A stretch of 64,000 nt of DNA from positions 297,790 through 361,789 of the forward strand of contig NZ_FMZM01000004.1 in NCBI RefSeq assembly GCF_900101465.1, read 5' to 3'. Position 1 is the stretch's first letter; each line of letters begins with the position of its first letter. The notes below the pieces were generated by a model. That model was given only the letters and a program-made list of their open reading frames with translations. It had not been told where the DNA came from and made no database searches. A program made the translations under genes and the position numbers. Below are positions 1 to 64,000 of the stretch, piece after piece. This DNA comes from Nocardioides lianchengensis. Lineage in GTDB: Bacteria; Actinomycetota; Actinomycetes; Propionibacteriales; Nocardioidaceae.

Positions 1-2930
1 AGGACGGCGAGGAGCGCGGGGGCCGCCCGGCGATCTCGGCGCTGCGGCTGCGCGAGGAGCCGATCCGGGCCCGCGCCGACCAGTGCGACCTCGCCACGGC
101 CGAGGCGTTCGCCCGCCGGCTGGCGCCGCTCCACACCGTGACCCTGGTGGCCGACCCCGACAGCACGGCCGGCGAGATCGCCGGCCCCACCGACTTCATG
201 GACCTGCTGGCGCTCGGCGACGTACGACGCTTCGACCCCGGGGCCGCCTGGCGACCGCGGCCCGCCCGCGACCGGCTGCGCGTGCCGATCGGCCTCGGCG
301 AGGGCGGCGCGCTGGTCCACCTCGACATCAAGGAGTCGGCCCAGCAGGGCATGGGTCCGCACGGCCTGGTGATCGGCGCTACCGGCTCCGGCAAGTCGGA
401 GTTCCTCCGCACCCTGGTGCTCGGCCTGACGATGACCCACTCCCCCGAGCAGCTCAACCTGGTGCTGGTCGACTTCAAGGGCGGCGCGACGTTCGCGGGG
501 ATGTCGGAGCTGCCGCACGTCTCGGCCGTGATCACCAACCTGGCCCAGGAGCTCACCCTCGTCGACCGCATGCAGGACGCGCTGTCCGGCGAGATGGTGC
601 GCCGCCAGGAGCTGCTGCGCGAGGCCGGCAACTTCGCCTCGGTGCGCGACTATGAGCGGGCCCGCACCAACGGCGAGGACCTGGCCCCACTCCCGTCGCT
701 GTTCATCGTGGTCGACGAGTTCTCCGAGCTGCTGACCGCCAAGCCCGAGTTCATCGACCTGTTCGTGGCGATCGGCCGGCTCGGCCGCTCGCTCGGGCTG
801 CACCTCCTGCTCGCCTCGCAGCGGCTGGAGGAGGGCCGGCTGCGCGGGCTCGAGTCCCACCTGTCCTACCGGATCGGTCTGCGCACCTTCAGCGCCCAGG
901 AGTCGCGCGCCGTCCTCGGCGTCCCCGACGCCTACGAGCTGCCGCCGGTCCCCGGCCTCGGCTACCTCAAGCCCGACCCGACCACGATGCTGCGCTTCAA
1001 GGCGGCGTACGTCTCGGGGCCGCCCTCGGGCGTCCAGCGGGTACGCCGCGACGACGGCGGACACGTCGAGGGCATCCTGCCGTTCACGATCGCGGAGGTG
1101 CTGAAGCTCGACGTCCCCGAGCCGGAGCCCGAGCCGGTCCCGGTCGCGCAGGAGCAGGACGACCAGGCCTCGCTGCTCGACATCGCCGTCGAGCGGATGG
1201 AGGACCGCGGACCCGCCGCCCACCAGGTCTGGCTGCCGCCGCTCGACGTACCCGACACGCTGGACCGGCTGATGGGCGACCTGGCTCCCGATCCGGAGCT
1301 GGGCCTGATCTCGCAGCAGTGGCGTCGGGTCGGCGGGCTCACCGTGCCGCTCGGCATCATCGACCGCCCGCGCGAGCAGCGCCGCGACACCCTCAGCGTC
1401 GACCTCAGCGGCGCGGCCGGCCACGTCGCGGTGGTCGGCGGCCCGCGCAGCGGCAAGAGCACGCTGCTGCGCACCGTGGTCACGAGCATGTCGCTGACCA
1501 CCACCCCGCTGGAGTCGCAGTTCTTCGTGCTCGACTTCGGCGGCGGCACCTTCGCGCCGCTGGCCAAGCTGCCCCACGTCGCGGGTGTCGGCACCCGCGC
1601 CGAGCCCGACGTCGTACGACGGGTGATGGCCGAGGTCCAGGGCATCGTCGATCGCCGCGAGGCCTACTTCCGCGCCCAGGGGATCGACTCGATCGAGACC
1701 TACCGGTCCCGCCGCGCCCGGGGCCGGGCCGACGACGGCTGGGGCGACGTCTTCCTGGTGGTCGACGGCTGGAGCACCCTGCGGGCCGACTTCGACGACC
1801 TGGAGATGGAGATCCAGCAGCTGGCCGCGCGCGGCCTGACCTTCGGCCTGCACGTCGTGGCCGGCGCGTCCCGCTGGGCGGACTTCCGGGCCGCGATGCG
1901 CGACGTGTTCGGCACCCGGCTGGAGCTGCGCCTGGGTGACGCCATGGACTCCGAGGTCGACCGCAAGGCGGCGGCGCTGGTGCCGACCGGTCGTCCCGGC
2001 CGCGGCCTGATCGCCGGCAAGCTGCACATCCTGGCCGCGCTTCCCCGCATCGACGGCGTGACCGAGGGCGACTCGCTCGGCGACGGCGTCGACGACCTGA
2101 TCGCCCGGGTGACCGCCGCGTGGCAGGGCCCCGCCGGTCCCAAGCTGCGGCTGCTGCCGGAGCGGATCGGCCTGGAGCGGATCCGCGAGCTGGCCGGCGT
2201 ACCGACGACCGACGACGGCGGCGAGAAGGACGGCGGCCGGCTGCTCGTCGGCATCGACGAGAAGGAGCTGGCCCCGGTCTCACTCGATCCGGACGCCGAG
2301 CCGCACCTGCTGGTCTTCGGCGACGGCCAGTCCGGCAAGAGCTCGCTGCTGCGCTCCTACGTCCACGAGGTGATGCGCACCCGCACCCCGAAGCAGGCGC
2401 AGCTGGTCGTCGTCGACTACCGACGCTCGCTGCTCGGCGAGGTGCCGGAGGAGTACCTGCTCAACTACCTCACCTCGGCCAGCCAGGCCGGACCGGCGCT
2501 GAAGGACCTCGCGGCGTACCTCGAGAACCGGCTGCCCGGGCCGGACGTCACGCCCGACCAGCTGCGCAACCGGTCGTGGTGGTCGGGGGCCGAAGTGTTC
2601 GTGGTGGTCGACGACTACGACCTGGTCGCGACCCAGCAGAGCTCGCCGGTCCAGGTGCTGCAGCCGCTGATGGCCCAGGGCCGCGACACCGGCCTGCACG
2701 TCGTGGTGGCCCGGCGCTCCGGTGGCGCGTCGCGCGCGCTCTACGAGCCGGTGATCCAGTCGATGCGCGACCTCGCGATGCCGGGCCTGCTGCTCTCGGG
2801 CGCGCCCGACGAGGGTCCGCTCATCGGCAACCTGCGTCCCTCCCCGGCGCCTCCGGGCCGGGGTCGGTTGGTCACCCGCGAGCGCGGCCTCGAGGTCGTG
2901 CAGACGGCCTGGACGGAGCCGTCCCTCTGA
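1..2930 (+). CDS. eccC: Type VII (ESX) secretion ATPase EccC, 3' part
   Basis: The reading frame is open from the left edge, so the start lies outside the window. EccC is the FtsK/SpoIIIE-type motor of ESX secretion; it recognises WXG100 substrates at the inner membrane. Three ATPase modules are visible in order: Walker A GATGSGKS near base 375 with Walker B VLVDFKGG, then GGPRSGKS near 1437 with FFVLDFGGG, then GDGQSGKS near 2320 with LVVVDY. The N-terminal membrane segments are not in view. The first module keeps its Walker motifs and could be the active one. An ESX-type satellite cluster lies 14.5 kb downstream at 17.5-20.1 kb. The gene ends directly against the convergent SnoaL-like gene with no gap. 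Confidence 0.95.
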   Translation, partial: DGEERGGRPAISALRLREEPIRARADQCDLATAEAFARRLAPLHTVTLVADPDSTAGEIAGPTDFMDLLALGDVRRFDPGAAWRPRPARDRLRVPIGLGEGGALVHLDIKESAQQGMGPHGLVIGATGSGKSEFLRTLVLGLTMTHSPEQLNLVLVDFKGGATFAGMSELPHVSAVITNLAQELTLVDRMQDALSGEMVRRQELLREAGNFASVRDYERARTNGEDLAPLPSLFIVVDEFSELLTAKPEFIDLFVAIGRLGRSLGLHLLLASQRLEEGRLRGLESHLSYRIGLRTFSAQESRAVLGVPDAYELPPVPGLGYLKPDPTTMLRFKAAYVSGPPSGVQRVRRDDGGHVEGILPFTIAEVLKLDVPEPEPEPVPVAQEQDDQASLLDIAVERMEDRGPAAHQVWLPPLDVPDTLDRLMGDLAPDPELGLISQQWRRVGGLTVPLGIIDRPREQRRDTLSVDLSGAAGHVAVVGGPRSGKSTLLRTVVTSMSLTTTPLESQFFVLDFGGGTFAPLAKLPHVAGVGTRAEPDVVRRVMAEVQGIVDRREAYFRAQGIDSIETYRSRRARGRADDGWGDVFLVVDGWSTLRADFDDLEMEIQQLAARGLTFGLHVVAGASRWADFRAAMRDVFGTRLELRLGDAMDSEVDRKAAALVPTGRPGRGLIAGKLHILAALPRIDGVTEGDSLGDGVDDLIARVTAAWQGPAGPKLRLLPERIGLERIRELAGVPTTDDGGEKDGGRLLVGIDEKELAPVSLDPDAEPHLLVFGDGQSGKSSLLRSYVHEVMRTRTPKQAQLVVVDYRRSLLGEVPEEYLLNYLTSASQAGPALKDLAAYLENRLPGPDVTPDQLRNRSWWSGAEVFVVVDDYDLVATQQSSPVQVLQPLMAQGRDTGLHVVVARRSGGASRALYEPVIQSMRDLAMPGLLLSGAPDEGPLIGNLRPSPAPPGRGRLVTRERGLEVVQTAWTEPSL

Positions 2931-3389
2931 TCAGGACGCCGGGACGTGCGTGTGCACGCCCGGGCCGGTGATCTTCACGCCCGGCAGGTCGCTGAGGTCG
3001 TAGGACATCTCGAACGTACGGCGGTAGCCGGTGTGGGCGATCCGCCAGCCCTCGGGCGTGCGGACGTAGCGGTCCTCGTAGAACGCGGCGCCCTCGAGCA
3101 TGAACTTGAACGCCTCGACGATCACCTTGTCCTGGAGGTACCAGCGGCCGGTGGCCGTGTCGCCCTCCACGGCGATCTCGGGGTGGTGGGCCTGGTGCAG
3201 GGTCAGCATCCCCTCCCCGAGGTTCTCCCGCATGTAGGCGACCAGCGCGCCGCGGTCGTCGAAGACCAGGCCGTTGTAGTCGCCCGTGGCGTCGGGGTGG
3301 AAGCAAGCCTCGAAGTCGTCCCACTGCTTGGTGTCGAGCGCCCGGAGGTAGCGGTACTTCAGCTGCGCGATCGCGGTGATGTCGTCCAC
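2931..3389 (-). CDS. SnoaL/NTF2-like family protein
   Basis: A 152-residue protein of the NTF2/SnoaL-like alpha+beta barrel type, opening with helices (IAQLKYRYLRALDTKQWDDF) and followed by the typical FHPDATGDY stretch. Family members include small polyketide or steroid isomerase-like enzymes and subunits; the substrate here cannot be read. The GTG start at 3389 is chosen because a -10 box TAGATT lies exactly 6 nt upstream, giving a leaderless transcript. A KstR-like palindrome GAACATGTTC abuts that -10 box. The same arrangement recurs at the flavin dehydrogenase at 7468, so the two are probably co-regulated, which supports a role in steroid or related lipid breakdown (inference). Confidence 0.85.
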   Translation of the reverse strand: MDDITAIAQLKYRYLRALDTKQWDDFEACFHPDATGDYNGLVFDDRGALVAYMRENLGEGMLTLHQAHHPEIAVEGDTATGRWYLQDKVIVEAFKFMLEGAAFYEDRYVRTPEGWRIAHTGYRRTFEMSYDLSDLPGVKITGPGVHTHVPAS

Positions 3390-3413
3390 GCGGCCAATCT
3401 AGAACATGTTCTC
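3390..3413 (-). promoter_or_regulatory. Leaderless promoter with KstR-like operator
   Basis: On the minus strand the order is palindrome GAACATGTTC, -10 box TAGATT, six bases, then GTG. The palindrome fits the published mycobacterial KstR consensus TNNAACNNGTTNNA except for the first T. Overlap with the -10 region suggests repression. The element is phased identically to the one at 7444-7467. Confidence 0.65.
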
Positions 3414-3554
3414 GTTGCTGTGGCGGTGATCACCTTTTCCGGAACATGCTCGTAACCGGCCATCAACACCCTGCTCACGTTTGCAGCGCACCCTGGGATC
3501 ACCGCTTGGAACGATCCACACCGATGATCCACCCCACGGACCCAGGAGGCCGAG

Positions 3555-3740
3555 ATGGAGAACCCCACCACGACCGACGTCATCGTCGACAACGAGCTCG
3601 CCCGCTTCAGCGACCACCGCAACGAGCTGCGCACCCGCCACTCGCAGGCGCTCGCGAAGCTGATGGACGAGCGCGCCGACCTCTACGGCGTGAACGCGCT
3701 GGCGGACCTGGTGTCCGACTCTCTGCGCTGGTCCGCCTGA
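3555..3740 (+). CDS. Small hypothetical protein (61 aa)
   Basis: A 61-residue acidic, helical protein with no recognised domain. The ATG at 3555 has a strong ribosome binding site (AGGAGG at about 3545) with good spacing, and a stem-loop terminator follows the stop at 3754-3795, so the unit looks like a real monocistronic gene. The core (NELARFSDHRNELRTRHSQA) is predicted to be helical and charged. There is no membrane segment or Cys pair. The function is unknown. Confidence 0.6.
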   Translation: MENPTTTDVIVDNELARFSDHRNELRTRHSQALAKLMDERADLYGVNALADLVSDSLRWSA

Positions 3741-3753
3741 GCACCGACCCCCG

Positions 3754-3795
3754 GCCGCGTCACCGTCGCTCCCCCCAGCCACGGTGGCGCGGCCG
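3754..3795 (+). terminator. Stem-loop terminator after the 61-aa gene
   Basis: Arms 3754-3767 (GGCCGCGTCACCGT) and 3782-3795 pair over 14 positions with one G-U type mismatch and a 14-nt loop. There is no clear T-run, as is usual in actinobacteria. Confidence 0.55.
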
Positions 3796-3832
3796 CGGCA
3801 TGTCCTGACCAGGTCTCGTTAGACTCCCCCGC

Positions 3833-4129
3833 GTGATCTTCAAGCGCATCGGCGACGGGCGCCCGTATCCCGAGCACGGGCTGTCCTCTCGAGCCTGGGC
3901 GGCGGTGCCACCCCGGCAGGTGCGCCTCGACGAGCTGGTCACCACCAAGGACACCCTCCAGCTCGCCGCCCTGCTCGACGAGGACTCCACGTTCTACGGC
4001 GACCTGTTCGCCCACGTCGTCGAGTGGCGCGGGGAGTACTATCTCGAGGACGGTCTGCACCGCGCGCTGCGCGCCGCCCTGCAGCAGCGCCACGTCCTGC
4101 ACGCGCGCGTCCACCCGGTCGGAGCCTGA
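3833..4129 (+). CDS. VapB-named small conserved protein
   Basis: A 98-residue protein starting MIFKRIGDGRPYPEHG. It matches from memory a family conserved in actinobacteria that is usually annotated as 'type II toxin-antitoxin VapB family'. No PIN-domain toxin is adjacent, so a toxin-antitoxin role is doubtful. The core WRGEYYLEDGLHRALRAALQQRHVLHARV is characteristic. The GTG at 3833 is supported by a leaderless promoter: TAGACT at 3820-3825, then 7 nt, then GTG. The LytR_C gene follows after 4 nt, a neighbourhood I recall as conserved in Streptomyces and relatives, so the two probably form an operon. Confidence 0.8.
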   Translation: MIFKRIGDGRPYPEHGLSSRAWAAVPPRQVRLDELVTTKDTLQLAALLDEDSTFYGDLFAHVVEWRGEYYLEDGLHRALRAALQQRHVLHARVHPVGA

Positions 4130-4133
4130 GCCC

Positions 4134-4664
4134 GTGTCCCAAGCCGCCCGTACCGCCACCACCCTCCTGGTCCTGCTCGCGCTGCTCGTCGTCGGACTCG
4201 CCTGGGGCTGGTCGGCCGCCACCTCGCCGCTGCCCGAGTCCGCCGTCGAGGTGGACGACTGCACCAGCACCGAGGTCAGCGAGGGCGACACGGTCCAGGT
4301 CGACCAGGTCCTGGTCAGCGTCCTGAACGCCGGCAAGCGCAGCGGCCTCGCCAGCCGCACCATGCAGCTGCTCGTCGAGCAGGGCTTCGCGGCCGGCGAC
4401 CGTGGCAACGCCCCCGACAGCGTCACGGTCGGCAAGGCCCAGATCTGGACCGACGAGCCGAACAGCCCGGCGGTCCGGCTGGTGCAGTCCTGGCTCGGCC
4501 GCGGCGTCGAGGTGGTGCCCGCCCCGGTCACCACCACCGTCTCCGGCGTGGTCGTGGTGGTCGGCGACGACTTCCGCGACCTCTCGTCGGCCGGACGGGA
4601 CAAGGCGACCTCCAAGGTCGCCACCACGATCTGCAGCCCGCCCCCGCCCGAGCTCGCCAGCTAG
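4134..4664 (+). CDS. LytR C-terminal domain membrane-anchored protein
   Basis: A 176-residue protein with a short N-terminal tail, one membrane segment at about residues 8-30 (TTLLVLLALLVVGLAWGW), then an extracytoplasmic LytR_C domain (VQVDQVLVSVLNAGKRSGLA...LLVEQGFAAGDRGNAP). LytR_C domains occur at the end of LytR-CpsA-Psr wall-polymer ligases and also alone, as here. The catalytic LCP domain is absent. The GTG start sits 4 nt after the preceding stop, implying co-transcription. A role in the cell envelope is likely; the exact function is unknown. Confidence 0.85.
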   Translation: MSQAARTATTLLVLLALLVVGLAWGWSAATSPLPESAVEVDDCTSTEVSEGDTVQVDQVLVSVLNAGKRSGLASRTMQLLVEQGFAAGDRGNAPDSVTVGKAQIWTDEPNSPAVRLVQSWLGRGVEVVPAPVTTTVSGVVVVVGDDFRDLSSAGRDKATSKVATTICSPPPPELAS

Positions 4665-4670
4665 AGCCCC

Positions 4671-4820
4671 CGCCGACCCGTCACTGGATGACCGGGATCC
4701 GCGGCGTGTCGGTCGGCGATCGACGGGTCGATCCACGCGTCGGGCCGGTCAGCGCGGCGCCGAGTCGTCGATCCCGGACCGACACGCCGTACAAAACGGT
4801 GCTTGAGTGACGGGTCGGCG
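4671..4820. repeat. Nested inverted repeat between convergent genes
   Basis: Outer arms CGCCGACCCGTCACT (4671-4685) and its complement (4806-4820) are perfect over 15 bp. Inner arms CGGCGTGTCGGTC (4702-4714) and complement (4777-4789) are perfect over 13 bp. The 62-bp centre holds further short palindromes. It lies between the convergent LytR_C and antiporter genes and could act as a bidirectional terminator or be a small non-autonomous repeat element. Confidence 0.75.
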
Positions 4821-4823
4821 TCG

Positions 4824-6329
4824 CTAGTCGGCCTTCTCCTCGGGGAGCCACTGGGCGAGGCGGCCGCCGAGGCTGACCTCACGGAGCCGGTCCTCGGTCT
4901 TCCAGCGCAGCCGCCGGGGCGTGACGACCAGCAGGTCGTCGCCGTGGCGCAGAACGGTACGACGCTCCGGCACCAGCGTCGTCTCGCCCCGGACGATCAT
5001 CGACACCGACGCACCCACGGGCAGGCGCAGCTCGCCCACCTCGACGCCGTGCATCCGCGAGGCGGGGCTGATCGTGATCTGCAGCAGGTCGGCGGCCACC
5101 CGTTCGAGCGGGGCGGCCTCGAGCTCGAGCTCACGCGGCTCGGAGCGGCGCGCGACCCGCAGCACCCGGGCGACCAGGGGCAGGGTCGGGCCGGTCAGCA
5201 GGGTGTAGACGACGACCATTACGAAGACGATGTCGAAGAGCTTCTCCGCCCCGTCGATCCCGTCGGCGAGCGGGATGGTGGTGAAGACGATCGGGACCGC
5301 GCCGCGCAGGCCGGCCCACGAGATGAAGCCCAGCTCGCGCCACGGCATCGGTTGCACCAACGAGCTGATCAGCACCGAGATGGGGCGGGCCACGAAGGTC
5401 AGCAGCAGACCGGCCGTCAGGGCCAGGCCGACGACCTCCCAGGTCAGCCGGTCGGGGCTCAGCAGCAGGCCGAGCATCACGAACAGCCCGATCTGGGCGA
5501 TCCACGCGATGCCCTCGGAGAACGATCGGGTCGCGGCGCGGTGGGGCAGCTCGGAGTTGCCGAGGACCAGCGCGGCGACGTACACGGCGGCGAAGCCGGA
5601 GGCGTGCACGGCCGCGCCCGCGCCGTACGCGAGGAGGGTGAGGACGAGCACGGCGATCGGGTAGAGACCGGACGACGGCAGCGCCGCGCGGCGCATCACC
5701 CAGGCGCCGCCGACGCCGACCGCGAGACCGATCAGCACGCCGACGACCAGCTCGAAGAGGATCAGCGCGAGCATCAGCAGCGGGCCGTCCTCGGCGGCGG
5801 CGCCGGACGAGACCAAGACGACGAGCACCACGACCGGGGCGTCGTTGAGCCCGGACTCGGCCTCGAGGACGCCGGTCAGCCGGCGCGGCAGCGGGACCGC
5901 ACGAAGCACCGAGAACACCGCGGCGGCGTCGGTGGCGGAGGTCGCGGCGCCGAGCAGGATGGCCAGCTTCCAGTCCATGCCGAGCAGGTAGTGGGCGCCC
6001 ACGGCCACGATGCCGACGGAGATGCTGACCCCGACGGTCGCCAGCATCACCCCCAGCCGCATCGACGGCTTGATCTCGCGCCAGTTGGTCGTGAGACCAC
6101 CCTCGGCGAGGATCAGCACCAGCGCCCCGAAGCCCAGCGCGTGCGCCAGCTCGGCATCCTCGAAGTGGATGCCGAGGCCGCGCTCGCCGAGCAGCACCCC
6201 CATCAGGAGGTAGACGAGCAGGCTCGGGAGCCCGGCCCTGCTGGAGGCCCGGACCGCGAGGATCGCCGCGAGGGTGACGGCCGAGCCGACCAGCAGGAAC
6301 AGGTCCAGCTGATGGGCGTCGAAGGTCAT
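4824..6329 (-). CDS. Potassium/proton antiporter, CPA1 family, with TrkA_C domain
   Basis: A 501-residue cation/proton antiporter of the NhaP2/CvrA type. About twelve hydrophobic segments fill residues 5-400. The CPA1 signature regions TDAAAV (133-138) and ESGLNDAP (158-165) carry the expected transport Asp residues. A cytoplasmic TrkA_C (RCK_C) domain occupies roughly residues 415-490 (MHGVEVGELRLPVGASVSMI) and normally senses ligand to gate transport. The likely role is K+/H+ or Na+/H+ exchange for ion and pH homeostasis. The ATG at 6329 is followed by a typical hydrophobic first helix. The cation cannot be decided from sequence. Confidence 0.92.
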   Translation of the reverse strand: MTFDAHQLDLFLLVGSAVTLAAILAVRASSRAGLPSLLVYLLMGVLLGERGLGIHFEDAELAHALGFGALVLILAEGGLTTNWREIKPSMRLGVMLATVGVSISVGIVAVGAHYLLGMDWKLAILLGAATSATDAAAVFSVLRAVPLPRRLTGVLEAESGLNDAPVVVLVVLVSSGAAAEDGPLLMLALILFELVVGVLIGLAVGVGGAWVMRRAALPSSGLYPIAVLVLTLLAYGAGAAVHASGFAAVYVAALVLGNSELPHRAATRSFSEGIAWIAQIGLFVMLGLLLSPDRLTWEVVGLALTAGLLLTFVARPISVLISSLVQPMPWRELGFISWAGLRGAVPIVFTTIPLADGIDGAEKLFDIVFVMVVVYTLLTGPTLPLVARVLRVARRSEPRELELEAAPLERVAADLLQITISPASRMHGVEVGELRLPVGASVSMIVRGETTLVPERRTVLRHGDDLLVVTPRRLRWKTEDRLREVSLGGRLAQWLPEEKAD

Positions 6330-6402
6330 CTCACCTCAGGTGTCGGCGTGGCACGTGGGGCGAGTCTACCGTTCCCGGAGACTGCCTCCGGTCACCGGTC
6401 GC

Positions 6403-7422
6403 TCAGGTGGTCGGCGTGTAGCCGGGCCGCCCGGAGGCGTCCCACTCCTCCCAGAACGAGGTGAACTCCTCGCCGAGGAACGGGTCGCCGCCGGTCATCA
6501 TGATCCCGCCCCGGCGTACGGTCCAGTCCCACGGCGCGAGGTCCTGCGCGGCCGCCAGGTGGGCCTTGGCGGCCTCGGTGCGCCCGCCGCGTTGGAGGTA
6601 CGCCGCCACCCGCCGCTCGGCCAGTGCGCGCTGCTCGTCGTCCGTGCGCTCGGGCAGCGCGCCCGCCGCGCTCTCGGGGAGCACGCCGTCGCGCGCCCAG
6701 GCCCGGAGCAGGTCGTGGTGCTGCTCGCTGGGGATCAAGGTGTAGTCGACGAACTGGTCGTCCCCGGGCGCGATGGTGGGCGGCTTGACCACCCGGTCGT
6801 CCTCGTCGACCCAGACCACCGACGGCACGTTGGTGATGCCGTACCGCTCGGCCGTGACGTGGGCGGTGTCCACCGCCACGGGGTACGACGGGGACGCCGC
6901 CTCGATCCAGGGGCGACTGTCCTCCGGGTCGGCGTCGAGCGCGACGGAGAAGATCCTCAGCCCGGTGTCGGCGAGCTCGTCCTGGAGCTTCTGCCAGCCG
7001 GCCAGCTCGTGGCGACAGCCGCACCAGCTGGCCCAGGTGACGAGCACCCGCTTGTGGCCGGACTGCTCGTCGAAGGAGACCGGGTGGCCGTCGACGTCGC
7101 GCAGCGCGAGGCTGGGGGCCCGTCCGTCGGCGACGTCCTGCTGCCGGGCGGCGGCGGACGGCGCGAGCGCGGCCACCCCCTCGGCCGGGTCGTGCGCGAG
7201 CAGGAGGCCGAGCGCGGCCGCCCAGGCCGCGAGGTCGATCCGCCCGTCGTCGGCCGCGACGACCTTCCCGAACAGCGGGACGCACACGTCGCCGCGGCAC
7301 AGGCCGACCGGCTTCAGGTCCCAGCCGGTCGCGGCGGTCAGGTCGGCGGCGTCGACGTACGTCCCGTCGGCGCGGACGTCGTGCGCGCTGCCGTCGACGT
7401 CGATCAGGGTGAGGGTCTCCAC
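6403..7422 (-). CDS. Thioredoxin-fold (TlpA/ResA-like) protein with CxC motif
   Basis: A 339-residue protein. A short N-terminal domain (residues 1-100, with C42 and C47) precedes a thioredoxin-like domain (about 104-240) containing KRVLVTWASWCGCRHELAGW, followed by a helical C-terminal part. The active site reads W-C-G-C, so it is a CxC motif instead of the usual CxxC. The cis-Pro region NVPSVVWVDEDD is present. No signal peptide is visible, so it is probably cytoplasmic. The GTG at 7422 is chosen because it has an AGG-containing ribosome site and the frame upstream is non-coding. It is divergent from the flavin dehydrogenase, sharing a 45-bp intergenic region with a KstR-like site. Confidence 0.82.
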   Translation of the reverse strand: METLTLIDVDGSAHDVRADGTYVDAADLTAATGWDLKPVGLCRGDVCVPLFGKVVAADDGRIDLAAWAAALGLLLAHDPAEGVAALAPSAAARQQDVADGRAPSLALRDVDGHPVSFDEQSGHKRVLVTWASWCGCRHELAGWQKLQDELADTGLRIFSVALDADPEDSRPWIEAASPSYPVAVDTAHVTAERYGITNVPSVVWVDEDDRVVKPPTIAPGDDQFVDYTLIPSEQHHDLLRAWARDGVLPESAAGALPERTDDEQRALAERRVAAYLQRGGRTEAAKAHLAAAQDLAPWDWTVRRGGIMMTGGDPFLGEEFTSFWEEWDASGRPGYTPTT

Positions 7423-7443
7423 CTGCCGAGGATCGCACGGAAC

Positions 7444-7467
7444 TGGAACATGTTCTACCTTTGCCGT
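7444..7467 (+). promoter_or_regulatory. Leaderless promoter with KstR-like operator
   Basis: TGGAACATGTTCTA (7444-7457) fits the KstR consensus TNNAACNNGTTNNA completely. The -10 box TACCTT (7456-7461) overlaps its end, six bases follow, then ATG at 7468. The phasing is identical to the site at 3390-3413. It may also affect the divergent thioredoxin-like gene. Confidence 0.7.
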
Positions 7468-8940
7468 ATGAGCAAGGGCACCGCGCTTCCCGACGTCCTC
7501 CCCGCCACCGTGCTGGCCGACGACACCCCGTCGTACGACGTGGTCGTGGCCGGGTTCGGCATCGCCGGCGGGTGCGCGGCACTCGAGGCGGCCCGGGCCG
7601 GCGCGCGGGTGCTGCTGCTGGAGAGGGCGGCGGTGCACGGCGGGACCTCGAGCATGTCCGGCGGCCACTTCTACCTCGGCGGCGGCACGGTCGTGCAGCG
7701 CGCGACGGGACAGGAGGACTCGGTCGAGGAGATGTACCAGTACCTCGTCGCGGTCTCCAAGCAGCCCGAGCACGACAAGATCCGCGCCTACTGCGAGGGC
7801 TCGGTCGAGCACTGCGACTGGCTGGAGGCGCTGGGCTTCGAGTTCGAGCGGTCGTTCTACCCCGAGAAGGCGGTCATCCAGCCCGGCACCCAGGGGCTGA
7901 TGTACACCGGCAACGAGAAGGTCTGGCCCTTCAAGGAGCAGGCCGTGCCGGCGCCGCGCGGCCACAAGGTGCCGGTGCCGGGCGACACCGAGGGCACCAA
8001 GATGGTGATGGACCTGCTCCGTGACCGGATCGAGGAGGCGGGCGTCGAGGTCCGCTACGAGACCGGGGTGACCAATCTCGTGACCGCCGACGACGCCGTG
8101 GTCGGGGTGGCCTGGAAGTCGTTCGAGCAGACCGGGGTCGTCCGCGCCCCCGCGGTGATCGTCGCCGCCGGTGGCTTCGTGATGAACCCCGACATGGTCG
8201 CCGAGCACACCCCGGCCCTGGCCGAGAAGCCCTTCACCCTGGGCTCGACGTACGACGACGGCCTCGGCATCCGACTCGGCGCGTCGGTCGGCGCGGAGCT
8301 CAAGCACATGGAGGAGCCGTTCATCACGGCCCCGATCTACCCGCCGGCCGCACTGCTCACCGGGATCCTGGTCAACTCCGACGGCGAGCGGTTCGTGGCC
8401 GAGGACAGCTACCACTCGCGCACGTCGCAGTTCGTCATGGAGCAGGCCGACCACACGGCGTACCTGATCGTGGACAGCGAGCACGTCGAGTACCCCAAGT
8501 TCCCGCTGGTGCCGCTGATCGACGGCTACGAGACGGTCGAAGAGCTCGAGGACGCGCTCGCGCTGCCCGCCGGCTCGGTGGCCAAGGCGCTGGCGCGCTA
8601 CAACGAGGGCGCCGCCCGCGGCGAGGACCCCGACTTCCACAAGAGCAGCGAGTACGTCGCCCCGCTGACCACCGGTCCGTGGGCCGTCTTCGACTTGCGA
8701 CTGGGCAAGGCGATCTACGCCGGCTTCACGCTCGGCGGGATCCGGGTGTCGGTCGACGGCGAGGTGCAGCGGCCCGACGGCTCCGTCGTACCCGGGCTGT
8801 ACGCCGCCGGCGCCTGCGCGTCCAACCTCGCCCAGGACGGCAAGGGCTACTGCTCGGGCACGCAGCTCGGCGAGGGGTCGTTCTTCGGCCGGCGGGCGGG
8901 GCGGCACGCGGCGGGAAGAGTTTCATCGGCTAGCCGATGA
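7468..8940 (+). CDS. FAD-dependent dehydrogenase, KstD/fumarate reductase flavoprotein family
   Basis: A 490-residue flavoprotein with N-terminal FAD-binding motif GFGIAGGCAALEAARAG and the ERA...GGTSSMSGG stretch typical of the FAD_binding_2 family that holds 3-ketosteroid dehydrogenases and fumarate-reductase-like enzymes. The C-terminal FAD-closing segment LYAAGACASN...GSFFGRRAG is present. The substrate is not readable, but the KstR-like promoter suggests a steroid or related ring substrate (inference). The ATG at 7468 gives a leaderless message. The last codons and the TGA (8938-8940) lie inside a 30-bp palindrome, so the final residues VSSASR are encoded by the repeat element and may replace the original C-terminus. 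Confidence 0.88.
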   Translation: MSKGTALPDVLPATVLADDTPSYDVVVAGFGIAGGCAALEAARAGARVLLLERAAVHGGTSSMSGGHFYLGGGTVVQRATGQEDSVEEMYQYLVAVSKQPEHDKIRAYCEGSVEHCDWLEALGFEFERSFYPEKAVIQPGTQGLMYTGNEKVWPFKEQAVPAPRGHKVPVPGDTEGTKMVMDLLRDRIEEAGVEVRYETGVTNLVTADDAVVGVAWKSFEQTGVVRAPAVIVAAGGFVMNPDMVAEHTPALAEKPFTLGSTYDDGLGIRLGASVGAELKHMEEPFITAPIYPPAALLTGILVNSDGERFVAEDSYHSRTSQFVMEQADHTAYLIVDSEHVEYPKFPLVPLIDGYETVEELEDALALPAGSVAKALARYNEGAARGEDPDFHKSSEYVAPLTTGPWAVFDLRLGKAIYAGFTLGGIRVSVDGEVQRPDGSVVPGLYAAGACASNLAQDGKGYCSGTQLGEGSFFGRRAGRHAAGRVSSASR

Positions 8941-9008
8941 AACTCTCGCCGGGACGACAAAGGTTCATCGTCCCGGCATGAGGTTCGTCGGCCAGCCGAT
9001 GAAACTCT
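8917..9008. repeat. REP-like element, copy A
   Basis: Three parts: a perfect 30-bp palindrome at 8917-8946 built on TTTCATCGGCTAGCCGATGAA; a hairpin at 8948-8977 with arms GCCGGGACGA/TCGTCCCGGC and loop CAAAGGTTCA; and an imperfect palindrome at 8981-9008 (TTCGTCGGCCAGCCGATGAA). The same three-part order recurs at 60991-61084, where the central loop is the reverse complement (TGAACCTTTG). Confidence 0.85.
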
Positions 9009-9028
9009 CCCGGCCCGGACGACGACGG

Positions 9029-9068
9029 CTCACGCCCGGACGACGACGGCGCGTCGCCCGGGCGTGAG
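9029..9068 (-). terminator. Stem-loop terminator of the rhamnosidase gene
   Basis: Arms CTCACGCCCGG (9029-9039) and CCGGGCGTGAG (9058-9068) pair perfectly over 11 bp with an 18-nt loop, just past the rhamnosidase stop at 9080. Confidence 0.65.
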
Positions 9069-9079
9069 TCCCGGAGGGA

Positions 9080-12000
9080 TCAGCGCACGCGGACCTTGGT
9101 CCGCGCGGTCGAGCCCTGGATCGAGCCGTTGCCGAGGTACTGCACCCGGATCGTGCGGACGCCCGGGCGGGTGGCCCGGAACCGGACCACGGCCCGGCCG
9201 TTGCGCACCTTCGCGGTCCCGACCCGCTTCGGCCCGTCGAGCACCCGCACCTGGCCGTCGGCGCTCAGGCCGCTGACGGCCACGCGGACCGTCACCCGCA
9301 CCACGGCACCACGCCGGACCCGGGCCGGGCGGGTGACGCTCAGCCGGGAGGTGGCCTTCGCGACGCGCTGCGGCCGGACCACCTGGGCGGTACCGGTCGC
9401 GTGCCCGGCCTTCGTCGCGGTGACGAGTACGCCGACGCGGGCCCCGAGGTCCGCCCGGGTCAGCACGTAGGACGTCCCCGTGGCGCCCCGGACGGGCGCG
9501 CCGTCGCGGGTCCACTGCACCGAGGTGCGCACCCCGGCGACGTCCCAGACGCCGGTGGTGGTCCGCAGGCGCTGGCCGATCCGCGCCGTCCCGGTCACGA
9601 CCGGGGCGGTCGTCGCCTGCGGAGCCACGGCCGGCCCGGTCGGGACCGCGGCGAGGGTGGCCGAGGCCTCCGCACCGACGTTCCCGGCGAGGTCGGTGGC
9701 CCGGTGGGTCACGGTGTGGGCGGCGCCGTCGAGGGTGATCGGGTCGACGTACGTCGTCCACTCACCCGCGTCCACGCGGTACTCCAGCATCGCTACGCCG
9801 GAGCCGCCCTCGTCGTCGCCGGTCAGGGCGAAGGTGCGCCCGTCCCAGGTCAGCGCGCTGGTCGGCGCCCCGAGGTCGACCTTCACCGTGAGGGTGCCGA
9901 CCGGCGAGAAGGCGCCCCGATCGGTGGCCCGGTAGTCGATCACGACGGTGCCCGCGGGCAGCGGGACCGCGGCGGTCCAGACCTGCCACTCGCCGGCGTC
10001 CAGCCGGTACTCGAGGCTGTCCGGCTCGCCGGTCGCCGCGAGCGTCAGCGCCGCACCGGTCCCGTGCCAGCCGCCCTCGCCGGCCTGCGAGACCGTGGCG
10101 GTCACCGGGCCCTCGGCGTACTCGGCGTCGATGGAGACGGTCTGCGACCGGGTCTCCTCGACGTTGCCGGCCGCGTCGGTGCTGGCGAAGCGGACCACGT
10201 GGTCGCCCGCGCCGGTGATCTCCGGCGCGGTCTGCCCGAGCACCTGCCACTCGCCGTCGCCGATCCGGTAGCGGGTCGTCGCGACCCCGCTGCCCGCGTC
10301 GGAGGCCGCGATCGTCAGCCGCCGGGTCTCGTGGCCTGCCGCGATCGCGGCGAGGGTCGTGACCGGAGCGGTGGCGTCGATGCGCACGGTCATCGACCGC
10401 GGGGCCGAGGTGTTCCCGGCGGCGTCGCGAGCCCGGTACTGCAGGGTGTGCTCGCCGTCGGTGTCGAGCACCACCGGTGCGTCGTACGACGTCCAGCCCG
10501 CGCCGCGGTCGACCTCCACGACCGGGGCGTCGTCCCGGTCGTCGGCCGCTGCGACGGTGGCCGTGACCGGACCGCGGTCCCAGCCGTTCTCGCCCGGCGT
10601 CTCGCGGTCCAGCTCGATCGAGGTCGCCGGCGCCCGCCGGTCGACGCCCGAGGTGACCCACAGGTCGGCCACCGACGGGTCGTAGAACCCCGTCGCACCG
10701 ACCGGGAACTCGAACTTCACCCGGACCTTGCCCTGGTGCGCGAGCACCGCCGGGTCGTCGACCAGGAAGCGGTACATCTTGGTCGACTGCCCCGGGCCGG
10801 CGAGGGTCCGCTGGTCGACCAGCACGTCGTTGACGTAGACGTTGTACTTCTTCGTCACCGGGTTGTTGAACGTCTCCCGGACCTGCAGCACCAACGGCTC
10901 GCCGGGGATCGCGTTCACCTCGGCGGAGAACCACGAGCCGGGGTAGTTGGAGTGCGCGTACCGACGCGTGAAGCCGGCCTCGCTGCTGATCCCGCTGTTC
11001 GGGGCGGCCAGGAGGGCGTGGGCCTGCTCGGAGGTCGGCTCACCGAAGTCGACGTGGTCGAGCAGGACCGCCGCCTCCGGGACGTCGAGCTGCAACGTCA
11101 GCGGCGCGGTCGCGGTGGCCAGCACCTGGTCGCCGCCGAACGAGACCCGGACGTCGCGCACGTCGCCCCCGACGTAGCCGATCGGGACGAAGACCCGGAT
11201 CCGCTGGGTGATCTCGCCACCCGGCGCGACCGTGCGTACGGCGGGCGCCGCCTGCCGCCAGCCGGTCGGCAGCTCGGCCCGCAGCCGACCGGTCGCAGCG
11301 ACCGACCCGGCGTTGCGGACCGTCGCGACGATCTCGGCGACCTCGTTCGAGAAGTCCACCGGGTGGGTGGCGGCCACGTCGACCAGGCTGACCTGGGAGT
11401 CGACACTCGCCCACTCCCGCTCCAGCGCGATCGGGTAGGTCGTCCCGCCGTCGGTGAAGCTCAGCGTCACCCCGGCCCGGACCGGGCCGGAGGCCTGGCC
11501 GGACGGGACCCGCGTCGTGAACGTCAGGTCGGTGCTCGCCCCGGCCGCGAGGGCCGCCGGCGCGGTGTCGTCGCTGGCGACCGCCCAGTCGGCGACGGTG
11601 AAGCCCGCGATGAACGGCCCCACCGGGGCGTCCCCGCCGTTGGTCAGGCGCACCGTGCCGGTGACCTGCTGGCCGCGGTTCACCGGCGCCTCGACCGGCG
11701 CCAGGGTCAGCGTCAGACCCCGGATCGCGAGGGCCACCTCGACCATCAGCGGCTCGATCGTCGCCAGCCGCGCCGCGAGGTCCGCGACGACGGCCTCGTC
11801 GGTCACGCGGTCGGCCAGCGAGCCGCGCAGGTCGCGCAGCCCGTCGAGCGCGTCACCCAGGTCGGCCCGGGCCGTGGCCCCGTCGGCGGCGGTGTGTGCC
11901 GCGGACGCGGAGCGGACCAGGGTCTCGATCGCCTCGATCCGTCCGGAGAGGTCGGACGCCTCCTCCGGCTCGAGGTCCCCGGCGGCCAGGTGGCCGTCCA

Positions 12001-15000
12001 CCCGGTCGCCCAGGTTCAGCAGCTCGTCGAGGACGTCCTGGAAGACCCCGAGGTCGTCGGCGGCCTTCGGGCCGAACGTCCAGGCACCGGGGCCCACCCG
12101 GAAGGTGGCGTAGGTGCCGCCCGGCAGCTCGGAGCGGCCGACGTACTCGGCCTCCTCGGGGTGGCTCGGGACGTACTCGGCACGCACCGTGCTCGGCAGC
12201 GGGACCTGCACGGTGGCGGTCGTGTTGCCGGGCACCGTCACGGACAGCTCGGTGCGGCCGCGGCGGTCGTGCTCGAAGGCGGCCGAGATCTGTCCGCGCA
12301 CCGTGGGCACCGTGATCTCGGCCGAGGCCAGGTCCCCGGGCTGCGGCTTGACCTGGAACTCGCCGTAGCCGTTGCTGAGCGGCTGGATGCCGAACAGGCC
12401 CGAGGGCACGTTGAACGCCGGCGAGGCGGCCCACGGGTGCGAGTAGGTCAGGTTGCTCTTCTGCGACGGGTCCCAGGCCTCCATGGTGGAGCCCGCACCG
12501 AGCCGGATCATGTTCATCCAGCTGCTGGTGCCCTCGTCGGTCAGCGCGTCCAGCGCGGCCTGGCCGTTGCCGCCGTCGTACAGGCCCTTCACCAGGAAGG
12601 CGGCGCAGTAGACGCTGCAGGCCATGCCGCGGGAGTCGACGAACTCGGCGACCCGGGCGACCTGGTCGTCCTCCGGTACGCCGAAGGCCAGGGCGAAGGC
12701 GCTGGCGTGCACCGAGTAGTGCCCGGTCTTGGCGCCGGCGGCGTTCATGCCGTCGTCGTACCGGCCGCCCTCGGCGTCGTAGAGCCGCTCGTTGATCTGG
12801 GTCCGCAGCCGGTCGGCCTGCTGGGTGAACTGCTCGGCCTCGGCGTCCTTTCCGAGGATCCCGGCCATCGCGGCCATGTCCCGGGTCGCGCGGTAGTAGA
12901 GCGAGTTGATGACGGTGTTGTACTCGCGGAACTGGTAGCCGTCGCGCTGGCTGGTCGGCCAGTCGACGATGTCGCAGTCGTTGCAGCTGCTGGAGCCGTT
13001 CGAGCCGGTGGTCTTGCGCACCAGGCCGGTCGAGGCCTCCAGCCAGGCCGGCCGCAGCTTGGTCTTCAGGTTGTCGTAGTAGTCGGCGACCTGCTCGGTG
13101 TTGCCGGTCTGGCGCCACGCGTCGTAGACCGAGAGCACCACGAAGATCGGCCACTCGGTGGGCCAGGTCCGGTTGCTCTTGAAGTAGTTCATCGAGTAGC
13201 GACCCAGTGACAGGTCCTCCATGAGGTAGAGCGACGAGAGCTGCTGGAGGTAGCCGTCGGCCTCGTAGTTGGTCCGCTCACGGGTCCAGGAGTCGGTGTA
13301 GAAGTTGACGTTCAGCGACTCGATCGAGTTCTTCGAGAGCTGGTAGACCTGGTTGAGGTTCTCGTCCGACGACGTGAACGACGACGCCTCCTGGTCGAAC
13401 GGGTAGACCAGGGCGAGGGCCTTCAGGCTCTCCGCGGTCACCGGCTCGGTGGCCCCGACGATCTCCAGGTAGCGGAAGACCCGCATGCCCCAGGTCTCGA
13501 GGCGCTGCTGGCCGTCCTTGAGGGTGACGATGTCGCGGTACTTGTTGGTGGTGTTGAGCTCCCAGCGCACGGTGTTCGCGCTGGAGGTCACCTCGCCGAA
13601 CCGGAGCTCGACCCGGTCGCCGGCGGTGCCGTCGGCGACGTCGTACTGCACGCCGCCGATCCAGGTGCGGCCGAAGTCGACGAAGTAGTTGCCGTTGCCC
13701 TTGTCGACGATCTTCACCGGGTCGTGCAGCTGCTGCTCGACCTTGCCCATCGGCGTCGACTCGAGCTGCGGGATCGCGGGCCGCGCCACGGCGGGTGCCC
13801 AGGCGCTGTCGTCGAAGCCCGGGGACGCGAAGCCGAAGGGGAACTGGCGGGCGTCGAGGTTCTCCATCGGGGCGGTGAAGTAGCTGGTGCCGATGCTGCC
13901 GGCCTCGGGGAAGACGAGCGCCCCGTTGAGCGACGTCCAGCTCGGGCCGGAGCCGAACACCTGGGTCGTCCCGTCGGTGTAGGCGACCTTCAGCTGCGCC
14001 TGGAAGCGACGGTTGGCGTTGGTGGTGTAGGCCAGCGCGGCGACCGCGTTGGTCTCGCCGCGCCGGAGCAGGCCGGTGACGTCGAAGCCGTCGTACCGGG
14101 CCTCGGTGCCGATCCGGTTGGTCGGGCCGAGGCCGACGAAGGTGCCGTTGACGTAGGTCTTGTAGACGTACTGCAGGTGGTTGCGGAACTCCGTGGCGGT
14201 GGCGTTCAGGGTCGCCCAGGCGATCTCCTTGTCGGCCAGCTCCACCTCACCGCGCAGGAACGCCCAGTTGGCGGGGACGTTGGCGGGGTTGATCAGGCCG
14301 CAGTTCTGGGCGTTGCCGACGTTCAGCACGCCGCCCGAGACCGAGCCGCACGGGAACGGGTTGGTGCCCTCGAACGCGTTCTCGAACAGGACCCGGGCGG
14401 TGCCGGTCTCGACGACCCGGAGGTCGTCGAGCTGGCCCGACTCGGTGTTGCCGGTGCGGACGCCGACGGTGCCGTTGACGTTGCGCGAGTCGGTGCGCTG
14501 GTCGACCTGGACGTTGTTGATGAAGGTGGTGAAGGTGGTGCCGGCCACCACGATCCGGAAGTCGGCCCAGGTGTTGGCCACCAGCGTGCCGGCGGGCAGC
14601 GGGACCGAGGCGCCCAGGGTGGAGTAGGTGCCGTTGACCTGGACGTGCGGCGTGAGCCGGTTGTCGGAGGCCCGGAACTGCCACATGAAGGAGTTGCCGG
14701 CGTCGAAGGCGCGGAACCGGACGCCCAGGGCGCCGGCGGTGATCCGCATCCGGCCGCTCACGGTGTAGTCGACCCACGGGGCCGCCGCTTCCCCGGGCAG
14801 CTGCGCGCTCGCCCAGATCGGCTCGCTGCCGGCCCAGGTGACGCCGGGCGCCGTACCGAAGGAGGTCACGTCGGACCAGGGCGAGGCCTGCGCGCCGTCC
14901 CAGGTGCGAACCTTCCAGTAGTAGCGCTCGCCGGCGACCAGGTCGGGGCCCCCGTGGGCCACGTTGAGCTGCTGGGTCGAGTCGACCTGCCCGGAGTCCC

Positions 15001-15295
15001 AGACGTCGCCCTCGTCGGCCTCGGCCTTCGCGGCGCTCGTCGAGACGACGATCCGGTACGCCGACTGCATCCCGGCGCCGACCTGCCAGGAGTAGTCCGG
15101 GTCGGTGAGGTCGCCGAGGTCGGCCGGCTCGGCCAGACCGTTGACGCGGAGCCCGCGCGGCTCCGCGCCGGTCGCGGCCGCGGCGGCCTGGGCGGCGGGT
15201 GCTGCGGTCGCTGCCGGGGCGGAGATCGCCAGCCCGGCGGTCAGGAGGGACGTCGCCACGCTGGCGGCAAGGACGCGATGGATCAGGGAGTTCAC
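9080..15295 (-). CDS. Secreted alpha-L-rhamnosidase (GH78), multidomain
   Basis: A 2071-residue exported glycoside hydrolase, about twice the usual family length. It opens with a Sec-type signal peptide (IHRVLAASVATSLLTAGLAI then AAPAA). A fibronectin/N-terminal rhamnosidase region and a laminin-G-like insert lead into the (alpha/alpha)6 catalytic barrel. There TDSWTRERTNYEAD gives D668, E673 and D680, with the same spacing as the catalytic acids of GH78 enzymes (D-x4-E-x6-D), and STMEAWD supplies the later Glu. The C-terminal half holds FIVAR-like helices, NEW3-type and OmpL47-type repeats (LEYRVDAGEW and similar, about four copies) and Ig-like domains. There is no sortase motif. The GTG at 15295 is preferred over one 24 bases upstream because of an AAGGAA site 10 nt before it. 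A LacI-type operator lies upstream. Confidence 0.88.
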   Translation of the reverse strand: MNSLIHRVLAASVATSLLTAGLAISAPAATAAPAAQAAAAATGAEPRGLRVNGLAEPADLGDLTDPDYSWQVGAGMQSAYRIVVSTSAAKAEADEGDVWDSGQVDSTQQLNVAHGGPDLVAGERYYWKVRTWDGAQASPWSDVTSFGTAPGVTWAGSEPIWASAQLPGEAAAPWVDYTVSGRMRITAGALGVRFRAFDAGNSFMWQFRASDNRLTPHVQVNGTYSTLGASVPLPAGTLVANTWADFRIVVAGTTFTTFINNVQVDQRTDSRNVNGTVGVRTGNTESGQLDDLRVVETGTARVLFENAFEGTNPFPCGSVSGGVLNVGNAQNCGLINPANVPANWAFLRGEVELADKEIAWATLNATATEFRNHLQYVYKTYVNGTFVGLGPTNRIGTEARYDGFDVTGLLRRGETNAVAALAYTTNANRRFQAQLKVAYTDGTTQVFGSGPSWTSLNGALVFPEAGSIGTSYFTAPMENLDARQFPFGFASPGFDDSAWAPAVARPAIPQLESTPMGKVEQQLHDPVKIVDKGNGNYFVDFGRTWIGGVQYDVADGTAGDRVELRFGEVTSSANTVRWELNTTNKYRDIVTLKDGQQRLETWGMRVFRYLEIVGATEPVTAESLKALALVYPFDQEASSFTSSDENLNQVYQLSKNSIESLNVNFYTDSWTRERTNYEADGYLQQLSSLYLMEDLSLGRYSMNYFKSNRTWPTEWPIFVVLSVYDAWRQTGNTEQVADYYDNLKTKLRPAWLEASTGLVRKTTGSNGSSSCNDCDIVDWPTSQRDGYQFREYNTVINSLYYRATRDMAAMAGILGKDAEAEQFTQQADRLRTQINERLYDAEGGRYDDGMNAAGAKTGHYSVHASAFALAFGVPEDDQVARVAEFVDSRGMACSVYCAAFLVKGLYDGGNGQAALDALTDEGTSSWMNMIRLGAGSTMEAWDPSQKSNLTYSHPWAASPAFNVPSGLFGIQPLSNGYGEFQVKPQPGDLASAEITVPTVRGQISAAFEHDRRGRTELSVTVPGNTTATVQVPLPSTVRAEYVPSHPEEAEYVGRSELPGGTYATFRVGPGAWTFGPKAADDLGVFQDVLDELLNLGDRVDGHLAAGDLEPEEASDLSGRIEAIETLVRSASAAHTAADGATARADLGDALDGLRDLRGSLADRVTDEAVVADLAARLATIEPLMVEVALAIRGLTLTLAPVEAPVNRGQQVTGTVRLTNGGDAPVGPFIAGFTVADWAVASDDTAPAALAAGASTDLTFTTRVPSGQASGPVRAGVTLSFTDGGTTYPIALEREWASVDSQVSLVDVAATHPVDFSNEVAEIVATVRNAGSVAATGRLRAELPTGWRQAAPAVRTVAPGGEITQRIRVFVPIGYVGGDVRDVRVSFGGDQVLATATAPLTLQLDVPEAAVLLDHVDFGEPTSEQAHALLAAPNSGISSEAGFTRRYAHSNYPGSWFSAEVNAIPGEPLVLQVRETFNNPVTKKYNVYVNDVLVDQRTLAGPGQSTKMYRFLVDDPAVLAHQGKVRVKFEFPVGATGFYDPSVADLWVTSGVDRRAPATSIELDRETPGENGWDRGPVTATVAAADDRDDAPVVEVDRGAGWTSYDAPVVLDTDGEHTLQYRARDAAGNTSAPRSMTVRIDATAPVTTLAAIAAGHETRRLTIAASDAGSGVATTRYRIGDGEWQVLGQTAPEITGAGDHVVRFASTDAAGNVEETRSQTVSIDAEYAEGPVTATVSQAGEGGWHGTGAALTLAATGEPDSLEYRLDAGEWQVWTAAVPLPAGTVVIDYRATDRGAFSPVGTLTVKVDLGAPTSALTWDGRTFALTGDDEGGSGVAMLEYRVDAGEWTTYVDPITLDGAAHTVTHRATDLAGNVGAEASATLAAVPTGPAVAPQATTAPVVTGTARIGQRLRTTTGVWDVAGVRTSVQWTRDGAPVRGATGTSYVLTRADLGARVGVLVTATKAGHATGTAQVVRPQRVAKATSRLSVTRPARVRRGAVVRVTVRVAVSGLSADGQVRVLDGPKRVGTAKVRNGRAVVRFRATRPGVRTIRVQYLGNGSIQGSTARTKVRVR

Positions 15296-15364
15296 CCGGG
15301 CACAATTCCTTCGTTTCACACGTCACCCCGAGCGACGCTGGTCACACTGTGACGGTCACCATAT

Positions 15365-15374
15365 GAAACGTTTC
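15365..15374. promoter_or_regulatory. LacI-family operator-like palindrome
   Basis: GAAACGTTTC, within TGAAACGTTTCG, matches the general shape of LacI/GalR-family operators that control sugar genes. It lies 70 bp upstream of the rhamnosidase start and 85 bp upstream of the divergent aminotransferase. A half site CGTTTCA occurs at about 15313, next to the rhamnosidase start. Rhamnose- or oligosaccharide-responsive repression is inferred. Confidence 0.6.
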
Positions 15375-15458
15375 GTTAATCCGCCACCCGATGACCGAAT
15401 CTGGTCAGCGACACCATCCGGACAGCGCTCGACGACAAGCCACCTACAGTCGGGCCCC

Positions 15459-16637
15459 GTGAGCCGCCTCGCCGTCGCCAGCCGCGCCAACGTCCCGCCG
15501 TTCCACGTGATGGACCTGCTGGCGGCGGCCACCGAGCGGCAGCGGACCCACGGCGACCTGCTCAACCTGCTGGCCGGGCAGCCGAGCACCGGGGCGCCAG
15601 GCCCCGTGAACGCGGAGGCGGTGCGGCTGCTGGGCAGCGGCGACCCGCTGGGCTACACCCCCGCGAGCGGGATCCGGGAGCTGCGCGAGGCGATCGCCGG
15701 CCACCACGCGCGGGCGCACGGGATCGCGGTCGACCCCGAGGAGGTCGTCGTGACGACCGGGAGCAGCGGGGGCTTCCTGCTGGCCTTCCTGGCCGCCTTC
15801 GAGGTCGGCGACAAGGTCGCGATGGCCCGGCCCGGCTACCCCTGCTACCGCAACGTGCTGACCGCGCTGGGCTGCGAGGTCGTGGAGATCCCGACCGGCC
15901 CGGAGACCCGGTTCCAGCCGACCGTCGACCAGGTCGCCGCCCTCGGGCCGGACGTCCGCGGACTGGTGGTCGCGAGCCCGGCGAACCCCACCGGCACGAT
16001 GCTGCTCCCGAGCGAGCTGGCCGCGCTGGCGTCGTACTGCGAGGAGCAGGGGATCCAGCTGATCAGCGACGAGATCTACCACGGCATCGAGTACGCCGAG
16101 GAGCACCTGGCCCGCAGCGCGTGGGAGACCTCGCGGGAGGCGGTCGTGTTCTCCAGCTTCTCGAAGTACTTCTCGATGACCGGCTGGCGGATCGGCTGGA
16201 TGCTGGTCCCCGACCGGCTGCGCCGCGCGGTCGACGTGCTCACCGGCAACTTCACGATCTGCCCGCCGGTGATCGCCCAGCGCGCCTGCCTGGCCGCGTT
16301 CGCGGACGCGTCGTACGCCGAGCTCGACGGCCATGTCGCCCGGTACGCCGGCAACCGCCGCCTGCTGCTCGACGGCCTGGCCCGGCTCGGCGTGACCCGA
16401 CTGGCGCCCGCGGACGGCGCGTTCTACGTCTACGCCGACGTCGGCCACCTGACCGACGACACGATGGCCTTCGCCCACGACCTGCTGGCCCGCACCGGCG
16501 TCGCGATGGCGCCCGGCATCGACTTCGACACCGTCGACGGCGGCCGGTTCGTGCGGATGAGCTTCGCCGGCCCGGGCGCCGACATCGAGGAGGCGCTCGG
16601 GCGCATCGCCCCGGTCTTCGAGCGGGGTCGCGCGTGA
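15459..16637 (+). CDS. Class I/II pyridoxal-phosphate aminotransferase
   Basis: A 392-residue fold-type I PLP enzyme. Key segments are GYTPASGIRELREAIAGHH near the N-terminus, VTTGSSGGFLLAF for cofactor phosphate binding, the NPTGT motif (SPANPTGTMLL), and SFSKYFSMTGWRIGWM, which contains the Schiff-base Lys. These place it in the aspartate/alanine aminotransferase-like group. The amino donor is unresolved. The GTG at 15459 is preceded by TACAGT 8 nt upstream, so it may be leaderless. It overlaps the next gene by 4 nt (GTGA), indicating translational coupling to the inositol-monophosphatase-like protein. Confidence 0.9.
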   Translation: MSRLAVASRANVPPFHVMDLLAAATERQRTHGDLLNLLAGQPSTGAPGPVNAEAVRLLGSGDPLGYTPASGIRELREAIAGHHARAHGIAVDPEEVVVTTGSSGGFLLAFLAAFEVGDKVAMARPGYPCYRNVLTALGCEVVEIPTGPETRFQPTVDQVAALGPDVRGLVVASPANPTGTMLLPSELAALASYCEEQGIQLISDEIYHGIEYAEEHLARSAWETSREAVVFSSFSKYFSMTGWRIGWMLVPDRLRRAVDVLTGNFTICPPVIAQRACLAAFADASYAELDGHVARYAGNRRLLLDGLARLGVTRLAPADGAFYVYADVGHLTDDTMAFAHDLLARTGVAMAPGIDFDTVDGGRFVRMSFAGPGADIEEALGRIAPVFERGRA

Positions 16638-17404
16638 GCACTGACGCGGACGTCGCGATCACCGCCGCCCTCGCGGGGGCGGCCGAGGTGCGCTCGAGGT
16701 ACGGCGCACCGGTCACCCGACACAGCAAGGGCGGGATCGACTTCGCCACCGAGGCTGACCTGGCCGCCGAGCACGCCGTGCGCGCGGTGGTGCGGGCGGC
16801 CCGCCCCGACGACGCGTTCGTCGGCGAGGAGGAGGGTCTGCAGGGTGACCCCGACGCCGTACGGCGCTGGCTGGTCGACCCGCTCTGCGGCACCCTCAAC
16901 TTCGCCGCCGGGACGCCGGGCATCGGCGTCAACGTGGCCCTGCTGGTGGCGGGCGAGCCCGGTCCGGCCGCGGTCGCTGATCCGCTGACCGGCGAGGCCT
17001 TCTGGACCGACGGGACCGGTGCCTGGGTCCGCGGCGTGGACGGCACCGATGCGCCTCTCGTCCCTTCGGCGGACTCCCGGCTGGTCGACGTGGACGTCGA
17101 CCATGAACGCGCCTGGGCAGCCGCCGTACTGGCCTCGCCCGGGCTGGCGTCGTACGCCTTCCGCGGGTTCTCCACCAGCTTGGCCCTGGTCTGGGTGGCG
17201 GCGGGGCGGCGCGCGGCGTACCTCCAAGCAGGCGACCTGCGCGGCAGCGTGCACTTCGCAGCCCCGCTGGCGATCTGCCGGGCGGCGGGGGTGGTGCTCA
17301 GCGGGCTGGCGGGTCAGCCGGTGCTGGCCGACGCCGGCGGGTTGGTCGCGGCCGCCGACCGCACCACGCACGCCCGCATGCTGGACATCGTGTCCGAGGC
17401 GTGA
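16634..17404 (+). CDS. Inositol monophosphatase-like protein lacking metal ligands
   Basis: A 256-residue member of the Li+-sensitive sugar-phosphatase fold. The family GEE motif is present (FVGEEEG), but the core motif DPxDGT reads DPLCGT, so the second Asp is Cys. The C-terminal WD...AAG metal motif reads VHFAAPLAICRAAG, so that Asp is also lost. With two of the four Mg-binding acids missing, classical phosphatase activity is doubtful. The start GTG at 16634 overlaps the aminotransferase stop. It may be a regulatory or binding relic, or act on a different substrate; sequencing error at two separate motifs is unlikely. Confidence 0.8.
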   Translation: MSTDADVAITAALAGAAEVRSRYGAPVTRHSKGGIDFATEADLAAEHAVRAVVRAARPDDAFVGEEEGLQGDPDAVRRWLVDPLCGTLNFAAGTPGIGVNVALLVAGEPGPAAVADPLTGEAFWTDGTGAWVRGVDGTDAPLVPSADSRLVDVDVDHERAWAAAVLASPGLASYAFRGFSTSLALVWVAAGRRAAYLQAGDLRGSVHFAAPLAICRAAGVVLSGLAGQPVLADAGGLVAAADRTTHARMLDIVSEA

Positions 17405-17476
17405 TCGGGGCGCCGTTTCAACCGCCCCCCGGAGGGAATGCGCCCCTCGGAGCGACCAGCGGGGAGGGCGAGGGCG

Positions 17477-17851
17477 ATGTACGGCGACACCGAGGTCATG
17501 CGCCGCCGCGCGGGCCAGCTGCGCGAGCAGGCCGTCGACCTGCGATCGCTCGCCGACCGGGTCGTCGCCCAGACCGAGGCCGTCGCCTGGTCGGGCCGGG
17601 CCGCCGACTCGCTGCGCGAGCGGGTCCGTGACCGCGCCACCCACCTGCGCCGCTCGGCCGCGCGGCACGAGGCCGCCGCCGAGTCCCTGGAGCGCCACCT
17701 CCTCGAGGTCGACCGACTCAAGGAGCTGATCGCCGAGAGCGAGCAGCAGGCCACCCGGCTCGACCCCGACTCCTTCGCCGCCCCGCCCCCGGGCCACCGC
17801 GGCTGGCTGAGCACGGCGCTGCCCGGCCGGGCCGGGGGCGACGGGCCGTGA
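17477..17851 (+). CDS. WXG100-like ESX-associated helical protein
   Basis: A 124-residue, strongly helical and charged protein. The segment AVAWSGRAADSLRERVRDRA contains a W-S-G turn between two helices, as in WXG100/ESX substrates. The C-terminal extension of about 40 residues is Pro/Gly-rich. The ATG at 17477 is chosen for the purine-rich site GGAGGGCGAGGGCG directly upstream. It overlaps the EspG-like gene by 4 nt, and the three genes form a tight operon. The likely role is an ESX substrate or partner, consistent with EccC at the left edge of the window. Confidence 0.7.
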   Translation: MYGDTEVMRRRAGQLREQAVDLRSLADRVVAQTEAVAWSGRAADSLRERVRDRATHLRRSAARHEAAAESLERHLLEVDRLKELIAESEQQATRLDPDSFAAPPPGHRGWLSTALPGRAGGDGP

Positions 17852-18780
17852 CCCTCATCGACCTCAGCGCTCCACCTCCGGTGCCCGCCGGCATCCTGGA
17901 CGCGCTGCCGCGCCGGGTCGCCCTGACCCTCCTGGAGCTCCAGCACGTCGCCGCCGCGGCGGGCGGCGCCCCGCTGCCGTTCGAGGTCCGCGACCCCGAG
18001 CGGCCGGACGGCACCGGCCTCGACGACCGGCTCGGCCGGAGCCGCCCCGCGTCCGACGCGGCGGCGTACGCCGAGGCGCTGGCCGCGCTCCACGAGCCGG
18101 TCTCCTCGCTGGCCCGACGCGGCCTGGTCGACCCGGAGGGTGCGGTCGACCCCGGCCTCGCCGGCGCCGTCGGCCTGCTGGCCAGCCCGGCGGTGGCGCT
18201 CGACCTGGAGGTCGTCGCCGAGGGCGTGCACGCCCGCGCCTGGCACCGCCTGTCGGCCGACGCCGTGGCCACCCTCGCGACCGTCGACGGCCTGGTCTTC
18301 GAGCTGGCCTGGTTCCCGGCGGCCCAGTGGCCGATCGAGCTCGCCCGGATCGCGGCGCTGCCGGAGGAGGCCGCCCTGCGCGACTCCGCCGTCCCGCGCG
18401 TGGTCCAGCTGCCCTACGAGCTCGCCGACGCCGCGGCCGAGGCGGTGCGGACCGACCGCGCCGACCTGCTGGCGGTCCTGGCCGAGCAGCACGCTGCCGT
18501 GACCGACGCGACCGGCTCCCCGCTCAGCGCGGTCGACGCGGGAGCGGTGCTCCGCGGGCTGGCCCTCGAGGCGCGCGGCCGGCTCCGCGCCATGGTCGCC
18601 GACGCCACCCGGACCCCGACCGCGACGGTCGGCGTCGTCTCCTGGACGCTGCTGGCCGACGGCTGGCACGCGCTGCGGACCCGCCACGCCGCCGACGGCG
18701 ACCGCGTCGAGGTACGCCGGGTCGACGCCTCCGACCTCGCCGCCGACCTGGCCCCGGTGCTCGCCGAGGTGGCCCGATGA
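17848..18780 (+). CDS. EspG-like ESX secretion-associated protein
   Basis: A 310-residue protein matching the EspG shape: an N-terminal beta strand region (FEVRDPERPD), a central AWHRLSADAVATL, and the C-terminal signature VGVVSWTLLADGWHALRTRH followed by DASDLAADLAPVLAEVAR. EspG proteins are cytoplasmic chaperones that bind PE-PPE or WXG-like substrate pairs and hand them to the ESX machinery. Its start overlaps the WXG-like gene (GTGA) and its stop overlaps the next gene (ATGA), so all three are likely translated together. The divergence from mycobacterial EspG is large, so the call rests on the C-terminal signature and context. Confidence 0.72.
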   Translation: MTLIDLSAPPPVPAGILDALPRRVALTLLELQHVAAAAGGAPLPFEVRDPERPDGTGLDDRLGRSRPASDAAAYAEALAALHEPVSSLARRGLVDPEGAVDPGLAGAVGLLASPAVALDLEVVAEGVHARAWHRLSADAVATLATVDGLVFELAWFPAAQWPIELARIAALPEEAALRDSAVPRVVQLPYELADAAAEAVRTDRADLLAVLAEQHAAVTDATGSPLSAVDAGAVLRGLALEARGRLRAMVADATRTPTATVGVVSWTLLADGWHALRTRHAADGDRVEVRRVDASDLAADLAPVLAEVAR

Positions 18781-20072
18781 CCGACGAGCCCCGCGTGACC
18801 GACCGGTACGACGACCTGGTGCGGCTGGCCGACGTCCTCGACCGGGTCGGGGCCGAGGTCCGCGCCCGCTCCGAGCTCGGCGACGCGGTGCTGGGCGACC
18901 CTGCGGTGGCGGAGTCGGCCGAGCTCGCCCCGCCGACCTGGAGCCAGGTCGAGGAGGACGTCCGGGCCGCCACCGGAGGCCGCCAGGGACTGCGCGGGCG
19001 CTCGCTCGAGCTGGACGCCGACGCGGTGGTGCTGCGCGCGACGGTGCTGACCTACCGCTGGATCGACGAGCTGCAGCGGGCGGCGTACGAGACGATCGGG
19101 ACGATCGCCGGGCGGGCCATCGGCTACCTCGCGCCGGAGGTCGCGCTGGGCGGGGCGATCGTGTCGGCCGGGCTGATCGAGACCGACGCGCTCGACCGCG
19201 ACGACGTCGCCGGCTACCTCGGCGAGCTGGCCGAGAACAACCCCGAACTGATGGACCACGTCTCCAGCGGGGGCGGCGGGCTGCTCGACGGGCTGCGGAT
19301 GCGCTCGCTGCTGACCTCGGCCGCGCTGGCCGGCGACGCCGGGGCCGGTGCCGCGCGAGCGGGCATGCGGGCCCTCGGCGCCGGGCCGTTCGACGCCGGG
19401 TTCGGGCCGGCCCTCCGCGACGTCGCGGGCGGGCTCACCACCCCCGCCCCGGCGGCGACCGAGGCCGGGTCCTCGGTGCCGGTCGAGCGGCTGCCCGGCT
19501 CGATCTCCGACCTGATGCGCCGGCTGGGCCGCGAGGAGCAGCCGGTCGCGGTGGAGCGGCTCGGCCCCGGCCGGTACGTCGGCTACCTCCCCGGGCCGAC
19601 CGGCGGACCGGGTCGCCGGCTGCGGCTGGTCGGCGGCGACCTGTCGTCGTACTCCTCGCAGGTGGTGCGGGCCCTGGAGGCGGCGGTCGCCGGGGACGAC
19701 CACCACCCGCACGTCCTGCTCGTCGGCAGCGGCCAGGGCGGCATGACCGCCACCGAGATCGCCGTCGCGGCACCGTCGGCGGCGTTCACCGTCGACCAGG
19801 TCGTCACGGCCGGCGCCCCGTCGGCGCAGCTGCCGCTGATCCCCGACGGCACCCACGTGCTGAGCGTCGAGGACCGGTCCGACCCCGTCGTACTCCTCGG
19901 CTCGCTGCTCAACGCCGGCGCCGCGAACCGGGTGACCGTGGTCTTCGACAGCCGCGAGGAGGGCGACGACGACGTCCACGTCGCCGGCGGACTGGCCTGC
20001 GACGCCGCCCGGCACCCCGAGCTGGTGGCCGTCGTCGACCGGCTGCGCGCGCTGGGCTACCTGAGCGCCTGA
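18777..20072 (+). CDS. ESX-cluster alpha/beta-hydrolase-like protein without nucleophile Ser
   Basis: A 431-residue protein. An N-terminal helical region (residues 1-220) resembles WXG-like or phage-minor-protein helices, with Gly/Ala-rich stretches. The C-terminal part (about 265-425) has a lipase-like core: HVLLVGSGQGGMTATEIA matches the GHSQGG elbow of PGAP1/lipase proteins but has Gly at the nucleophile position, and AGAPSAQLPLIPDGTHVLSVEDRSDP supplies the usual later strands. Esterase activity is therefore unlikely unless the neighbouring Ser is used. The ATG overlaps the EspG-like stop by 4 nt. It may be a catalytically dead or effector-like ESX substrate (inference). Confidence 0.7.
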   Translation: MTDEPRVTDRYDDLVRLADVLDRVGAEVRARSELGDAVLGDPAVAESAELAPPTWSQVEEDVRAATGGRQGLRGRSLELDADAVVLRATVLTYRWIDELQRAAYETIGTIAGRAIGYLAPEVALGGAIVSAGLIETDALDRDDVAGYLGELAENNPELMDHVSSGGGGLLDGLRMRSLLTSAALAGDAGAGAARAGMRALGAGPFDAGFGPALRDVAGGLTTPAPAATEAGSSVPVERLPGSISDLMRRLGREEQPVAVERLGPGRYVGYLPGPTGGPGRRLRLVGGDLSSYSSQVVRALEAAVAGDDHHPHVLLVGSGQGGMTATEIAVAAPSAAFTVDQVVTAGAPSAQLPLIPDGTHVLSVEDRSDPVVLLGSLLNAGAANRVTVVFDSREEGDDDVHVAGGLACDAARHPELVAVVDRLRALGYLSA

Positions 20073-20073
20073 G

Positions 20074-20316
20074 TCACGCGGGGTCGTCGGGCAGGGCGGC
20101 GAAGGCGGCCTTGGTGTCGCGGTACCAGCCGAGCGACTTCTTCGGGTGCCGCCAGCGGCCCTTCATGGCGTCCCGGGCCTCCTGGTGGGTCGCGTCGCCC
20201 GCCTTCTCGGCCTCCTTCAGGTGCTGGTCCTGGGCGTTGATGACGTCGTCGGCGCTCTCGCCGTGGTGCTCGAGGTCGCAGGGCCCTCCGAGGGCTCGGC
20301 AGGTCATGGTCTTCAC
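20074..20316 (-). CDS. DUF1059 family protein
   Basis: An 80-residue soluble protein with the DUF1059 core MTCRALGGPCDLEHHGES followed by ADDVINAQDQHLKEA. The Cys pair and His cluster suggest metal binding. The start is the GTG at 20316, which has AAGGAG 7 nt upstream; an internal ATG three codons later is possible. The ECF sigma gene upstream on the same strand ends 64 nt before this start, so it could be co-transcribed. The function is unknown. Confidence 0.85.
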   Translation of the reverse strand: MKTMTCRALGGPCDLEHHGESADDVINAQDQHLKEAEKAGDATHQEARDAMKGRWRHPKKSLGWYRDTKAAFAALPDDPA

Positions 20317-20380
20317 GGTCGTCTCCTTCGGGTTGGTGTGCTGATCTGCTGACGAGTGGGAGCGGTCGGGTGTGACCGGC

Positions 20381-21217
20381 TCAGGTGCGCGGCGTCCCGC
20401 CGTCCCGTCGTACGACGGTCGCCAGGACCTCGGGTGCGGCGCGGAAGGTGATGGCCCGGACCAGGCCGTCCTCGATCGTGAAGTCGAAGACCACCTTGGC
20501 CTCGCCGAGGTGGAACCAGGCGGTCCCGGGGCGGTCGCCGACCAGGACGGGCAGGGCCGCGTGGGCGCTGCCGTTGAAGAACGTCGCCACCTCGTCGCGC
20601 CCCTCGATCCGGCTCGGGGTGCCGGCCAGCACGGCGGCGTCGTCGGCGCTGACGCCGGCGTCGGGGGCGAGCAGGCGGAGCAGCCGCTCGAAGTCACCGC
20701 CCTTGGCCGCGGCCATGAAGGCGTCGACCACCTCCCAGTCGGCCAGCCGGTCCTCGGGCCGGGGCTGGGCGACCTTGGCCCGGGCCCGCGACGCCAGCTT
20801 GCGCGCGGCCACCGGCGTCGTGTCGAGCAGGGTCGCGATGGTGGGGAAGTCGAAGCCGAAGCTGTCGTGGAGCACGAAGGCGACCCGCTCCCGCGGGGCG
20901 AGCCGGTCGAGCACGACGTTCAGCGCGAGGCCGACGGTGTCGGCCAGCACGACGTCGTCGGCCGGGTCGTCGGCCGTCCCCTCGGGCTCGACCTCGTCGG
21001 CGGGCACAGGCGTCCGGGCCCGCAGCCGGTCCAGGCAGAGCCGGGTGGTCACCGTCGTCAGCCAGCCGGGCAGGTTGTCGATCTCGGCCGTCGTGCCGTG
21101 CAACCGCAGCCAGGCCTGCTGGACGACGTCCTCGGCCTCGGCGTGGTCGTCGAGCACCCGCCCGGCGATCCCCACCAACCGCGGCCGCTCCGCCTCGAAG
21201 CGCTCCGTCAGGTCCAC
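20381..21217 (-). CDS. ECF sigma factor with C-terminal SnoaL-like domain (ECF41/SigJ type)
   Basis: A 278-residue sigma factor. Region 2 (DHAEAEDVVQQAWLRLHG...LPGWLTTVTTRLCLDRLR) and region 4 (LDRLAPRERVAFVLHDSFGF...LLDTTPVAARKLASRARAK) are followed by a SnoaL-like extension (FMAAAKGGDFERLLRLLAPD...). In the ECF41 group this tail acts as an internal regulator in place of an anti-sigma factor. The usual carboxymuconolactone decarboxylase-type partner is not adjacent; a DUF1059 gene is. The GTG at 21217 is chosen for the AAGGGGAGG upstream; an ATG ten codons earlier has poor ribosome-site spacing. Confidence 0.9.
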   Translation of the reverse strand: MDLTERFEAERPRLVGIAGRVLDDHAEAEDVVQQAWLRLHGTTAEIDNLPGWLTTVTTRLCLDRLRARTPVPADEVEPEGTADDPADDVVLADTVGLALNVVLDRLAPRERVAFVLHDSFGFDFPTIATLLDTTPVAARKLASRARAKVAQPRPEDRLADWEVVDAFMAAAKGGDFERLLRLLAPDAGVSADDAAVLAGTPSRIEGRDEVATFFNGSAHAALPVLVGDRPGTAWFHLGEAKVVFDFTIEDGLVRAITFRAAPEVLATVVRRDGGTPRT

Positions 21218-21283
21218 GGTCCTCCCCTTCCCTCGATGACTGGTCATCTTCCTGACGGGTGGGCCGGGGCAAAGGTGACCGGG

Positions 21284-22675
21284 TCACAGGATGTCGTGCA
21301 CGAACTCCCCGAGCTGGGTCAGGTTGCGGCACTCGGCCATCGGCACGACCTCGCCGTACGCGCGGGCGGCGGAGTCGCCGGTGTCCCAGTGCCGGCGGTG
21401 CTCGGGGTTGAGCCACCAGGAGTGCCGGGCGGTCGCGGCCATCTCCTTCAACGGGCCGAGCGCGAGGTCGCTGTAGTTGGAGCGCGCGTCGCCGAGGACC
21501 AGCAGCGAGGACTTCGGCCCCAGGGCGTCGGGGTGCTCCTCGGCGAACTTGGTGAACGCCCGGCCGTAGTTCGTGCGGCCCCACAGGGCGGCGTGCGAGG
21601 TGCTGGCGGCCAGGTCGGCCATCACGTCGGCGACGTCCGCGCCCGGGCGGAAGTGCTGGGTGACCTCGTGGACGTGGTCGATGAAGGTGAAGGCCCGCAC
21701 CTTCTGGAACTGGTCGCGGAGCGCGAAGACCAGCAGCAGGGTGAACTGCGCGAAGTTGGCCACCGAGCCGCTCACGTCGCACAGCACGACGAGCTCGGTG
21801 CGGTGCGGGCGCTTGGGCTTGTGGTGGGTGGTGAGCGGGACGCCGCCCGTGGACAGCGAGGCCCGGACGGTACGGCGGAAGTCCAGCGCTCCGCGCCGGT
21901 GCGCGTGGTGCTCCTGGGTCATCCGGGTCGCCAGCCGGCGGGCCAGCGGATAGATCTCGCGGCGCATCTCCTCCAGGTCGGACCGCCGGGCCTGCAGGAA
22001 GTCGAGCCGGTCGATCGTCGGCCGTACGGCGACCTTCGCGACGTGGTCGGGCCCCTTCTCCTCGGCGATCCGCCGTCGGGCGTCGTCCTCGACCATCCCG
22101 GTGAACCCGCCGAGCCGCCGCCCGGCCACCCGCTGCGCCTCCTCGCCGGTGCGGCCCTGGGCGAGCAGCGCGGCGACGATCTTGTCGACCAGCTCGCTCG
22201 GCGCGACCCGCTGCAGCGCGGTGTAGGCCGACCAGCTGGACAGGCCGGGCCCGCGGCCCGGCATCGCGCCGAACCGGCCGACCATCTCGGCCGCGAGCCG
22301 GGCCAGGGTCTGCTGGTCGCCCGCGGCGAGCGCGTCGAGCAGCTGCTCGCGGAAGGCCGCGAGCGCCGGCCCGTTGTCGCGGGGGCCGGGCGCGTCCTCG
22401 CCCGCCCCGGCCTCGTCGTCCGGCCCGCGGTCCGCCCCCGCGCCGACGAGCCGGGGGAAGTACAGGTCGAAGAGCGTGTCGAAGGTCGGCCGGAAGGACG
22501 GCTTCTTGACCAGCGTGGCGGCGTACCCCTCACGGAGGGTGGCACGGTCGTCCCACGGCAGCGCCTGCAGGGCGGTGACGGCGTCCAGGTCCTCGGCCAG
22601 CGACACGGGCAGCCCGGCGGCCCGCAGCGCCTCGAGGAAGGCGAGGTGGCGGTCGAGCAGCCCGGACCGGCTCAC
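21284..22675 (-). CDS. VWA-domain CoxE-like protein
   Basis: A 463-residue protein with a helical N-terminal region and a C-terminal von Willebrand factor A domain whose metal-ion site motif is DVSGSV, followed by the conserved RTNYG and GDARSNY segments. CoxE-like VWA proteins work with MoxR ATPases as assembly or activation chaperones. Its GTG start overlaps the MoxR gene stop by 4 nt, a strong sign of a two-gene operon. The client is not in the neighbourhood. There is no signal peptide or membrane segment. Confidence 0.92.
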   Translation of the reverse strand: MSRSGLLDRHLAFLEALRAAGLPVSLAEDLDAVTALQALPWDDRATLREGYAATLVKKPSFRPTFDTLFDLYFPRLVGAGADRGPDDEAGAGEDAPGPRDNGPALAAFREQLLDALAAGDQQTLARLAAEMVGRFGAMPGRGPGLSSWSAYTALQRVAPSELVDKIVAALLAQGRTGEEAQRVAGRRLGGFTGMVEDDARRRIAEEKGPDHVAKVAVRPTIDRLDFLQARRSDLEEMRREIYPLARRLATRMTQEHHAHRRGALDFRRTVRASLSTGGVPLTTHHKPKRPHRTELVVLCDVSGSVANFAQFTLLLVFALRDQFQKVRAFTFIDHVHEVTQHFRPGADVADVMADLAASTSHAALWGRTNYGRAFTKFAEEHPDALGPKSSLLVLGDARSNYSDLALGPLKEMAATARHSWWLNPEHRRHWDTGDSAARAYGEVVPMAECRNLTQLGEFVHDIL

Positions 22676-23535
22676 TTGCGCAGCCGCAGCTCTCGGACGG
22701 CGCGGTCGGTGTCGGAGGCGTGCTTGAGCACCACCCCGAGGGTGTCGTCGACGGCCTTGTCGTCGAGGTCCCGGATCTCCAGCGCGACCAGGGTCCGGGC
22801 CCAGTCGACCGACTCGGCGATCGAGGGGGCCTTCTTCAGCTCCAGCTCGCGCAGCCGGCCGACCATCGCGACCAGCTGCTCGGCCAGCCGGTCCTCGAGC
22901 TCCGGGACCTGCGACGACACGATCTCGCGCTCGCGCTCGGCGTCGGGGTAGTCCAGGTGCAGGAAGAGGCAGCGCCGCTTGACCGCCTCGGACAGCTCGC
23001 GGGTGGCGTTCGAGGTGAGCACGACGAAGGGACGTCGTACGGCGGTGACGGTGCCGAGCTCGGGGATGGTGACCTGGAAGTCCGAGAGCACCTCCAGGAG
23101 CAGGCCCTCGACCTCGACGTCGGTCTTGTCGACCTCGTCGATGAGCAGCACCGTCGGCTCCTCGCGCCGGATCGCGGTGAGCAGCGGGCGGGTCAGCAGG
23201 AACTCGTCGGTGAAGATGTCGTCGTGGGTCGCGTCCCACTCCTGCTCCCCGGACGCCTGAATGCGGAGCAGCTGCTTCTTGTAGTTCCACTCGTAGAGCG
23301 CGCGGGCCTCGTCGAGCCCCTCGTAGCACTGCAGCCGGACCAGCTCGGCGCCGGTCGCGCGGGCGACCGCCTTGGCCAGCTCGGTCTTGCCGACGCCCGC
23401 CGGACCCTCCACGAGCAGCGGCTTCTCGAGCGAGCCGGCGAGGAAGGCGGTGGTGGCCGTGGCCCGGTCGGCGAGGTAGCCCGCGGTGCCGAGACGGTCG
23501 ACGGCGTCGGCGGGCGAGGCGAACCAGGTCGTCAT
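22672..23535 (-). CDS. MoxR-type AAA+ ATPase
   Basis: A 287-residue AAA+ protein with Walker A GPAGVGKT (44-51), Walker B VLLIDEVDK, sensor 1 in VLTSNATRE, and an Arg finger region KRRCLFLHLDYPD. MoxR proteins use ATP to remodel clients together with a VWA partner, here the overlapping downstream gene. The ATG at 23535 (MTTWFASPAD) is preferred over a GTG 18 bases upstream because GAGG lies 7 nt before it. Divergent from the small secreted protein at 23596. Confidence 0.93.
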   Translation of the reverse strand: MTTWFASPADAVDRLGTAGYLADRATATTAFLAGSLEKPLLVEGPAGVGKTELAKAVARATGAELVRLQCYEGLDEARALYEWNYKKQLLRIQASGEQEWDATHDDIFTDEFLLTRPLLTAIRREEPTVLLIDEVDKTDVEVEGLLLEVLSDFQVTIPELGTVTAVRRPFVVLTSNATRELSEAVKRRCLFLHLDYPDAEREREIVSSQVPELEDRLAEQLVAMVGRLRELELKKAPSIAESVDWARTLVALEIRDLDDKAVDDTLGVVLKHASDTDRAVRELRLRK

Positions 23536-23595
23536 CGCCCCATCCTCACCCACGCCCCGTCACCCGGTGCGGCCTGTGTCGTTGAACGGAACATC

Positions 23596-23892
23596 ATGGC
23601 GCCCCGCTCCCTCCCCGCCCTGCTGCTCGTCGGCCTGCTCGCCGTCGGGCTCTCCGGCGGCGGGTCCGCCCCGGCGCCGGCCACCGAGGACGGCTACGAG
23701 CGGGTGGTCCGGCCGCTGCTCGTGCAGCACGGCTGCCGCCCGGTGGGCTTCGACGCCGTCGAGCGCCCCCGCGCCGCCCTGGTCCGCACGCCCCGGGGCC
23801 GCTTGGTCCTGGTCTCCGCCGCCCGCGGCCGCGCCGTGTACGACGGCCGCCGCCCCGGCGTCCTCGTCGCGGTCTGCACACGGCAGCCCTGA
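23596..23892 (+). CDS. Small secreted hypothetical protein
   Basis: A 98-residue protein with an N-terminal hydrophobic segment (LPALLLVGLLAVGLSGGGSAP) that reads as a Sec signal peptide, then about 65 residues with two Cys (HGCRPVGF and VAVCTRQP) that could form a disulfide after export. No family is recognised. The ATG at 23596 lacks an obvious ribosome site and may be leaderless or not the true start. A long hairpin follows the stop by 17 nt. Confidence 0.5.
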   Translation: MAPRSLPALLLVGLLAVGLSGGGSAPAPATEDGYERVVRPLLVQHGCRPVGFDAVERPRAALVRTPRGRLVLVSAARGRAVYDGRRPGVLVAVCTRQP

Positions 23893-23908
23893 GGTCTCAC
23901 CCTCCGGT

Positions 23909-23974
23909 GGGGTAGTCCGTCACAGGAGGGTTGCCAAGAGGGCTCTTGCCAACCCTCCTGTGACGGACTACCCC
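23909..23974. repeat. 66-nt hairpin covering a stop codon
   Basis: Arms of 24 bp (23909-23932 and 23951-23974) are perfectly complementary; the left arm begins GGGGTAGTCCGTCACAGG. The centre GCCAAGAG-GG-CTCTTGCC extends the stem by 8 bp with one mismatch, leaving a 2-nt loop. It lies between convergent genes and includes the TAG stop of the carbonic anhydrase (23968-23970). Confidence 0.88.
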
Positions 23975-24516
23975 GCCGACCCCTCCACGGCCCGCGCCCC
24001 GTCGCGGTGCCGTCCGGCGAGCTCGCCGTAGTAGGCGGCGTTGGTCTCGATCCAGAACTCCGAGGAGGTGCCCTCGATCGGCTTGCGGGCCGAGGCCGGC
24101 GAGCCCGCGGCCACCACGCCGCCGGGGATCTCGGCTCCGGGCGTGACGACCGAGCCGGCGGCAACGAGGGTGCGCGGGCCGACGGTGGCGCCGTCGAGCA
24201 GGATCGAGCCGTTGCCGACCAACGACTGCTCGCCGACCGACGTGCAGTGCACGACGCAGGCGTGGCCGACGGTCGCGTTCGGGCCGACCACGAGGGTCTG
24301 GTCGGGGCCGGCGTGCAGGACGGAGTTGTCCTGGATGTTGCTCCCCTCGCGGACGACGATCGTGCAGACGTCGCCGCGGAGGACGGCGCCGTACCAGACG
24401 CTGGCGCCCTTCTCGACGGTCACGTCACCGATCAGGGTGGCGGTGGGGGCGATCCAGGCGTCGGGGTGGACCGAGGGGCGACGCCCCTCGAACTCGATGA
24501 GGTGCATGCCGCCCAT
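23968..24516 (-). CDS. Gamma-class carbonic anhydrase family protein
   Basis: A 182-residue left-handed beta-helix hexapeptide-repeat protein. The zinc-ligand pattern of the gamma class is present: one His in SVLHAGPD and two in GHACVVHCTS. Gamma enzymes form trimers and interconvert CO2 and bicarbonate, although many bacterial members (PaaY/YrdA-like) are uncharacterised. The ATG at 24516 is followed three codons later by another ATG (MHLIEFEGRR), which is an equally good start. The stop codon lies inside a 66-nt hairpin, so the final residues EGSAG may be repeat-encoded. Confidence 0.88.
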   Translation of the reverse strand: MGGMHLIEFEGRRPSVHPDAWIAPTATLIGDVTVEKGASVWYGAVLRGDVCTIVVREGSNIQDNSVLHAGPDQTLVVGPNATVGHACVVHCTSVGEQSLVGNGSILLDGATVGPRTLVAAGSVVTPGAEIPGGVVAAGSPASARKPIEGTSSEFWIETNAAYYGELAGRHRDGARAVEGSAG

Positions 24517-24539
24517 TCCACACGGTCCGGGCGCCGGAA

Positions 24540-24569
24540 GGGGGTGCCGGTCCCGGGACCGGCACCCCC
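24540..24569 (-). terminator. 30-bp perfect palindrome terminator
   Basis: GGGGGTGCCGGTCCC (24540-24554) is followed directly by its exact complement (24555-24569), 6 nt past the stop of the phosphodiester glycosidase gene. It probably terminates that transcript before the carbonic anhydrase gene. Confidence 0.7.
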
Positions 24570-24575
24570 GCGGGC

Positions 24576-27500
24576 TCAGCGGAAGACCACGCGCCCGTTC
24601 TTGCGGACCACCAGGTGGAGCACCTCGACGGTCCGCGCGTCCGTCCGGACCCGCAGCTGGTAGCGACCGGCCCGGACCGACCGGAGGGTGCGCAGCTTGC
24701 CCAGCGGACCGCGGGCGACGACCTGGTCGCCCCGCTTCAGCACGCTCCAGCGCCCGGCGACCTGGCGGTAGCGGACCTGGCAGCGCACCTGGCGCCGCCC
24801 GTCGCGGGGCCGTACGACGCAGCTCACCCGCGCGGTCTTGCCCCGGGGGCCGCGGAGGCCGCGAGGACCGCGGTCACCCCTGTCCCCCTTGTCGCCCTTC
24901 ACGCCGCCGGGACCCTGGGGCCCCTGCGGACCGCTCGCCCCGGGGGTGCCGGACTCGCCGTCCGGACCGGTCGGACCCGTCGGACCCGTCGGTCCCGGCG
25001 GCCCGGTCTCACCCGGCTCGCCCTGCTCCCCGCGCGGGGCCACGATGCTGAGCCCGGACAGCGGGACCTCCACCCGACCCTCGGCGGTGTTGGTCTCCAG
25101 CACCAGCTCGCCGGTCGAGGTCACCTCGGCCACCGACGGCGAGAACCGCACCAGGACGGCGCACGAGGCGCCCGGGGCGATCTCGGCGTCCCGGCACTCC
25201 TCGCCGGCCAGCACGAACTCACCGGCCGGGCTGGTGCCGGTACGGCGGAGCGCCACGTCGGTGATCCGCAACGGCTGGTCGCCGGTGTTCGTGACGACCA
25301 CGGTCTGGCCGACCCCGGTCGTGCCGACCGGCTGCGTCGGGAACACCGGCGTCGGCGCGTCGACGCGGGGTCCGGGGCCGGAGAACGGGACCACCTGGAC
25401 GACCCGCTCGCCGACGACCGGCGCGAGCGACGACTCGTCGGTGAGCTCGCGCATCGACTCGCTCGACACCCGCAGGGTCACCGAGCCCGCACGCAGGCCG
25501 GTGAGCTGCCGGGTCTGCGGGTCGAGGATCGCCACCTTGCGGGCCTCGCGGGCGGCACGGACAGCGGCCTCGCCCGTGCCGACGGCGAGATTCTCGTCGC
25601 CGGACCAGTCGACCGAGACCGGGTAGGACAGCGGCACCACGCGACTGCCGGGCACGACGCCCGACGGCTGCACCAGGTGTCCGCCGACGGTGGCGGTCCG
25701 GCTGACCTCGACGGTCTCGGGGGCGTCGACCACGGTCTCCTGCGAGAACGCCTTCACGTCCGCGGTCAGCCACTGCTGGGCCGCCGACGCGTCACGGTCG
25801 ACGCCCCACTCGAGCCAGCCGGTGATGCCACCGCGGTCCGGCACGCCGTACGGCGACTTCCCGGAGGACGGGAGGACGACGTACGGGACGCCCTCGACGC
25901 GCTGCACGTTGGCGATCTGCGCGTGCGAGCCCACCATCGCGACGCCCTTGTCGCTGGTCGCGCGGAAGTCGGAGAGCAGCTTCTTGACCAGGCGCACCTC
26001 GGTGCGGTCGGTCAGCTGGCTCGACTTGGTCGCGGCCGGGTCGTCGACGGGGTGGTGGGCGAAGACCATCACGTTGTCGACGGCCTCGTCGGTCGCCGCG
26101 TCGGCGAGGGCGTCACGCAGCATCGGCAGCTGCTCCCAGTCCGAGGCACGCAGGTTGCCCAACGCGCTGTTGAGCAGGATGAAGCGGGTGCCCTTGTGGT
26201 CGAAGGTCCGGTACGGCGTCCCGAACTCCGCCTCCCAGTTCTCCAGCGTCGACTGCACGTTGTTCAGGCCGTAGGACTCGTGGTTGCCGGGCACGTAGTA
26301 GCAGGGGATCTTCCCGCTGGCGTGGTCGGGCGTGCTCTCCGGGGCCGGCTCGGCGCCGACCGCGATCAGGTCGCACCCGGCGGCCTCGAGGGTCTGACGC
26401 GCGAGGGTCACGTCGGCGGGCAGGGCCCGGTCGATGATGTCGCCGTTGAGCACGACCAGGTCGGGCTGCTCGCGCCGGATCCGGGCGAGGGCCGCGGCCG
26501 CGACCTTCGTCAGCTCCTGGGAGTCCGAGGTGAACTGGACGTCCGAGAGCGTCGCGAACGTCCAGTCGGCGTCCTCGTCCGCCTCCCCGTCGGCGGAGAA
26601 CAGCGGGTCCGAGCGGAGCGGGTCCTGGGCGGGCAGCTCGATCTCGGACGGGACGTCGGCCTCGACGCCGCCGAAGACGAAGCTGCCGGCCCGCTGCTGG
26701 TCCACGGCGGTGTTGATGCCCTGGAAGGAGTTCCAGCGCACCGGGAAGGTCACCCCGGTCGTCGGGATGGTGAAGGTGACGTACTGCCACGGGTCGCCGG
26801 GCCCGACGCCGAGCGGCTCCAGGCCGGTCCCGTAGAGGCCGTGCGACTTGGCTGCGGCGTCCCAGAAGCCGGCGTAGGTGAGACCGGCGGGGACGAAGAC
26901 GTCCGACTTGACCTTGATCCGGACGCGGAGGGGCTGGCCGGGGATCTCCACCCACCGGTTGGCGGCGCCGGCGGCGGTGATGCCCTTGTTGCGCGCCTGG
27001 ACGAAGTCGAGGCGCACCCCCTCGGCCACCTTGCTGATGCTCGTCACGGAGGAGACCGGGTTCCCGGTCCACCGGCCGGTGCCGGCGGCCTCGTCGTCGA
27101 ACGCGTACGGAGTCACGCTCTGCACGCCCACGGTGATGGGCAGCTTGACCGTCTGCCCGCCCGCGGAGGCGACCAGCACGGTGCCGCCGTCGGTCAGCGG
27201 GGTGATCCGCAGGCCGGTGCCGGACGGCTGGACCCGGATGACGCGCTCGTCGTACTCGAGCTCGAGGTCGGGCAGCTCGACCGGGGCGGTGAAGCCCTGG
27301 GCGTCACGCCCCGTGACGGTGACGCGTACGGCGTTCGCCGCGACCGGGTCGGTGATGGACAGCCGGCTGCTGGAGGTCTCCAGCGCGTGCAGGCGACCGA
27401 GCACCCGCACCCGGGTGGAGCCGGTGGCCCCGTCGGCGGTGCCGCGGACCGTGATGGCGCCGGACGCGTCGCGCGGGGCGGCCAGCAGGCCACTGTCGAT

Positions 27501-28898
27501 CGTGCCCTGCGAGGTGCTCCAGCGGACGTCGCCGCGGGCGAGCGGGACCGGCGTCAGGTGGTCGTCGACGGCCTTGGCGGTCAGGGTCCGGTGCATGCCC
27601 GGGAAGACCTGGGCGTCCTCGGGGGCGGGGGTCACGACGAGCTCCTCGGCCGTGCCGGTCCCGGGGCTCACGAAGACGCCGACGCCGTTGGGGTCGAGCC
27701 GCTCGGCGCCGTCGGACGGGCTGTTGCGCACCGTCGCCCGGGTCTCGCCGAGGGGACGGGCGACCATCGTGGTCGACCCGCCGCCGTCGAGGTTGAACGC
27801 GGTCTCGGCTCCCTGGCTGACCATGAACGCGGCCAGCTGACGCATGGTCATGCCGTTGACCGGCGCCTGCCGACCGTCGTTGGTGACGAGCAGCATCGTG
27901 CGCCCGCCGTCCTTGAAGCCGATCACGGTGCGCGGGTGCAGGTCGTTGTCGAGCTCGCTGTCGGGGCGGGCCACGCCGTCGCGGACCAGCTCGCGGTTGG
28001 AGCCGATGACGAACTTCATCTGCTGGGCGACCGTGTCGCTGAGGCCGTAGTCGAGCGAGGCCGGGTCGCCAGAGGTCAGCGCCCGGATCGCCGCGGCGCC
28101 CGCCTCGCGCCCCACGAGGACGAAGGCCCCGTCGGGGATGGCGCCGGTGCCGGCGGCCGCGGGGTCGACCGAGACGACGACGCCGTCCTGCACGAGGACC
28201 GAGGCGACGTCGGCGACCCCCGGGACGGCGACACCGCGGTTGTACTCGCCCCACCCGGAGGTGAACGCGATGATCGAGCCCGGCGGCGTCCCCTCGGGGT
28301 TCTTGTTGGGCGCGTTGAGCGAGACGACCGGGTGCGTCGTACCGCCGAAGGTCGCGGAGGCCTGCAGCGCCATGTCGACGGCGCGGCCGATGCCGTCCCG
28401 GCCGACACCGACGTGGTTCCAGGAGCCGACGTCGGAGGACTTCAGGAGCCGGCCGTCCTTGACCGACGCCCCGCGGGGGGCGCCGGAGGCGTCGATGTCG
28501 AAGAAGTCGCCGTTGACGCCGGCGACCGCGCCGGCGGCGTCGGCCTTGCCCGAGATCGGGCCGCGGTCGGTGACGTGCTCGCCCGCGAGCAGGTCACTCG
28601 ACACCGCCGGGTTCGCCAGGTCGGCCGTGAGGACCTGCTGGTCGAACCAGCCGGACGGCGTGACGGTCGTCAGCCGCCGCAGGCTGATGCCGGGACCGAG
28701 CGGCTCGGTCTCGTCGGTGAGGGTGAGGCTGTCGGCCGCCGCCAGGGCGGGGGCCTGGACGGACGTGGTGACGGGCGGAGCGGCAGCGGCCTGGGCTGCG
28801 GGCGTGGCGGCGAGGGTGCCGGCCGCGACGCCGCTGACCGCCAGCACCGAGATCGACGACCACCATCGTCGACTCGGGCGTGAGGATGCGTGGGGCAT
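24576..28898 (-). CDS. Secreted phosphodiester glycosidase-metallophosphoesterase fusion with collagen-like tail
   Basis: A 1440-residue exported protein. After a signal peptide ([27 protein letters not shown]) comes an NAGPA-type phosphodiester glycosidase domain ([20 protein letters not shown]). Ig-like and galactose-binding-like regions follow. A calcineurin-type metallophosphoesterase then shows its metal motifs in order: LSDVQF, NGDIID, GNHES, FAHHPVD and GSHA. Next come an Abnormal-spindle/HYDIN-like Ig domain ([20 protein letters not shown]) and about 20 Gly-X-Y triplets ([16 protein letters not shown] and on). The role is probably degradation of extracellular phosphodiester-linked glycans or teichoic-type polymers (inference). 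The ATG at 28898 has AAGGA 5 nt upstream; an ATG at 28943 with GGAGG is also possible. Confidence 0.85.
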
Positions 28899-29021
28899 GG
28901 GGGTCCTTGGGATCCGAGCGGGCGCCCCGCGGTTGCGAGGCATCCCTTCCTCCCATCGGGACACCACGGGCCGTTGCCCAAGATGGCTCTTTAAGGTAAA
29001 TGCCGGACGAACGTCGGCGAC

Positions 29022-29804
29022 CTACTCCTCGCGGCGCATCCGTGCCTGCTCGCGCTGCGCGAGCCGCCGTACGGCGGAGCCCCGGACGCCCCGCCGGATC
29101 GCGTCGGCCAGCACGGACCCGGCCTGCTGCTCGCAGCCGCAGGCCCGCAGCGCCGCCGCCCGCTGGACGAGCAGCAGCGCGAGCGCGTCGTCGGTGTTCG
29201 TCATCCCCTCGGTCAGCTCGACCAGGTCGTGCGGGCGGTCGGTGCGGCGATAGAGCTCGGCCAGCGCCAGGGTCGCGACGACCGACGGGTCCAGGTCCTC
29301 GGCCACCTCCACCGCGGCGTCGAGGTCGCCGAGGTCCCGCTCCACGGCGACCAGGGCCAGGCCGACTGCGTCCCGCGAGATCGGTACGGCGGCCTGGACG
29401 TGCTCGGTCAGGTCGATGCGCACCGTCGCGTGGGCGAGGTGGTCGAGGAGGAACGGATGCCGCTCGACGGGGCAGCCGGCCTGCCAGGCGTCGCGCAGCA
29501 GGGGTCGCGCCGAGCCGGCGTCGGCGGCGTACGCGGCCAGGCCGGCGAGGGTGGCCCCGAGGACGGCGTGACCGTGGCGGGTGGCGACCTCGTGCACGCG
29601 GTCGGGGTCACCGAGCAGCAGCGAGCGGTGCAGCCGGTGCTCCCAGGGCGGGCAGCGCCGGCCGGGAGGGCGGGGTGACCGCTCCGGCGCGAGGGGTACG
29701 ACGGACCGCAGCGCGAGCGGCCGCTGCACGCCCGTTCCGGGTTCCCGAAGGGTGAGGCGGACGCCCGGCAGGACCTTGTAGGCCGTGCTCCGTCGGAAGC
29801 CCAT
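29022..29804 (-). CDS. Hypothetical protein with DUF4236-like N-terminus and helical repeats
   Basis: A 260-residue protein. The first 22 residues ([19 protein letters not shown]) resemble the opening of DUF4236 proteins, but the rest of that domain is missing. Residues 60-255 are Ala/Leu-rich helices that look like TPR-type repeats ([28 protein letters not shown]). No enzyme motif or signal peptide is seen. The stop at 29022 is followed by a short A/T-rich stretch leading to the phosphodiester glycosidase gene. The function is unknown. Confidence 0.72.
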
Positions 29805-29847
29805 GACGGCGTGGTACCCACCGTCCGGCCGACTATCGGACAGTTTT

Positions 29848-32066
<2,219 letters not shown>

Positions 32067-32070
<4 letters not shown>

Positions 32071-32696
32071 TCGACCTCGATGCTCCTCAGCTGCCAGATC
32101 CAGCGCGGGTCGTAGGTGACGGGGTCGAGCCCGTAACCCTCGGTCGGGTAGACGAAACGGGTGGGCCCGTAGTTGGCGACGCTCATCCGCTTGCCGTTCA
32201 TGCGGGTCGCCAGCATCAGCGGCAGCTCGGTGGCGTCGGTGACCGGCACGTCGACAAGGTAGTCGTTGAGGGCCTCGGTGCGCATCGTGGTGCCCTCGTC
32301 GGCGCCGGCGAGCTCCAGGACGGTGCGTACGAGGGGACCGCTGAAGGTGGCCCGACCACCGGTCGCGAGGTCGTCGTCCACGGCGTACTCGACGGTGCCG
32401 AGGGAGTCGAGCTGGGCCAGGTCGAGCCGGAGCTCGTCGCCGACGTTCGTCGTCGTACCTCCCCGGACCACGAGGACCACCTTGCCGGAGGGGCGCGGGA
32501 CGGGGTCGCCCGGGTGCAGGGTGGCCTCGGAGACCCGGAGGTCGGCCTGCTCGTCGTCCCCGCCGGCGCCGGCCACGGCGACCGCACCGACCGCGTCGTC
32601 ACCCGACGCCGAGCACCCGACCAGTCCGAGGAGCAGCGGGACGGAGGCCAGCAGGGCGAGGGCAGGGCGGACGTACGACGGACGGGTGAGGAGCAT
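32067..32696 (-). CDS. Lipoprotein with molybdopterin-oxidoreductase-like fold
   Basis: A 209-residue exported lipoprotein with signal [16 protein letters not shown], where LVGC is a lipobox. The C-terminal half ([20 protein letters not shown]...[24 protein letters not shown]) resembles the SUOX-type molybdopterin-binding fold, but the Cys that ligates molybdenum is not evident, so it may be a ligand sensor, not an enzyme. It overlaps the histidine kinase start (ATGA). I know similar lipoprotein-kinase pairs from other bacteria. The ATG at 32696 is chosen because it directly precedes the signal peptide. Confidence 0.8.
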
Positions 32697-32808
32697 GCCC
32701 TCAGGCTGGTCGACGCAGCCCAAGGGATCGACAAGCGAAGTTCAGGATTCCGACAAGATCAATCGGCATTCGTACTCCCGCCCTGGTCGGACCTCTTAGG
32801 CTCGCAGT

Positions 32809-33165
32809 ATGGAAGCAGTCGACCGTGCGGTGCTGGAGCGCCTCGCGGACGAGCTGGGGGACCACGAGGCGGTCGTCGAGATCGTCCGCGGGTACCTCGA
32901 CCTGCTCCCGAGCCGGCTCGACGAGCTGGACATCGACCCGGCCACCGAGACCGGCGACGAGGCCACCCGCCCGCGCAGGCTCGCGGCGCACACCCTGAAG
33001 TCGGGCGCGATGCTGCTCGGGGCGAGCGCCCTCGCCGGTGCCGCCGAGCAGGTCGAGCACGGCGGTGGCTCGGTCGAGGCCGTGCGCGTCGAGGCCCGGT
33101 CGGCCGCTCGCGACTGGCGGCGCTGGCTCGCCAACGCGCTGGCGCGGAACCCGCGCCACCAGTAG
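32809..33165 (+). CDS. Histidine phosphotransfer (Hpt) protein
   Basis: A 118-residue four-helix Hpt domain with the phospho-acceptor His at residue 61 in AAHTLKSGAMLLGA. It should carry phosphate from the hybrid kinase receiver (D667) to the response regulator encoded convergently at 33180-33863. The promoter is leaderless: TAGGCT (32797-32802), six bases, ATG. It sits on the opposite strand from both partners, which is unusual for such a set. A stand-alone Hpt protein next to a hybrid kinase makes a multistep phosphorelay the most likely reading. Confidence 0.92.
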   Translation: MEAVDRAVLERLADELGDHEAVVEIVRGYLDLLPSRLDELDIDPATETGDEATRPRRLAAHTLKSGAMLLGASALAGAAEQVEHGGGSVEAVRVEARSAARDWRRWLANALARNPRHQ

Positions 33166-33179
33166 CCGACCCTCGTGGG

Positions 33180-33863
33180 TCAGGTGCTGGGGTCGAACTT
33201 GTAGCCCACGCCCCGCACGGTGCGGATCGGGTCCTCCTGGGCGAGCGCCTCGCGGAGCTTGCGGCGCAGGTTGCCGATGTGGACGTCGACGACGTGGGCG
33301 TCGCCCTGGGCGTGCCCCCAGACGGTCTCCAGCAGCTGGACGCGGGAGAAGACCCGCCGCGGCGCCCCGCTGAGCACGTGGAGCAGGTCGAACTCGATCC
33401 GGGTCATCGCGACCGGGTCGCCGTCGACGGTGACCTCGCGGGCGTCGGCGTTGAGCTCGAGGCGGCCGAACGAGGAGCCGCTGCCGGTCTTGGGCTGGCG
33501 CGGACGGCGCCGCATCGCGGCGATCCGCGCGGACAGCTCGACCGGGGAGTACGGCTTGGTGACGTAGTCGTCGGCCCCGACGCGGAAGCCGACGATCTTC
33601 TCGACCTCGGCGCTGCGGCCGGTGACCATCAGGACGTAGGCGTCGCTGAAGGTGCGCAGCTCGCGGCAGACGTCGAAGCCGTCCATGCCGGGCAGGGCCA
33701 CGTCGACCAGGACCAGCTCAAAGTCCTGCTCGCGAGCGGCCATCAGGCCCCGCTCGCCCGAGGTCGCGACGTGCACCTCGAAGCCTTCTTGCTCCAGGAT
33801 CCGGCGGTTCAGACGCACGAACTCCTCGGCGTCCTCCACCACGAGGGCCTTCGGCGCTAGCAT
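33180..33863 (-). CDS. OmpR/PhoB-type response regulator
   Basis: A 227-residue regulator. The receiver domain has acidic pocket EDAEE, phospho-acceptor D54 in LVLVDVALPGMDG, Thr in VTGRS and Lys in TKPYS. The C-terminal winged-helix domain includes MTRIEFDLLHVLSGAPRRVF and the recognition region VVDVHIGNLRRKLRE. It is the probable end point of the phosphorelay with the hybrid kinase and Hpt protein. Leaderless promoter: TAAGGT, six bases, ATG at 33863. The 278 bp between this gene and tRNA-Ser hold no recognised gene apart from the tRNA terminator. Confidence 0.95.
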   Translation of the reverse strand: MLAPKALVVEDAEEFVRLNRRILEQEGFEVHVATSGERGLMAAREQDFELVLVDVALPGMDGFDVCRELRTFSDAYVLMVTGRSAEVEKIVGFRVGADDYVTKPYSPVELSARIAAMRRRPRQPKTGSGSSFGRLELNADAREVTVDGDPVAMTRIEFDLLHVLSGAPRRVFSRVQLLETVWGHAQGDAHVVDVHIGNLRRKLREALAQEDPIRTVRGVGYKFDPST

Positions 33864-34094
33864 TTTCCCACCTTAGTCACGGTTACAGGGAGGTGAACCG
33901 GTTTCCGGGTCTTCCTGGACGGCACGAACGATCGGGCTGATACTCCGGGGCGATCTCTGCCGCCCCGTCCGCGCTGGAAACCGTCGCCGTTGCCCTCTCC
34001 CGCAACGACATCCTGACCCCTGAGCACCTTTGTCGACCGAGATCGACACCCGCACGCTCGTTGCTGCCGGGCCAGGACTCCAGGACGGACGAAA

Positions 34095-34122
34095 CCCCTG
34101 ACGGGATCTCTCCCGTCAGGGG
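34095..34122 (-). terminator. Terminator downstream of tRNA-Ser
   Basis: Perfect 12-bp stem CCCCTGACGGGA (34095-34106) / TCCCGTCAGGGG (34111-34122) with a 4-nt loop, followed on the minus strand by TTTCG. It lies 20 nt past the tRNA 3' end. Confidence 0.85.
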
Positions 34123-34141
34123 TCCCCCTGATCCTTCGTAC

Positions 34142-34231
34142 TGGCGGTGGCGGAGGGATTTGAACCCTCGGTGGGCTTGCACCCACAAACGCTTTCGAGG
34201 CGTTCTCCTTAGGCCGCTCGGACACGCCACC
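34142..34231 (-). tRNA. tRNA-Ser (anticodon CGA)
   Basis: The minus strand reads GGTGGCG at the 5' end pairing with CGCCACC at the 3' end, then discriminator G and an encoded CCA. The anticodon stem AACGC/GCGTT encloses loop CTCGAAA, giving anticodon CGA. The long variable arm (GTGGGTGCAAGCCCAC) is typical of tRNA-Ser, and GGTTCAAATCC forms the T loop. Length is 90 nt with CCA. It reads UCG codons. Confidence 0.97.
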
Positions 34232-34300
34232 GCCGAGGAATGTACCGGAGGCGTCCGGGGGCGACGAAATCCGGTCGGGGTGCCCGGAGCGCCGCCGGGG

Positions 34301-34903
34301 TCAGGCGGGCGCCCAGGCCGGGTCTCGTCCGGTGGCTCCGGCGAGCCGGTCGAGGGCGGGCGCGTCGTCCGGCACGGGCACGGGCGGGCCGAAGAGACCG
34401 CCGTCGTCGGCCGGCTCGCCGGCCGCTCCGCCCTCGGGCGGCTCGAAGGAGGCGACGAAGCCGAGGCAGGCCTCGACGGCGGCCGGGTCGGCGTCGTACG
34501 GCTGGCCGGTCGCGCGGGTCAGGTCCCAGCCGTGGACCACCACCTCGTTGACCGCCACCAGCACCGCGACCTCGCCGGGCAGCTCGACGGGACCGGCCAT
34601 CGTGAGGCCGTCGTACGCCTCCGGGGACCGCCAGGCCTCCGCGAGCCCGGCCAGCCGTCCAGAGATCCGCTCGCGCCAGCCCTCCCCCAGGCGGGCACCG
34701 TCGCCCGCCGGCTGGGCCCCGCCGGGCAGGACCTCCTTGCGGGCGGCGGCGGTGAAGGCGAGCGCCAGGCCGTCGACGTGGTCGAGCAGGTCGGCGACGG
34801 AGTACGCCGGGCAGGGCGTCGGCCCGGCGAGCTGCTCGTCGCCGATCGCGGTCACCACCCGGGCGAGCTCGCGGCAGGCGGGGCGGAGGTCGAGGATCGT
34901 CAT
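34301..34903 (-). CDS. TIGR03086-family (DinB/MDMPI-like) metal-binding protein
   Basis: A 200-residue four-helix-bundle protein of the mycothiol-dependent maleylpyruvate isomerase/DinB superfamily. It shows the family landmarks: TPCPAYSVADLLDHVDGL near residue 30-45, with the first His, and VNEVVVHGWDLTRATGQP, with the second His of the metal site. Substrates of this group are thiol conjugates, commonly mycothiol-linked in actinobacteria; the specific reaction is unknown. It is monocistronic and divergent from the VOC gene at 34980. Confidence 0.88.
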   Translation of the reverse strand: MTILDLRPACRELARVVTAIGDEQLAGPTPCPAYSVADLLDHVDGLALAFTAAARKEVLPGGAQPAGDGARLGEGWRERISGRLAGLAEAWRSPEAYDGLTMAGPVELPGEVAVLVAVNEVVVHGWDLTRATGQPYDADPAAVEACLGFVASFEPPEGGAAGEPADDGGLFGPPVPVPDDAPALDRLAGATGRDPAWAPA

Positions 34904-34979
34904 GGTGGTGCTGACCGGCCGCGGGCCGGGATCTCATCGGCCAGCGCGGACTGTCGGCGCCCTCCCCTAGCGTCCAGCC

Positions 34980-35357
34980 ATGACCCTCTCCCTCGGCATG
35001 ATCAACTTCGACAGCACCGACCCCGGCCCGCTCGCCTCCTGGTGGGCGGAGCAGACCGGCGGCGAAGTCGCCGACCCGTTCGGCGGCACCTTCTTCCTGG
35101 TCCGCGGCGGCGACCTGCCGCTCGTCCTGGCCTTCCAGCTGGTCGGCGATCCCACCCCGGGCAAGAACCGCCTCCACCTCGACCTCGCCGCCCCCGACCT
35201 CGACGCCGAGGTCGCCCGACTGACCGCGGCCGGCGCCACCCTGGTCGGCGACCGCGGCGACGAGAACTTCCGCTGGGTCACCCTCGCCGACCCGCAGGGC
35301 AACGAGTTCTGCGTGTCCTCGCTCGCCGACGCCGAGGCCGAGCTCAGCGCTGGCTGA
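34980..35357 (+). CDS. VOC (glyoxalase/bleomycin-resistance fold) family protein
   Basis: A 125-residue VOC protein built from two beta-alpha-beta-beta-beta units: the first with LGMINFDSTDPGPLASWWAEQ, the second with KNRLHLDLAAPDLDAEVARLTAAG and ending WVTLADPQGNEFCV. His in HLDL and the final Glu in NEFC are at usual metal-ligand positions. Promoter: TAGCGT (34968-34973), six bases, ATG, so it is leaderless. The substrate cannot be assigned; the fold serves dioxygenases, lyases and antibiotic-binding proteins. Confidence 0.9.
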   Translation: MTLSLGMINFDSTDPGPLASWWAEQTGGEVADPFGGTFFLVRGGDLPLVLAFQLVGDPTPGKNRLHLDLAAPDLDAEVARLTAAGATLVGDRGDENFRWVTLADPQGNEFCVSSLADAEAELSAG

Positions 35358-35371
35358 GCACTGGGCGGTCC

Positions 35372-35650
35372 ATGATGATTCCCGTGGCCGCGTCGACCGA
35401 TCCATCCCCGCCCGTCGTCTTCGGCGCCGGGGTGGCCCTGGGCGTGCCCATCGGTGCGGCACTCCTGGTCAGCTGGTGGATCGACACCACGTGGAGCGTC
35501 GCTGTCGCCACGGTCGGCCTGATCGCAGCCGGGCTGCTGAGCTGGCGACCGCCGGGACGTCCGCTGGCCGTCGGACTGGCCTGGGGGACCCTGGTCGGCG
35601 CACTCGTGCTGTACGCCGCGTTCTGGGCGATCCTGCCGATCGGCGGCTGA
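35372..35650 (+). CDS. Small three-helix membrane protein
   Basis: A 92-residue protein with three hydrophobic segments: VVFGAGVALGVPIGAALLVSWW, VAVATVGLIAAGLLSW and LVGALVLYAAFWAILPIGG. No family is recognised. Start choice is between ATG at 35372 and the adjacent ATG at 35375. The last residues and the TGA lie in the first copy of a 41-bp direct repeat whose second copy encodes the C-terminal tail of the ceramidase-like protein on the other strand. Confidence 0.62.
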   Translation: MMIPVAASTDPSPPVVFGAGVALGVPIGAALLVSWWIDTTWSVAVATVGLIAAGLLSWRPPGRPLAVGLAWGTLVGALVLYAAFWAILPIGG

Positions 35651-35749
35651 CGGGTTCGCTCACTGGCCGACAGCCCATCTCGATCAACCCGTCCCGGCCG
35701 GTCCGATGCTGCCCGTCGGCGACTGACGGGTCCGCTCACTCGCCCACAG
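35633..35749. repeat. 41-bp imperfect direct repeat, 76 bp apart
   Basis: Copies at 35633-35673 and 35709-35749 match at 35 of 41 positions; both contain CTGACGGGTYCGCTCACT. The second copy encodes, on the minus strand, residues SERTRQSPTG of the ceramidase-like protein. The first sits at the end of the small membrane-protein gene and would read SERTRQPPIG in the same sense. Confidence 0.8.
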
Positions 35750-36514
35750 CCGGAACATCAGGTACGCCGCCACCGCGCAGAGCAGGTGCCAGACCGCGTG
35801 GCCCTGGATCAGCGAGTGCGGGTCGCACCAGGCGGACTTGGTGACGTTCCAGATCGTGAAGGCGAGCAGGATCGAGCCGAGCGCGCCCGCGCCCCACCGC
35901 AGGTCGGTGCGCAGGCCGTCAGCGCGGCGGCGCCAGAGCCGGACCTCCATCACGACCGCGGTCAGCAGCAGGACGGCGAAGGCCACGTTGCCGGCGAAGT
36001 CGACGACGGGCACGCGGCCGTCGTACAGGCCGACGAGCTCACAGCCGGCGACGAAGAGGCTGAACAGCTGGGCGAAGAACACGCGACCCTGACCGACCCA
36101 GCGCATCAGGGCGTAGCCGGCGGAGAAGGAGGCGACGAGGTACATGCTGAGCATGTCGAGGTGGCCGCCCCACTCCGACTGGGTCGCGTGCATGGCGGCA
36201 CTGGCCGGTCCGAGCAGGACGACGACGCAGGCGTACGCCGTCGCCAGCCCGCGGTGGCGCGGCAGCACCTCGCCGAGCCGGTCGGCGCGGCCGGCGTGCC
36301 AGGCGATCAGCAGGCCGGCGACGACGAAGCCAAGGTTGGAGAACGAGTTGGCCGGCTGCTTCACGTGCCCGTCGCGGGGGTGCTCGCAGAAGTTGGCGCC
36401 CCGTCCGACGTCGGCGCCGAGCCAGCCCTGGCCGACGGCCAGCACCAGCAGCCCGACCGACACCACGGTCACGGCGCCCGTCAGGGCGAGGGGGCGGAGG
36501 GACCGGGTCGGCAC
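35684..36514 (-). CDS. Ceramidase-like integral membrane hydrolase (CREST family)
   Basis: A 276-residue protein with about seven membrane helices. It carries the alkaline-ceramidase/CREST pattern: NFCEHPRDG with PANSFSNLGFV, then SAAMHATQSEWGGHLDMLSMY supplying His and Asp, and the C-terminal QGHAVWHLLCAVAAY with two His. These residues form the Zn site in ceramidases and related hydrolases. The lipid substrate is unknown. The GTG at 36514 is leaderless (TAGGTT, six bases, GTG). A divergent MarR regulator and two TTGACNCGTCAA operators lie upstream, so it is probably MarR-controlled. Confidence 0.88.
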   Translation of the reverse strand: MPTRSLRPLALTGAVTVVSVGLLVLAVGQGWLGADVGRGANFCEHPRDGHVKQPANSFSNLGFVVAGLLIAWHAGRADRLGEVLPRHRGLATAYACVVVLLGPASAAMHATQSEWGGHLDMLSMYLVASFSAGYALMRWVGQGRVFFAQLFSLFVAGCELVGLYDGRVPVVDFAGNVAFAVLLLTAVVMEVRLWRRRADGLRTDLRWGAGALGSILLAFTIWNVTKSAWCDPHSLIQGHAVWHLLCAVAAYLMFRLWASERTRQSPTGSIGPAGTG

Positions 36515-36530
36515 GCGCTCAACCTAGCCG

Positions 36531-36566
36531 TTGACACGTCAACGAGGCCGTGTGTTGACCCGTCAA
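36531..36566. promoter_or_regulatory. Twin MarR-type operators
   Basis: TTGACACGTCAA (36531-36542) and TTGACCCGTCAA (36555-36566), centres 24 bp apart, sit between the divergent ceramidase and marR-type genes. The first lies 5 bp beyond the ceramidase -10 box, so binding would block its RNA polymerase; the second lies upstream of the marR -10 box TACCCT. Confidence 0.75.
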
Positions 36567-36586
36567 CCTGCTCTACCCTGATCCGC

Positions 36587-37012
36587 GTGGCCGGGCTGGA
36601 CGAGGGTGAGCGCGAGCTCTGGGACGCCTGGAAGCGGTCGACCGAGGGCGTCCGGGCTCGGATCAACGCGGAGGTGGCCGGCGAGACCGGGCTCTCCGAG
36701 GCGGACGTCAGCGTGCTGACCCACGTGCACGACGGGGGCGGCGGGGCGTTGCGCCAGCACGAGCTGGCGGTCGCGATGGGCTGGCACCGCAGCCGACTCT
36801 CCCACCACCTCAGCCGGATGCAGGAGCGCGGACTGGTGACGCGGGAGAGCGTCGCGGGCGGGGTCGAGCTCCGCACCACGACCATGGGCCGGGCCGCGCT
36901 GCTGCGGGCCCGACCGGTGCACGCGGCCGCCGTACGACGACACCTGGTGGACGCCGTGCCGGCGCGCGACCGGGACCGCCTACTGACCCTCCTGCGCCTG
37001 CTGGCCGACTGA
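36587..37012 (+). CDS. MarR-family transcriptional regulator
   Basis: A 141-residue winged-helix dimer. The recognition region is LRQHELAVAMGWHRSRLSHHLSRMQERGLVTRE, the wing VAGGVELRTTTMGRAAL, and the C-terminal helices complete the dimer interface. The GTG at 36587 has TACCCT 7 nt upstream, so it is likely leaderless. Paired palindromes in the intergenic region suggest autoregulation and control of the ceramidase-like gene. A further palindrome TGACAAC-TGC-GTTGTCA overlaps its stop codon. Confidence 0.92.
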   Translation: MAGLDEGERELWDAWKRSTEGVRARINAEVAGETGLSEADVSVLTHVHDGGGGALRQHELAVAMGWHRSRLSHHLSRMQERGLVTRESVAGGVELRTTTMGRAALLRARPVHAAAVRRHLVDAVPARDRDRLLTLLRLLAD

Positions 37013-37026
37013 CAACTGCGTTGTCA
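37010..37026. terminator. Short palindrome between convergent marR and CocE genes
   Basis: TGACAAC-TGC-GTTGTCA, 7-bp perfect arms around 3 nt, includes the marR-type stop codon. It could terminate either transcript or be a third regulator site; the sequence shares TGAC/GTCA with the upstream operators. Confidence 0.4.
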
Positions 37027-37033
37027 CGTCACC

Positions 37034-38941
37034 TCAGCGGCGCCGCGGACGCACCCACGGGACGGTGAGCTCGGACGGGTAGCGGTCCGAGCTGTGCAGC
37101 CGGATGACGGTGAGCGCGCCGGGCAGGTCGGGGACGCTCGGCAGCAGGTGCGGGACGTCGAAGGCCTGCACGGAGATCCGCAGCCGGTGACCCCTCCGGA
37201 TCTTGGCCGCGGTCGGGAAGACCTCGACGTCCACCCGTCCGACCTGGCCGGGCTCGAGGCGCTTCTTCGAGGCACGGGTGAACGGGTGGTAGGGCTGCAG
37301 CAGCTTGCCGCCGACGTACCGGCTGCGCTTCCTGTCGAGCCGGCGCAGCGAGATGACCTGCCAGCCGCCGGTCAGCCGGGTGACCTTGCCCGACGGGGCG
37401 ACGTCGGAGACCGAGACCGCGAGCATGCCGTCGCCGCTGAGGCTGGAGGCGAAGAGCCTGGCGTTGATCGGCCCGGACAGCCGGACCGCCTTGGTGACCG
37501 GCTTGGTCTCGTAGACGATCCCCGCGCGGTCGTTGAGCGCGTTGTCCTCCCAACACGGCAGGTCGGCCAGGATCGCGCGCGGCAGGCCCGCGGTCCACTG
37601 GTTGGCCGAGCGGGTGCAGAGCCCGGCGACGGGCACGGGCGGTACGTCGGCGGTGCCGGCCCGGGCCTTTCCGCTGGTCAGGACGCCGTTCCGGACACCC
37701 GTGACCGCACCGCCGGAGAGTCGGTAGCTGCGGGCCGTGGTGTTGCGGGTGACCCACCGGTCGGTCTCGCGCCACACGCCGCTGCCCTGCTCGTACGTCG
37801 TGACCGCCGGGATCCTGCGCACCTTTGTTGACGTGTCACCACGCAGGTAGCGGTCGAACCAGCGCAGCTGCAGCTCGGCGAGCGACCCGTGCCCGGCCTT
37901 GCCGACGTCGGCGCCGGACGAGCCCTGCAGGTGATCCCAGGGCCCGACGATCATCCTGGCGGGCACCTTCCTCTTCTGCAGCTGCTCGAAGAGGAGCGGG
38001 GTTCCGCGCTGGAAGAGGTCCTGCTGGCCGGCGACCAGGAAGGTCGGCACCTTCACCCTCTTGACGACCTCGATGGGCGAGCGCTGGCGGTAGAAAGCGC
38101 CGTCGTACGCCGCGTCGCCGCCGAGCAGGGCGTCCAGCATGAGTGGGACGGTGAACGTGACCGCGCCGTACAGGTGCTGGAGCAGGGCGCCGAAGCCCGA
38201 GCCCGGGTCGGTCGCCGTCACCGCGGGCGGCAGCACGCCGGTGGTGGTGACCAGACCGAGCCAGAGCGGGATGAACCCGACGTCGATGGCCCCGCCGGAC
38301 GCGACGACGTCGCGGTAGACGTCGGCCGCCGGCACCTGCGGGAAGATCGCCTTCAGCCCCTTGGGACGCTGGGCGGCGGTGAAGATCTGGTTGATCCCCA
38401 TGTACGACGGCCCGCGCATCCCGACCCGTCCGTTGCTCCACGGCCGCTTCTTGGAGTGCGCCCACTCGATGACCTGCTTGCCGTCGAGCTCCTCCTGCCG
38501 GCTGAACGCCTGCCACACGCCCTCGGAGCTGCCGGTCCCGCGCGCGTCGACGGTGAGCTGCGCGTAGCCGCGCTGCACGAGGTACTCCGGCCCGCTCCCA
38601 CCCCCGAGCGCCCCACCCGACCCGAGGATGCCTTTGTTGTAAGCGGTGATCGTCACGACCACCGGGAACCGCTTCTTCACTGCCACACCGTCCGCGTTCG
38701 CCGGGAGGATCAGGTCGCCGCGCAGGATCGTCCCGTCCCGCATCGGGATCGCAAGGTCCTTCTGCGTCACCGTCTTCGGGTACGTCGCCTTCCGCGGCTT
38801 CCATACCCTCTTCTCGGCCTTGGCCGGCGCCTGCACCTGTTGGGCGGCCGGCGGCGCCGCCGTCGCTTCCGTCGGTACGGCGGCCAGGGTCCCGGCCAGC
38901 AGGGCGATCGTGGTCAGTGGTGCGGACAGGCGTCGCAGCAT
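37034..38941 (-). CDS. Secreted CocE/NonD-family alpha/beta hydrolase
   Basis: A 635-residue exported hydrolase. A signal peptide (APLTTIALLAGTLAAVPTEA) is followed by the X-Pro dipeptidyl-peptidase S15-type core: MRDGTILRGDLILP, VDARGTGSSEG, and the nucleophile elbow GMRGPSYMGINQ with the catalytic Ser. GPWDHLQGSS carries the expected His, and FLVAGQQDLF the Asp. The C-terminal jelly-roll domain (RHRLRISVQAFDVPHLLPSV) is typical. CocE relatives cleave acyl esters or amides, for example cocaine esterase and cephalosporin acylases; the natural substrate is unknown. The ATG at 38941 has GGGAGG upstream. Confidence 0.92.
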   Translation of the reverse strand: MLRRLSAPLTTIALLAGTLAAVPTEATAAPPAAQQVQAPAKAEKRVWKPRKATYPKTVTQKDLAIPMRDGTILRGDLILPANADGVAVKKRFPVVVTITAYNKGILGSGGALGGGSGPEYLVQRGYAQLTVDARGTGSSEGVWQAFSRQEELDGKQVIEWAHSKKRPWSNGRVGMRGPSYMGINQIFTAAQRPKGLKAIFPQVPAADVYRDVVASGGAIDVGFIPLWLGLVTTTGVLPPAVTATDPGSGFGALLQHLYGAVTFTVPLMLDALLGGDAAYDGAFYRQRSPIEVVKRVKVPTFLVAGQQDLFQRGTPLLFEQLQKRKVPARMIVGPWDHLQGSSGADVGKAGHGSLAELQLRWFDRYLRGDTSTKVRRIPAVTTYEQGSGVWRETDRWVTRNTTARSYRLSGGAVTGVRNGVLTSGKARAGTADVPPVPVAGLCTRSANQWTAGLPRAILADLPCWEDNALNDRAGIVYETKPVTKAVRLSGPINARLFASSLSGDGMLAVSVSDVAPSGKVTRLTGGWQVISLRRLDRKRSRYVGGKLLQPYHPFTRASKKRLEPGQVGRVDVEVFPTAAKIRRGHRLRISVQAFDVPHLLPSVPDLPGALTVIRLHSSDRYPSELTVPWVRPRRR

Positions 38942-39495
38942 GAGGTCCTCCCGAGGTCTCCTCGGGTCAACGCGCGGGGATGGCGGTGGTCACGCATCGG
39001 TGACCCGCGTCGCGGTGCGCGGCACTCTGCCCAGAATGACGGACGCCTCCTGCCTGATGGCGCGGTCGAGTCGACTTCAGCCAAGGGCAGCATGCCCTCT
39101 GGCGGAACCTAGGCAGTACTGACTTACCGTTTGCTGGCGAGACTGGTTCGTCTGATTCTTGCGCCGACCTTCCATCATCAAACGCGCATTGTTCAGCACG
39201 TCCTTGTCGACATTCGGTTCATATACGATAACGCCGCCCCGCTAAGGGGTGACGCACTTGACCGATCCGTAGTCGTCAGTTGCCAACAAGTTCTAGTCAC
39301 GGATCCTGAGCATGGTTCTCTTTTCAGACCCACTCTTTGCCCAGAATGACGTTTATCCCTTGAAAGCCGGTGGTCCTGTAGTCGCCAGTTTGAATCTCCA
39401 TAGTGCCGACCATTGTAGGTACGTCAGCGACGCGCAGTCAGTTCGCTTGTCGTCACTCACCCGGCGCCCCAACTGTCCAGAACTACGACCGTCAT
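38942..39495. other. 554-bp intergenic region at the left edge of the A/T-richer island
   Basis: The first about 30 bp hold the CocE ribosome site and a short hairpin (CCGAGG...CCTCGG). From about 39.1 kb the composition becomes visibly richer in A/T. Short open frames exist here, but none has a ribosome site, codon bias or recognisable product. A spaced direct repeat is annotated separately. Confidence 0.6.
39023..39351 (+). repeat. Direct repeat 310 bp apart near the island boundary
   Basis: CACTCTGCCCAGAATGACG (39023-39041) recurs as CACTCTTTGCCCAGAATGAC plus G (39331-39351), identical except for two added T. It may be a remnant of an attachment site, a target duplication, or a small inserted segment; no third copy was noticed at the right side of the island. 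Confidence 0.6.
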
Positions 39496-40866
39496 CTACC
39501 AATAGATCGCGACGAACTCGACCTCAAGCAGTTTCCGGTCGTGTGTGGTCTCCTCGGGCTCTTCGATTGCTGTCTGAAGTGCGGGGACCGTAGCCGAAAG
39601 CTGGGCCAGCGCTTGGTGTGGTTCACGTAGAGCGGCGACGAGATTGCGGTCTATGGGCGTCAGGAGGAGTGGTGGGCTGGCTTCGACTGCGGCGACGATG
39701 TGCTCGAAGGCTGAACGGGTGGCGCTGATGTCTCCGAGGCTGTCGAGGTCGTTGATGGCTTGAGCGGCTTCGTGCGCGGTGCTGGTGAGTTTGTCCTCGT
39801 CGAGGATTCGGCCCGTTTGTTGGGCGAGTGCGTGTCCGAAGGGGATAAGACCCTCGGTTGCGAAGATTTCAACGAACGGAACTGCTAGCACTTCGACGCC
39901 TGCTTTGTGGAGGTTCTTGAAGCCGTTGGGGAGTTCGCGGAAGTCTTTGCCGATTTTGGGGTCGAGGGTGTCGAAGACGTCGGCGAGCTTGATGGGGGTC
40001 CAGGTGGTGGCGAGGCCGGGTTTGGCTAGACGTGTGTAGACCGTGTATTCGGCGTTGTCGAAGAGTACGCGGCGGGCATCTTTCCAGTAGAGCGGTATTT
40101 CGGTGACACCGACAATGGCGATGGTTTCGGCCACTGCCGCGAGGGAGCTGCCGGGGGTGAGCATGGTGGTGTCGACGAGCCAGGATTCGTCGTCGAGGTC
40201 GATGCGTCGGTGGCTGATGACCTTGGCGTTAAGGGGTACGAGGTCGACGAGCATCTGTGGGAGTAGCTCGAGCATGGGCGCGATGTCGGCGAACTGTTGT
40301 TCGTCGATGCCGAACATGGCTGATCTGCCCTTGATGAGGTCGAGCATGGATGAGGCTGCGGCAGCGAACTGGTAGGTGGGATCTGCGCTGAGCTGGACGC
40401 GGAGTTCGATGACGTCGCCGCGTTTGAGGTCGGTCACTCGGACGGCTCGTCGCTGCTTGGCGAGCTTAGTTAGCGCCTTGGTGAGTTCAGCTTCTGTAGT
40501 CGCGGGCGGAGGTTTGTTCTCGGGCTGCCTGTCTTCGACGGAGAGCTTCAGATCGGTGTCGGTGATTCGGAGGCTGCGGAACGTCCCTTGTACGACGGCG
40601 CGACGTACCACCTCTTGTGTGGTGGTCCGCGAGGAGGTCATGCGGGAGGTGAGGTTGGCGCCGGGCGTGAGCGGGGTCGCGGGGACAGTGAGGGAGCTGC
40701 CAACCTGGGCGCCGGACGTCTCGCTGTGGGTGTTCTTGAACGATTCGGCGATGGAGCCGTGGCGTGCGGCGACGAGGCTGGTAACGCTGACCTCGTCGAG
40801 GTAGACGAACTCGCGACGTCGTTGTTCCCAGGCGCGGTTGCGGGGCTTCCAGAACTTGAGGTTCAC
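39496..40866 (-). CDS. DUF6414-like protein, partner of the AAA+ ATPase
   Basis: A 456-residue soluble protein. The N-terminal stretch REFVYLDEVSVTSLVAARHG resembles, from memory, DUF6414-type proteins, followed by a Ser/Thr-rich segment (SGAQVGSSLTVPATPLTPGA). The middle (residues 140-290) contains a beta-rich RVTDLKRGDVIELRVQLS segment, and the C-terminus is mostly helical. No catalytic motif is recognised. The GTG at 40866 overlaps the AAA+ stop by 4 nt (GTGA), so the two proteins are likely made in fixed ratio and may form a complex. Codon usage is more A/T-tolerant than in neighbours, suggesting transfer. Confidence 0.75.
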   Translation of the reverse strand: MNLKFWKPRNRAWEQRRREFVYLDEVSVTSLVAARHGSIAESFKNTHSETSGAQVGSSLTVPATPLTPGANLTSRMTSSRTTTQEVVRRAVVQGTFRSLRITDTDLKLSVEDRQPENKPPPATTEAELTKALTKLAKQRRAVRVTDLKRGDVIELRVQLSADPTYQFAAAASSMLDLIKGRSAMFGIDEQQFADIAPMLELLPQMLVDLVPLNAKVISHRRIDLDDESWLVDTTMLTPGSSLAAVAETIAIVGVTEIPLYWKDARRVLFDNAEYTVYTRLAKPGLATTWTPIKLADVFDTLDPKIGKDFRELPNGFKNLHKAGVEVLAVPFVEIFATEGLIPFGHALAQQTGRILDEDKLTSTAHEAAQAINDLDSLGDISATRSAFEHIVAAVEASPPLLLTPIDRNLVAALREPHQALAQLSATVPALQTAIEEPEETTHDRKLLEVEFVAIYW

Positions 40867-42212
40867 GCCTGACCTTCCTGTCTGCGAGTGGTGGCTCGAT
40901 TTCGTTTCGCGCGGGCGTGGCCTTCGCGAATGTCTGTGAAGTTGAGGTTGTCGCGGCCATCCAGTGCTGCGAGGACGCCGGCATCGGTCCAGATCATTGC
41001 CATCTCGGCTGCTGTCCAGCCGTCAGTTTCCTCGACGAGCGTTTCGAGGTCGGCGTTGTCGGCTCCTCGAACGTGACGGGAGGAGGCACGAAGGATGGAG
41101 AGACGGTCGTCGGCGTCTGGGTGTCCGTTGAACTCGACCTTGTAACTCAGGCGGCCGGGTCGTAGGAGTGCTGTGTCGAGGGAGCCGGGGAGGTTCGTTG
41201 CAGCGACCACGAGGACTCCTTTCGCGGGGTCGAATCCGTCGAGGATGGTGAGGAACTGGCCGACGAATCGGGTGATGTATTCGGGTGCATCGGCGCCTCG
41301 TCTGGACACGATGCTGTCGAGTTCGTCAAAGAACAGCATTGCGGGGGCGTTGGCTGCGGCGTGGTCGAACAGATCGCGGAGGCGTTGCTCGCTTTCGCCG
41401 ACCCACTTGTTGATGATTTCGGGGCCGTCGATGAGGTAGAACCTGGCGTTCGCCTCACGACTGAGAGCACGAGCCAGATGGGTCTTGCCGGTTCCAGACG
41501 GACCGCTGAATAGGATCCCTTTGACCGGATTGACCCCGATGCGATCCAGCAACTGTTCGGGGTCCAGAGCGACACGCACCAAGTCGAGTGCGTGGCGGAC
41601 CAGATCGGGTGAGCCTCCGAAGTCGGAGAGCTTCACGTCGATGTCAGCAGGTTCGACCAGCATGACGGACGGGTCGAGACCGGATCCGTCGCGGTGGATG
41701 CCATGCCGGTCGATGGGTTTGGTCGTCAGGACAGCCCCGGGCTCACCTTCGGAGAACGAGACGGACTGTCCGGCCTCGAACGGTGCTGCGGTGCGTTGCG
41801 GGACCTCCTTCAGCCGGCCGTTGATCTCGAGGATTGCACTCTTGCCGTCATCGCTGATTTCGACGACGGTCGCGACATCGTTGGACTGTTTCGGCCAGGC
41901 TTCCGCAGGCAGTTGCTCGATGCTTTCGTAGGTGAGGTCTTCGGGGAGGTAGTAGATCTCGCCCTTATCCGCACCTGCGAGGTCAGGATGCCAAAGGTGC
42001 CCTTCGCCGTCAGGCAATCGGTCGAAATAGACCCGATTCTTGTCGAGGTCGACAAGACGTACCCGAATGATCTGGCCGGCGGAGGGTTCGGCCGGAGCGT
42101 AGTCAGTACCATCAGCGTTCAAGGCTGAGCCTTCTTCAACTTGGAGAACCGGGGTCAGGTCGGGCAAAGGTGCGTCGCCGTCGGGGACGAGGGTAGTGAG
42201 CGCCCCCGACAA
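40863..42212 (-). CDS. ARC/Cdc48-like AAA+ ATPase with N-terminal OB-like region
   Basis: A 449-residue protein from the TTG at 42212. Residues 43-165 look like beta-rich OB-type domains (ATVVEISDDGKSAILEINGR) as in proteasomal ATPases. The AAA module has Walker A GPSGTGKT (237-244), pore loop KWVG (269-272), Walker B MLFFDELD (292-299), sensor 1 N340 and Arg fingers at R351/R354 in LLRPGR. A Trp pore loop is typical of substrate-threading unfoldases. No protease gene is adjacent. An in-frame TAG lies directly before the TTG and no ATG or GTG occurs until about residue 184, so the start is non-standard; a TTG at residue 31 with GAAGG upstream is an alternative. It heads the operon with the DUF6414-like gene. 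Confidence 0.85.
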   Translation of the reverse strand: MSGALTTLVPDGDAPLPDLTPVLQVEEGSALNADGTDYAPAEPSAGQIIRVRLVDLDKNRVYFDRLPDGEGHLWHPDLAGADKGEIYYLPEDLTYESIEQLPAEAWPKQSNDVATVVEISDDGKSAILEINGRLKEVPQRTAAPFEAGQSVSFSEGEPGAVLTTKPIDRHGIHRDGSGLDPSVMLVEPADIDVKLSDFGGSPDLVRHALDLVRVALDPEQLLDRIGVNPVKGILFSGPSGTGKTHLARALSREANARFYLIDGPEIINKWVGESEQRLRDLFDHAAANAPAMLFFDELDSIVSRRGADAPEYITRFVGQFLTILDGFDPAKGVLVVAATNLPGSLDTALLRPGRLSYKVEFNGHPDADDRLSILRASSRHVRGADNADLETLVEETDGWTAAEMAMIWTDAGVLAALDGRDNLNFTDIREGHARAKRNRATTRRQEGQA

Positions 42213-42343
42213 CTACCGGTTCAACCGACGTCGTCGTGGGCCCGTTCATGCATCGGCGCCGCCACCAGACACAGTGGTGACTACGAAGTCGTCAACCGCA
42301 CGGGCGCTCTCTTCCGCACTTGACGCACGTCATTCCGCCGCGT

Positions 42344-42544
42344 TCAGCGCCCCTTTGGACGCGGGCTCCAGGGCGGGGCCTGGATTCCTCGTCGCGAGGT
42401 TAGATGCCAACCGCCGCACGGAGAGCACAGATAGACGCCCTTCGGCACTGGCCGCCCTCGACGTGCCTGCTTGCTAGCGATGGCTCGGAGGGCGACGAGG
42501 GACTCGGCGTGATTTAGGTAGGTGACCTTCATGCAGTTGGGCAT
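42344..42544 (-). CDS. Small Cys-pair protein of the island
   Basis: A 66-residue basic protein. The core MKVTYLNHAESLVALRAIAS is followed by YLCSPCGGWHLTS, a CxxC-GWH motif that I recognise from many small actinobacterial proteins associated with mobile elements; zinc binding is likely, but only one Cys pair is present. The ATG at 42544 has AAGGA 8 nt upstream; an internal ATG four codons in is possible. It lies 131 bp upstream of the AAA+ gene on the same strand and may belong to the same unit. Confidence 0.62.
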   Translation of the reverse strand: MPNCMKVTYLNHAESLVALRAIASKQARRGRPVPKGVYLCSPCGGWHLTSRRGIQAPPWSPRPKGR

Positions 42545-42784
42545 GTTGAGCGTCCTTCATCTGGACGCCCGGCCGACCCATATCCAACCCAGTGCCTGGG
42601 TCCTCGCCTCACGTGCGATGTGCCCGGCTACGAGCTCGACGGCTCATGTAGGAGCAAACGGTAGCGACTGCGTCGGCGCTGCGTCTATCCGCCGCTTACG
42701 TCGCTGCCAGCCGGTCCCACCAGACCTTTAGCGCCCCGGGTGTCTGTCGGATCCAGTCGGCGATCTCGCCGCCGACTCCCTCGG

Positions 42785-43255
42785 TCAGTCTCGAGCCGCC
42801 TGGTGAGCCCACTCGAGGGCGCTCTCGCGGGATCGCGCGCGACCGCGAAGCGGGATGGTCGCCCGTGGGCGGCCCGTCGTACCGCGCTCGGCGGCCCGCC
42901 GGGCCCCGGCGACGACGTGCACGCGCTGCGTGAACACCACGAAGCAAGCCTCCTCCGGGAGGCCCCCCGCCGGCGTCACGTCCACCGCTAGCCACAACCC
43001 GTCCGGCTCGAAGCCGACGACGGCCTTCCCGGTACCGGCGCGCCCCTTGCTCACTGCGGACGAGGTGACATGGAGGTCGAACTCGACCGCCCGGGCGTGC
43101 GCACCGCGGGTCCTTCGCAGCAACTGCATCGCCTCGACGAACGCCCGCGCCTCCGACGAGATGAGGCCGGCCGGGATCCACGGCGCCCGTGGGCCGGTGG
43201 CGTCTATCCCGGGTCGAACCTTGTCCCCGTTGACCCAGACATCTCCCCAGCTCAT
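42785..43255 (-). CDS. Hypothetical protein (156 aa)
   Basis: A 156-residue soluble protein with no recognised family. It contains a predicted helix (SSEARAFVEAMQLLRRTRG), beta strands (VEFDLHVTSS, GLWLAVDVTP, CFVVFTQRVHVVAG) and a basic C-terminal tail. The ATG at 43255 has GAGG 8 nt upstream. At the 3' end another frame (42812 down to 42696, GTG start) could encode a 38-residue peptide ending IRQTPGALKVWWDRLAAT, which may be a second small gene or the original C-terminus after a frameshift. Confidence 0.5.
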   Translation of the reverse strand: MSWGDVWVNGDKVRPGIDATGPRAPWIPAGLISSEARAFVEAMQLLRRTRGAHARAVEFDLHVTSSAVSKGRAGTGKAVVGFEPDGLWLAVDVTPAGGLPEEACFVVFTQRVHVVAGARRAAERGTTGRPRATIPLRGRARSRESALEWAHQAARD

Positions 43256-43503
43256 TGACGCATCCTCGCACCGGTCTCCGGCACGGTGTCCGGAGGAGGT
43301 GACGGTCGGTCGACTGCCGCGGAGGAGGAATGTCGCAGGAGACGATGATGAGCATCGGCGGTTGCCCCGTGCTCGTACTTCTGGACCACCACGTCACGCG
43401 CGGGGCAACACAGGCGTACAGCTCGACACTCCCCTCAGACGCTGAACGAGGAGACGGCGAGTGTCACGATGATCCTGCCCTTCGACGATTGACCAGGTGC
43501 ACG

Positions 43504-44193
43504 ATGTTCTTCCGCCGCAGGCGACACGATCCGCCACCACGCGTGGCGACGTACCGTCCGTCGCGCGCCAGCCAGCAGGAGGAGAACACGCGGCTCCGGT
43601 ACATCGCGGTCCTGCCGTCGCTGCTGCTGATCGGCGGTGCCACCGCCGGGGTGCTGTCCGCCGACGACCGGCGCTACGCACTGCTGGTGTACGGCGGGCT
43701 GTTCGCAGTGGCCGGGCTCATCGCCGCACCGATCGTCGCGGTGCTGTCGGTCCGCAATCGGATGCTGTTCACCAACAGCTCCCTCACCGTGACACCCGAG
43801 ACCGTGACGCACGTCGACCGTCGGGGCAGGTCGACCACGTTCGACCGCAGCGACCCCACCCTGACCGCGCTGCTGTCGTGGGTCGAGCCGACCGCGCCTC
43901 CGTACGGAGGAGTGTTCCCGCCGAAGACGCTGCAGCTGTTCATCGCGGACAGCAGCCAGCAGGTCCGCGTCGCCGGAAGCGACTGGGACACGGACGACCT
44001 CAGGGCGGTGACGGAGGCCGCCAACGGTCACGTCGCCGACCACGTCAGCACGGCGCGGCAGGTGAACGAGGCGATACCGGGTGCGATGAGCTTCCGTGAG
44101 CGCCGTCCCTTGACGTTCGCGCTGGCGGTCGGCTTCGGCTCGGTTGCTGCCCTTCTCCTGGTGATCGTCCTGATCGCGCTCGTGCAGGGCTGA
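43504..44193 (+). CDS. Membrane protein with PH-like middle region, hypothetical
   Basis: A 229-residue protein. Basic N-terminus (FFRRRRHDPPPR), two membrane helices (YIAVLPSLLLIGGATAGVL; LLVYGGLFAVAGLIAAPIVA), then about 110 beta-rich residues (MLFTNSSLTVTPETVTHVDRRG...) that resemble bacterial PH-like domains, and a C-terminal helix (FALAVGFGSVAALLLVIVLI). The function is unknown. The ATG at 43504 is chosen over an in-frame ATG at 43330, because the extra 58 residues look non-coding although that ATG has GGAGGAGG before it. Confidence 0.68.
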   Translation: MFFRRRRHDPPPRVATYRPSRASQQEENTRLRYIAVLPSLLLIGGATAGVLSADDRRYALLVYGGLFAVAGLIAAPIVAVLSVRNRMLFTNSSLTVTPETVTHVDRRGRSTTFDRSDPTLTALLSWVEPTAPPYGGVFPPKTLQLFIADSSQQVRVAGSDWDTDDLRAVTEAANGHVADHVSTARQVNEAIPGAMSFRERRPLTFALAVGFGSVAALLLVIVLIALVQG

Positions 44194-44197
44194 CCGC

Positions 44198-44221
44198 GGC
44201 GTGGTCCCTGGTGACCACGCC
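44198..44221. terminator. Bidirectional stem-loop between convergent genes
   Basis: Arms GGCGTGGTC (44198-44206) and GACCACGCC (44213-44221) pair perfectly over 9 bp with a 6-nt loop, between the membrane-protein gene and the glutamine amidotransferase gene. Confidence 0.65.
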
Positions 44222-44229
44222 GGGCGCAC

Positions 44230-45180
44230 CTACACCGACAGCGTGCTGACGGTCTTGGTGATCTGCCCCGCCCTGTTCTCGAGGAACACCATCTGGCCGA
44301 ACTCGACGTACGACCAGCCCTCGGCGTCCTCCGTCAGGGCCTCGGAGGCGAAGATGGCGGCCGTCGCCTCGCCCACCTCGCACGCCTCGAAGTCGAAGGA
44401 CGTGTCGTCGCTCGGAACGTGTCGCCCTGTCAGCAGGTACATCGGCTCCAGGACCATCGAGAGGGCGAAGTCGTCCGTGCCCGGAGCGGCCTCTCGCAGC
44501 TTCTTCCAGTCGCCCGCCGGGTTGGTCTCGCCCTGGTGGCCGAGACCGACGTTGACCCCGATGATCCGGTTCGGCGAGACCAGGGCCATCTTCAGCTTGG
44601 TCAGGCCGGGGAGGTCGAGGTCCTTCATCGCCTGGGCGATGTGGCGAACCATCTTCTCGAACGCGCGTCGGACGTCCTCGTCGCTGTTGCCGTCGAGCAG
44701 GGAGAGCAGGAGCACGTAGAGGAACTCCGTGTCCGTCGTGCCCCGCATCTGCTTCAGGTACCTGTCCTCGCAGTGCTGCAGCAGCTCCCGCTGCAGGAGC
44801 ATCCAGTTCGGCAGCTCGCCGTTCTGGGCGACGATCCAGGGGGTCTCCTCGAAGGAGAAGGGGTGGCAGTTCTCGTCGACCAGGACGGTCGACGAGTTGT
44901 AGAGGGCCGCGCGCACGTGGCCGAGCATCGTGCTCGCCCGCAGGCTCGGGATGATGCGCTCGGCGTTGTCGTCGTAGAAGGCGGCCATGGGCCGTCGGTA
45001 GATGAACGGGTCCTCCGGCTTCAGCAGGTGCTCGCTCCAGAGCCCGAAGCCCCAGCCGGCCAGCTGCAGATCCGGGTAGTGCTCAGGGTCGAGGGCCTGG
45101 TTGACCAGGCTGTTCGACGGCGTCAGCAGCAGTTCCTCGAGCGGGATCTCGGGTCCGATGTAGGCGAGCACTCGGCACAT
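44230..45180 (-). CDS. Class II glutamine amidotransferase (GATase_4, YafJ/EgtC-like)
   Basis: A 316-residue Ntn-type amidotransferase. The nucleophile Cys2 follows the initiator Met (MCRVLAYIGPEIPLEELL), as the family requires. Other active-site segments are GHVRAALY, PFSFEETPWIVAQNGEL (Asn-Gly) and GTTDTEFLYVLLLS (Thr-Asp). Stand-alone members include EgtC of ergothioneine synthesis, but the other egt genes are absent here, so the substrate is unknown. The start is fixed by the need for Cys at position 2. Confidence 0.92.
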   Translation of the reverse strand: MCRVLAYIGPEIPLEELLLTPSNSLVNQALDPEHYPDLQLAGWGFGLWSEHLLKPEDPFIYRRPMAAFYDDNAERIIPSLRASTMLGHVRAALYNSSTVLVDENCHPFSFEETPWIVAQNGELPNWMLLQRELLQHCEDRYLKQMRGTTDTEFLYVLLLSLLDGNSDEDVRRAFEKMVRHIAQAMKDLDLPGLTKLKMALVSPNRIIGVNVGLGHQGETNPAGDWKKLREAAPGTDDFALSMVLEPMYLLTGRHVPSDDTSFDFEACEVGEATAAIFASEALTEDAEGWSYVEFGQMVFLENRAGQITKTVSTLSV

Positions 45181-45329
45181 GTACTTCCCTCACTGACGTC
45201 GGCGTCCCGGAGCGTCGCCACCCTACGGGCGGACCGGACGTCGTTGCGCCGCTCCTGCGCCCAGGAAGGTCCCGCGGGACTCGGGCGAGCCAGCCCTGAT
45301 CACCGCGGACGCCCCGATAGCGTCCGGGG

Positions 45330-47060
45330 GTGTCCAGTCGCCGCCGATCCAGTGCCGGCCGCCGCGGCTCGTCACCGCGGAGGAGCGGGAAGGGACAGCA
45401 GCGCCCGTTGCCCGAGGCCGGGCCGGGCGAGCGGCTGTGGGTGCTCGACGTCCCGTACGGAACCCAGGTCGACGGCGCCACCTGGCACCCGGCGGTCAAG
45501 ACCCACCTGTACGTCGGCCAAACGCTGCCGGCGCACCTCGCGCCGTACGCGCCGGGGCCGTACACGCTGGGGCGGTTCGTCGAGAACACGCTCAACCCCG
45601 ACGATCCGACGCCGGCCCCCGAGGCGACCGACGCGTTCGAGCCGCGGAGGATCCAGTTCGAGGCGGCGGACGCGATCGCGGAGCGGGCGGCGGCCGGCGG
45701 GCGGATGTTCCTGCTGGCCGACGAACCCGGGGTGGGCAAGACGATCTCCGCGGTCCTCGGCGCGATCACGGTGGGCGACCTCCGCGGGGCGCACAAGGTG
45801 CTCGTCGTGGCCGACCGGCCGGCGGCGATCACCATCGGGCACTGGTGCCGGACGATCGCGGCGCTGGGCGACGGCGGGCTGGAGTGGGTGGTGATCACCT
45901 GGGACCGGCTGGAGAAGGTCGCGGACCACGACTGGGATGTGATCATCGCGGACGAGGCCCACGCGCTGGGTCGTACGACGACGAAGCGGTGGAAGCTGTG
46001 GGCCAAGGTCTCGGGGCACGGGCGGGCGCACGACCGGGCGCCGTTCGTCATCGCGACGACCGCGACGCCGGGGCACACGCCGCTGGAGCTGCCCTACCTC
46101 GCGCCCGCCTACGCGCAGGTGCTCGGCGAGCCGATGAAGGAGTGGACCTCGGCGACGCAGCCCGGGCCCACGTTCACCGCGGCGCTCGAGCGGCACGGGG
46201 TCGGCGTGGAGCCGGGACGGTACGGCGCGAGCTGGACCACGGATCCGGCGCGCCGCGCGGCGGACCTGAAGCTGGTGCGCGGCTGGCTCGCCGACGAGCG
46301 GCCTCCGGCGATGCTGCACCGCGCCGCGCCGTGGGGGCCGGTGCCGATCTCCGGCATGCCGGTGGCGCTCACGCCGGCGGAGCGGGCGTCGTACGACGCC
46401 GAGTGGGGCGAGTTCTGCCGCGAGATGGACCTGGCGCGGCGTGGCCGGAACGTCGTGAAGGGGCGGGCCGCGCTGCTGCGCTTCCGGCAGAAGGCCGGGC
46501 TGATCCGGGTCGACTCGACGGTCGCGTGGATCGCCCAGCAGGTCGAGGCCGAGCGGCAGGTGGCGTGCTCGGTCGAGTTCGTCAGCACCGCCGCCGACCC
46601 CATCGCGGACCGGCTGCGGGACTCCGGCCTCGACGTGGCCACGATCTATGGCCGCGACCGGTTCGACGCCGAGGCCGAGCGGCTCCGGTTCCAGACCGGG
46701 GAGGCGAGGGTCTGCGTCTTCACCACGGTCGCCTCGATCAGCCTGCACGCCGGCGAGACCCTCGCCGACGGCCGACAGGCGAGCACGCAGCCGCGGGTCG
46801 GCGTCTTCCACCAGGCCCGCTTCTCCGGCATCGCCGCGCGGCAGGTGACCGGTCGCACCCACCGTGACCACCAGGTCTCGCCGTGGCACATCGCGTACGC
46901 CGAGGGCACCGTCGAGGAGCAGGTCGGCCGGGTGATGGTGGAGCGGATCGCCGCCGCGTCCGACACGGTGGGCAGCGACACCGCCGGGCTCGCCGACGTC
47001 GCCCATCTGCTCGGGGCCGACTGGCTGCCGGCCACCACGCTGACCGACGACGGCACCTGA
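45330..47060 (+). CDS. Compact SNF2-like superfamily 2 helicase
   Basis: A 576-residue SF2 ATPase. The basic N-terminal tail is followed by Walker A DEPGVGKT (131-138), motif Ia VLVVADRP, motif II DEAH (208-211), motif III in VIATTATPGH, and motif VI QVTGRTHRDHQ at about 505-515. The layout matches small phage-type or plasmid-type SNF2/DEAD helicases with no accessory domains. The initial GTG is leaderless (TAGCGT, six bases, GTG). It stands alone between the amidotransferase and an RTX-like gene. The DNA transaction it serves is unknown. Confidence 0.88.
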   Translation: MSSRRRSSAGRRGSSPRRSGKGQQRPLPEAGPGERLWVLDVPYGTQVDGATWHPAVKTHLYVGQTLPAHLAPYAPGPYTLGRFVENTLNPDDPTPAPEATDAFEPRRIQFEAADAIAERAAAGGRMFLLADEPGVGKTISAVLGAITVGDLRGAHKVLVVADRPAAITIGHWCRTIAALGDGGLEWVVITWDRLEKVADHDWDVIIADEAHALGRTTTKRWKLWAKVSGHGRAHDRAPFVIATTATPGHTPLELPYLAPAYAQVLGEPMKEWTSATQPGPTFTAALERHGVGVEPGRYGASWTTDPARRAADLKLVRGWLADERPPAMLHRAAPWGPVPISGMPVALTPAERASYDAEWGEFCREMDLARRGRNVVKGRAALLRFRQKAGLIRVDSTVAWIAQQVEAERQVACSVEFVSTAADPIADRLRDSGLDVATIYGRDRFDAEAERLRFQTGEARVCVFTTVASISLHAGETLADGRQASTQPRVGVFHQARFSGIAARQVTGRTHRDHQVSPWHIAYAEGTVEEQVGRVMVERIAAASDTVGSDTAGLADVAHLLGADWLPATTLTDDGT

Positions 47061-47081
47061 CGAGGAGCAGGCGTCAGGGGA

Positions 47082-48395
47082 TCAGCACGACCGGCGGATC
47101 TCGACCTGCCGGCACCGATCCCGACCGGGGCCGCCGTCGGCACGGTCGCGGCTGCTCTCGCCGCCGATCAGGAGGTCGTCGCCGCCGCGACCGATCAGGA
47201 CGTCGCGACCTCCGCCGCCGCTGAGGACGTCGTCCCGCGCGCTGCCGCGCAGGATGTCGCCGTAGTTGCTGCCGATCACCCGCTCGATGGACCGCAGCCG
47301 CCCCCGCCCGGCGCGGCTCCTGCCGGTGCCGGCCGCCAGGTCGACGACCGAGGGGTCCGAGCCCAGATGCAGCCGGTCGATGCCGGAGCCGCCGTCGACC
47401 GAACCCCGGCCGCAGACCTCCGGGCACGAGGGGTCGCCCTCGGCGACGACGCCGGGCAGGAGCATGACATCGGCTCCCGATCCGCCGTACGTGCGCACCC
47501 AGGTGTGCGTCGGCCGGAAGTTGTACTCGTAGTCCGAGGAGCCGGTGACGGTGTCGTTGCCGCTGCCGCCGCGGGCGAAGCCCTTGATGCTGATGTTCAG
47601 TACGTCGTCACCCGCCTCGCCCCAGATCCGCGAGATGTCCAGGTCGGCCTCGTCGTCACCGGCGCCCAGGCGCACCGATCCCCGGATCCCCTTGACCTCG
47701 TCGTCACCGGCTCCGGTCCGCACGTCGTCCAGGGCCTTCGTCCGGCCGTCCGGGTGATTGCCGGTGTCGTAGTAGTCGGCGCCGGACGAGCCGATGAACG
47801 TGTCCGCGTAGTAGCTGCCGCTGGCGGCGGTGATCCCCTCGAGCTCGTCCCGCCCGGCTCCGCCACCGGTCGCGACACCGGCGTCGAGACGGATGGTGAC
47901 GGCGTCGGTGGCATCGCTGAAGTCGGCGATCGTCGCGTAGGCGGCGACGGTGTTGGGGATGCCGGGAACGCCGACGATCCGGTCGTCTCCCGCACCGCCC
48001 AGGAGGTAGGTGGAGTTGCCGGCCAGGTTCTCGTCGAGCGGGCCCACGGAGTCCACCAGGGTGTCGTCTCCTGCGCCACCGCTCGCCCGGGCGCTGGTGC
48101 CGGCGCGCGTGCAGATCAGGTCGTCGCCGCCCCGGCCGTCGACCTGGACCTGATACTCGCCCGCGGTGCTGATGACGTCCGGGCCGTCGGTGCCCGTCAG
48201 CTCCTGGTCGCGCTCGGTGGCCACGATGGTGGCGACCCGACCCTGGCACATCTCGACCGCCGCCGACGCCGGGGCGGCCGAACCCGTCGCGACCAGGCCG
48301 GCTGAGACGACGACGCCGGCCGTCGCGAGAGCCATGGCGGGCAGCGCGGATCGGGTACGGCGCGGGGTGGATCCGGTCACGGGGAAGGTCCTCAT
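47082..48395 (-). CDS. Secreted RTX-like repeat protein
   Basis: A 437-residue exported protein with a signal peptide (ALATAGVVVSAGLVATGSAAPA) and degenerate calcium-binding nonapeptide repeats of the GGxGxDxL type: GGAGDDTLVDS, GGAGDDRIVGV, GGSGNDTVTG and GGGGRDVLIG. It ends in GGPGRDRC and a final Cys. It is a paralogue of the protein at 49254-50507 along its full length (shared TIVATE/TLVATE, GADVISTAG-type N-terminus and DGGPGRDRC end). The ATG at 48395 lacks a ribosome site; a GTG at 48380 with GAGGA upstream is an alternative start. Confidence 0.85.
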   Translation of the reverse strand: MRTFPVTGSTPRRTRSALPAMALATAGVVVSAGLVATGSAAPASAAVEMCQGRVATIVATERDQELTGTDGPDVISTAGEYQVQVDGRGGDDLICTRAGTSARASGGAGDDTLVDSVGPLDENLAGNSTYLLGGAGDDRIVGVPGIPNTVAAYATIADFSDATDAVTIRLDAGVATGGGAGRDELEGITAASGSYYADTFIGSSGADYYDTGNHPDGRTKALDDVRTGAGDDEVKGIRGSVRLGAGDDEADLDISRIWGEAGDDVLNISIKGFARGGSGNDTVTGSSDYEYNFRPTHTWVRTYGGSGADVMLLPGVVAEGDPSCPEVCGRGSVDGGSGIDRLHLGSDPSVVDLAAGTGRSRAGRGRLRSIERVIGSNYGDILRGSARDDVLSGGGGRDVLIGRGGDDLLIGGESSRDRADGGPGRDRCRQVEIRRSC

Positions 48396-48505
48396 GCCAG
48401 GTCCGATGCACCCGGACGCCGATCGGTTCGCGACCCACCGTCACCCAGAGTCGGCTGGGCGCGCCGCCTAGTCTTCTGGCAACCCACGACGACCCAAGGA
48501 GACCC

Positions 48506-49171
48506 ATGCGCAGCGACCTGTTCGGCACCAACCTCGAGTCCACCAGCGGTGACCGGTTCGGGCTGCAGAACCCCCGGATGCTGCGGGTCGCGCTCGACGG
48601 CGAGGTGATGGCGCGGCAGGGCGCGATGATCGCCTACCAGGGCCAGGTCGACTTCGCCTACCAGGGCTCCGGCGGCATGGGGAAGTTCCTGAAGAAGGCC
48701 ATCACCGGCGAGGGCCTGCCGCTGATGAAGGTCACCGGCCGCGGTGACGTCTTCTTCGCCGACGACGCCTCCGAGGTCCACCTGGTCAACCTCGACAACG
48801 ACTCCCTCACGGTCAACGGCAGGAACGTCCTGGCCTTCGACAGCACGCTGGCCTGGGACATCAAGCGCGTCGAGGGCGCGTCGATGATGGCCGGCGGCGT
48901 CTTCAACACCACCTTCACCGGGACCGGCACCGTCGCCATCACCACCCACGGCGAGCCGGTCGTGCTCAACGTCGACGCCCCGACGTACGCCGACATCCAG
49001 TCGGCCGTGGCCTGGTCGTCCTCCCTCACCACGGCGGTCCGACGTACGGCGGGGGCCGGCGCGCTCATCGGGCGCGGCTCCGGCGAGGCGTTCCAGCTCG
49101 CGTTCAGCGGGCAGGGGTTCGTCGTCGTCCAGGCCAGCGAGGGCCGGACGGTGCCGACGCACTCGCACTGA
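48506..49171 (+). CDS. AIM24 family protein
   Basis: A 221-residue protein of the AIM24/TRAP-like beta fold. It includes MLRVALDGEVMARQGAMIAYQG, GLPLMKVTGRGDVFFADDA and DSTLAWDIKRVEG. The family is named for a yeast mitochondrial protein; the bacterial role is unknown. It has both a -10 box (TAGTCT) and a ribosome site (AAGGAG) before the ATG at 48506, so it is a leadered gene. It sits between two paralogous RTX-like genes. Gly-rich loops occur, but there is no signal peptide. Confidence 0.9.
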   Translation: MRSDLFGTNLESTSGDRFGLQNPRMLRVALDGEVMARQGAMIAYQGQVDFAYQGSGGMGKFLKKAITGEGLPLMKVTGRGDVFFADDASEVHLVNLDNDSLTVNGRNVLAFDSTLAWDIKRVEGASMMAGGVFNTTFTGTGTVAITTHGEPVVLNVDAPTYADIQSAVAWSSSLTTAVRRTAGAGALIGRGSGEAFQLAFSGQGFVVVQASEGRTVPTHSH

Positions 49172-49253
49172 GCCCCGCCGAGGTCGGCGGCGAACCGATC
49201 GCTCCGCCCGAGCATCAGACGGTGTGACCAGGTCGCCGACATCGGGAGAAGCC

Positions 49254-50507
49254 ATGACCGTCCACCCCTCACGCACGCTCTTCGCAGGGACGGCAGCCCT
49301 CGTCACCACGGGGCTCACCGTCGCGCTGCTGAGCGCACCGACACCGGGCGCGTACGCCGCCGTCCCGAGCTGCTCGGGACAGACCCCGACGCTGGTCGCG
49401 ACCGAGGACGGCCAGCGGCTAGACGGTACGGCGGGTGCCGACGTGATCAGCACCGCGGGCTTCGACGGGGTCCGCGTGGACGCGAAGGGGGGCGACGACC
49501 TGATCTGCAGCACCGCGTTGACGAACTCGGCGGTCCTCGCCGGAGCGGGCCACGACACGATCATCGACGAGATCGGGCCGACCAGCGTCGACGGATACCT
49601 GAAGGAGACCTGGGTGCGCAGCGGTCCGGGCGACGACCGGATCGTCGGTGGTCCCGCTACGAAGACCCGCGCCGACTACCTCGAGTCGACGACCGGAGTG
49701 GTGGTCCGCCTCGACCTCGGCACCGTGGCGGAGGGCCCGGACATCGACACCCTGGTCGGCATCCACGACGTTCAGGGCAGCAACCACCGCGACCTCTTCG
49801 TCGGCTCGGCCGGCGACGACGTCTTCGACACGGGCTACTTCCCCAGGCGAGGCACGAAGAAGGACCGCGACGTGGTCCGGACCGGAGCGGGCGACGACAC
49901 GGTGACGGGCCGGCACGCGCGGATCGAGCTCGGCCCGGGCGACGACGAGGCGGCGGTTGCGAGCGCGGACGTCTTCGGCGGCCCCGGCGACGACCGGATC
50001 AACCTCGAGACCGGCGGCGCCGCGCACGGCGGCGAGGGCGCCGACGTCCTGAGCAGCGGGAACGACTTCGACGAGGGCGGCGAGCGGCCGGTGGCGGTCC
50101 GCCTGCTGGGCGGACCGGGCCCCGATCGTCTCCAGCCCGCGACGGCGTACACGGTCGAGCAGGAGCGCTGCCCGAAGGTCTGCGCCCGCTCGTTCCTCGA
50201 CGGAGGCACGGGTCGCGACACCCTGGTCCTGGTCGAGAACCGGTCGCGGGTCGACCTCGCCGCTCGTCGCTACCGCGCAGCCGCGGCCCGGGCGCGCCTG
50301 CGGTCCCTGGAGAACGTCCTCGGCACCCCCACGGCCGAGGTTATCCGCGGCGATGGCCGACGCAACGTGATCGAGGGCAAGGGCGGGAACGACGTCCTGG
50401 CCGGCCGCGGTGGGCGCGACGTGCTCATCGGAGGACGGGGGAGCGACCGGGCCGACGGCGGCCCCGGGCGCGACCGCTGCCAGGCGGAGCGGGTCAGGTC
50501 CTGCTGA
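49254..50507 (+). CDS. Secreted RTX-like repeat protein, paralogue of the 47082 gene
   Basis: A 417-residue exported protein with a signal peptide (ALVTTGLTVALLSAPTPGAYA). The repeats include GGDDLICSTALT, GAGHDTIIDE, GPGDDRIVGG, GAGDDTVTG and GGPGDDRI, with C-terminal GGRGRDVLIGG-type motifs and a final GGPGRDRCQ...C. It is related to the gene on the opposite strand at 47082-48395. The ATG at 49254 is chosen for the GGGAGAAG site. Its last 14 bases overlap the convergent TetR gene end. The role is possibly surface adhesion or calcium binding (inference). Confidence 0.85.
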   Translation: MTVHPSRTLFAGTAALVTTGLTVALLSAPTPGAYAAVPSCSGQTPTLVATEDGQRLDGTAGADVISTAGFDGVRVDAKGGDDLICSTALTNSAVLAGAGHDTIIDEIGPTSVDGYLKETWVRSGPGDDRIVGGPATKTRADYLESTTGVVVRLDLGTVAEGPDIDTLVGIHDVQGSNHRDLFVGSAGDDVFDTGYFPRRGTKKDRDVVRTGAGDDTVTGRHARIELGPGDDEAAVASADVFGGPGDDRINLETGGAAHGGEGADVLSSGNDFDEGGERPVAVRLLGGPGPDRLQPATAYTVEQERCPKVCARSFLDGGTGRDTLVLVENRSRVDLAARRYRAAAARARLRSLENVLGTPTAEVIRGDGRRNVIEGKGGNDVLAGRGGRDVLIGGRGSDRADGGPGRDRCQAERVRSC

Positions 50508-51057
50508 CCAGGGCCTCGGCCACCGACCTCGCGACGGCCGTCCCGTCCGCACCGACGCCGCGCAGCCCCAGGGCCAGGTGACCCGAGACGACGAGGACGA
50601 GCGCGTCGGCGAGCGCGGGCGCACCGGACCCGGCGAGCGGCTCGGCGAGCGCGGTCAGCCGGGCGCGCATCGAGTCGGAGTCCTGCTGGATCGCGGCGGC
50701 GAGGACGGCGGGCGGGTCGGCGTACTCGGCGGCGGTGCCGAGGAAGGCGCACCAGCGGGCGGCGTCGGGGCGCCGCTGGAACTCGTCGAGGGCATCGAGG
50801 ACGGCGAGCAGCCGGCCGCGGTCGTCGGTCGCGCGGGCGACACAGGCGTCCCAGACGGCGATCCACTCCCGGTGGCGGCGGTCGAGGACGGCGGCGACCA
50901 GGCCCTCCTTGCTGCCGAAGGCGCGGTAGAGGGTGGCGGGCGAGACACCCGCGCGCTCGAGGATCGCGTCGACCGGGGTGGCCACGACGCCGCGGGTGAA
51001 GAGGAGCTCGTCGGCCGCGTCCAGGAGCTTGGTGCGGGTGCTGTCGCGGGTCGCCAC
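50494..51057 (-). CDS. TetR/AcrR-family regulator
   Basis: A 187-residue regulator with an N-terminal helix-turn-helix (VDAILERAGVSPATLYRAFGSKEGLVAAVLDR) and an all-helical ligand domain. GTG at 51057 is leaderless (TAGGCT, six bases, GTG). It is divergent from the MFS transporter at 51081, and the two -10 boxes share the same TA. An inverted repeat AAACG...CGTTT in the start of the transporter gene could be the operator. It likely represses the transporter and itself. Confidence 0.9.
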   Translation of the reverse strand: MATRDSTRTKLLDAADELLFTRGVVATPVDAILERAGVSPATLYRAFGSKEGLVAAVLDRRHREWIAVWDACVARATDDRGRLLAVLDALDEFQRRPDAARWCAFLGTAAEYADPPAVLAAAIQQDSDSMRARLTALAEPLAGSGAPALADALVLVVSGHLALGLRGVGADGTAVARSVAEALVSRT

Positions 51058-51063
51058 CCCGTC

Positions 51064-51080
51064 AGCCTAGACTCGGCAAA
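51064..51080. promoter_or_regulatory. Overlapping divergent -10 boxes
   Basis: TAGACT (51068-51073) serves the MFS gene and TAGGCT (minus strand, 51069-51064) serves the TetR gene; both use bases 51068-51069. The two polymerases cannot occupy them together, so the promoters should exclude each other. Confidence 0.6.
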
Positions 51081-52337
51081 GTGAAACGCCCGTTTTCGTT
51101 TGAGGTACGCCGAGGAACCGCGCTGATCGTGGTGGCCACGGGGCTGATCGCGAGCACCTACGGGCTGGTGCGGCTGGCGTACGGGCTGTTCCTGCCGGAC
51201 GTCCAGGAGTCGCTGGCCATGGGCGACGCGGTCGCGGGGCGGATCTCGTCGGGCGCCTCGGTCGCCTACTGCGTCGGCGCACTCTGCGGGCTGGCCGCGC
51301 CCCGGCACGCGCGGGCGCTGGTGGTGGCCGCGCTGGCGACCGCGTCGATCGGGTCGATCGGGATGGCGGTCGCGGGCGCCGTACCGCTCTTCGCCGCCTC
51401 GGCCGTCCTCGCCTCCAGCGGGGCCGGGCTCGCGTCGCCGGCGCTCGTGGTCGTCGTGGAGCGCAACGTCACCGAGGTACGGCGCGACCGCGCGCAGGCC
51501 GCCGTCAACGCCGGGACCGGTCCCGGGCTGGTCGCCGCCGGGGCGCTGGCGCTGGTCCTGCTCCCCCACTGGCGGGTCGGGCTCACGGTCAGCGCGGTCG
51601 TGACCGCGGCGGTCGGGGTCGGGGTCCTGCTGCTCGACCGGGGCGGCCCCGGCCGCGCGACGGCGGCGGGCGGGGCGTCGTACGGATGGGTGCGCGGGCT
51701 CGCGGTACCGGCCGCGGCGGCACTGCTGCTGGGAGCGGGGTCGGCGGTGGTGTGGACCTACGGGCGGACGCTGCTGGTGGACCGCGGGGCCAGCGACGCG
51801 GCGTCGACGCTGGCCTGGGTCGCCCTCGGCCTCGGCGGCACGCTCACGGTCGCGACGGCGCGCGCGCTCAGCGACCGGCGTCCAGAGCTGGCCTGGCTGG
51901 TCACCGCGGTCGCCACCGCAGCCGCGACGGCCGCGCTCGGACTGGCGGCCGAGCGGCTGGCGGTGGCGATCGTGGCGTGCACGGTGTTCGGGTGGGGGTT
52001 CGTGGCGGCGACGTCCGCGCTCATCGCCTGGGCCGGACGGGTGGTGCCGGAGCGGGCGGGACCGGGTACGGCGCTGCTGTTCGTCACGCTCGTGCTCGGC
52101 CAGGCCGTCGGCTCGTCGGCCGCGGGCGGCGTGGTCGAGGCGAGGGGCACGACCGCCGCCTTCCTGCTCGCGGCCGCGGTCACGGGCGTCGCCGCCGCGG
52201 CCGGGATCAGGCGTCCAGGAGGGCGGTCAGGCCCTCGCCGCCGCGACCTGCGTCGACCAGCTCCTGCAGCCGCTCCACCACGGGACCGAGACCGCCGTCG
52301 CCGAGCGGCAGCAGCCGCTCCCCGCGGAGGCTGCTGA
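51081..52337 (+). CDS. MFS transporter
   Basis: A 418-residue major facilitator with about twelve membrane helices in residues 10-375 (for example LIVVATGLIASTYGLVRLAYGLFLP; RDRAQAAVNAGTGPGLVAAGALAL). The substrate is unknown; the divergent TetR suggests an efflux role. The GTG at 51081 is leaderless (TAGACT, seven bases). The last about 43 residues (GIRRPGGRSGPRRRDLRRPA onward) are Arg/Pro-rich, lie over the 3' end of the opposite-strand gene and do not look like a natural tail, so a lost stop codon is likely. Confidence 0.88.
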   Translation: MKRPFSFEVRRGTALIVVATGLIASTYGLVRLAYGLFLPDVQESLAMGDAVAGRISSGASVAYCVGALCGLAAPRHARALVVAALATASIGSIGMAVAGAVPLFAASAVLASSGAGLASPALVVVVERNVTEVRRDRAQAAVNAGTGPGLVAAGALALVLLPHWRVGLTVSAVVTAAVGVGVLLLDRGGPGRATAAGGASYGWVRGLAVPAAAALLLGAGSAVVWTYGRTLLVDRGASDAASTLAWVALGLGGTLTVATARALSDRRPELAWLVTAVATAAATAALGLAAERLAVAIVACTVFGWGFVAATSALIAWAGRVVPERAGPGTALLFVTLVLGQAVGSSAAGGVVEARGTTAAFLLAAAVTGVAAAAGIRRPGGRSGPRRRDLRRPAPAAAPPRDRDRRRRAAAAAPRGGC

Positions 52338-53049
52338 GCAGCACGAGGTGCTCGCGCAGGTCCGCGGGACCGCGCGGGAAGCTCCGCGTGCGGAGCTGGT
52401 CGATCGCGGGCGCGACGTCGGCCCGCACGTGGTCGAGCTGCGCGGCGAGGTCCGGGACCAGGCCGGCCGGGTCCACGCCCGCAGCGGCCAGCGCCCCGAC
52501 CGCGCGGAGCAGTCCGAGCTGGGCGTCGTACCAGAGACCGAAGAGGACGAGGTCGAGCGTGGCCGCCGCCTGCGGCTGCTCGCCCACCCAGCGCACGTCG
52601 CCGAGGAGGTCGAGCGCGGCGCGGTGCTCGTCGTACGACGGCCGCGGGCCGCTGACCAGCAGGCTCCCGGCCCCGCTCGCGTAGGCGTCCGGCGACGACC
52701 GGACCCCGGCGCCGAGGAGGATCCCGCCGCGCTCGCGCACCCGCCGGTCGTTCATGGCCACCTGGGACGGGGTGCCGGTGCAGAGACCGACGACGACCGT
52801 GCCGGTCAGATCGTCGAGAGCCTCGAGCACGTCGCCGAGGGCGGCCTGGTCGGTGACGGCGACCAGGACCAGCGCCGAGACATCGACGGCCTCGGCGGCC
52901 GAGACGGCCCGCCGGGCACCGGCGCTCACGAGGGCGTGGGCGCGGTCCGGCGTGCGGTTCCAGGCGACGACGTCGTACCCGGCGCGCAGCAGGGCCGAGC
53001 CGGCCGCGGTGCCGATCGCGCCCGTCCCGAGGACGGCGGTGGTGGTCAT
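52207..53049 (-). CDS. NAD(P)-dependent imine-reductase-like oxidoreductase
   Basis: A 280-residue enzyme with an N-terminal Rossmann domain (AVLGTGAIGTAAGSALLRAGYDVVAWNRTP) of the 6-phosphogluconate/hydroxyisobutyrate dehydrogenase type and a helical C-terminal domain like imine reductases (LFGLWYDAQLGLLRAVGALA). The GxGxxG pattern and the NRT after beta2 point to NADPH. The natural substrate is unknown. Its 3' end overlaps the convergent MFS gene by 131 bp. The ATG at 53049 has no obvious ribosome site and may be leaderless. Confidence 0.88.
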   Translation of the reverse strand: MTTTAVLGTGAIGTAAGSALLRAGYDVVAWNRTPDRAHALVSAGARRAVSAAEAVDVSALVLVAVTDQAALGDVLEALDDLTGTVVVGLCTGTPSQVAMNDRRVRERGGILLGAGVRSSPDAYASGAGSLLVSGPRPSYDEHRAALDLLGDVRWVGEQPQAAATLDLVLFGLWYDAQLGLLRAVGALAAAGVDPAGLVPDLAAQLDHVRADVAPAIDQLRTRSFPRGPADLREHLVLLSSLRGERLLPLGDGGLGPVVERLQELVDAGRGGEGLTALLDA

Positions 53050-53083
53050 GTCCTCGACGCTAGGAGCTCAACCTCGCTTGAGG

Positions 53084-54250
53084 TCAAGGGCGGACGCGGA
53101 CGCGGACCTTCCGCACCGTCCTCTTGATGTTGACGCTCTCGGTGCCGGGGATCTCGACACGCAGCCGGTGCCGCCCCGGCGACAGCCCGGGGACGGTGAG
53201 CCGGACCCGGGAGCCGACCGCCTGCTTCAGCGTGAGCAGCCGGTGCGGGCGGGCCTGGTCGTAGACCTTGACCCAGACGACGTGCGGCGCCACCGACCAG
53301 TGCGGCAGGCCGCCGATCTGCACCCGCAGGCGCGGACCGGAGGCCCGGACGGACAGGCGCGGACGGAGCTGGGCGACCCGGACCACGGCGGTGGTGCTGC
53401 TCACTGCCGCAGCCTCGGAGTCGGGCTGGAAGACGACCTCGAGCGAGTTCCGTCCGGCCCCGAGCCAGGCCGGCAGCCGCAGGCTGGCCCGCCCGCCGAC
53501 GACGGCGGCCGACGCCATCATGCCGCGCCCCTGCCGGATGAAGACCCTGCCGGCGCTCGCACCGGTGGTGCGGATGCTCAGGGCGGTCGGCGTCCCCCAG
53601 ACCGCGGAGCGCACCTGCGTCGCGGCGACCGTGGTCGGCGCCAGGACCGGCGGAGCCTGGAGCTCGCCGACGGCGATCGCGGCCGCCGTGACCGTGGTCT
53701 CCAGGTCGTCGGGGCTGGTGAGGACCAGACCTCGGACGACGGTGAGCCCGGAGGCGTCGGTCTCCGTGACCGCGAGGTGGACGACGGTGCTCGTGCCCTC
53801 GAGCTCGTACGACGTGCCCGGGGCGATCGGTCCGGCGGGGACCGGGTGCCCGAGGACCGTCCCGCCCTCGGAGCGCACGACGACGCCGCTCGTGGTGGCC
53901 ACGGTCTCGAGGTCCGCCAGCTCGACCTCGGCGTCGGTGTCGGGGAAGAGGTGGAGGTACCCCAGCGAGCTCGCGACCCGGGTCTGCGACAGGGAGACCT
54001 CGGCGTCCGTGGCCTCGACCCGCCCCTCGAGGTCGCCGACGTCGGTGACCGCCATCCCCTGGTCGGTCTCCGGCCCGCCGGACACGAGCGGCTCCGCGGC
54101 GAGCTCGACCGCGCCGGTGGCCTCGACGCCGAAGGCGTACCAGTCACCGGGCTCGACGACCGCCCGAGCCGGCGGCGGAACGGCGTACGCCGTTCCGCCG
54201 AGCAGCGCGATCGACAGCGCGCCGACCAGGATCCGGGTTGTACGACTCAC
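53084..54250 (-). CDS. Secreted beta-rich protein, hypothetical
   Basis: A 388-residue exported protein with a signal peptide (TTRILVGALSIALLGGTAYA). The mature part is beta-rich: the N-terminal half has VEPGDWYAFGVEATGAVELA repeats of strands, and the C-terminal half has Ig-like modules (RPRLSVRASGPRLRVQIGGL...LTVPGLSPGRHRLRVEI). No enzyme motif is seen. The GTG at 54250 is fixed by GGAGG 7 nt upstream. A palindrome GACACGT-G-ACGTGTC lies over the expected transcription start, so the gene may be repressed. It is perhaps an extracellular matrix or adhesion protein (inference). Confidence 0.72.
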   Translation of the reverse strand: MSRTTRILVGALSIALLGGTAYAVPPPARAVVEPGDWYAFGVEATGAVELAAEPLVSGGPETDQGMAVTDVGDLEGRVEATDAEVSLSQTRVASSLGYLHLFPDTDAEVELADLETVATTSGVVVRSEGGTVLGHPVPAGPIAPGTSYELEGTSTVVHLAVTETDASGLTVVRGLVLTSPDDLETTVTAAAIAVGELQAPPVLAPTTVAATQVRSAVWGTPTALSIRTTGASAGRVFIRQGRGMMASAAVVGGRASLRLPAWLGAGRNSLEVVFQPDSEAAAVSSTTAVVRVAQLRPRLSVRASGPRLRVQIGGLPHWSVAPHVVWVKVYDQARPHRLLTLKQAVGSRVRLTVPGLSPGRHRLRVEIPGTESVNIKRTVRKVRVRVRP

Positions 54251-54264
54251 GATGAGACCTCCAT

Positions 54265-54279
54265 GACACGTGACGTGTC
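54265..54279 (-). promoter_or_regulatory. 15-bp operator-like palindrome
   Basis: GACACGT-G-ACGTGTC lies between the -10 box TACGGT (minus strand, 54289-54284) and the ribosome site of the secreted-protein gene, over the expected transcription start. A repressor site is inferred; the regulator is not identified. Confidence 0.5.
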
Positions 54280-54369
54280 CGGCACCGTAGTCCGTCGACC
54301 GCCCGCACGCGCTGCTTTCGCGACAACCCGGCCGAGCCGCGCGGGCGTCAGGACGCAGACCGGATCCCG

Positions 54370-54485
54370 CTGACCCGCGGGGGCGTCGTACCCGAACGGA
54401 CACAAGTCGTCCTCGCGCGCCGCCCCTGAGCCTGGCGGGCGGCTCCCGCGGCCACTTGTGCCCGTCGGTGTACGACGCGGGTCAG
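54370..54485. repeat. Long imperfect inverted repeat over a TetR stop codon
   Basis: The left arm 54370-54407 begins CTGACCCGCG and ends ACACAAGT; the right arm 54454-54485 is its complement apart from a four-base bulge and a few mismatches (ACTTGTG...CGCGGGTCAG). The loop is 46 nt. The TetR stop (54482-54484) lies in the right arm. Confidence 0.8.
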
Positions 54486-55048
54486 GGCGCGAACGCGCGA
54501 CGGACGGTCTCGCGCAGGAAGGCGCGGCGCTGCTCGTGCACGCGCTTCGGTTCGTCGGCGGTGGCGGCGTACACGTTGCTGACCGGCGACCAGGCCATCG
54601 ACATGGCGATCACCATGGCCATCACGTCGAAGGGGTCGGCGGGGGCGACGGCGCCGGACTCCTGAGCGGAGGCGATGCCGGCGAGCTTGGGACCCTCGCG
54701 CCGCTCGTTGTCCATGAGGTGGCCGATGGGGGTGCGCTCCAGGCGGGCCCAGGTGGCGAGGCGGATCAGCTGGGGGCGCTCGACGTACTCGTCGTAGAGG
54801 CGGACCGCCCAGTCGGCGAGGTCGTCGGGCGAGATCGGGACGATCTCCATGATGCTCTGCATCGAGACCTCGAAGACGGCGTCGAAGAGCCGGTCCTTGC
54901 CGCCGAAGTAGGCGTAGAGCTGGGCCTTGTTGGTGCTGGCCGCAGCGGCGATCCGGTCGACCCGGGCGCCGGCGATGCCGTGCTGCGCGAACTCCTCGGT
55001 GGCCGCGGCCAGGATCCGCTGGCGGGTCGCCTCGCCCTTGCCCGTCAT
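54482..55048 (-). CDS. TetR-family regulator of the alcohol dehydrogenase
   Basis: A 188-residue TetR protein with helix-turn-helix VDRIAAAASTNKAQLYAYFGGKDRLFDAVF and a TetR_C ligand domain (YDEYVERPQLIRLATWARLER). The ATG at 55048 is leaderless (TAACCT, seven bases, ATG). It diverges from the zinc alcohol dehydrogenase with a 56-bp gap containing two inverted repeats, so control of that gene is very likely. The stop codon lies in a long inverted repeat. Confidence 0.92.
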   Translation of the reverse strand: MTGKGEATRQRILAAATEEFAQHGIAGARVDRIAAAASTNKAQLYAYFGGKDRLFDAVFEVSMQSIMEIVPISPDDLADWAVRLYDEYVERPQLIRLATWARLERTPIGHLMDNERREGPKLAGIASAQESGAVAPADPFDVMAMVIAMSMAWSPVSNVYAATADEPKRVHEQRRAFLRETVRRAFAP

Positions 55049-55056
55049 GGGTCGTA

Positions 55057-55091
55057 GGTTACGTTGGACAAAAGTAACTAACCAGTTGGTT
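55057..55091. promoter_or_regulatory. Operator-like repeats between tetR and adh
   Basis: AACCA-GT-TGGTT (55080-55091) has perfect 5-bp arms, and GTTAC...GTAAC (from about 55058 to 55078) forms a second wider inverted repeat overlapping the tetR -10 box. Both fit sites for the neighbouring TetR protein. Confidence 0.55.
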
Positions 55092-55104
55092 TTGAGGAGA
55101 CGAA

Positions 55105-56145
55105 ATGCGCAGCATCCAGGCCTTCCAGGCGGCGGCCCCCGGCAGCGGGCTCGAGCTGGTCACCGTCGAGCGGCGCGAGCTGCGCCCCGACGACGTGGCG
55201 GTGCGAGTGACCCACTGCGGGGTCTGCCACACCGACCTGCACGCCGTGAGCAGCCAGGACCCGAACGCGTTCCCCGTCGTACCGGGGCACGAGTTCGTGG
55301 GCGAGGTCGCCGCGGTCGGCGCGTCCGTCACCGAGTTCGCGGTCGGCGACCCGGTCGCGGTCGGCAACATTGTCGACTCCTGCGGGGTCTGCGCGATGTG
55401 CGTGGCCGGGCAGGAGAACTTCTGCGCCGAGTTCCCGACCCTCACGTACGGCGGCCGCGACCGCGTGGACGGCTCGCGCACGCTGGGCGGCTACTCCGGC
55501 GAGTACGTCGTCCGCGACCGCTTCGTCTACCACCGGCCGGCCGGCCTCGACCCGGCTGCCGTCGCCCCGCTGATGTGCGCCGGGATCACCGTGTGGGAGC
55601 CGCTGCGGCGCTGGCAGGTCGGCCCGGGCTCCCGGGTCGGCGTGGTCGGGCTCGGCGGACTCGGGCACCTCGCGGTCAAGCTCGCGCACGCCCTCGGCGC
55701 GCAGGTCACCGTCTTCACCACCTCCCCCGGCAAGGCCGACGACGCGCGGGCCCTCGGGGCGGACCACGTGGTCGTCTCCACCGATCCCTCCGCGATGGCC
55801 GCAGTGGCGAACTCGCTCGACCTGGTGGTCGACACGGTCTCGGCCGCGCACGACCTCACGCCGTACCTCGGGGTCGTCGCGCTCGACGGCACCCTCTGCT
55901 CGGTCGGCCACCTCGGGCCGATCGACATCGAGACGATGGCGCTGCTCATCGGACGCAAGAGCCTCGCCTCCGGCGGCAGCGGCGGGCGGCCGCACACCCA
56001 GGAGCTGCTCGACTTCTGTGGGGAGCACGGGATCACCGCGGACGTGGAGGTGGTGCCCTCTCGGGAGGTGGGCACCGCCTTGGAGCGGTTGGGACGGAAC
56101 GACGTGCGCTACCGGTTCGTGCTGGATCTGGCCGACCTGGGCTGA
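55105..56145 (+). CDS. Zinc-dependent alcohol dehydrogenase (CAD/YahK type)
   Basis: A 346-residue medium-chain dehydrogenase. Catalytic zinc ligands are C38 (HCGVCHTD), H61 and E62 (PGHEF). The structural zinc site uses C93, C96, C99 and C107 (CGVCAMCVAGQENFC). The nucleotide-binding motif is GLGGLGHLAVKLAHALG, followed by TTSPGKADDARALGAD, which favours NADP. It probably reduces aldehydes to alcohols, as in cinnamyl-alcohol-dehydrogenase-like enzymes. The ribosome site GAGGAG precedes the ATG. Likely controlled by the divergent TetR regulator. Confidence 0.94.
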   Translation: MRSIQAFQAAAPGSGLELVTVERRELRPDDVAVRVTHCGVCHTDLHAVSSQDPNAFPVVPGHEFVGEVAAVGASVTEFAVGDPVAVGNIVDSCGVCAMCVAGQENFCAEFPTLTYGGRDRVDGSRTLGGYSGEYVVRDRFVYHRPAGLDPAAVAPLMCAGITVWEPLRRWQVGPGSRVGVVGLGGLGHLAVKLAHALGAQVTVFTTSPGKADDARALGADHVVVSTDPSAMAAVANSLDLVVDTVSAAHDLTPYLGVVALDGTLCSVGHLGPIDIETMALLIGRKSLASGGSGGRPHTQELLDFCGEHGITADVEVVPSREVGTALERLGRNDVRYRFVLDLADLG

Positions 56146-56160
56146 GGTCGGCGGTCGGGT

Positions 56161-56355
56161 GCGGGGGTTTCGACACGGTCGCTGCGCGACCTGCTCAACC
56201 ACCGGCCGGTGGTTGAGCAGCGAAGGCGCTCTGGCGCCTGAGCGTGTCGAAACCCCCGCAGCCGACAAGCGACCCCGATCGAGGTCGGCAGTCGGGTGCA
56301 GGGGGGTCGACAGGGTCGCTGCGCGACCTGCTCAGCCACCGGCGAGCTGAGCGAG
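56161..56355. repeat. Tandem REP-like palindromes between convergent genes
   Basis: The first unit has outer arms 56161-56177 and 56243-56259 (17 bp perfect, GCGGGGGTTTCGACACG), an inner 30-bp perfect palindrome 56191-56220 (CTGCTCAACCACCGG and complement) and a small hairpin GGCGC-TCTG-GCGCC. A degenerate second unit (56298-56355) repeats GTCGACAGGGTCGCTGCGCG and CTGCTCAGCCACCGG. I recognise this type as common in Nocardioides-like genomes. Confidence 0.88.
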
Positions 56356-57699
56356 CCGTTCCATGGCCGGGGCGGTGGTGGCGGACAGGCGGGCGAGGGC
56401 GTCGTCGAGTGCCGGGGAGCCGGGGTGGTCGGGCGGGATGCGGGCGGGGTTGAGGGGGACGCGGTTCGCCCAGTCGCGGATGTCGGGCTCGGCGTTGAAG
56501 GCGGCGGTGGCGCGGGAGCCGAGGACGTTCATCCGGGCCCAGTCGACCAGCGTGTTGCCGTACGACGAGGGCGGGGCGATCCGGTTCTTGTCGGCGTCGT
56601 CGGCGCGGGTCGCCTCGACGTACCCGGTGAGCGCGGCGCCGAAGCACGGGAAGCCCGCGCGGACCGGCTGGATGGTGATGACGTCCGGGCGCCAGATCGG
56701 GACGAGCGGGGGCAGCTTCAGGCCGTCGGCGGCGCAGTTCACGACGAGGGCGTCGGGGGCGAGGGCGACCGTGCCGCGCTCCAGCTCGAGGCGACCGGGG
56801 CGGACCGACAGCATGTGGCCGAGGCGGACGACGTGCTCGACGGTGCGGAGCAGGTCGAGCTCCCAGCGGCCGAGGGTGGGCGCCTTGGCCATCGTCGGGG
56901 TCACCGACCGGTCGATCCGCATCATGATCCCGGCGTCCTCCAGGGCGAGGAAGAGCGCGTCCAGGGACGGGGCGGTGGCGGCGGCACCCATCAGGTCGGC
57001 GACCATCGCGAGGTAGACGGCCGGGTCGGGCTGGATCTGGGCCCGGTCCAGCATCCACGGGTCGCGCGGGCGCACCCAGCAGATCGCGTCCGGGTCGACG
57101 CCGCGGCCGAGCAGCCAGACCACGGCGTCGGTGGCGGTCTTGCCGGACCCGACGACGACGTACTGGCTCGGGTCGTCCTCCACCCGCGGCAGGTCGTTGA
57201 CCGGGATCACCCGCACGCCGTCGACGGCGAACCGTGGCGGCGTCTCGGCCGGGATGTCGGGGGCGAGGTAGCGGGCGTCGACCACCCGGCACCCGTCGGG
57301 TACGACGGACCGCGCCCCGGTCTCCTGCGCGACGACCGTGCGGTCGTCGTACTCGCTGCCGGTCAGCAGCTCGACCCGGCCGGTGCCGACCAGGCGCTCG
57401 AGGACGTCGTCGTAGTAGGCCTGGATGGTGGGCTGGTCGGCCCGCTCGTGCAGACCGGCCTCGGGGCCCGCGGTCTGGATCCGGCCGCCACCGAGCAGGG
57501 TCGACGCGACGCCGTAGAAGGTCGACGACTGGTGCAGGCGGACGAACGGGTACGCCTCGCGCCAGTGGCCGCCGGGACCGGTCCGGCGGTCGACCAGCGC
57601 GACCCGGGCGCGCGGATCGTGGTCGACCAGCGCGTCGGTGAAGGCCAGGCCGGAGGCGCCGGCCCCGACGACCAGGTAGTCGGCGTCGATGCGGGTCAC
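56332..57699 (-). CDS. FAD/NAD(P)-binding monooxygenase-like flavoprotein
   Basis: A 455-residue flavoprotein. N-terminal FAD site VVGAGASGLAFTDALVDH and a second dinucleotide site YVVVGSGKTATDAVVWLL, with the class B-like region GGHWREAYPFVRLHQSST. These point to a flavin monooxygenase or oxidoreductase; the FxGxxxHxxxW fingerprint of Baeyer-Villiger enzymes is not evident. The GTG at 57699 overlaps the metX stop (GTGA), so it is translationally coupled to methionine genes, an unusual partner. The stop lies in a degenerate REP-like unit, so the C-terminal LAGG is repeat-encoded. Confidence 0.82.
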   Translation of the reverse strand: MTRIDADYLVVGAGASGLAFTDALVDHDPRARVALVDRRTGPGGHWREAYPFVRLHQSSTFYGVASTLLGGGRIQTAGPEAGLHERADQPTIQAYYDDVLERLVGTGRVELLTGSEYDDRTVVAQETGARSVVPDGCRVVDARYLAPDIPAETPPRFAVDGVRVIPVNDLPRVEDDPSQYVVVGSGKTATDAVVWLLGRGVDPDAICWVRPRDPWMLDRAQIQPDPAVYLAMVADLMGAAATAPSLDALFLALEDAGIMMRIDRSVTPTMAKAPTLGRWELDLLRTVEHVVRLGHMLSVRPGRLELERGTVALAPDALVVNCAADGLKLPPLVPIWRPDVITIQPVRAGFPCFGAALTGYVEATRADDADKNRIAPPSSYGNTLVDWARMNVLGSRATAAFNAEPDIRDWANRVPLNPARIPPDHPGSPALDDALARLSATTAPAMERLAQLAGG

Positions 57700-58772
57700 C
57701 GACTCAGGAAAGCACCGACCAGGTCGTGGTAGCCAGCCGGCTGGAGCAGGAACGAGTCGTGGCCCCAGGGTGAGCGGAGCTCGACGTGCTCGCTGGGGGT
57801 GCCGGCGGCGGCGAGGTGCTCGTGGATCCGGCGGGAGTGGGCCGTCGGGAAGCGCCAGTCGGTGTCGAAGGAGACGACCAGGAACCGGGTGCCGCCGGAG
57901 CCGGCGCGGGCGGCCGCGGCGGGGTCGGCGAACGGGTCGAAGTAGTCCATGACCCGGGTGAGATAGAGGTAGGACAGCGCGTCGAAGCGCTCCAGGAAGA
58001 CCGATGCCTGGTGGTCGAGGTAGGCCTCGACCTGGAAGTCGGTGCCGTGCCGCGGCGGCCCGTCGGCGAGCCGCTCGCGGCCGAACTTGGCCTCCAGCGA
58101 CTCCTCGGAGACATAGGTGATGTGGGCCATCCGTCGGGCCACGGCCAGGCCCCGATCGGGCCGTACGCCGCGCTCGGCGTACCGGCCGTCGTGGAAGTCG
58201 GGGTCGCGCAGGATGGCGTCGCGGGCGACGGCGGAGAAGGCGATGTTCTGGGCCGAGAGCCGCGACGACGCGGCCACCACGACGGCCCGCTCGATCGCGG
58301 CCGGGTCGTCGATCGCCCACTGCAACACCTGCATCCCGCCGAGCGAGCCGCCGATCGCGGCGTGCAGGCGGTCGACGCCGAGGTGGCGCAGCAGCCGGCG
58401 GTGGACGGCGACCAGGTCGCGGACGGTCAGCAGCGGGAAGTCCAGTCCGTACGGCGCGCCGGTGGCCGGGTCGGGCGACGACGGGCCCGTCGTACCGCGG
58501 CAGCCGCCGAGCAGGTTGGGGCAGACCACGTGGAAGCGGTCGGTGTCGATCGCCCGGCCGGGGCCGATCAGGTTCTCCCACCAGCCGCCGGGGCCGGCCG
58601 CGTGGGCGTCGCCGGTGAGGGCGTGCGCGATGAAGACGACGTTGTCGCGGGCCGGCGCGAGCTCGCCCCAGGTCTCGTAGGTGGCCTCGACGTGGTCGAG
58701 GCGGCGGCCGTGCTCGAGGGTGAGCGGGTCGTCCTCGGTGGCGAGGACGACCCGCTCCGGGGTGCTGCTCAC
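57696..58772 (-). CDS. metX: Homoserine O-acetyltransferase
   Basis: A 358-residue alpha/beta-hydrolase-fold acyltransferase. It activates homoserine with acetyl-CoA (or succinyl-CoA, which cannot be excluded from sequence) in the methionine pathway. The nucleophile Ser is in GGSLGGMQVLQW, the Asp in SFDTDWRFP and the His in GHDSFLL. LLGGCRGTTGPSSPDP is the family's acyl-CoA loop. The gene lies 7 nt after metY in a single operon, and the downstream flavoprotein gene overlaps it. It starts with GTG. Confidence 0.95.
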   Translation of the reverse strand: MSSTPERVVLATEDDPLTLEHGRRLDHVEATYETWGELAPARDNVVFIAHALTGDAHAAGPGGWWENLIGPGRAIDTDRFHVVCPNLLGGCRGTTGPSSPDPATGAPYGLDFPLLTVRDLVAVHRRLLRHLGVDRLHAAIGGSLGGMQVLQWAIDDPAAIERAVVVAASSRLSAQNIAFSAVARDAILRDPDFHDGRYAERGVRPDRGLAVARRMAHITYVSEESLEAKFGRERLADGPPRHGTDFQVEAYLDHQASVFLERFDALSYLYLTRVMDYFDPFADPAAAARAGSGGTRFLVVSFDTDWRFPTAHSRRIHEHLAAAGTPSEHVELRSPWGHDSFLLQPAGYHDLVGAFLSR

Positions 58773-58779
58773 GACTCGG

Positions 58780-60066
58780 TCACTTGCTGGCGGCCAACGC
58801 CTGCTCGAGGTCGGCGATCAGGTCTTCGACGTGCTCGATGCCGACCGAGAGCCGGACGCCGTCCTCCGGCACGCCGGCCGCCTCGAGCTCGTCGGGCGTC
58901 AGCTGCGAGTGGGTGGTGGTCGCGTTGTGGATGGCCAGCGACTTCGCGTCGCCGATGTTGGCCAGGTGGGAGAAGAGCTGGAGCGCCTCGATGAACCGCT
59001 TGCCTCCGTCGCGTCCGGACTTCACGCCGAAGCTGACGAGCCCGCCGTACCCGCGGCCGGTGAAGATCCGGTCGGCCACCGCCTTGTAGGGACTGTCGGG
59101 CAGGCCGGGGTAGCTGACCCACGAGACCTCGGAGTGGCCGGCGAGGAACTCGGCCACCCGCAGCGCGTTCTCGCTGTGCCGCTCGATCCGCAGCGGGAGG
59201 GTCTCCAGGCCCTGCAGGAAGAGCCACGAGTTGATCGGGGTGATCGCGGCGCCGGTGTTGCGCAGCAGGACCGTGCGGGCGCGGATGATGTAGGCCAGGT
59301 TGCCGACGGCCTCGGTCCACACGACGCCGTGGTACGCCGCGTCCGGCCCGGTGAGGCCCGGGAACCGCTCTGCGTGCGCCGCCCAGTCGAAGTTGCCCGA
59401 GTCGACGATGACGCCGCCGATGGAGGTGCCGTGGCCGCCGATGTACTTGGTCGCGGAGTGCACCGCCACGTCCGCGCCGTGGTCGAAGACCCGGGCCAGC
59501 AGCGGCGTCGGCGCGGTGTTGTCGACGATCAGCGGCAGGCCCTGCGCGTGCGCCGCGTCGGCCCACGCGCGGATGTCGACGACGTTGATCTTGGGGTTGC
59601 CGATGGTCTCGGCGAAGACCAGCCGGGTCCGGTCGTCGACGGCGTCCCTCAGCGCGGCCGGGTCCTCCGGGTCGACGAACCGCACCGTGATGCCGAACTG
59701 CGGCAGCGTGTGCGCGAACAGCGCGTACGTCCCGCCGTACAGGGTCGAGAGGGCCACGATGTTGTCGCCCGTGCCAGCCAGGTTGAGGACGGCGTACGTC
59801 GTCGCCGCCGAGCCGGACGCCGTCGCCAGGGCCCCGACACCGCCCTCGAGCTGGGCGATCCGCTCCTCGAAGACCGACTGGGTCGGGTTCATGATCCGGG
59901 TGTAGATGTTGCCGGGCTCGGCCAGCGAGAACAGGTTCGCGGCGTGCTCGGTGTCGTTGAAGACGTAGGACGTGGTCTGGTAGATCGGCACGGCCCGCGC
60001 GTTGGTCGTGGGGTCGTGCTCCTCCTGACCTGCGTGGACGGCCAGGGTCTCGGGACGGTGCGACAC
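58780..60066 (-). CDS. metY: O-acetylhomoserine sulfhydrylase
   Basis: A 428-residue PLP enzyme of the Cys/Met metabolism family. Markers: TTSYVFNDTEHAANLF, IYTRIMNPTQSVFEERIAQLEGG, SGSAATTYAVLNLA, and VHSATKYIGGHGTSIGG with the PLP Lys. It makes homocysteine from O-acetylhomoserine and sulfide, using the product of MetX encoded just downstream. The GTG at 60066 has GAGGAG upstream. A canonical -35/-10 promoter lies 30 nt before the start; the leader is too short for a SAM riboswitch. Confidence 0.94.
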   Translation of the reverse strand: MSHRPETLAVHAGQEEHDPTTNARAVPIYQTTSYVFNDTEHAANLFSLAEPGNIYTRIMNPTQSVFEERIAQLEGGVGALATASGSAATTYAVLNLAGTGDNIVALSTLYGGTYALFAHTLPQFGITVRFVDPEDPAALRDAVDDRTRLVFAETIGNPKINVVDIRAWADAAHAQGLPLIVDNTAPTPLLARVFDHGADVAVHSATKYIGGHGTSIGGVIVDSGNFDWAAHAERFPGLTGPDAAYHGVVWTEAVGNLAYIIRARTVLLRNTGAAITPINSWLFLQGLETLPLRIERHSENALRVAEFLAGHSEVSWVSYPGLPDSPYKAVADRIFTGRGYGGLVSFGVKSGRDGGKRFIEALQLFSHLANIGDAKSLAIHNATTTHSQLTPDELEAAGVPEDGVRLSVGIEHVEDLIADLEQALAASK

Positions 60067-60096
60067 GGGTGCTCCTCGTTGAGTCGGGGTCGATTC

Positions 60097-60125
60097 AACA
60101 TAAAGCAGAGTTAGTTAGTGGACAA
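60097..60125 (-). promoter_or_regulatory. Canonical promoter of the metY-metX operon
   Basis: On the minus strand TTGTCC (60125-60120) is followed by a 17-bp spacer and TATGTT (60102-60097). This is one of the few full -35/-10 promoters in the window. The spacer holds the repeat ACTAACTAACT, a possible regulator site. Confidence 0.7.
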
Positions 60126-60134
60126 TAAGCCTGC

Positions 60135-60515
60135 TCACCAGGTGGTCGCGAGCCAGGCGACCACGCCCGCGAGCACGACCAGGACGGCGTTCAGGCCCGT
60201 CACCCGGGCCTCGCCGCGCGAGAGGTGCAGGGCGGTGGCCAGCAGCTGCAGGACCAGAAAGCCGAGCGCGGCGACCAGGGCCAGGACCGGCGCGACACCC
60301 GTGAGCGGCGGCAGCACGAGGCCGAGCGCTCCCAACACCTCGACGGCCCCGACCGCGCGGACGAGGGGCATCGGGATCGTGTCGACCCAGCCCATCATCG
60401 GCGCCAGCTGCTCCTGGCTGCGGACGACCTTCAGCCCGCCGGAGTAGAGGTAGAAGGCCGCCAGCAGGCCGGCCACGATCCAGTACGCGATGTCCACGGG
60501 GTCCATGGGGTCCAT
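60135..60515 (-). CDS. DoxX-family membrane protein
   Basis: A 126-residue protein with four membrane helices (YWIVAGLLAAFYLYSGGLKV; AVGAVEVLGALGLVLPPL; VLALVAALGFLVLQLLATAL; LNAVLVVLAGVVAWLATTW). The pattern YSGGLKVVRSQEQL and the GAVEVLGALGLVLP motif fit DoxX/DoxD-like proteins. The start is either ATG at 60515 or ATG at 60506. Divergent from an HxlR regulator, with an 18-bp palindrome between, so likely a redox- or aldehyde-responsive pair. Confidence 0.85.
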   Translation of the reverse strand: MDPMDPVDIAYWIVAGLLAAFYLYSGGLKVVRSQEQLAPMMGWVDTIPMPLVRAVGAVEVLGALGLVLPPLTGVAPVLALVAALGFLVLQLLATALHLSRGEARVTGLNAVLVVLAGVVAWLATTW

Positions 60516-60552
60516 GGGACGGATGCTGGAGCAGAATCGAGGGGCGTACAAA

Positions 60553-60570
60553 AGGCACACCGGTGTGCCT
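60553..60570. promoter_or_regulatory. 18-bp perfect palindrome, HxlR operator candidate
   Basis: AGGCACACCGGTGTGCCT lies in the gap between the DoxX and HxlR genes, 18 bp upstream of the HxlR start. The match is exact over all 18 positions. It is the best operator candidate in the gap. Confidence 0.75.
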
Positions 60571-60588
60571 GATCGAGGAGGAGGCACC

Positions 60589-60960
60589 GTGACGGCCTAC
60601 GAGAAGACCTGCCTGATCCGCGGCGACGGCGGGCGTGCCGTGCGGGCGGTCCTCGACCGGATCGGCGACACCTGGTCGCTGCTCGTGGTCGCGACGCTCG
60701 ACGGCGAGCGGCTGCGGTTCTCCGAGCTCCAGCAGCGGGTCAGCGGCATCTCGCAGCGGATGCTCACCCGCACCGTGCGCCAGCTCGAGCGCGACGGCCT
60801 GGTGTCGCGGACGTCGTACGGCGAGGTGCCGCCGCGGGTCGAGTACGAGCTCACCCCGCTCGGCCGCACCCTGCTCGGCCCGGCCGTCGCGCTCGCCGAG
60901 TGGGCGGTCGCCCACAACCGCGACGTCGACGCCAGCCGGGCGTCGTACGACGAGCGCTGA
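60589..60960 (+). CDS. HxlR-family transcriptional regulator
   Basis: A 123-residue winged-helix protein with the HxlR pattern CLIRGDGGRAVRAVLDRIGDTWSLLVVATL, RFSELQQRVSGISQRMLTRTVRQLERDGLVSR and YELTPLGRTLLGPAVALAEW. The N-terminal Cys (EKTCLI) is the usual redox or electrophile sensor position. The GTG at 60589 has GAGGAGG upstream. It probably represses the divergent DoxX gene and itself through the 18-bp palindrome. Confidence 0.93.
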   Translation: MTAYEKTCLIRGDGGRAVRAVLDRIGDTWSLLVVATLDGERLRFSELQQRVSGISQRMLTRTVRQLERDGLVSRTSYGEVPPRVEYELTPLGRTLLGPAVALAEWAVAHNRDVDASRASYDER

Positions 60961-60990
60961 GGCCGCCGCGGGGTGGGCCGGGGTGGCCGG

Positions 60991-61084
60991 GTGAGTTTTA
61001 TCGGCTAGCCGATAAAACTCACGCCTGGACGATGAACCTTTGTCGTCCCGGCGTGAGGTTCGTCGGCTAGCCGATAAAACTCAC
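60991..61084. repeat. REP-like element, copy B
   Basis: A perfect 32-bp palindrome (60991-61022, core TTTTATCGGCTAGCCGATAAAA), a central hairpin (61023-61052, arms GCCTGGACGA/TCGTCCCGGC with one mismatch, loop TGAACCTTTG) and a third palindrome (TTCGTCGGCTAGCCGATAAAA). Outer parts match copy A at 8917-9008 in the same orientation, while the central loop is inverted. Confidence 0.85.
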
Positions 61085-61102
61085 CCCGCCCCCTGGAGAC
61101 GA

Positions 61103-61133
61103 CTCGGGCCGGCGGATCAAGGACCGGCCCGAG
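61103..61133 (-). terminator. Terminator of the ara operon
   Basis: Perfect 10-bp stem CTCGGGCCGG (61103-61112) / CCGGCCCGAG (61124-61133) with an 11-nt loop, 6 nt past the araA stop. Confidence 0.75.
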
Positions 61134-61139
61134 CCGTGA

Positions 61140-62642
61140 TCAGAGCCGGCTGGCCAGCCGGTGGTAGGCGGCGTTCCAGCGCAGCTCGCGCTGGAAGGAC
61201 CGCGGGGTGGTGTCGGCGTCGATGGTGACGAGCTCGACCCCGGTCATCTCCGCGAAGTCCTCGAGGATCTCGACGCCGATGGCCTTCGACAGCACCGTGT
61301 GGTGCGGGGCGCCGGCCATCAGCCAGGACTCGGCGGAGGTGGCGAGCGAGGGGCGGGGCTCCCAGACGGCGCAGGCGACGGGGAGGTTCGGCAGCGCCGC
61401 GTCGGGCTCCACGACGTCGATCTCGTTGACCGTGAGGCGGAACCGGTCGCCGAGGTCGGAGAGGCCGGCGACGACGGCGGGGCCGGGGTCGGCGGTGAAG
61501 CGGAGGCGGACCGGGTCCTCGCGGCCGCCGATGGAGAGGGGGTGGATCTCCAGGGACGGCTGGGCGGAGGTGATGGTCGGGCAGACCTCGAGCATGTGGG
61601 CGCCGAGGATCTTCTCCTCGCCGGGGACCAGGTGGTAGGTGTAGTCCTCCATGAACGACGTGCCGCCAGGCAGCCCGGCGGCCATCACCTTCATGCCGCG
61701 CAGCAGCACGGACGTCTTCCAGTCGCCCTCGCCGCCGAAGCCGTAGCCGTCGGCCATCAGCCGCTGCACGGCCAGGCCGGGGAGCTGGCGCAGGCCGCCG
61801 AGGTCCTCGAAGTTCGTCGTGAACGCGCCGAAGCCGCCCTCGCCCAGGAACGCGCGCAGGCCGAGCTCGATGCGGGCGCCGTACCGCAGCGACTCGTGGC
61901 GCTCGGCGCCCGGGAGCAGCGAGGCGTCGACGGCGTAGGTGTCGGCGTACTCGGTGACCAGCTTGTCGATGTCGGCGTCGGCGACCTGGTCGACGACCGC
62001 GACGAGGTCGTTGACGCCGTAGGTGTTGACCGAGACCCCGAAGCGCAGCTGCGCCTCGACCTTGTCGCCCTCGGTGACCGCGACGTCGCGCATGTTGTCG
62101 CCGAAGCGGGCCAGCTTCAGCTGGCGCAGCTCGCGCCGGCCGACGGCGGCCCGGGCCCACTGGCCGATCCGCGCGGCGACGACGGGCGAGTCGACGTGGC
62201 CCGCCACCGTCTTCCGCGGTACGCCGAGCCGCGACTGGATGTAGCCGAACTCCCGGTCGCCGTGGGCGGCCTGGTTGAGGTTCATGAAGTCCATGTCGAT
62301 GGTCGACCACGGCAGCTCCATGCCGGCCTGGGTGTGCAGATGGAGCAGCGGCTTCTGCAGCGCGTCGAGGCCGGCGATCCACATCTTGGCCGGCGAGAAC
62401 GTGTGCATCCAGGTGATCACGCCGACGCACTCGGGCGCGCTGTTCGCGGCCAGGACCTGGCGGTGGATGGAGCCGGCGTCCAGCAGGACGGGCTTCCAGA
62501 CGACCTTGATCGGCAAGTCGGAGGTCGCGTCGAGGCGGGCGGCGATGCCTTGGCTCTGGGCGGCGACCTGGTCGAGGGTCTCGGGCCCGTAGAGGGACTG
62601 GCTGCCGGTGAGGAACCAGACCTCGGGAGTCGGGGTGGTCAT
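61140..62642 (-). CDS. araA: L-arabinose isomerase
   Basis: A 500-residue isomerase converting L-arabinose to L-ribulose, using Mn2+. The N-terminus [21 protein letters not shown] and [15 protein letters not shown] are diagnostic. Metal and catalytic residues lie in [14 protein letters not shown] and [28 protein letters not shown], and [11 protein letters not shown] supplies the late His. It is the last gene of araB-araD-araA, 43 nt after araD, with a stem-loop terminator beyond. ATG start at 62642. Confidence 0.97.
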
Positions 62643-62685
62643 GGGAGGGATTGCCTTCCGTTGAGGAGCGGGACCGAGCGCGCGG

Positions 62686-63363
62686 TCAGCGCTGGCCGTA
62701 GACGTTCTGGTAGCGGTCGTAGAGGGAGTCGACGTGGGTCTGGTCGATGGCCAGCGGCGTGCCGAGCTGGCGCGCCTTGTGCACGGTGCGGGCGACGTCC
62801 TCGCACATCACCGCGGCCTTCACGGCGGCCTTCGCGGTCGGGCCGATGGTGAAGACGCCGTGGTTCTGCATGAGGACGGCCGGCGAGCGGTGGTCGCGCA
62901 GGGTGTCGACGATCCCCCGGCCGATCGAGTCGTCGCCGATGATCGCGAACGGCCCGACCGGGATCTCGCCGCCGAACTCGTCGGCGCCCATGGTCAGCAC
63001 GCACGGCACGGCCTCGCCGCGCGACGCCCACGCCGTGGCGTACGTCGAGTGCGTGTGCACCACGCCGCCGACGTGCGGCAGCTCGCGGTAGACGTAGGCC
63101 TGCGCCTCGGTGTCCGAGGACGGCGCGTGCTGCCCCTCGACGACCCGGCCCTGGAGGTCGCAGACGACCATGTTCTCGGGGGTGAGGTCGTCGTACGAGA
63201 CGCCGGACGGCTTGATGACGAGCAGGTCCTGGCCGGGCACCCGGGCGGACACGTTGCCGGCGGTCCACACGACGAGCCGGTAGCGGGTCAGCTGCTCGTG
63301 CAGCGCGCAGACCTCGCGCCGCAGGGTCGTGATCGTCGCGGCGACGTCGGCAGTGATCGTCAT
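62686..63363 (-). CDS. araD: L-ribulose-5-phosphate 4-epimerase
   Basis: A 225-residue class II aldolase-fold enzyme that converts L-ribulose 5-phosphate to D-xylulose 5-phosphate, linking arabinose to the pentose phosphate pathway. Key motifs: [12 protein letters not shown] for phosphate binding, [14 protein letters not shown] with the catalytic acid, [12 protein letters not shown] with two zinc His, and VLMQNHGVF with the third zinc His. Its ATG start overlaps the araB stop by 4 nt. Confidence 0.96.
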
Positions 63364-64000
63364 CGGGTCTCCCCCTCGGCGCCCTCGGAGGTACGGCGGG
63401 CGACCGCGTCGCGGCGCAGCGCCTTGAGGCGCCGCATCGTGGTGGTCCGACGGCCGAAGTGGTCGTGCAGGTCGAGGTAGACCTCGAAGAGCCGGTCGTA
63501 GGCCTGCGCGCGGGTCTCGTCGGGCAGGTAGACCGACGGCCGCACCTTGCCCATCGACTTCGCCGCGGTCGGCACGTCCGGGTAGCAGCCGGCCGCGACC
63601 GCGGCGTGGATCGCCGAGCCGAGGGCCGGGCCCTGCTCGGAGTCGATGATCGACAGCGGCAGCCGGGTGACGTCGGCGTAGGTCTGCATCAGCAGGGCGT
63701 TCTTGGCCAGGCCGCCGGCGACGATGAACTCCTCGACCGGGATCCCGCTGTCGCGGAAGGTCTCGACGATCACCCGGGTCCCGAAGGCGGTCGCCTCGAG
63801 CAGCGCGCGGTAGACGTCCTCGGGCCGGGTGGCCAGGGTCTGCCCGATGACCAGGCCGGAGAGCTCGTGGTCGACCAGCACCGAGCGGTTGCCGGAGTGC
63901 CAGTCGAGCGCGACCAGGCCGTGCTCGCCGACCTCCTGGACGGCGGACAGCCGGGTCAGGTGCTCGTGCAGGGACTCCCCCGCCTCCGCCGCGGCCTCGG
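63360..64000 (-). CDS. araB: Ribulokinase, C-terminal part
   Basis: The frame is open to the right edge of the window, so the N-terminal two thirds lie outside. The visible 213 residues belong to the FGGY carbohydrate kinase C-terminal domain: GLVALDWHSGNRSVL, LEATAFGTRVIVETFRDSG, FIVAGGLAKNALLMQTYADV and SEQGPALGSAIHAAVAAG. FGGY kinases in ara operons phosphorylate L-ribulose with ATP. It overlaps araD by 4 nt (ATGA). The operon promoter and any regulator are outside the window. Confidence 0.95.
   Translation of the reverse strand, partial: EAAAEAGESLHEHLTRLSAVQEVGEHGLVALDWHSGNRSVLVDHELSGLVIGQTLATRPEDVYRALLEATAFGTRVIVETFRDSGIPVEEFIVAGGLAKNALLMQTYADVTRLPLSIIDSEQGPALGSAIHAAVAAGCYPDVPTAAKSMGKVRPSVYLPDETRAQAYDRLFEVYLDLHDHFGRRTTTMRRLKALRRDAVARRTSEGAEGETR

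Follow-up and report, generated by a model that had tools for sequence, protein, structure and literature searches.

The question raised by this locus is what a predicted unfoldase and a protein of the family DUF6414, encoded side by side in an unusually A/T-rich island, may do together. The window, that is, the whole stretch of 64,000 nucleotides of Nocardioides lianchengensis DNA that was analyzed, has a GC content of 72.4%, whereas both genes of the pair have 62%; per kilobase, the values are 58.5-62.7% over 39-42 kb and about 70-77% over most of the flanking DNA. These values bear out the compositional island described in an earlier note on this DNA. The pair occupies positions 39496-42212 of the minus strand; a check of the open reading frames found both of them where the earlier note had placed them, together with the overlap of 4 nt (Table 1), and an overlap of exactly this length is also present in 39 of 63 homologous pairs.

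Table 1. Positions in the window of the AAA+/DUF6414 gene pair, its sequence motifs, and the adjoining small gene.
Feature	Position	Strand	Basis or remark
DUF6414 protein (PF19952), long form, 456 aa	39496-40866	-	GTG start
DUF6414 C-terminal Tyr-Trp, exact end	39499-39504	-	61/61 pair-type proteins
DUF6414 low-confidence loop, residues 48-83	40618-40725	-	beta-type amphipathic alternation; possible hairpin
4-nt overlap, AAA+ stop / DUF6414 start	40863-40866	-	sequence; suggests translational coupling
AAA+ ATPase, 449 aa	40863-42212	-	TTG start
AAA+ arginine fingers RPGR (R351, R354)	41151-41162	-	motif conservation
AAA+ Walker B MLFFDELD	41316-41339	-	motif conservation
AAA+ pore loop 1 KWVG, residues 269-272	41397-41408	-	motif conservation
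AAA+ Walker A GPSGTGKT, residues 237-244	41481-41504	-	motif conservation
AAA+ N-terminal double beta-barrel (OB-like) domain, residues 46-163	41724-42077	-	predicted, AlphaFold2 model
Small CxxC protein	42344-42544		upstream of the pair; weak phage-family match

The small CxxC protein had been regarded as a possible third component. The gene does exist, and its product has weak similarity to phage families (phrog_3424, E 2e-7). Inspection of the other loci yielded no convincing homologue next to the pair, and on this ground its membership in a three-gene system was rejected. No common third gene emerged across the pair loci, the only recurrent neighbor being a type I restriction-modification (R-M) system, in five of them.

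The first protein of the pair is assigned by its profile scores (PF00004, 122 bits; CDC48, 192 bits; PF07724, 14 bits) to the classic AAA clade (Cdc48/PAN/FtsH-like) with a single ring. The best Foldseek matches of its AlphaFold2 model (pLDDT 84.8) are chains of the 26S proteasome Rpt subunits, p97, PAN, and FtsH. In this model, the N-terminal region forms two predicted small barrels of five strands each, ten strands in all, for which the label OB-AAA used previously is a reasonable one. Residues 1-37 are modeled with low confidence, and the true start may lie downstream of the annotated TTG. All the motor motifs reported as intact in the earlier note (Walker A and B, arginine fingers, and aromatic pore loop) are present and conserved in 52 homologues: G237, G240, G242, K243, and T244 of Walker A are invariant, as are D296 and E297 of Walker B (52/52), and pore loop 1 carries an aromatic residue (W/Y/F) in every homologue (52/52). 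The protein has the sequence features of an AAA+ unfoldase, which is its predicted activity.

The second protein matches PF19952 over its full length at 142.6 bits against a cut-off of 25, so that the DUF6414-like identity proposed for it holds. Its predicted model (pLDDT 84.1) gave no PDB or viral-model match at E<=0.001 in a structure search, the DUF6414 profile matched no PDB sequence, no recognizable catalytic residues were found in the protein, and a search of phage and viral contigs returned no pair-type DUF6414. A literature search by the name “DUF6414” also returned nothing, and the link to Dodola, discussed below, came through the PADLOC matches of short relatives.

Two features of this protein deserve attention. 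The dipeptide Tyr-Trp is the exact C-terminus of all 61 pair-type proteins, from both bacteria and archaea; it cannot be an effect of the search pattern, which was a motif of the N-terminus. The loop at residues 48-83, partly with pLDDT<50, shows a beta-type amphipathic alternation with a moment of z=7.8 at 170 degrees and z=-3.8 at 100 degrees relative to shuffled sequences, the z of about 8 at 170-180 degrees being inflated by the relatedness of the sequences. The equivalent loop of actinobacterial DolA has the aromatic tip FSWLPFLGG, and one haloarchaeal long-form DUF6414 has RFRFFIWIKK at the loop. Together, the Tyr-Trp end and the loop suggest where DUF6414 would contact the unfoldase. 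Contact of the loop with a membrane is possible as a low-confidence guess, and it is doubtful that DUF6414 acts at the membrane.

To follow the linkage of the two genes, bacterial and archaeal genomes were searched with DUF6414 alone, the AAA+ gene not being used, and 64 loci were obtained. An AAA+ gene of the same kind as in the window, on the same strand, lies immediately upstream of DUF6414 in 63 of them; in the 64th, the contig begins within the AAA+ gene, the end of which is present. Counting this partial locus, the AAA+ gene directly precedes DUF6414 in 64/64 loci from several bacterial phyla and haloarchaea, and the linkage had already been seen in all eight of the plasmid loci that were opened first. 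In the reverse test, plasmid AAA matches were ranked by combined coverage and identity, and their neighbors were then inspected: the top six (H22-H27) were partners of DUF6414. Among four further matches opened, one from Halococcus adjoins DUF6414, two haloarchaeal ones (H34 and H37) are longer ATPases with no DUF6414 neighbor, and one from Streptomyces anthocyanicus (H28) is an unrelated TPR-AAA. The TPR-AAA pair of the latter species was considered as a partner swap and rejected, the N-terminal part of its AAA protein being different and the similarity being confined to the AAA domain.

The distance matrices of the two proteins are highly correlated (Mantel r 0.90, permutation maximum 0.20), with host relatedness contributing to this value. 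In two loci (L055 and L056), the AAA frame appears broken, which might reflect sequencing error, and DUF6414 is intact; the retention of DUF6414 there disfavors the AAA+ protein as a strict antitoxin. A decayed copy, with AAA+ and DUF6414 fragments side by side, was also observed (L025, positions 1027-2320).

DUF6414 also occurs in another setting. Short forms of about 260 aa, in Firmicutes plasmids and some Actinobacteria, are followed by a Clp-type AAA+ gene, overlapping or abutting, and PADLOC names the two DolA and DolB of Dodola. Dodola has been reported as a two-gene system active against the Bacillus subtilis phage SPP1 (PMC11514479) and against dairy phages, its mechanism being listed as unknown (PMC12322248). 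The PADLOC models identify DolA with the DUF6414 protein, whereas the structural paragraph of PMC11514479 assigns a Clp-like fold to DolA. DUF6414 is coupled to two different AAA+ motors, one Clp-type and the other Cdc48/PAN-type, and because the family pairs with both AAA+ clades, DUF6414 and an unfoldase are likely to make a working contact.

In 7 of the 17 DUF6414 genomes of the order, the roughly 8 kb around DUF6414 (a shorter stretch where one contig ends) contain neither AAA+ gene, which suggests that DUF6414 can work alone. One solo gene (L012, 1-2600) directly follows a ligD-like polymerase gene and is itself followed by an apparent second copy of the ligD-like 3' end, as if it had been inserted with a replacement end. 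Another (L016, 1-3897) lies between hsdS-like and hsdM-like genes, inside an apparent type I restriction operon. In an Enterococcus plasmid (L125, 3524-5852), DolA and DolB come immediately after a small gene with a TIR domain, and a three-gene Dodola is possible there.

The most likely reading of the pair, which we hold with moderate confidence, is a predicted mobile two-gene anti-phage module of Dodola-like design, in which DUF6414 is the likely effector and would be remodeled by an AAA+ ring. Its parts differ in strength. Protection against phage is quite probable; that the AAA+ protein acts on DUF6414, rather than each protein acting separately, is somewhat favored; and the chances that DUF6414 is the effector are about even. 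In the proposed sequence of events, the AAA+ protein would be translated just ahead of DUF6414, its dedicated partner, through the coupling of the two genes. A hexameric ring would bind DUF6414, probably by the invariant terminal Tyr-Trp or by the exposed loop, and would remodel it under ATP, either assembling DUF6414 or keeping it in an inactive state. A phage cue, for which the Dodola escape mutations listed under phage structural proteins offer a parallel, would shift the AAA+/DUF6414 balance, and DUF6414 would then act as the effector. A more specific version, which we regard as improbable, would make DUF6414 a membrane-active effector of new fold, with an amphipathic beta-hairpin sheathed by a ring that grips the C-terminal Tyr-Trp; phage structural proteins would compete for the ring and free DUF6414 to breach the membrane, and the motor would have been exchanged between Clp-type and Cdc48/PAN-type in evolution.

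The alternative that survives best, although it is distinctly less likely, reverses the roles: the AAA+ protein would be the effector and DUF6414 a sensor or adaptor that captures a structural protein of the phage and passes it to the ring, which would unfold it and block virion assembly. The intact and highly conserved ATPase and pore loop are consistent with such roles, as are the escape mutations of Dodola phages, given under structural proteins in a review table (PMC10286901), and a DUF6414 devoid of recognizable catalytic residues or known fold. However, the solo occurrence of DUF6414 fits an effector better than an adaptor, and the constant part of the systems, served by two AAA+ clades, is DUF6414 and not the motor.

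The neighbors of the pair were compared, using PADLOC families at E<=1e-10, with 107 control proteins encoded in 20 arbitrarily chosen regions of related genomes. The first set of neighbors gave 266 families from 127 proteins and the second set 97 families from 67 proteins, compared with 11 families for the control. The neighbors of the pair are strongly enriched in defense genes relative to this control, which came from one order only and is taxonomically narrower than the test set; many PADLOC models match one and the same protein, so that the enrichment is clear in direction and approximate in size. Gabija adjoins two loci (L028 and L052), an OLD/AriA-like gene a third (L050), and a type III methyltransferase a fourth (L078); a CBASS cyclase and a Cap15-type effector occur in the second neighbor set. 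The type I R-M cluster, upstream in the five loci mentioned above, is accompanied by a YgjP-like gene; the identification was by eye and with the Pfam families Methylase_S and YgjP. The tabulated neighborhoods place the pair in distant genomes near integrases or recombinases and defense genes, and with the linkage in all 64 loci they support the mobile system proposed in the earlier note, here as a two-gene system, probably defensive, of an unfoldase with a dedicated partner. That the pair is often plasmid-borne or close to integrases and recombinases, and that a phage-like small gene adjoins it in the window, would also suit plasmid or island maintenance or quality control, for example toxin-antitoxin-like stabilization, with no direct role against phage; with the defense enrichment and the anti-phage precedent of Dodola (PMC12322248) against it, we consider this explanation very unlikely.

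The distribution of the pair is patchy and crosses phyla. Both plasmids and chromosomes, from many phyla, carry it. For Actinomycetota, the tree requires six label changes or more; it has nearly identical copies in Nocardioidaceae and Cellulosimicrobium and nests a Chloroflexota row in Acidimicrobiia, and it shows horizontal, cross-phylum transfer. The DUF6414 protein was absent from 36/36 congeners in the first sample, and PF19952 is present in 17/397 genomes of the order. The two contrary outcomes named in the earlier note, rare co-occurrence of the genes or their presence as core genes at one locus, were looked for and did not appear, given the 64/64 linkage, the plasmid and chromosomal copies, and the 36 congeners lacking the protein. 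Because of the linkage, the co-divergence, the cross-phylum tree, and the patchy occurrence, the AAA+/DUF6414 pair is a mobile, co-inherited module. A housekeeping AAA+ gene with a linked gene in normal vertical descent, an idea to which a pair near the same egtC-like gene in Nocardioides deserti lends some color, is contradicted by this distribution, the low GC content, and the cross-phylum transfers, and is scarcely credible.

In N. deserti, the pair lies on the same side of that gene and also has low GC content, so that the pair may have occupied the window locus for longer than a very recent insertion would imply. The egtC-like site is possibly an insertion hotspot. The egtC-like amidotransferase gene is located 2 kb upstream of the pair in the window (44230-45180) and 4.2 kb upstream in N. 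deserti (L027, 3377-4381), and the genes in between differ. In the window, this lower-GC stretch encodes predicted proteins without family matches at 42785-43255 (minus strand) and 43330-44193 (plus strand). No clean empty site was found: the flanking CocE hydrolase gene and the egtC-like gene are not adjacent in relatives, and therefore no insertion boundary was drawn. No convincing att-like repeats were found around the island.

In design, the pair resembles several known systems. TRIP13-HORMA of type III CBASS likewise consists of an AAA+ remodeler and a dedicated, co-encoded client; the window client, however, is not a HORMA protein, the unit has no cyclase, and the window AAA+ matches TRIP13 weakly (39 bits). 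PAN, Mpa-ARC, and Cdc48 share with it the barrel N-domain, AAA ring, and aromatic pore loop and are its best sequence and fold matches, whereas the window AAA+ has no adjacent proteasome and has DUF6414 as a dedicated partner; its C-terminus, RRQEGQA, has no proteasome-docking motif, and its scores lie below every NCBIfam cut-off (PRK03992, 190 of 500 bits; Mpa model, 113 of 505). IetAS is also a two-gene defense system of an AAA ATPase (IetA) and a partner, and the window AAA+ scores 95 bits against IetA; this similarity does not extend beyond the AAA domain and falls short of that to Cdc48 and PAN (192 and 190 bits), and the partner in IetAS is the subtilisin-like IetS, whereas the window partner is DUF6414, with no S8 protease match.

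Dodola is the closest in composition, and the earlier view that the pair stands apart from all described systems cannot be kept in that form, since DUF6414 with AAA+ is the composition of Dodola, though with another AAA+ clade and gene order. Both consist of two overlapping or abutting genes for a DUF6414 (PF19952) protein and an AAA+ ATPase, occur on plasmids and near defense genes, and have no protease or nuclease partner. In Dodola, however, the motor is a Clp-type AAA+ (DolB: PDLC03838, 376-454 bits; best Pfam match PF07724, 51-64 bits), DolA comes first (L125-L129), and DolA has about 260 aa, whereas the window type has a classic AAA motor with a double-barrel N-domain, the AAA+ gene first, and a DUF6414 of about 450 aa. 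True DolA proteins score 241-256 bits with the PADLOC DolA model PDLC03837; the window DUF6414 matches no PADLOC family at E<=0.1, this model included, and the window AAA+ does not match the DolB model. When the profiles of the two DUF6414 groups were compared with each other, no more than 48 columns, at the N-terminus, could be aligned, with a probability of 6% and E 0.006.

The second, differently derived motor suggests that DUF6414 is the constant, defining part, in need of an unfoldase rather than of one particular unfoldase, and the two motors, reversed order, solo forms, C-terminal Tyr-Trp, and variable loop offer a comparative handle on its function. With its spread over several bacterial phyla and haloarchaea, the pair is also a further widespread system, one missed by the PADLOC models applied here. 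Taken together, because the DolA and DolB models fail, the gene order is reversed, the AAA+ clade is another one, and the DUF6414 groups are distant, we call the pair Dodola-like rather than Dodola, a putative distant cousin whose kinship to DolA rests on both proteins passing PF19952.
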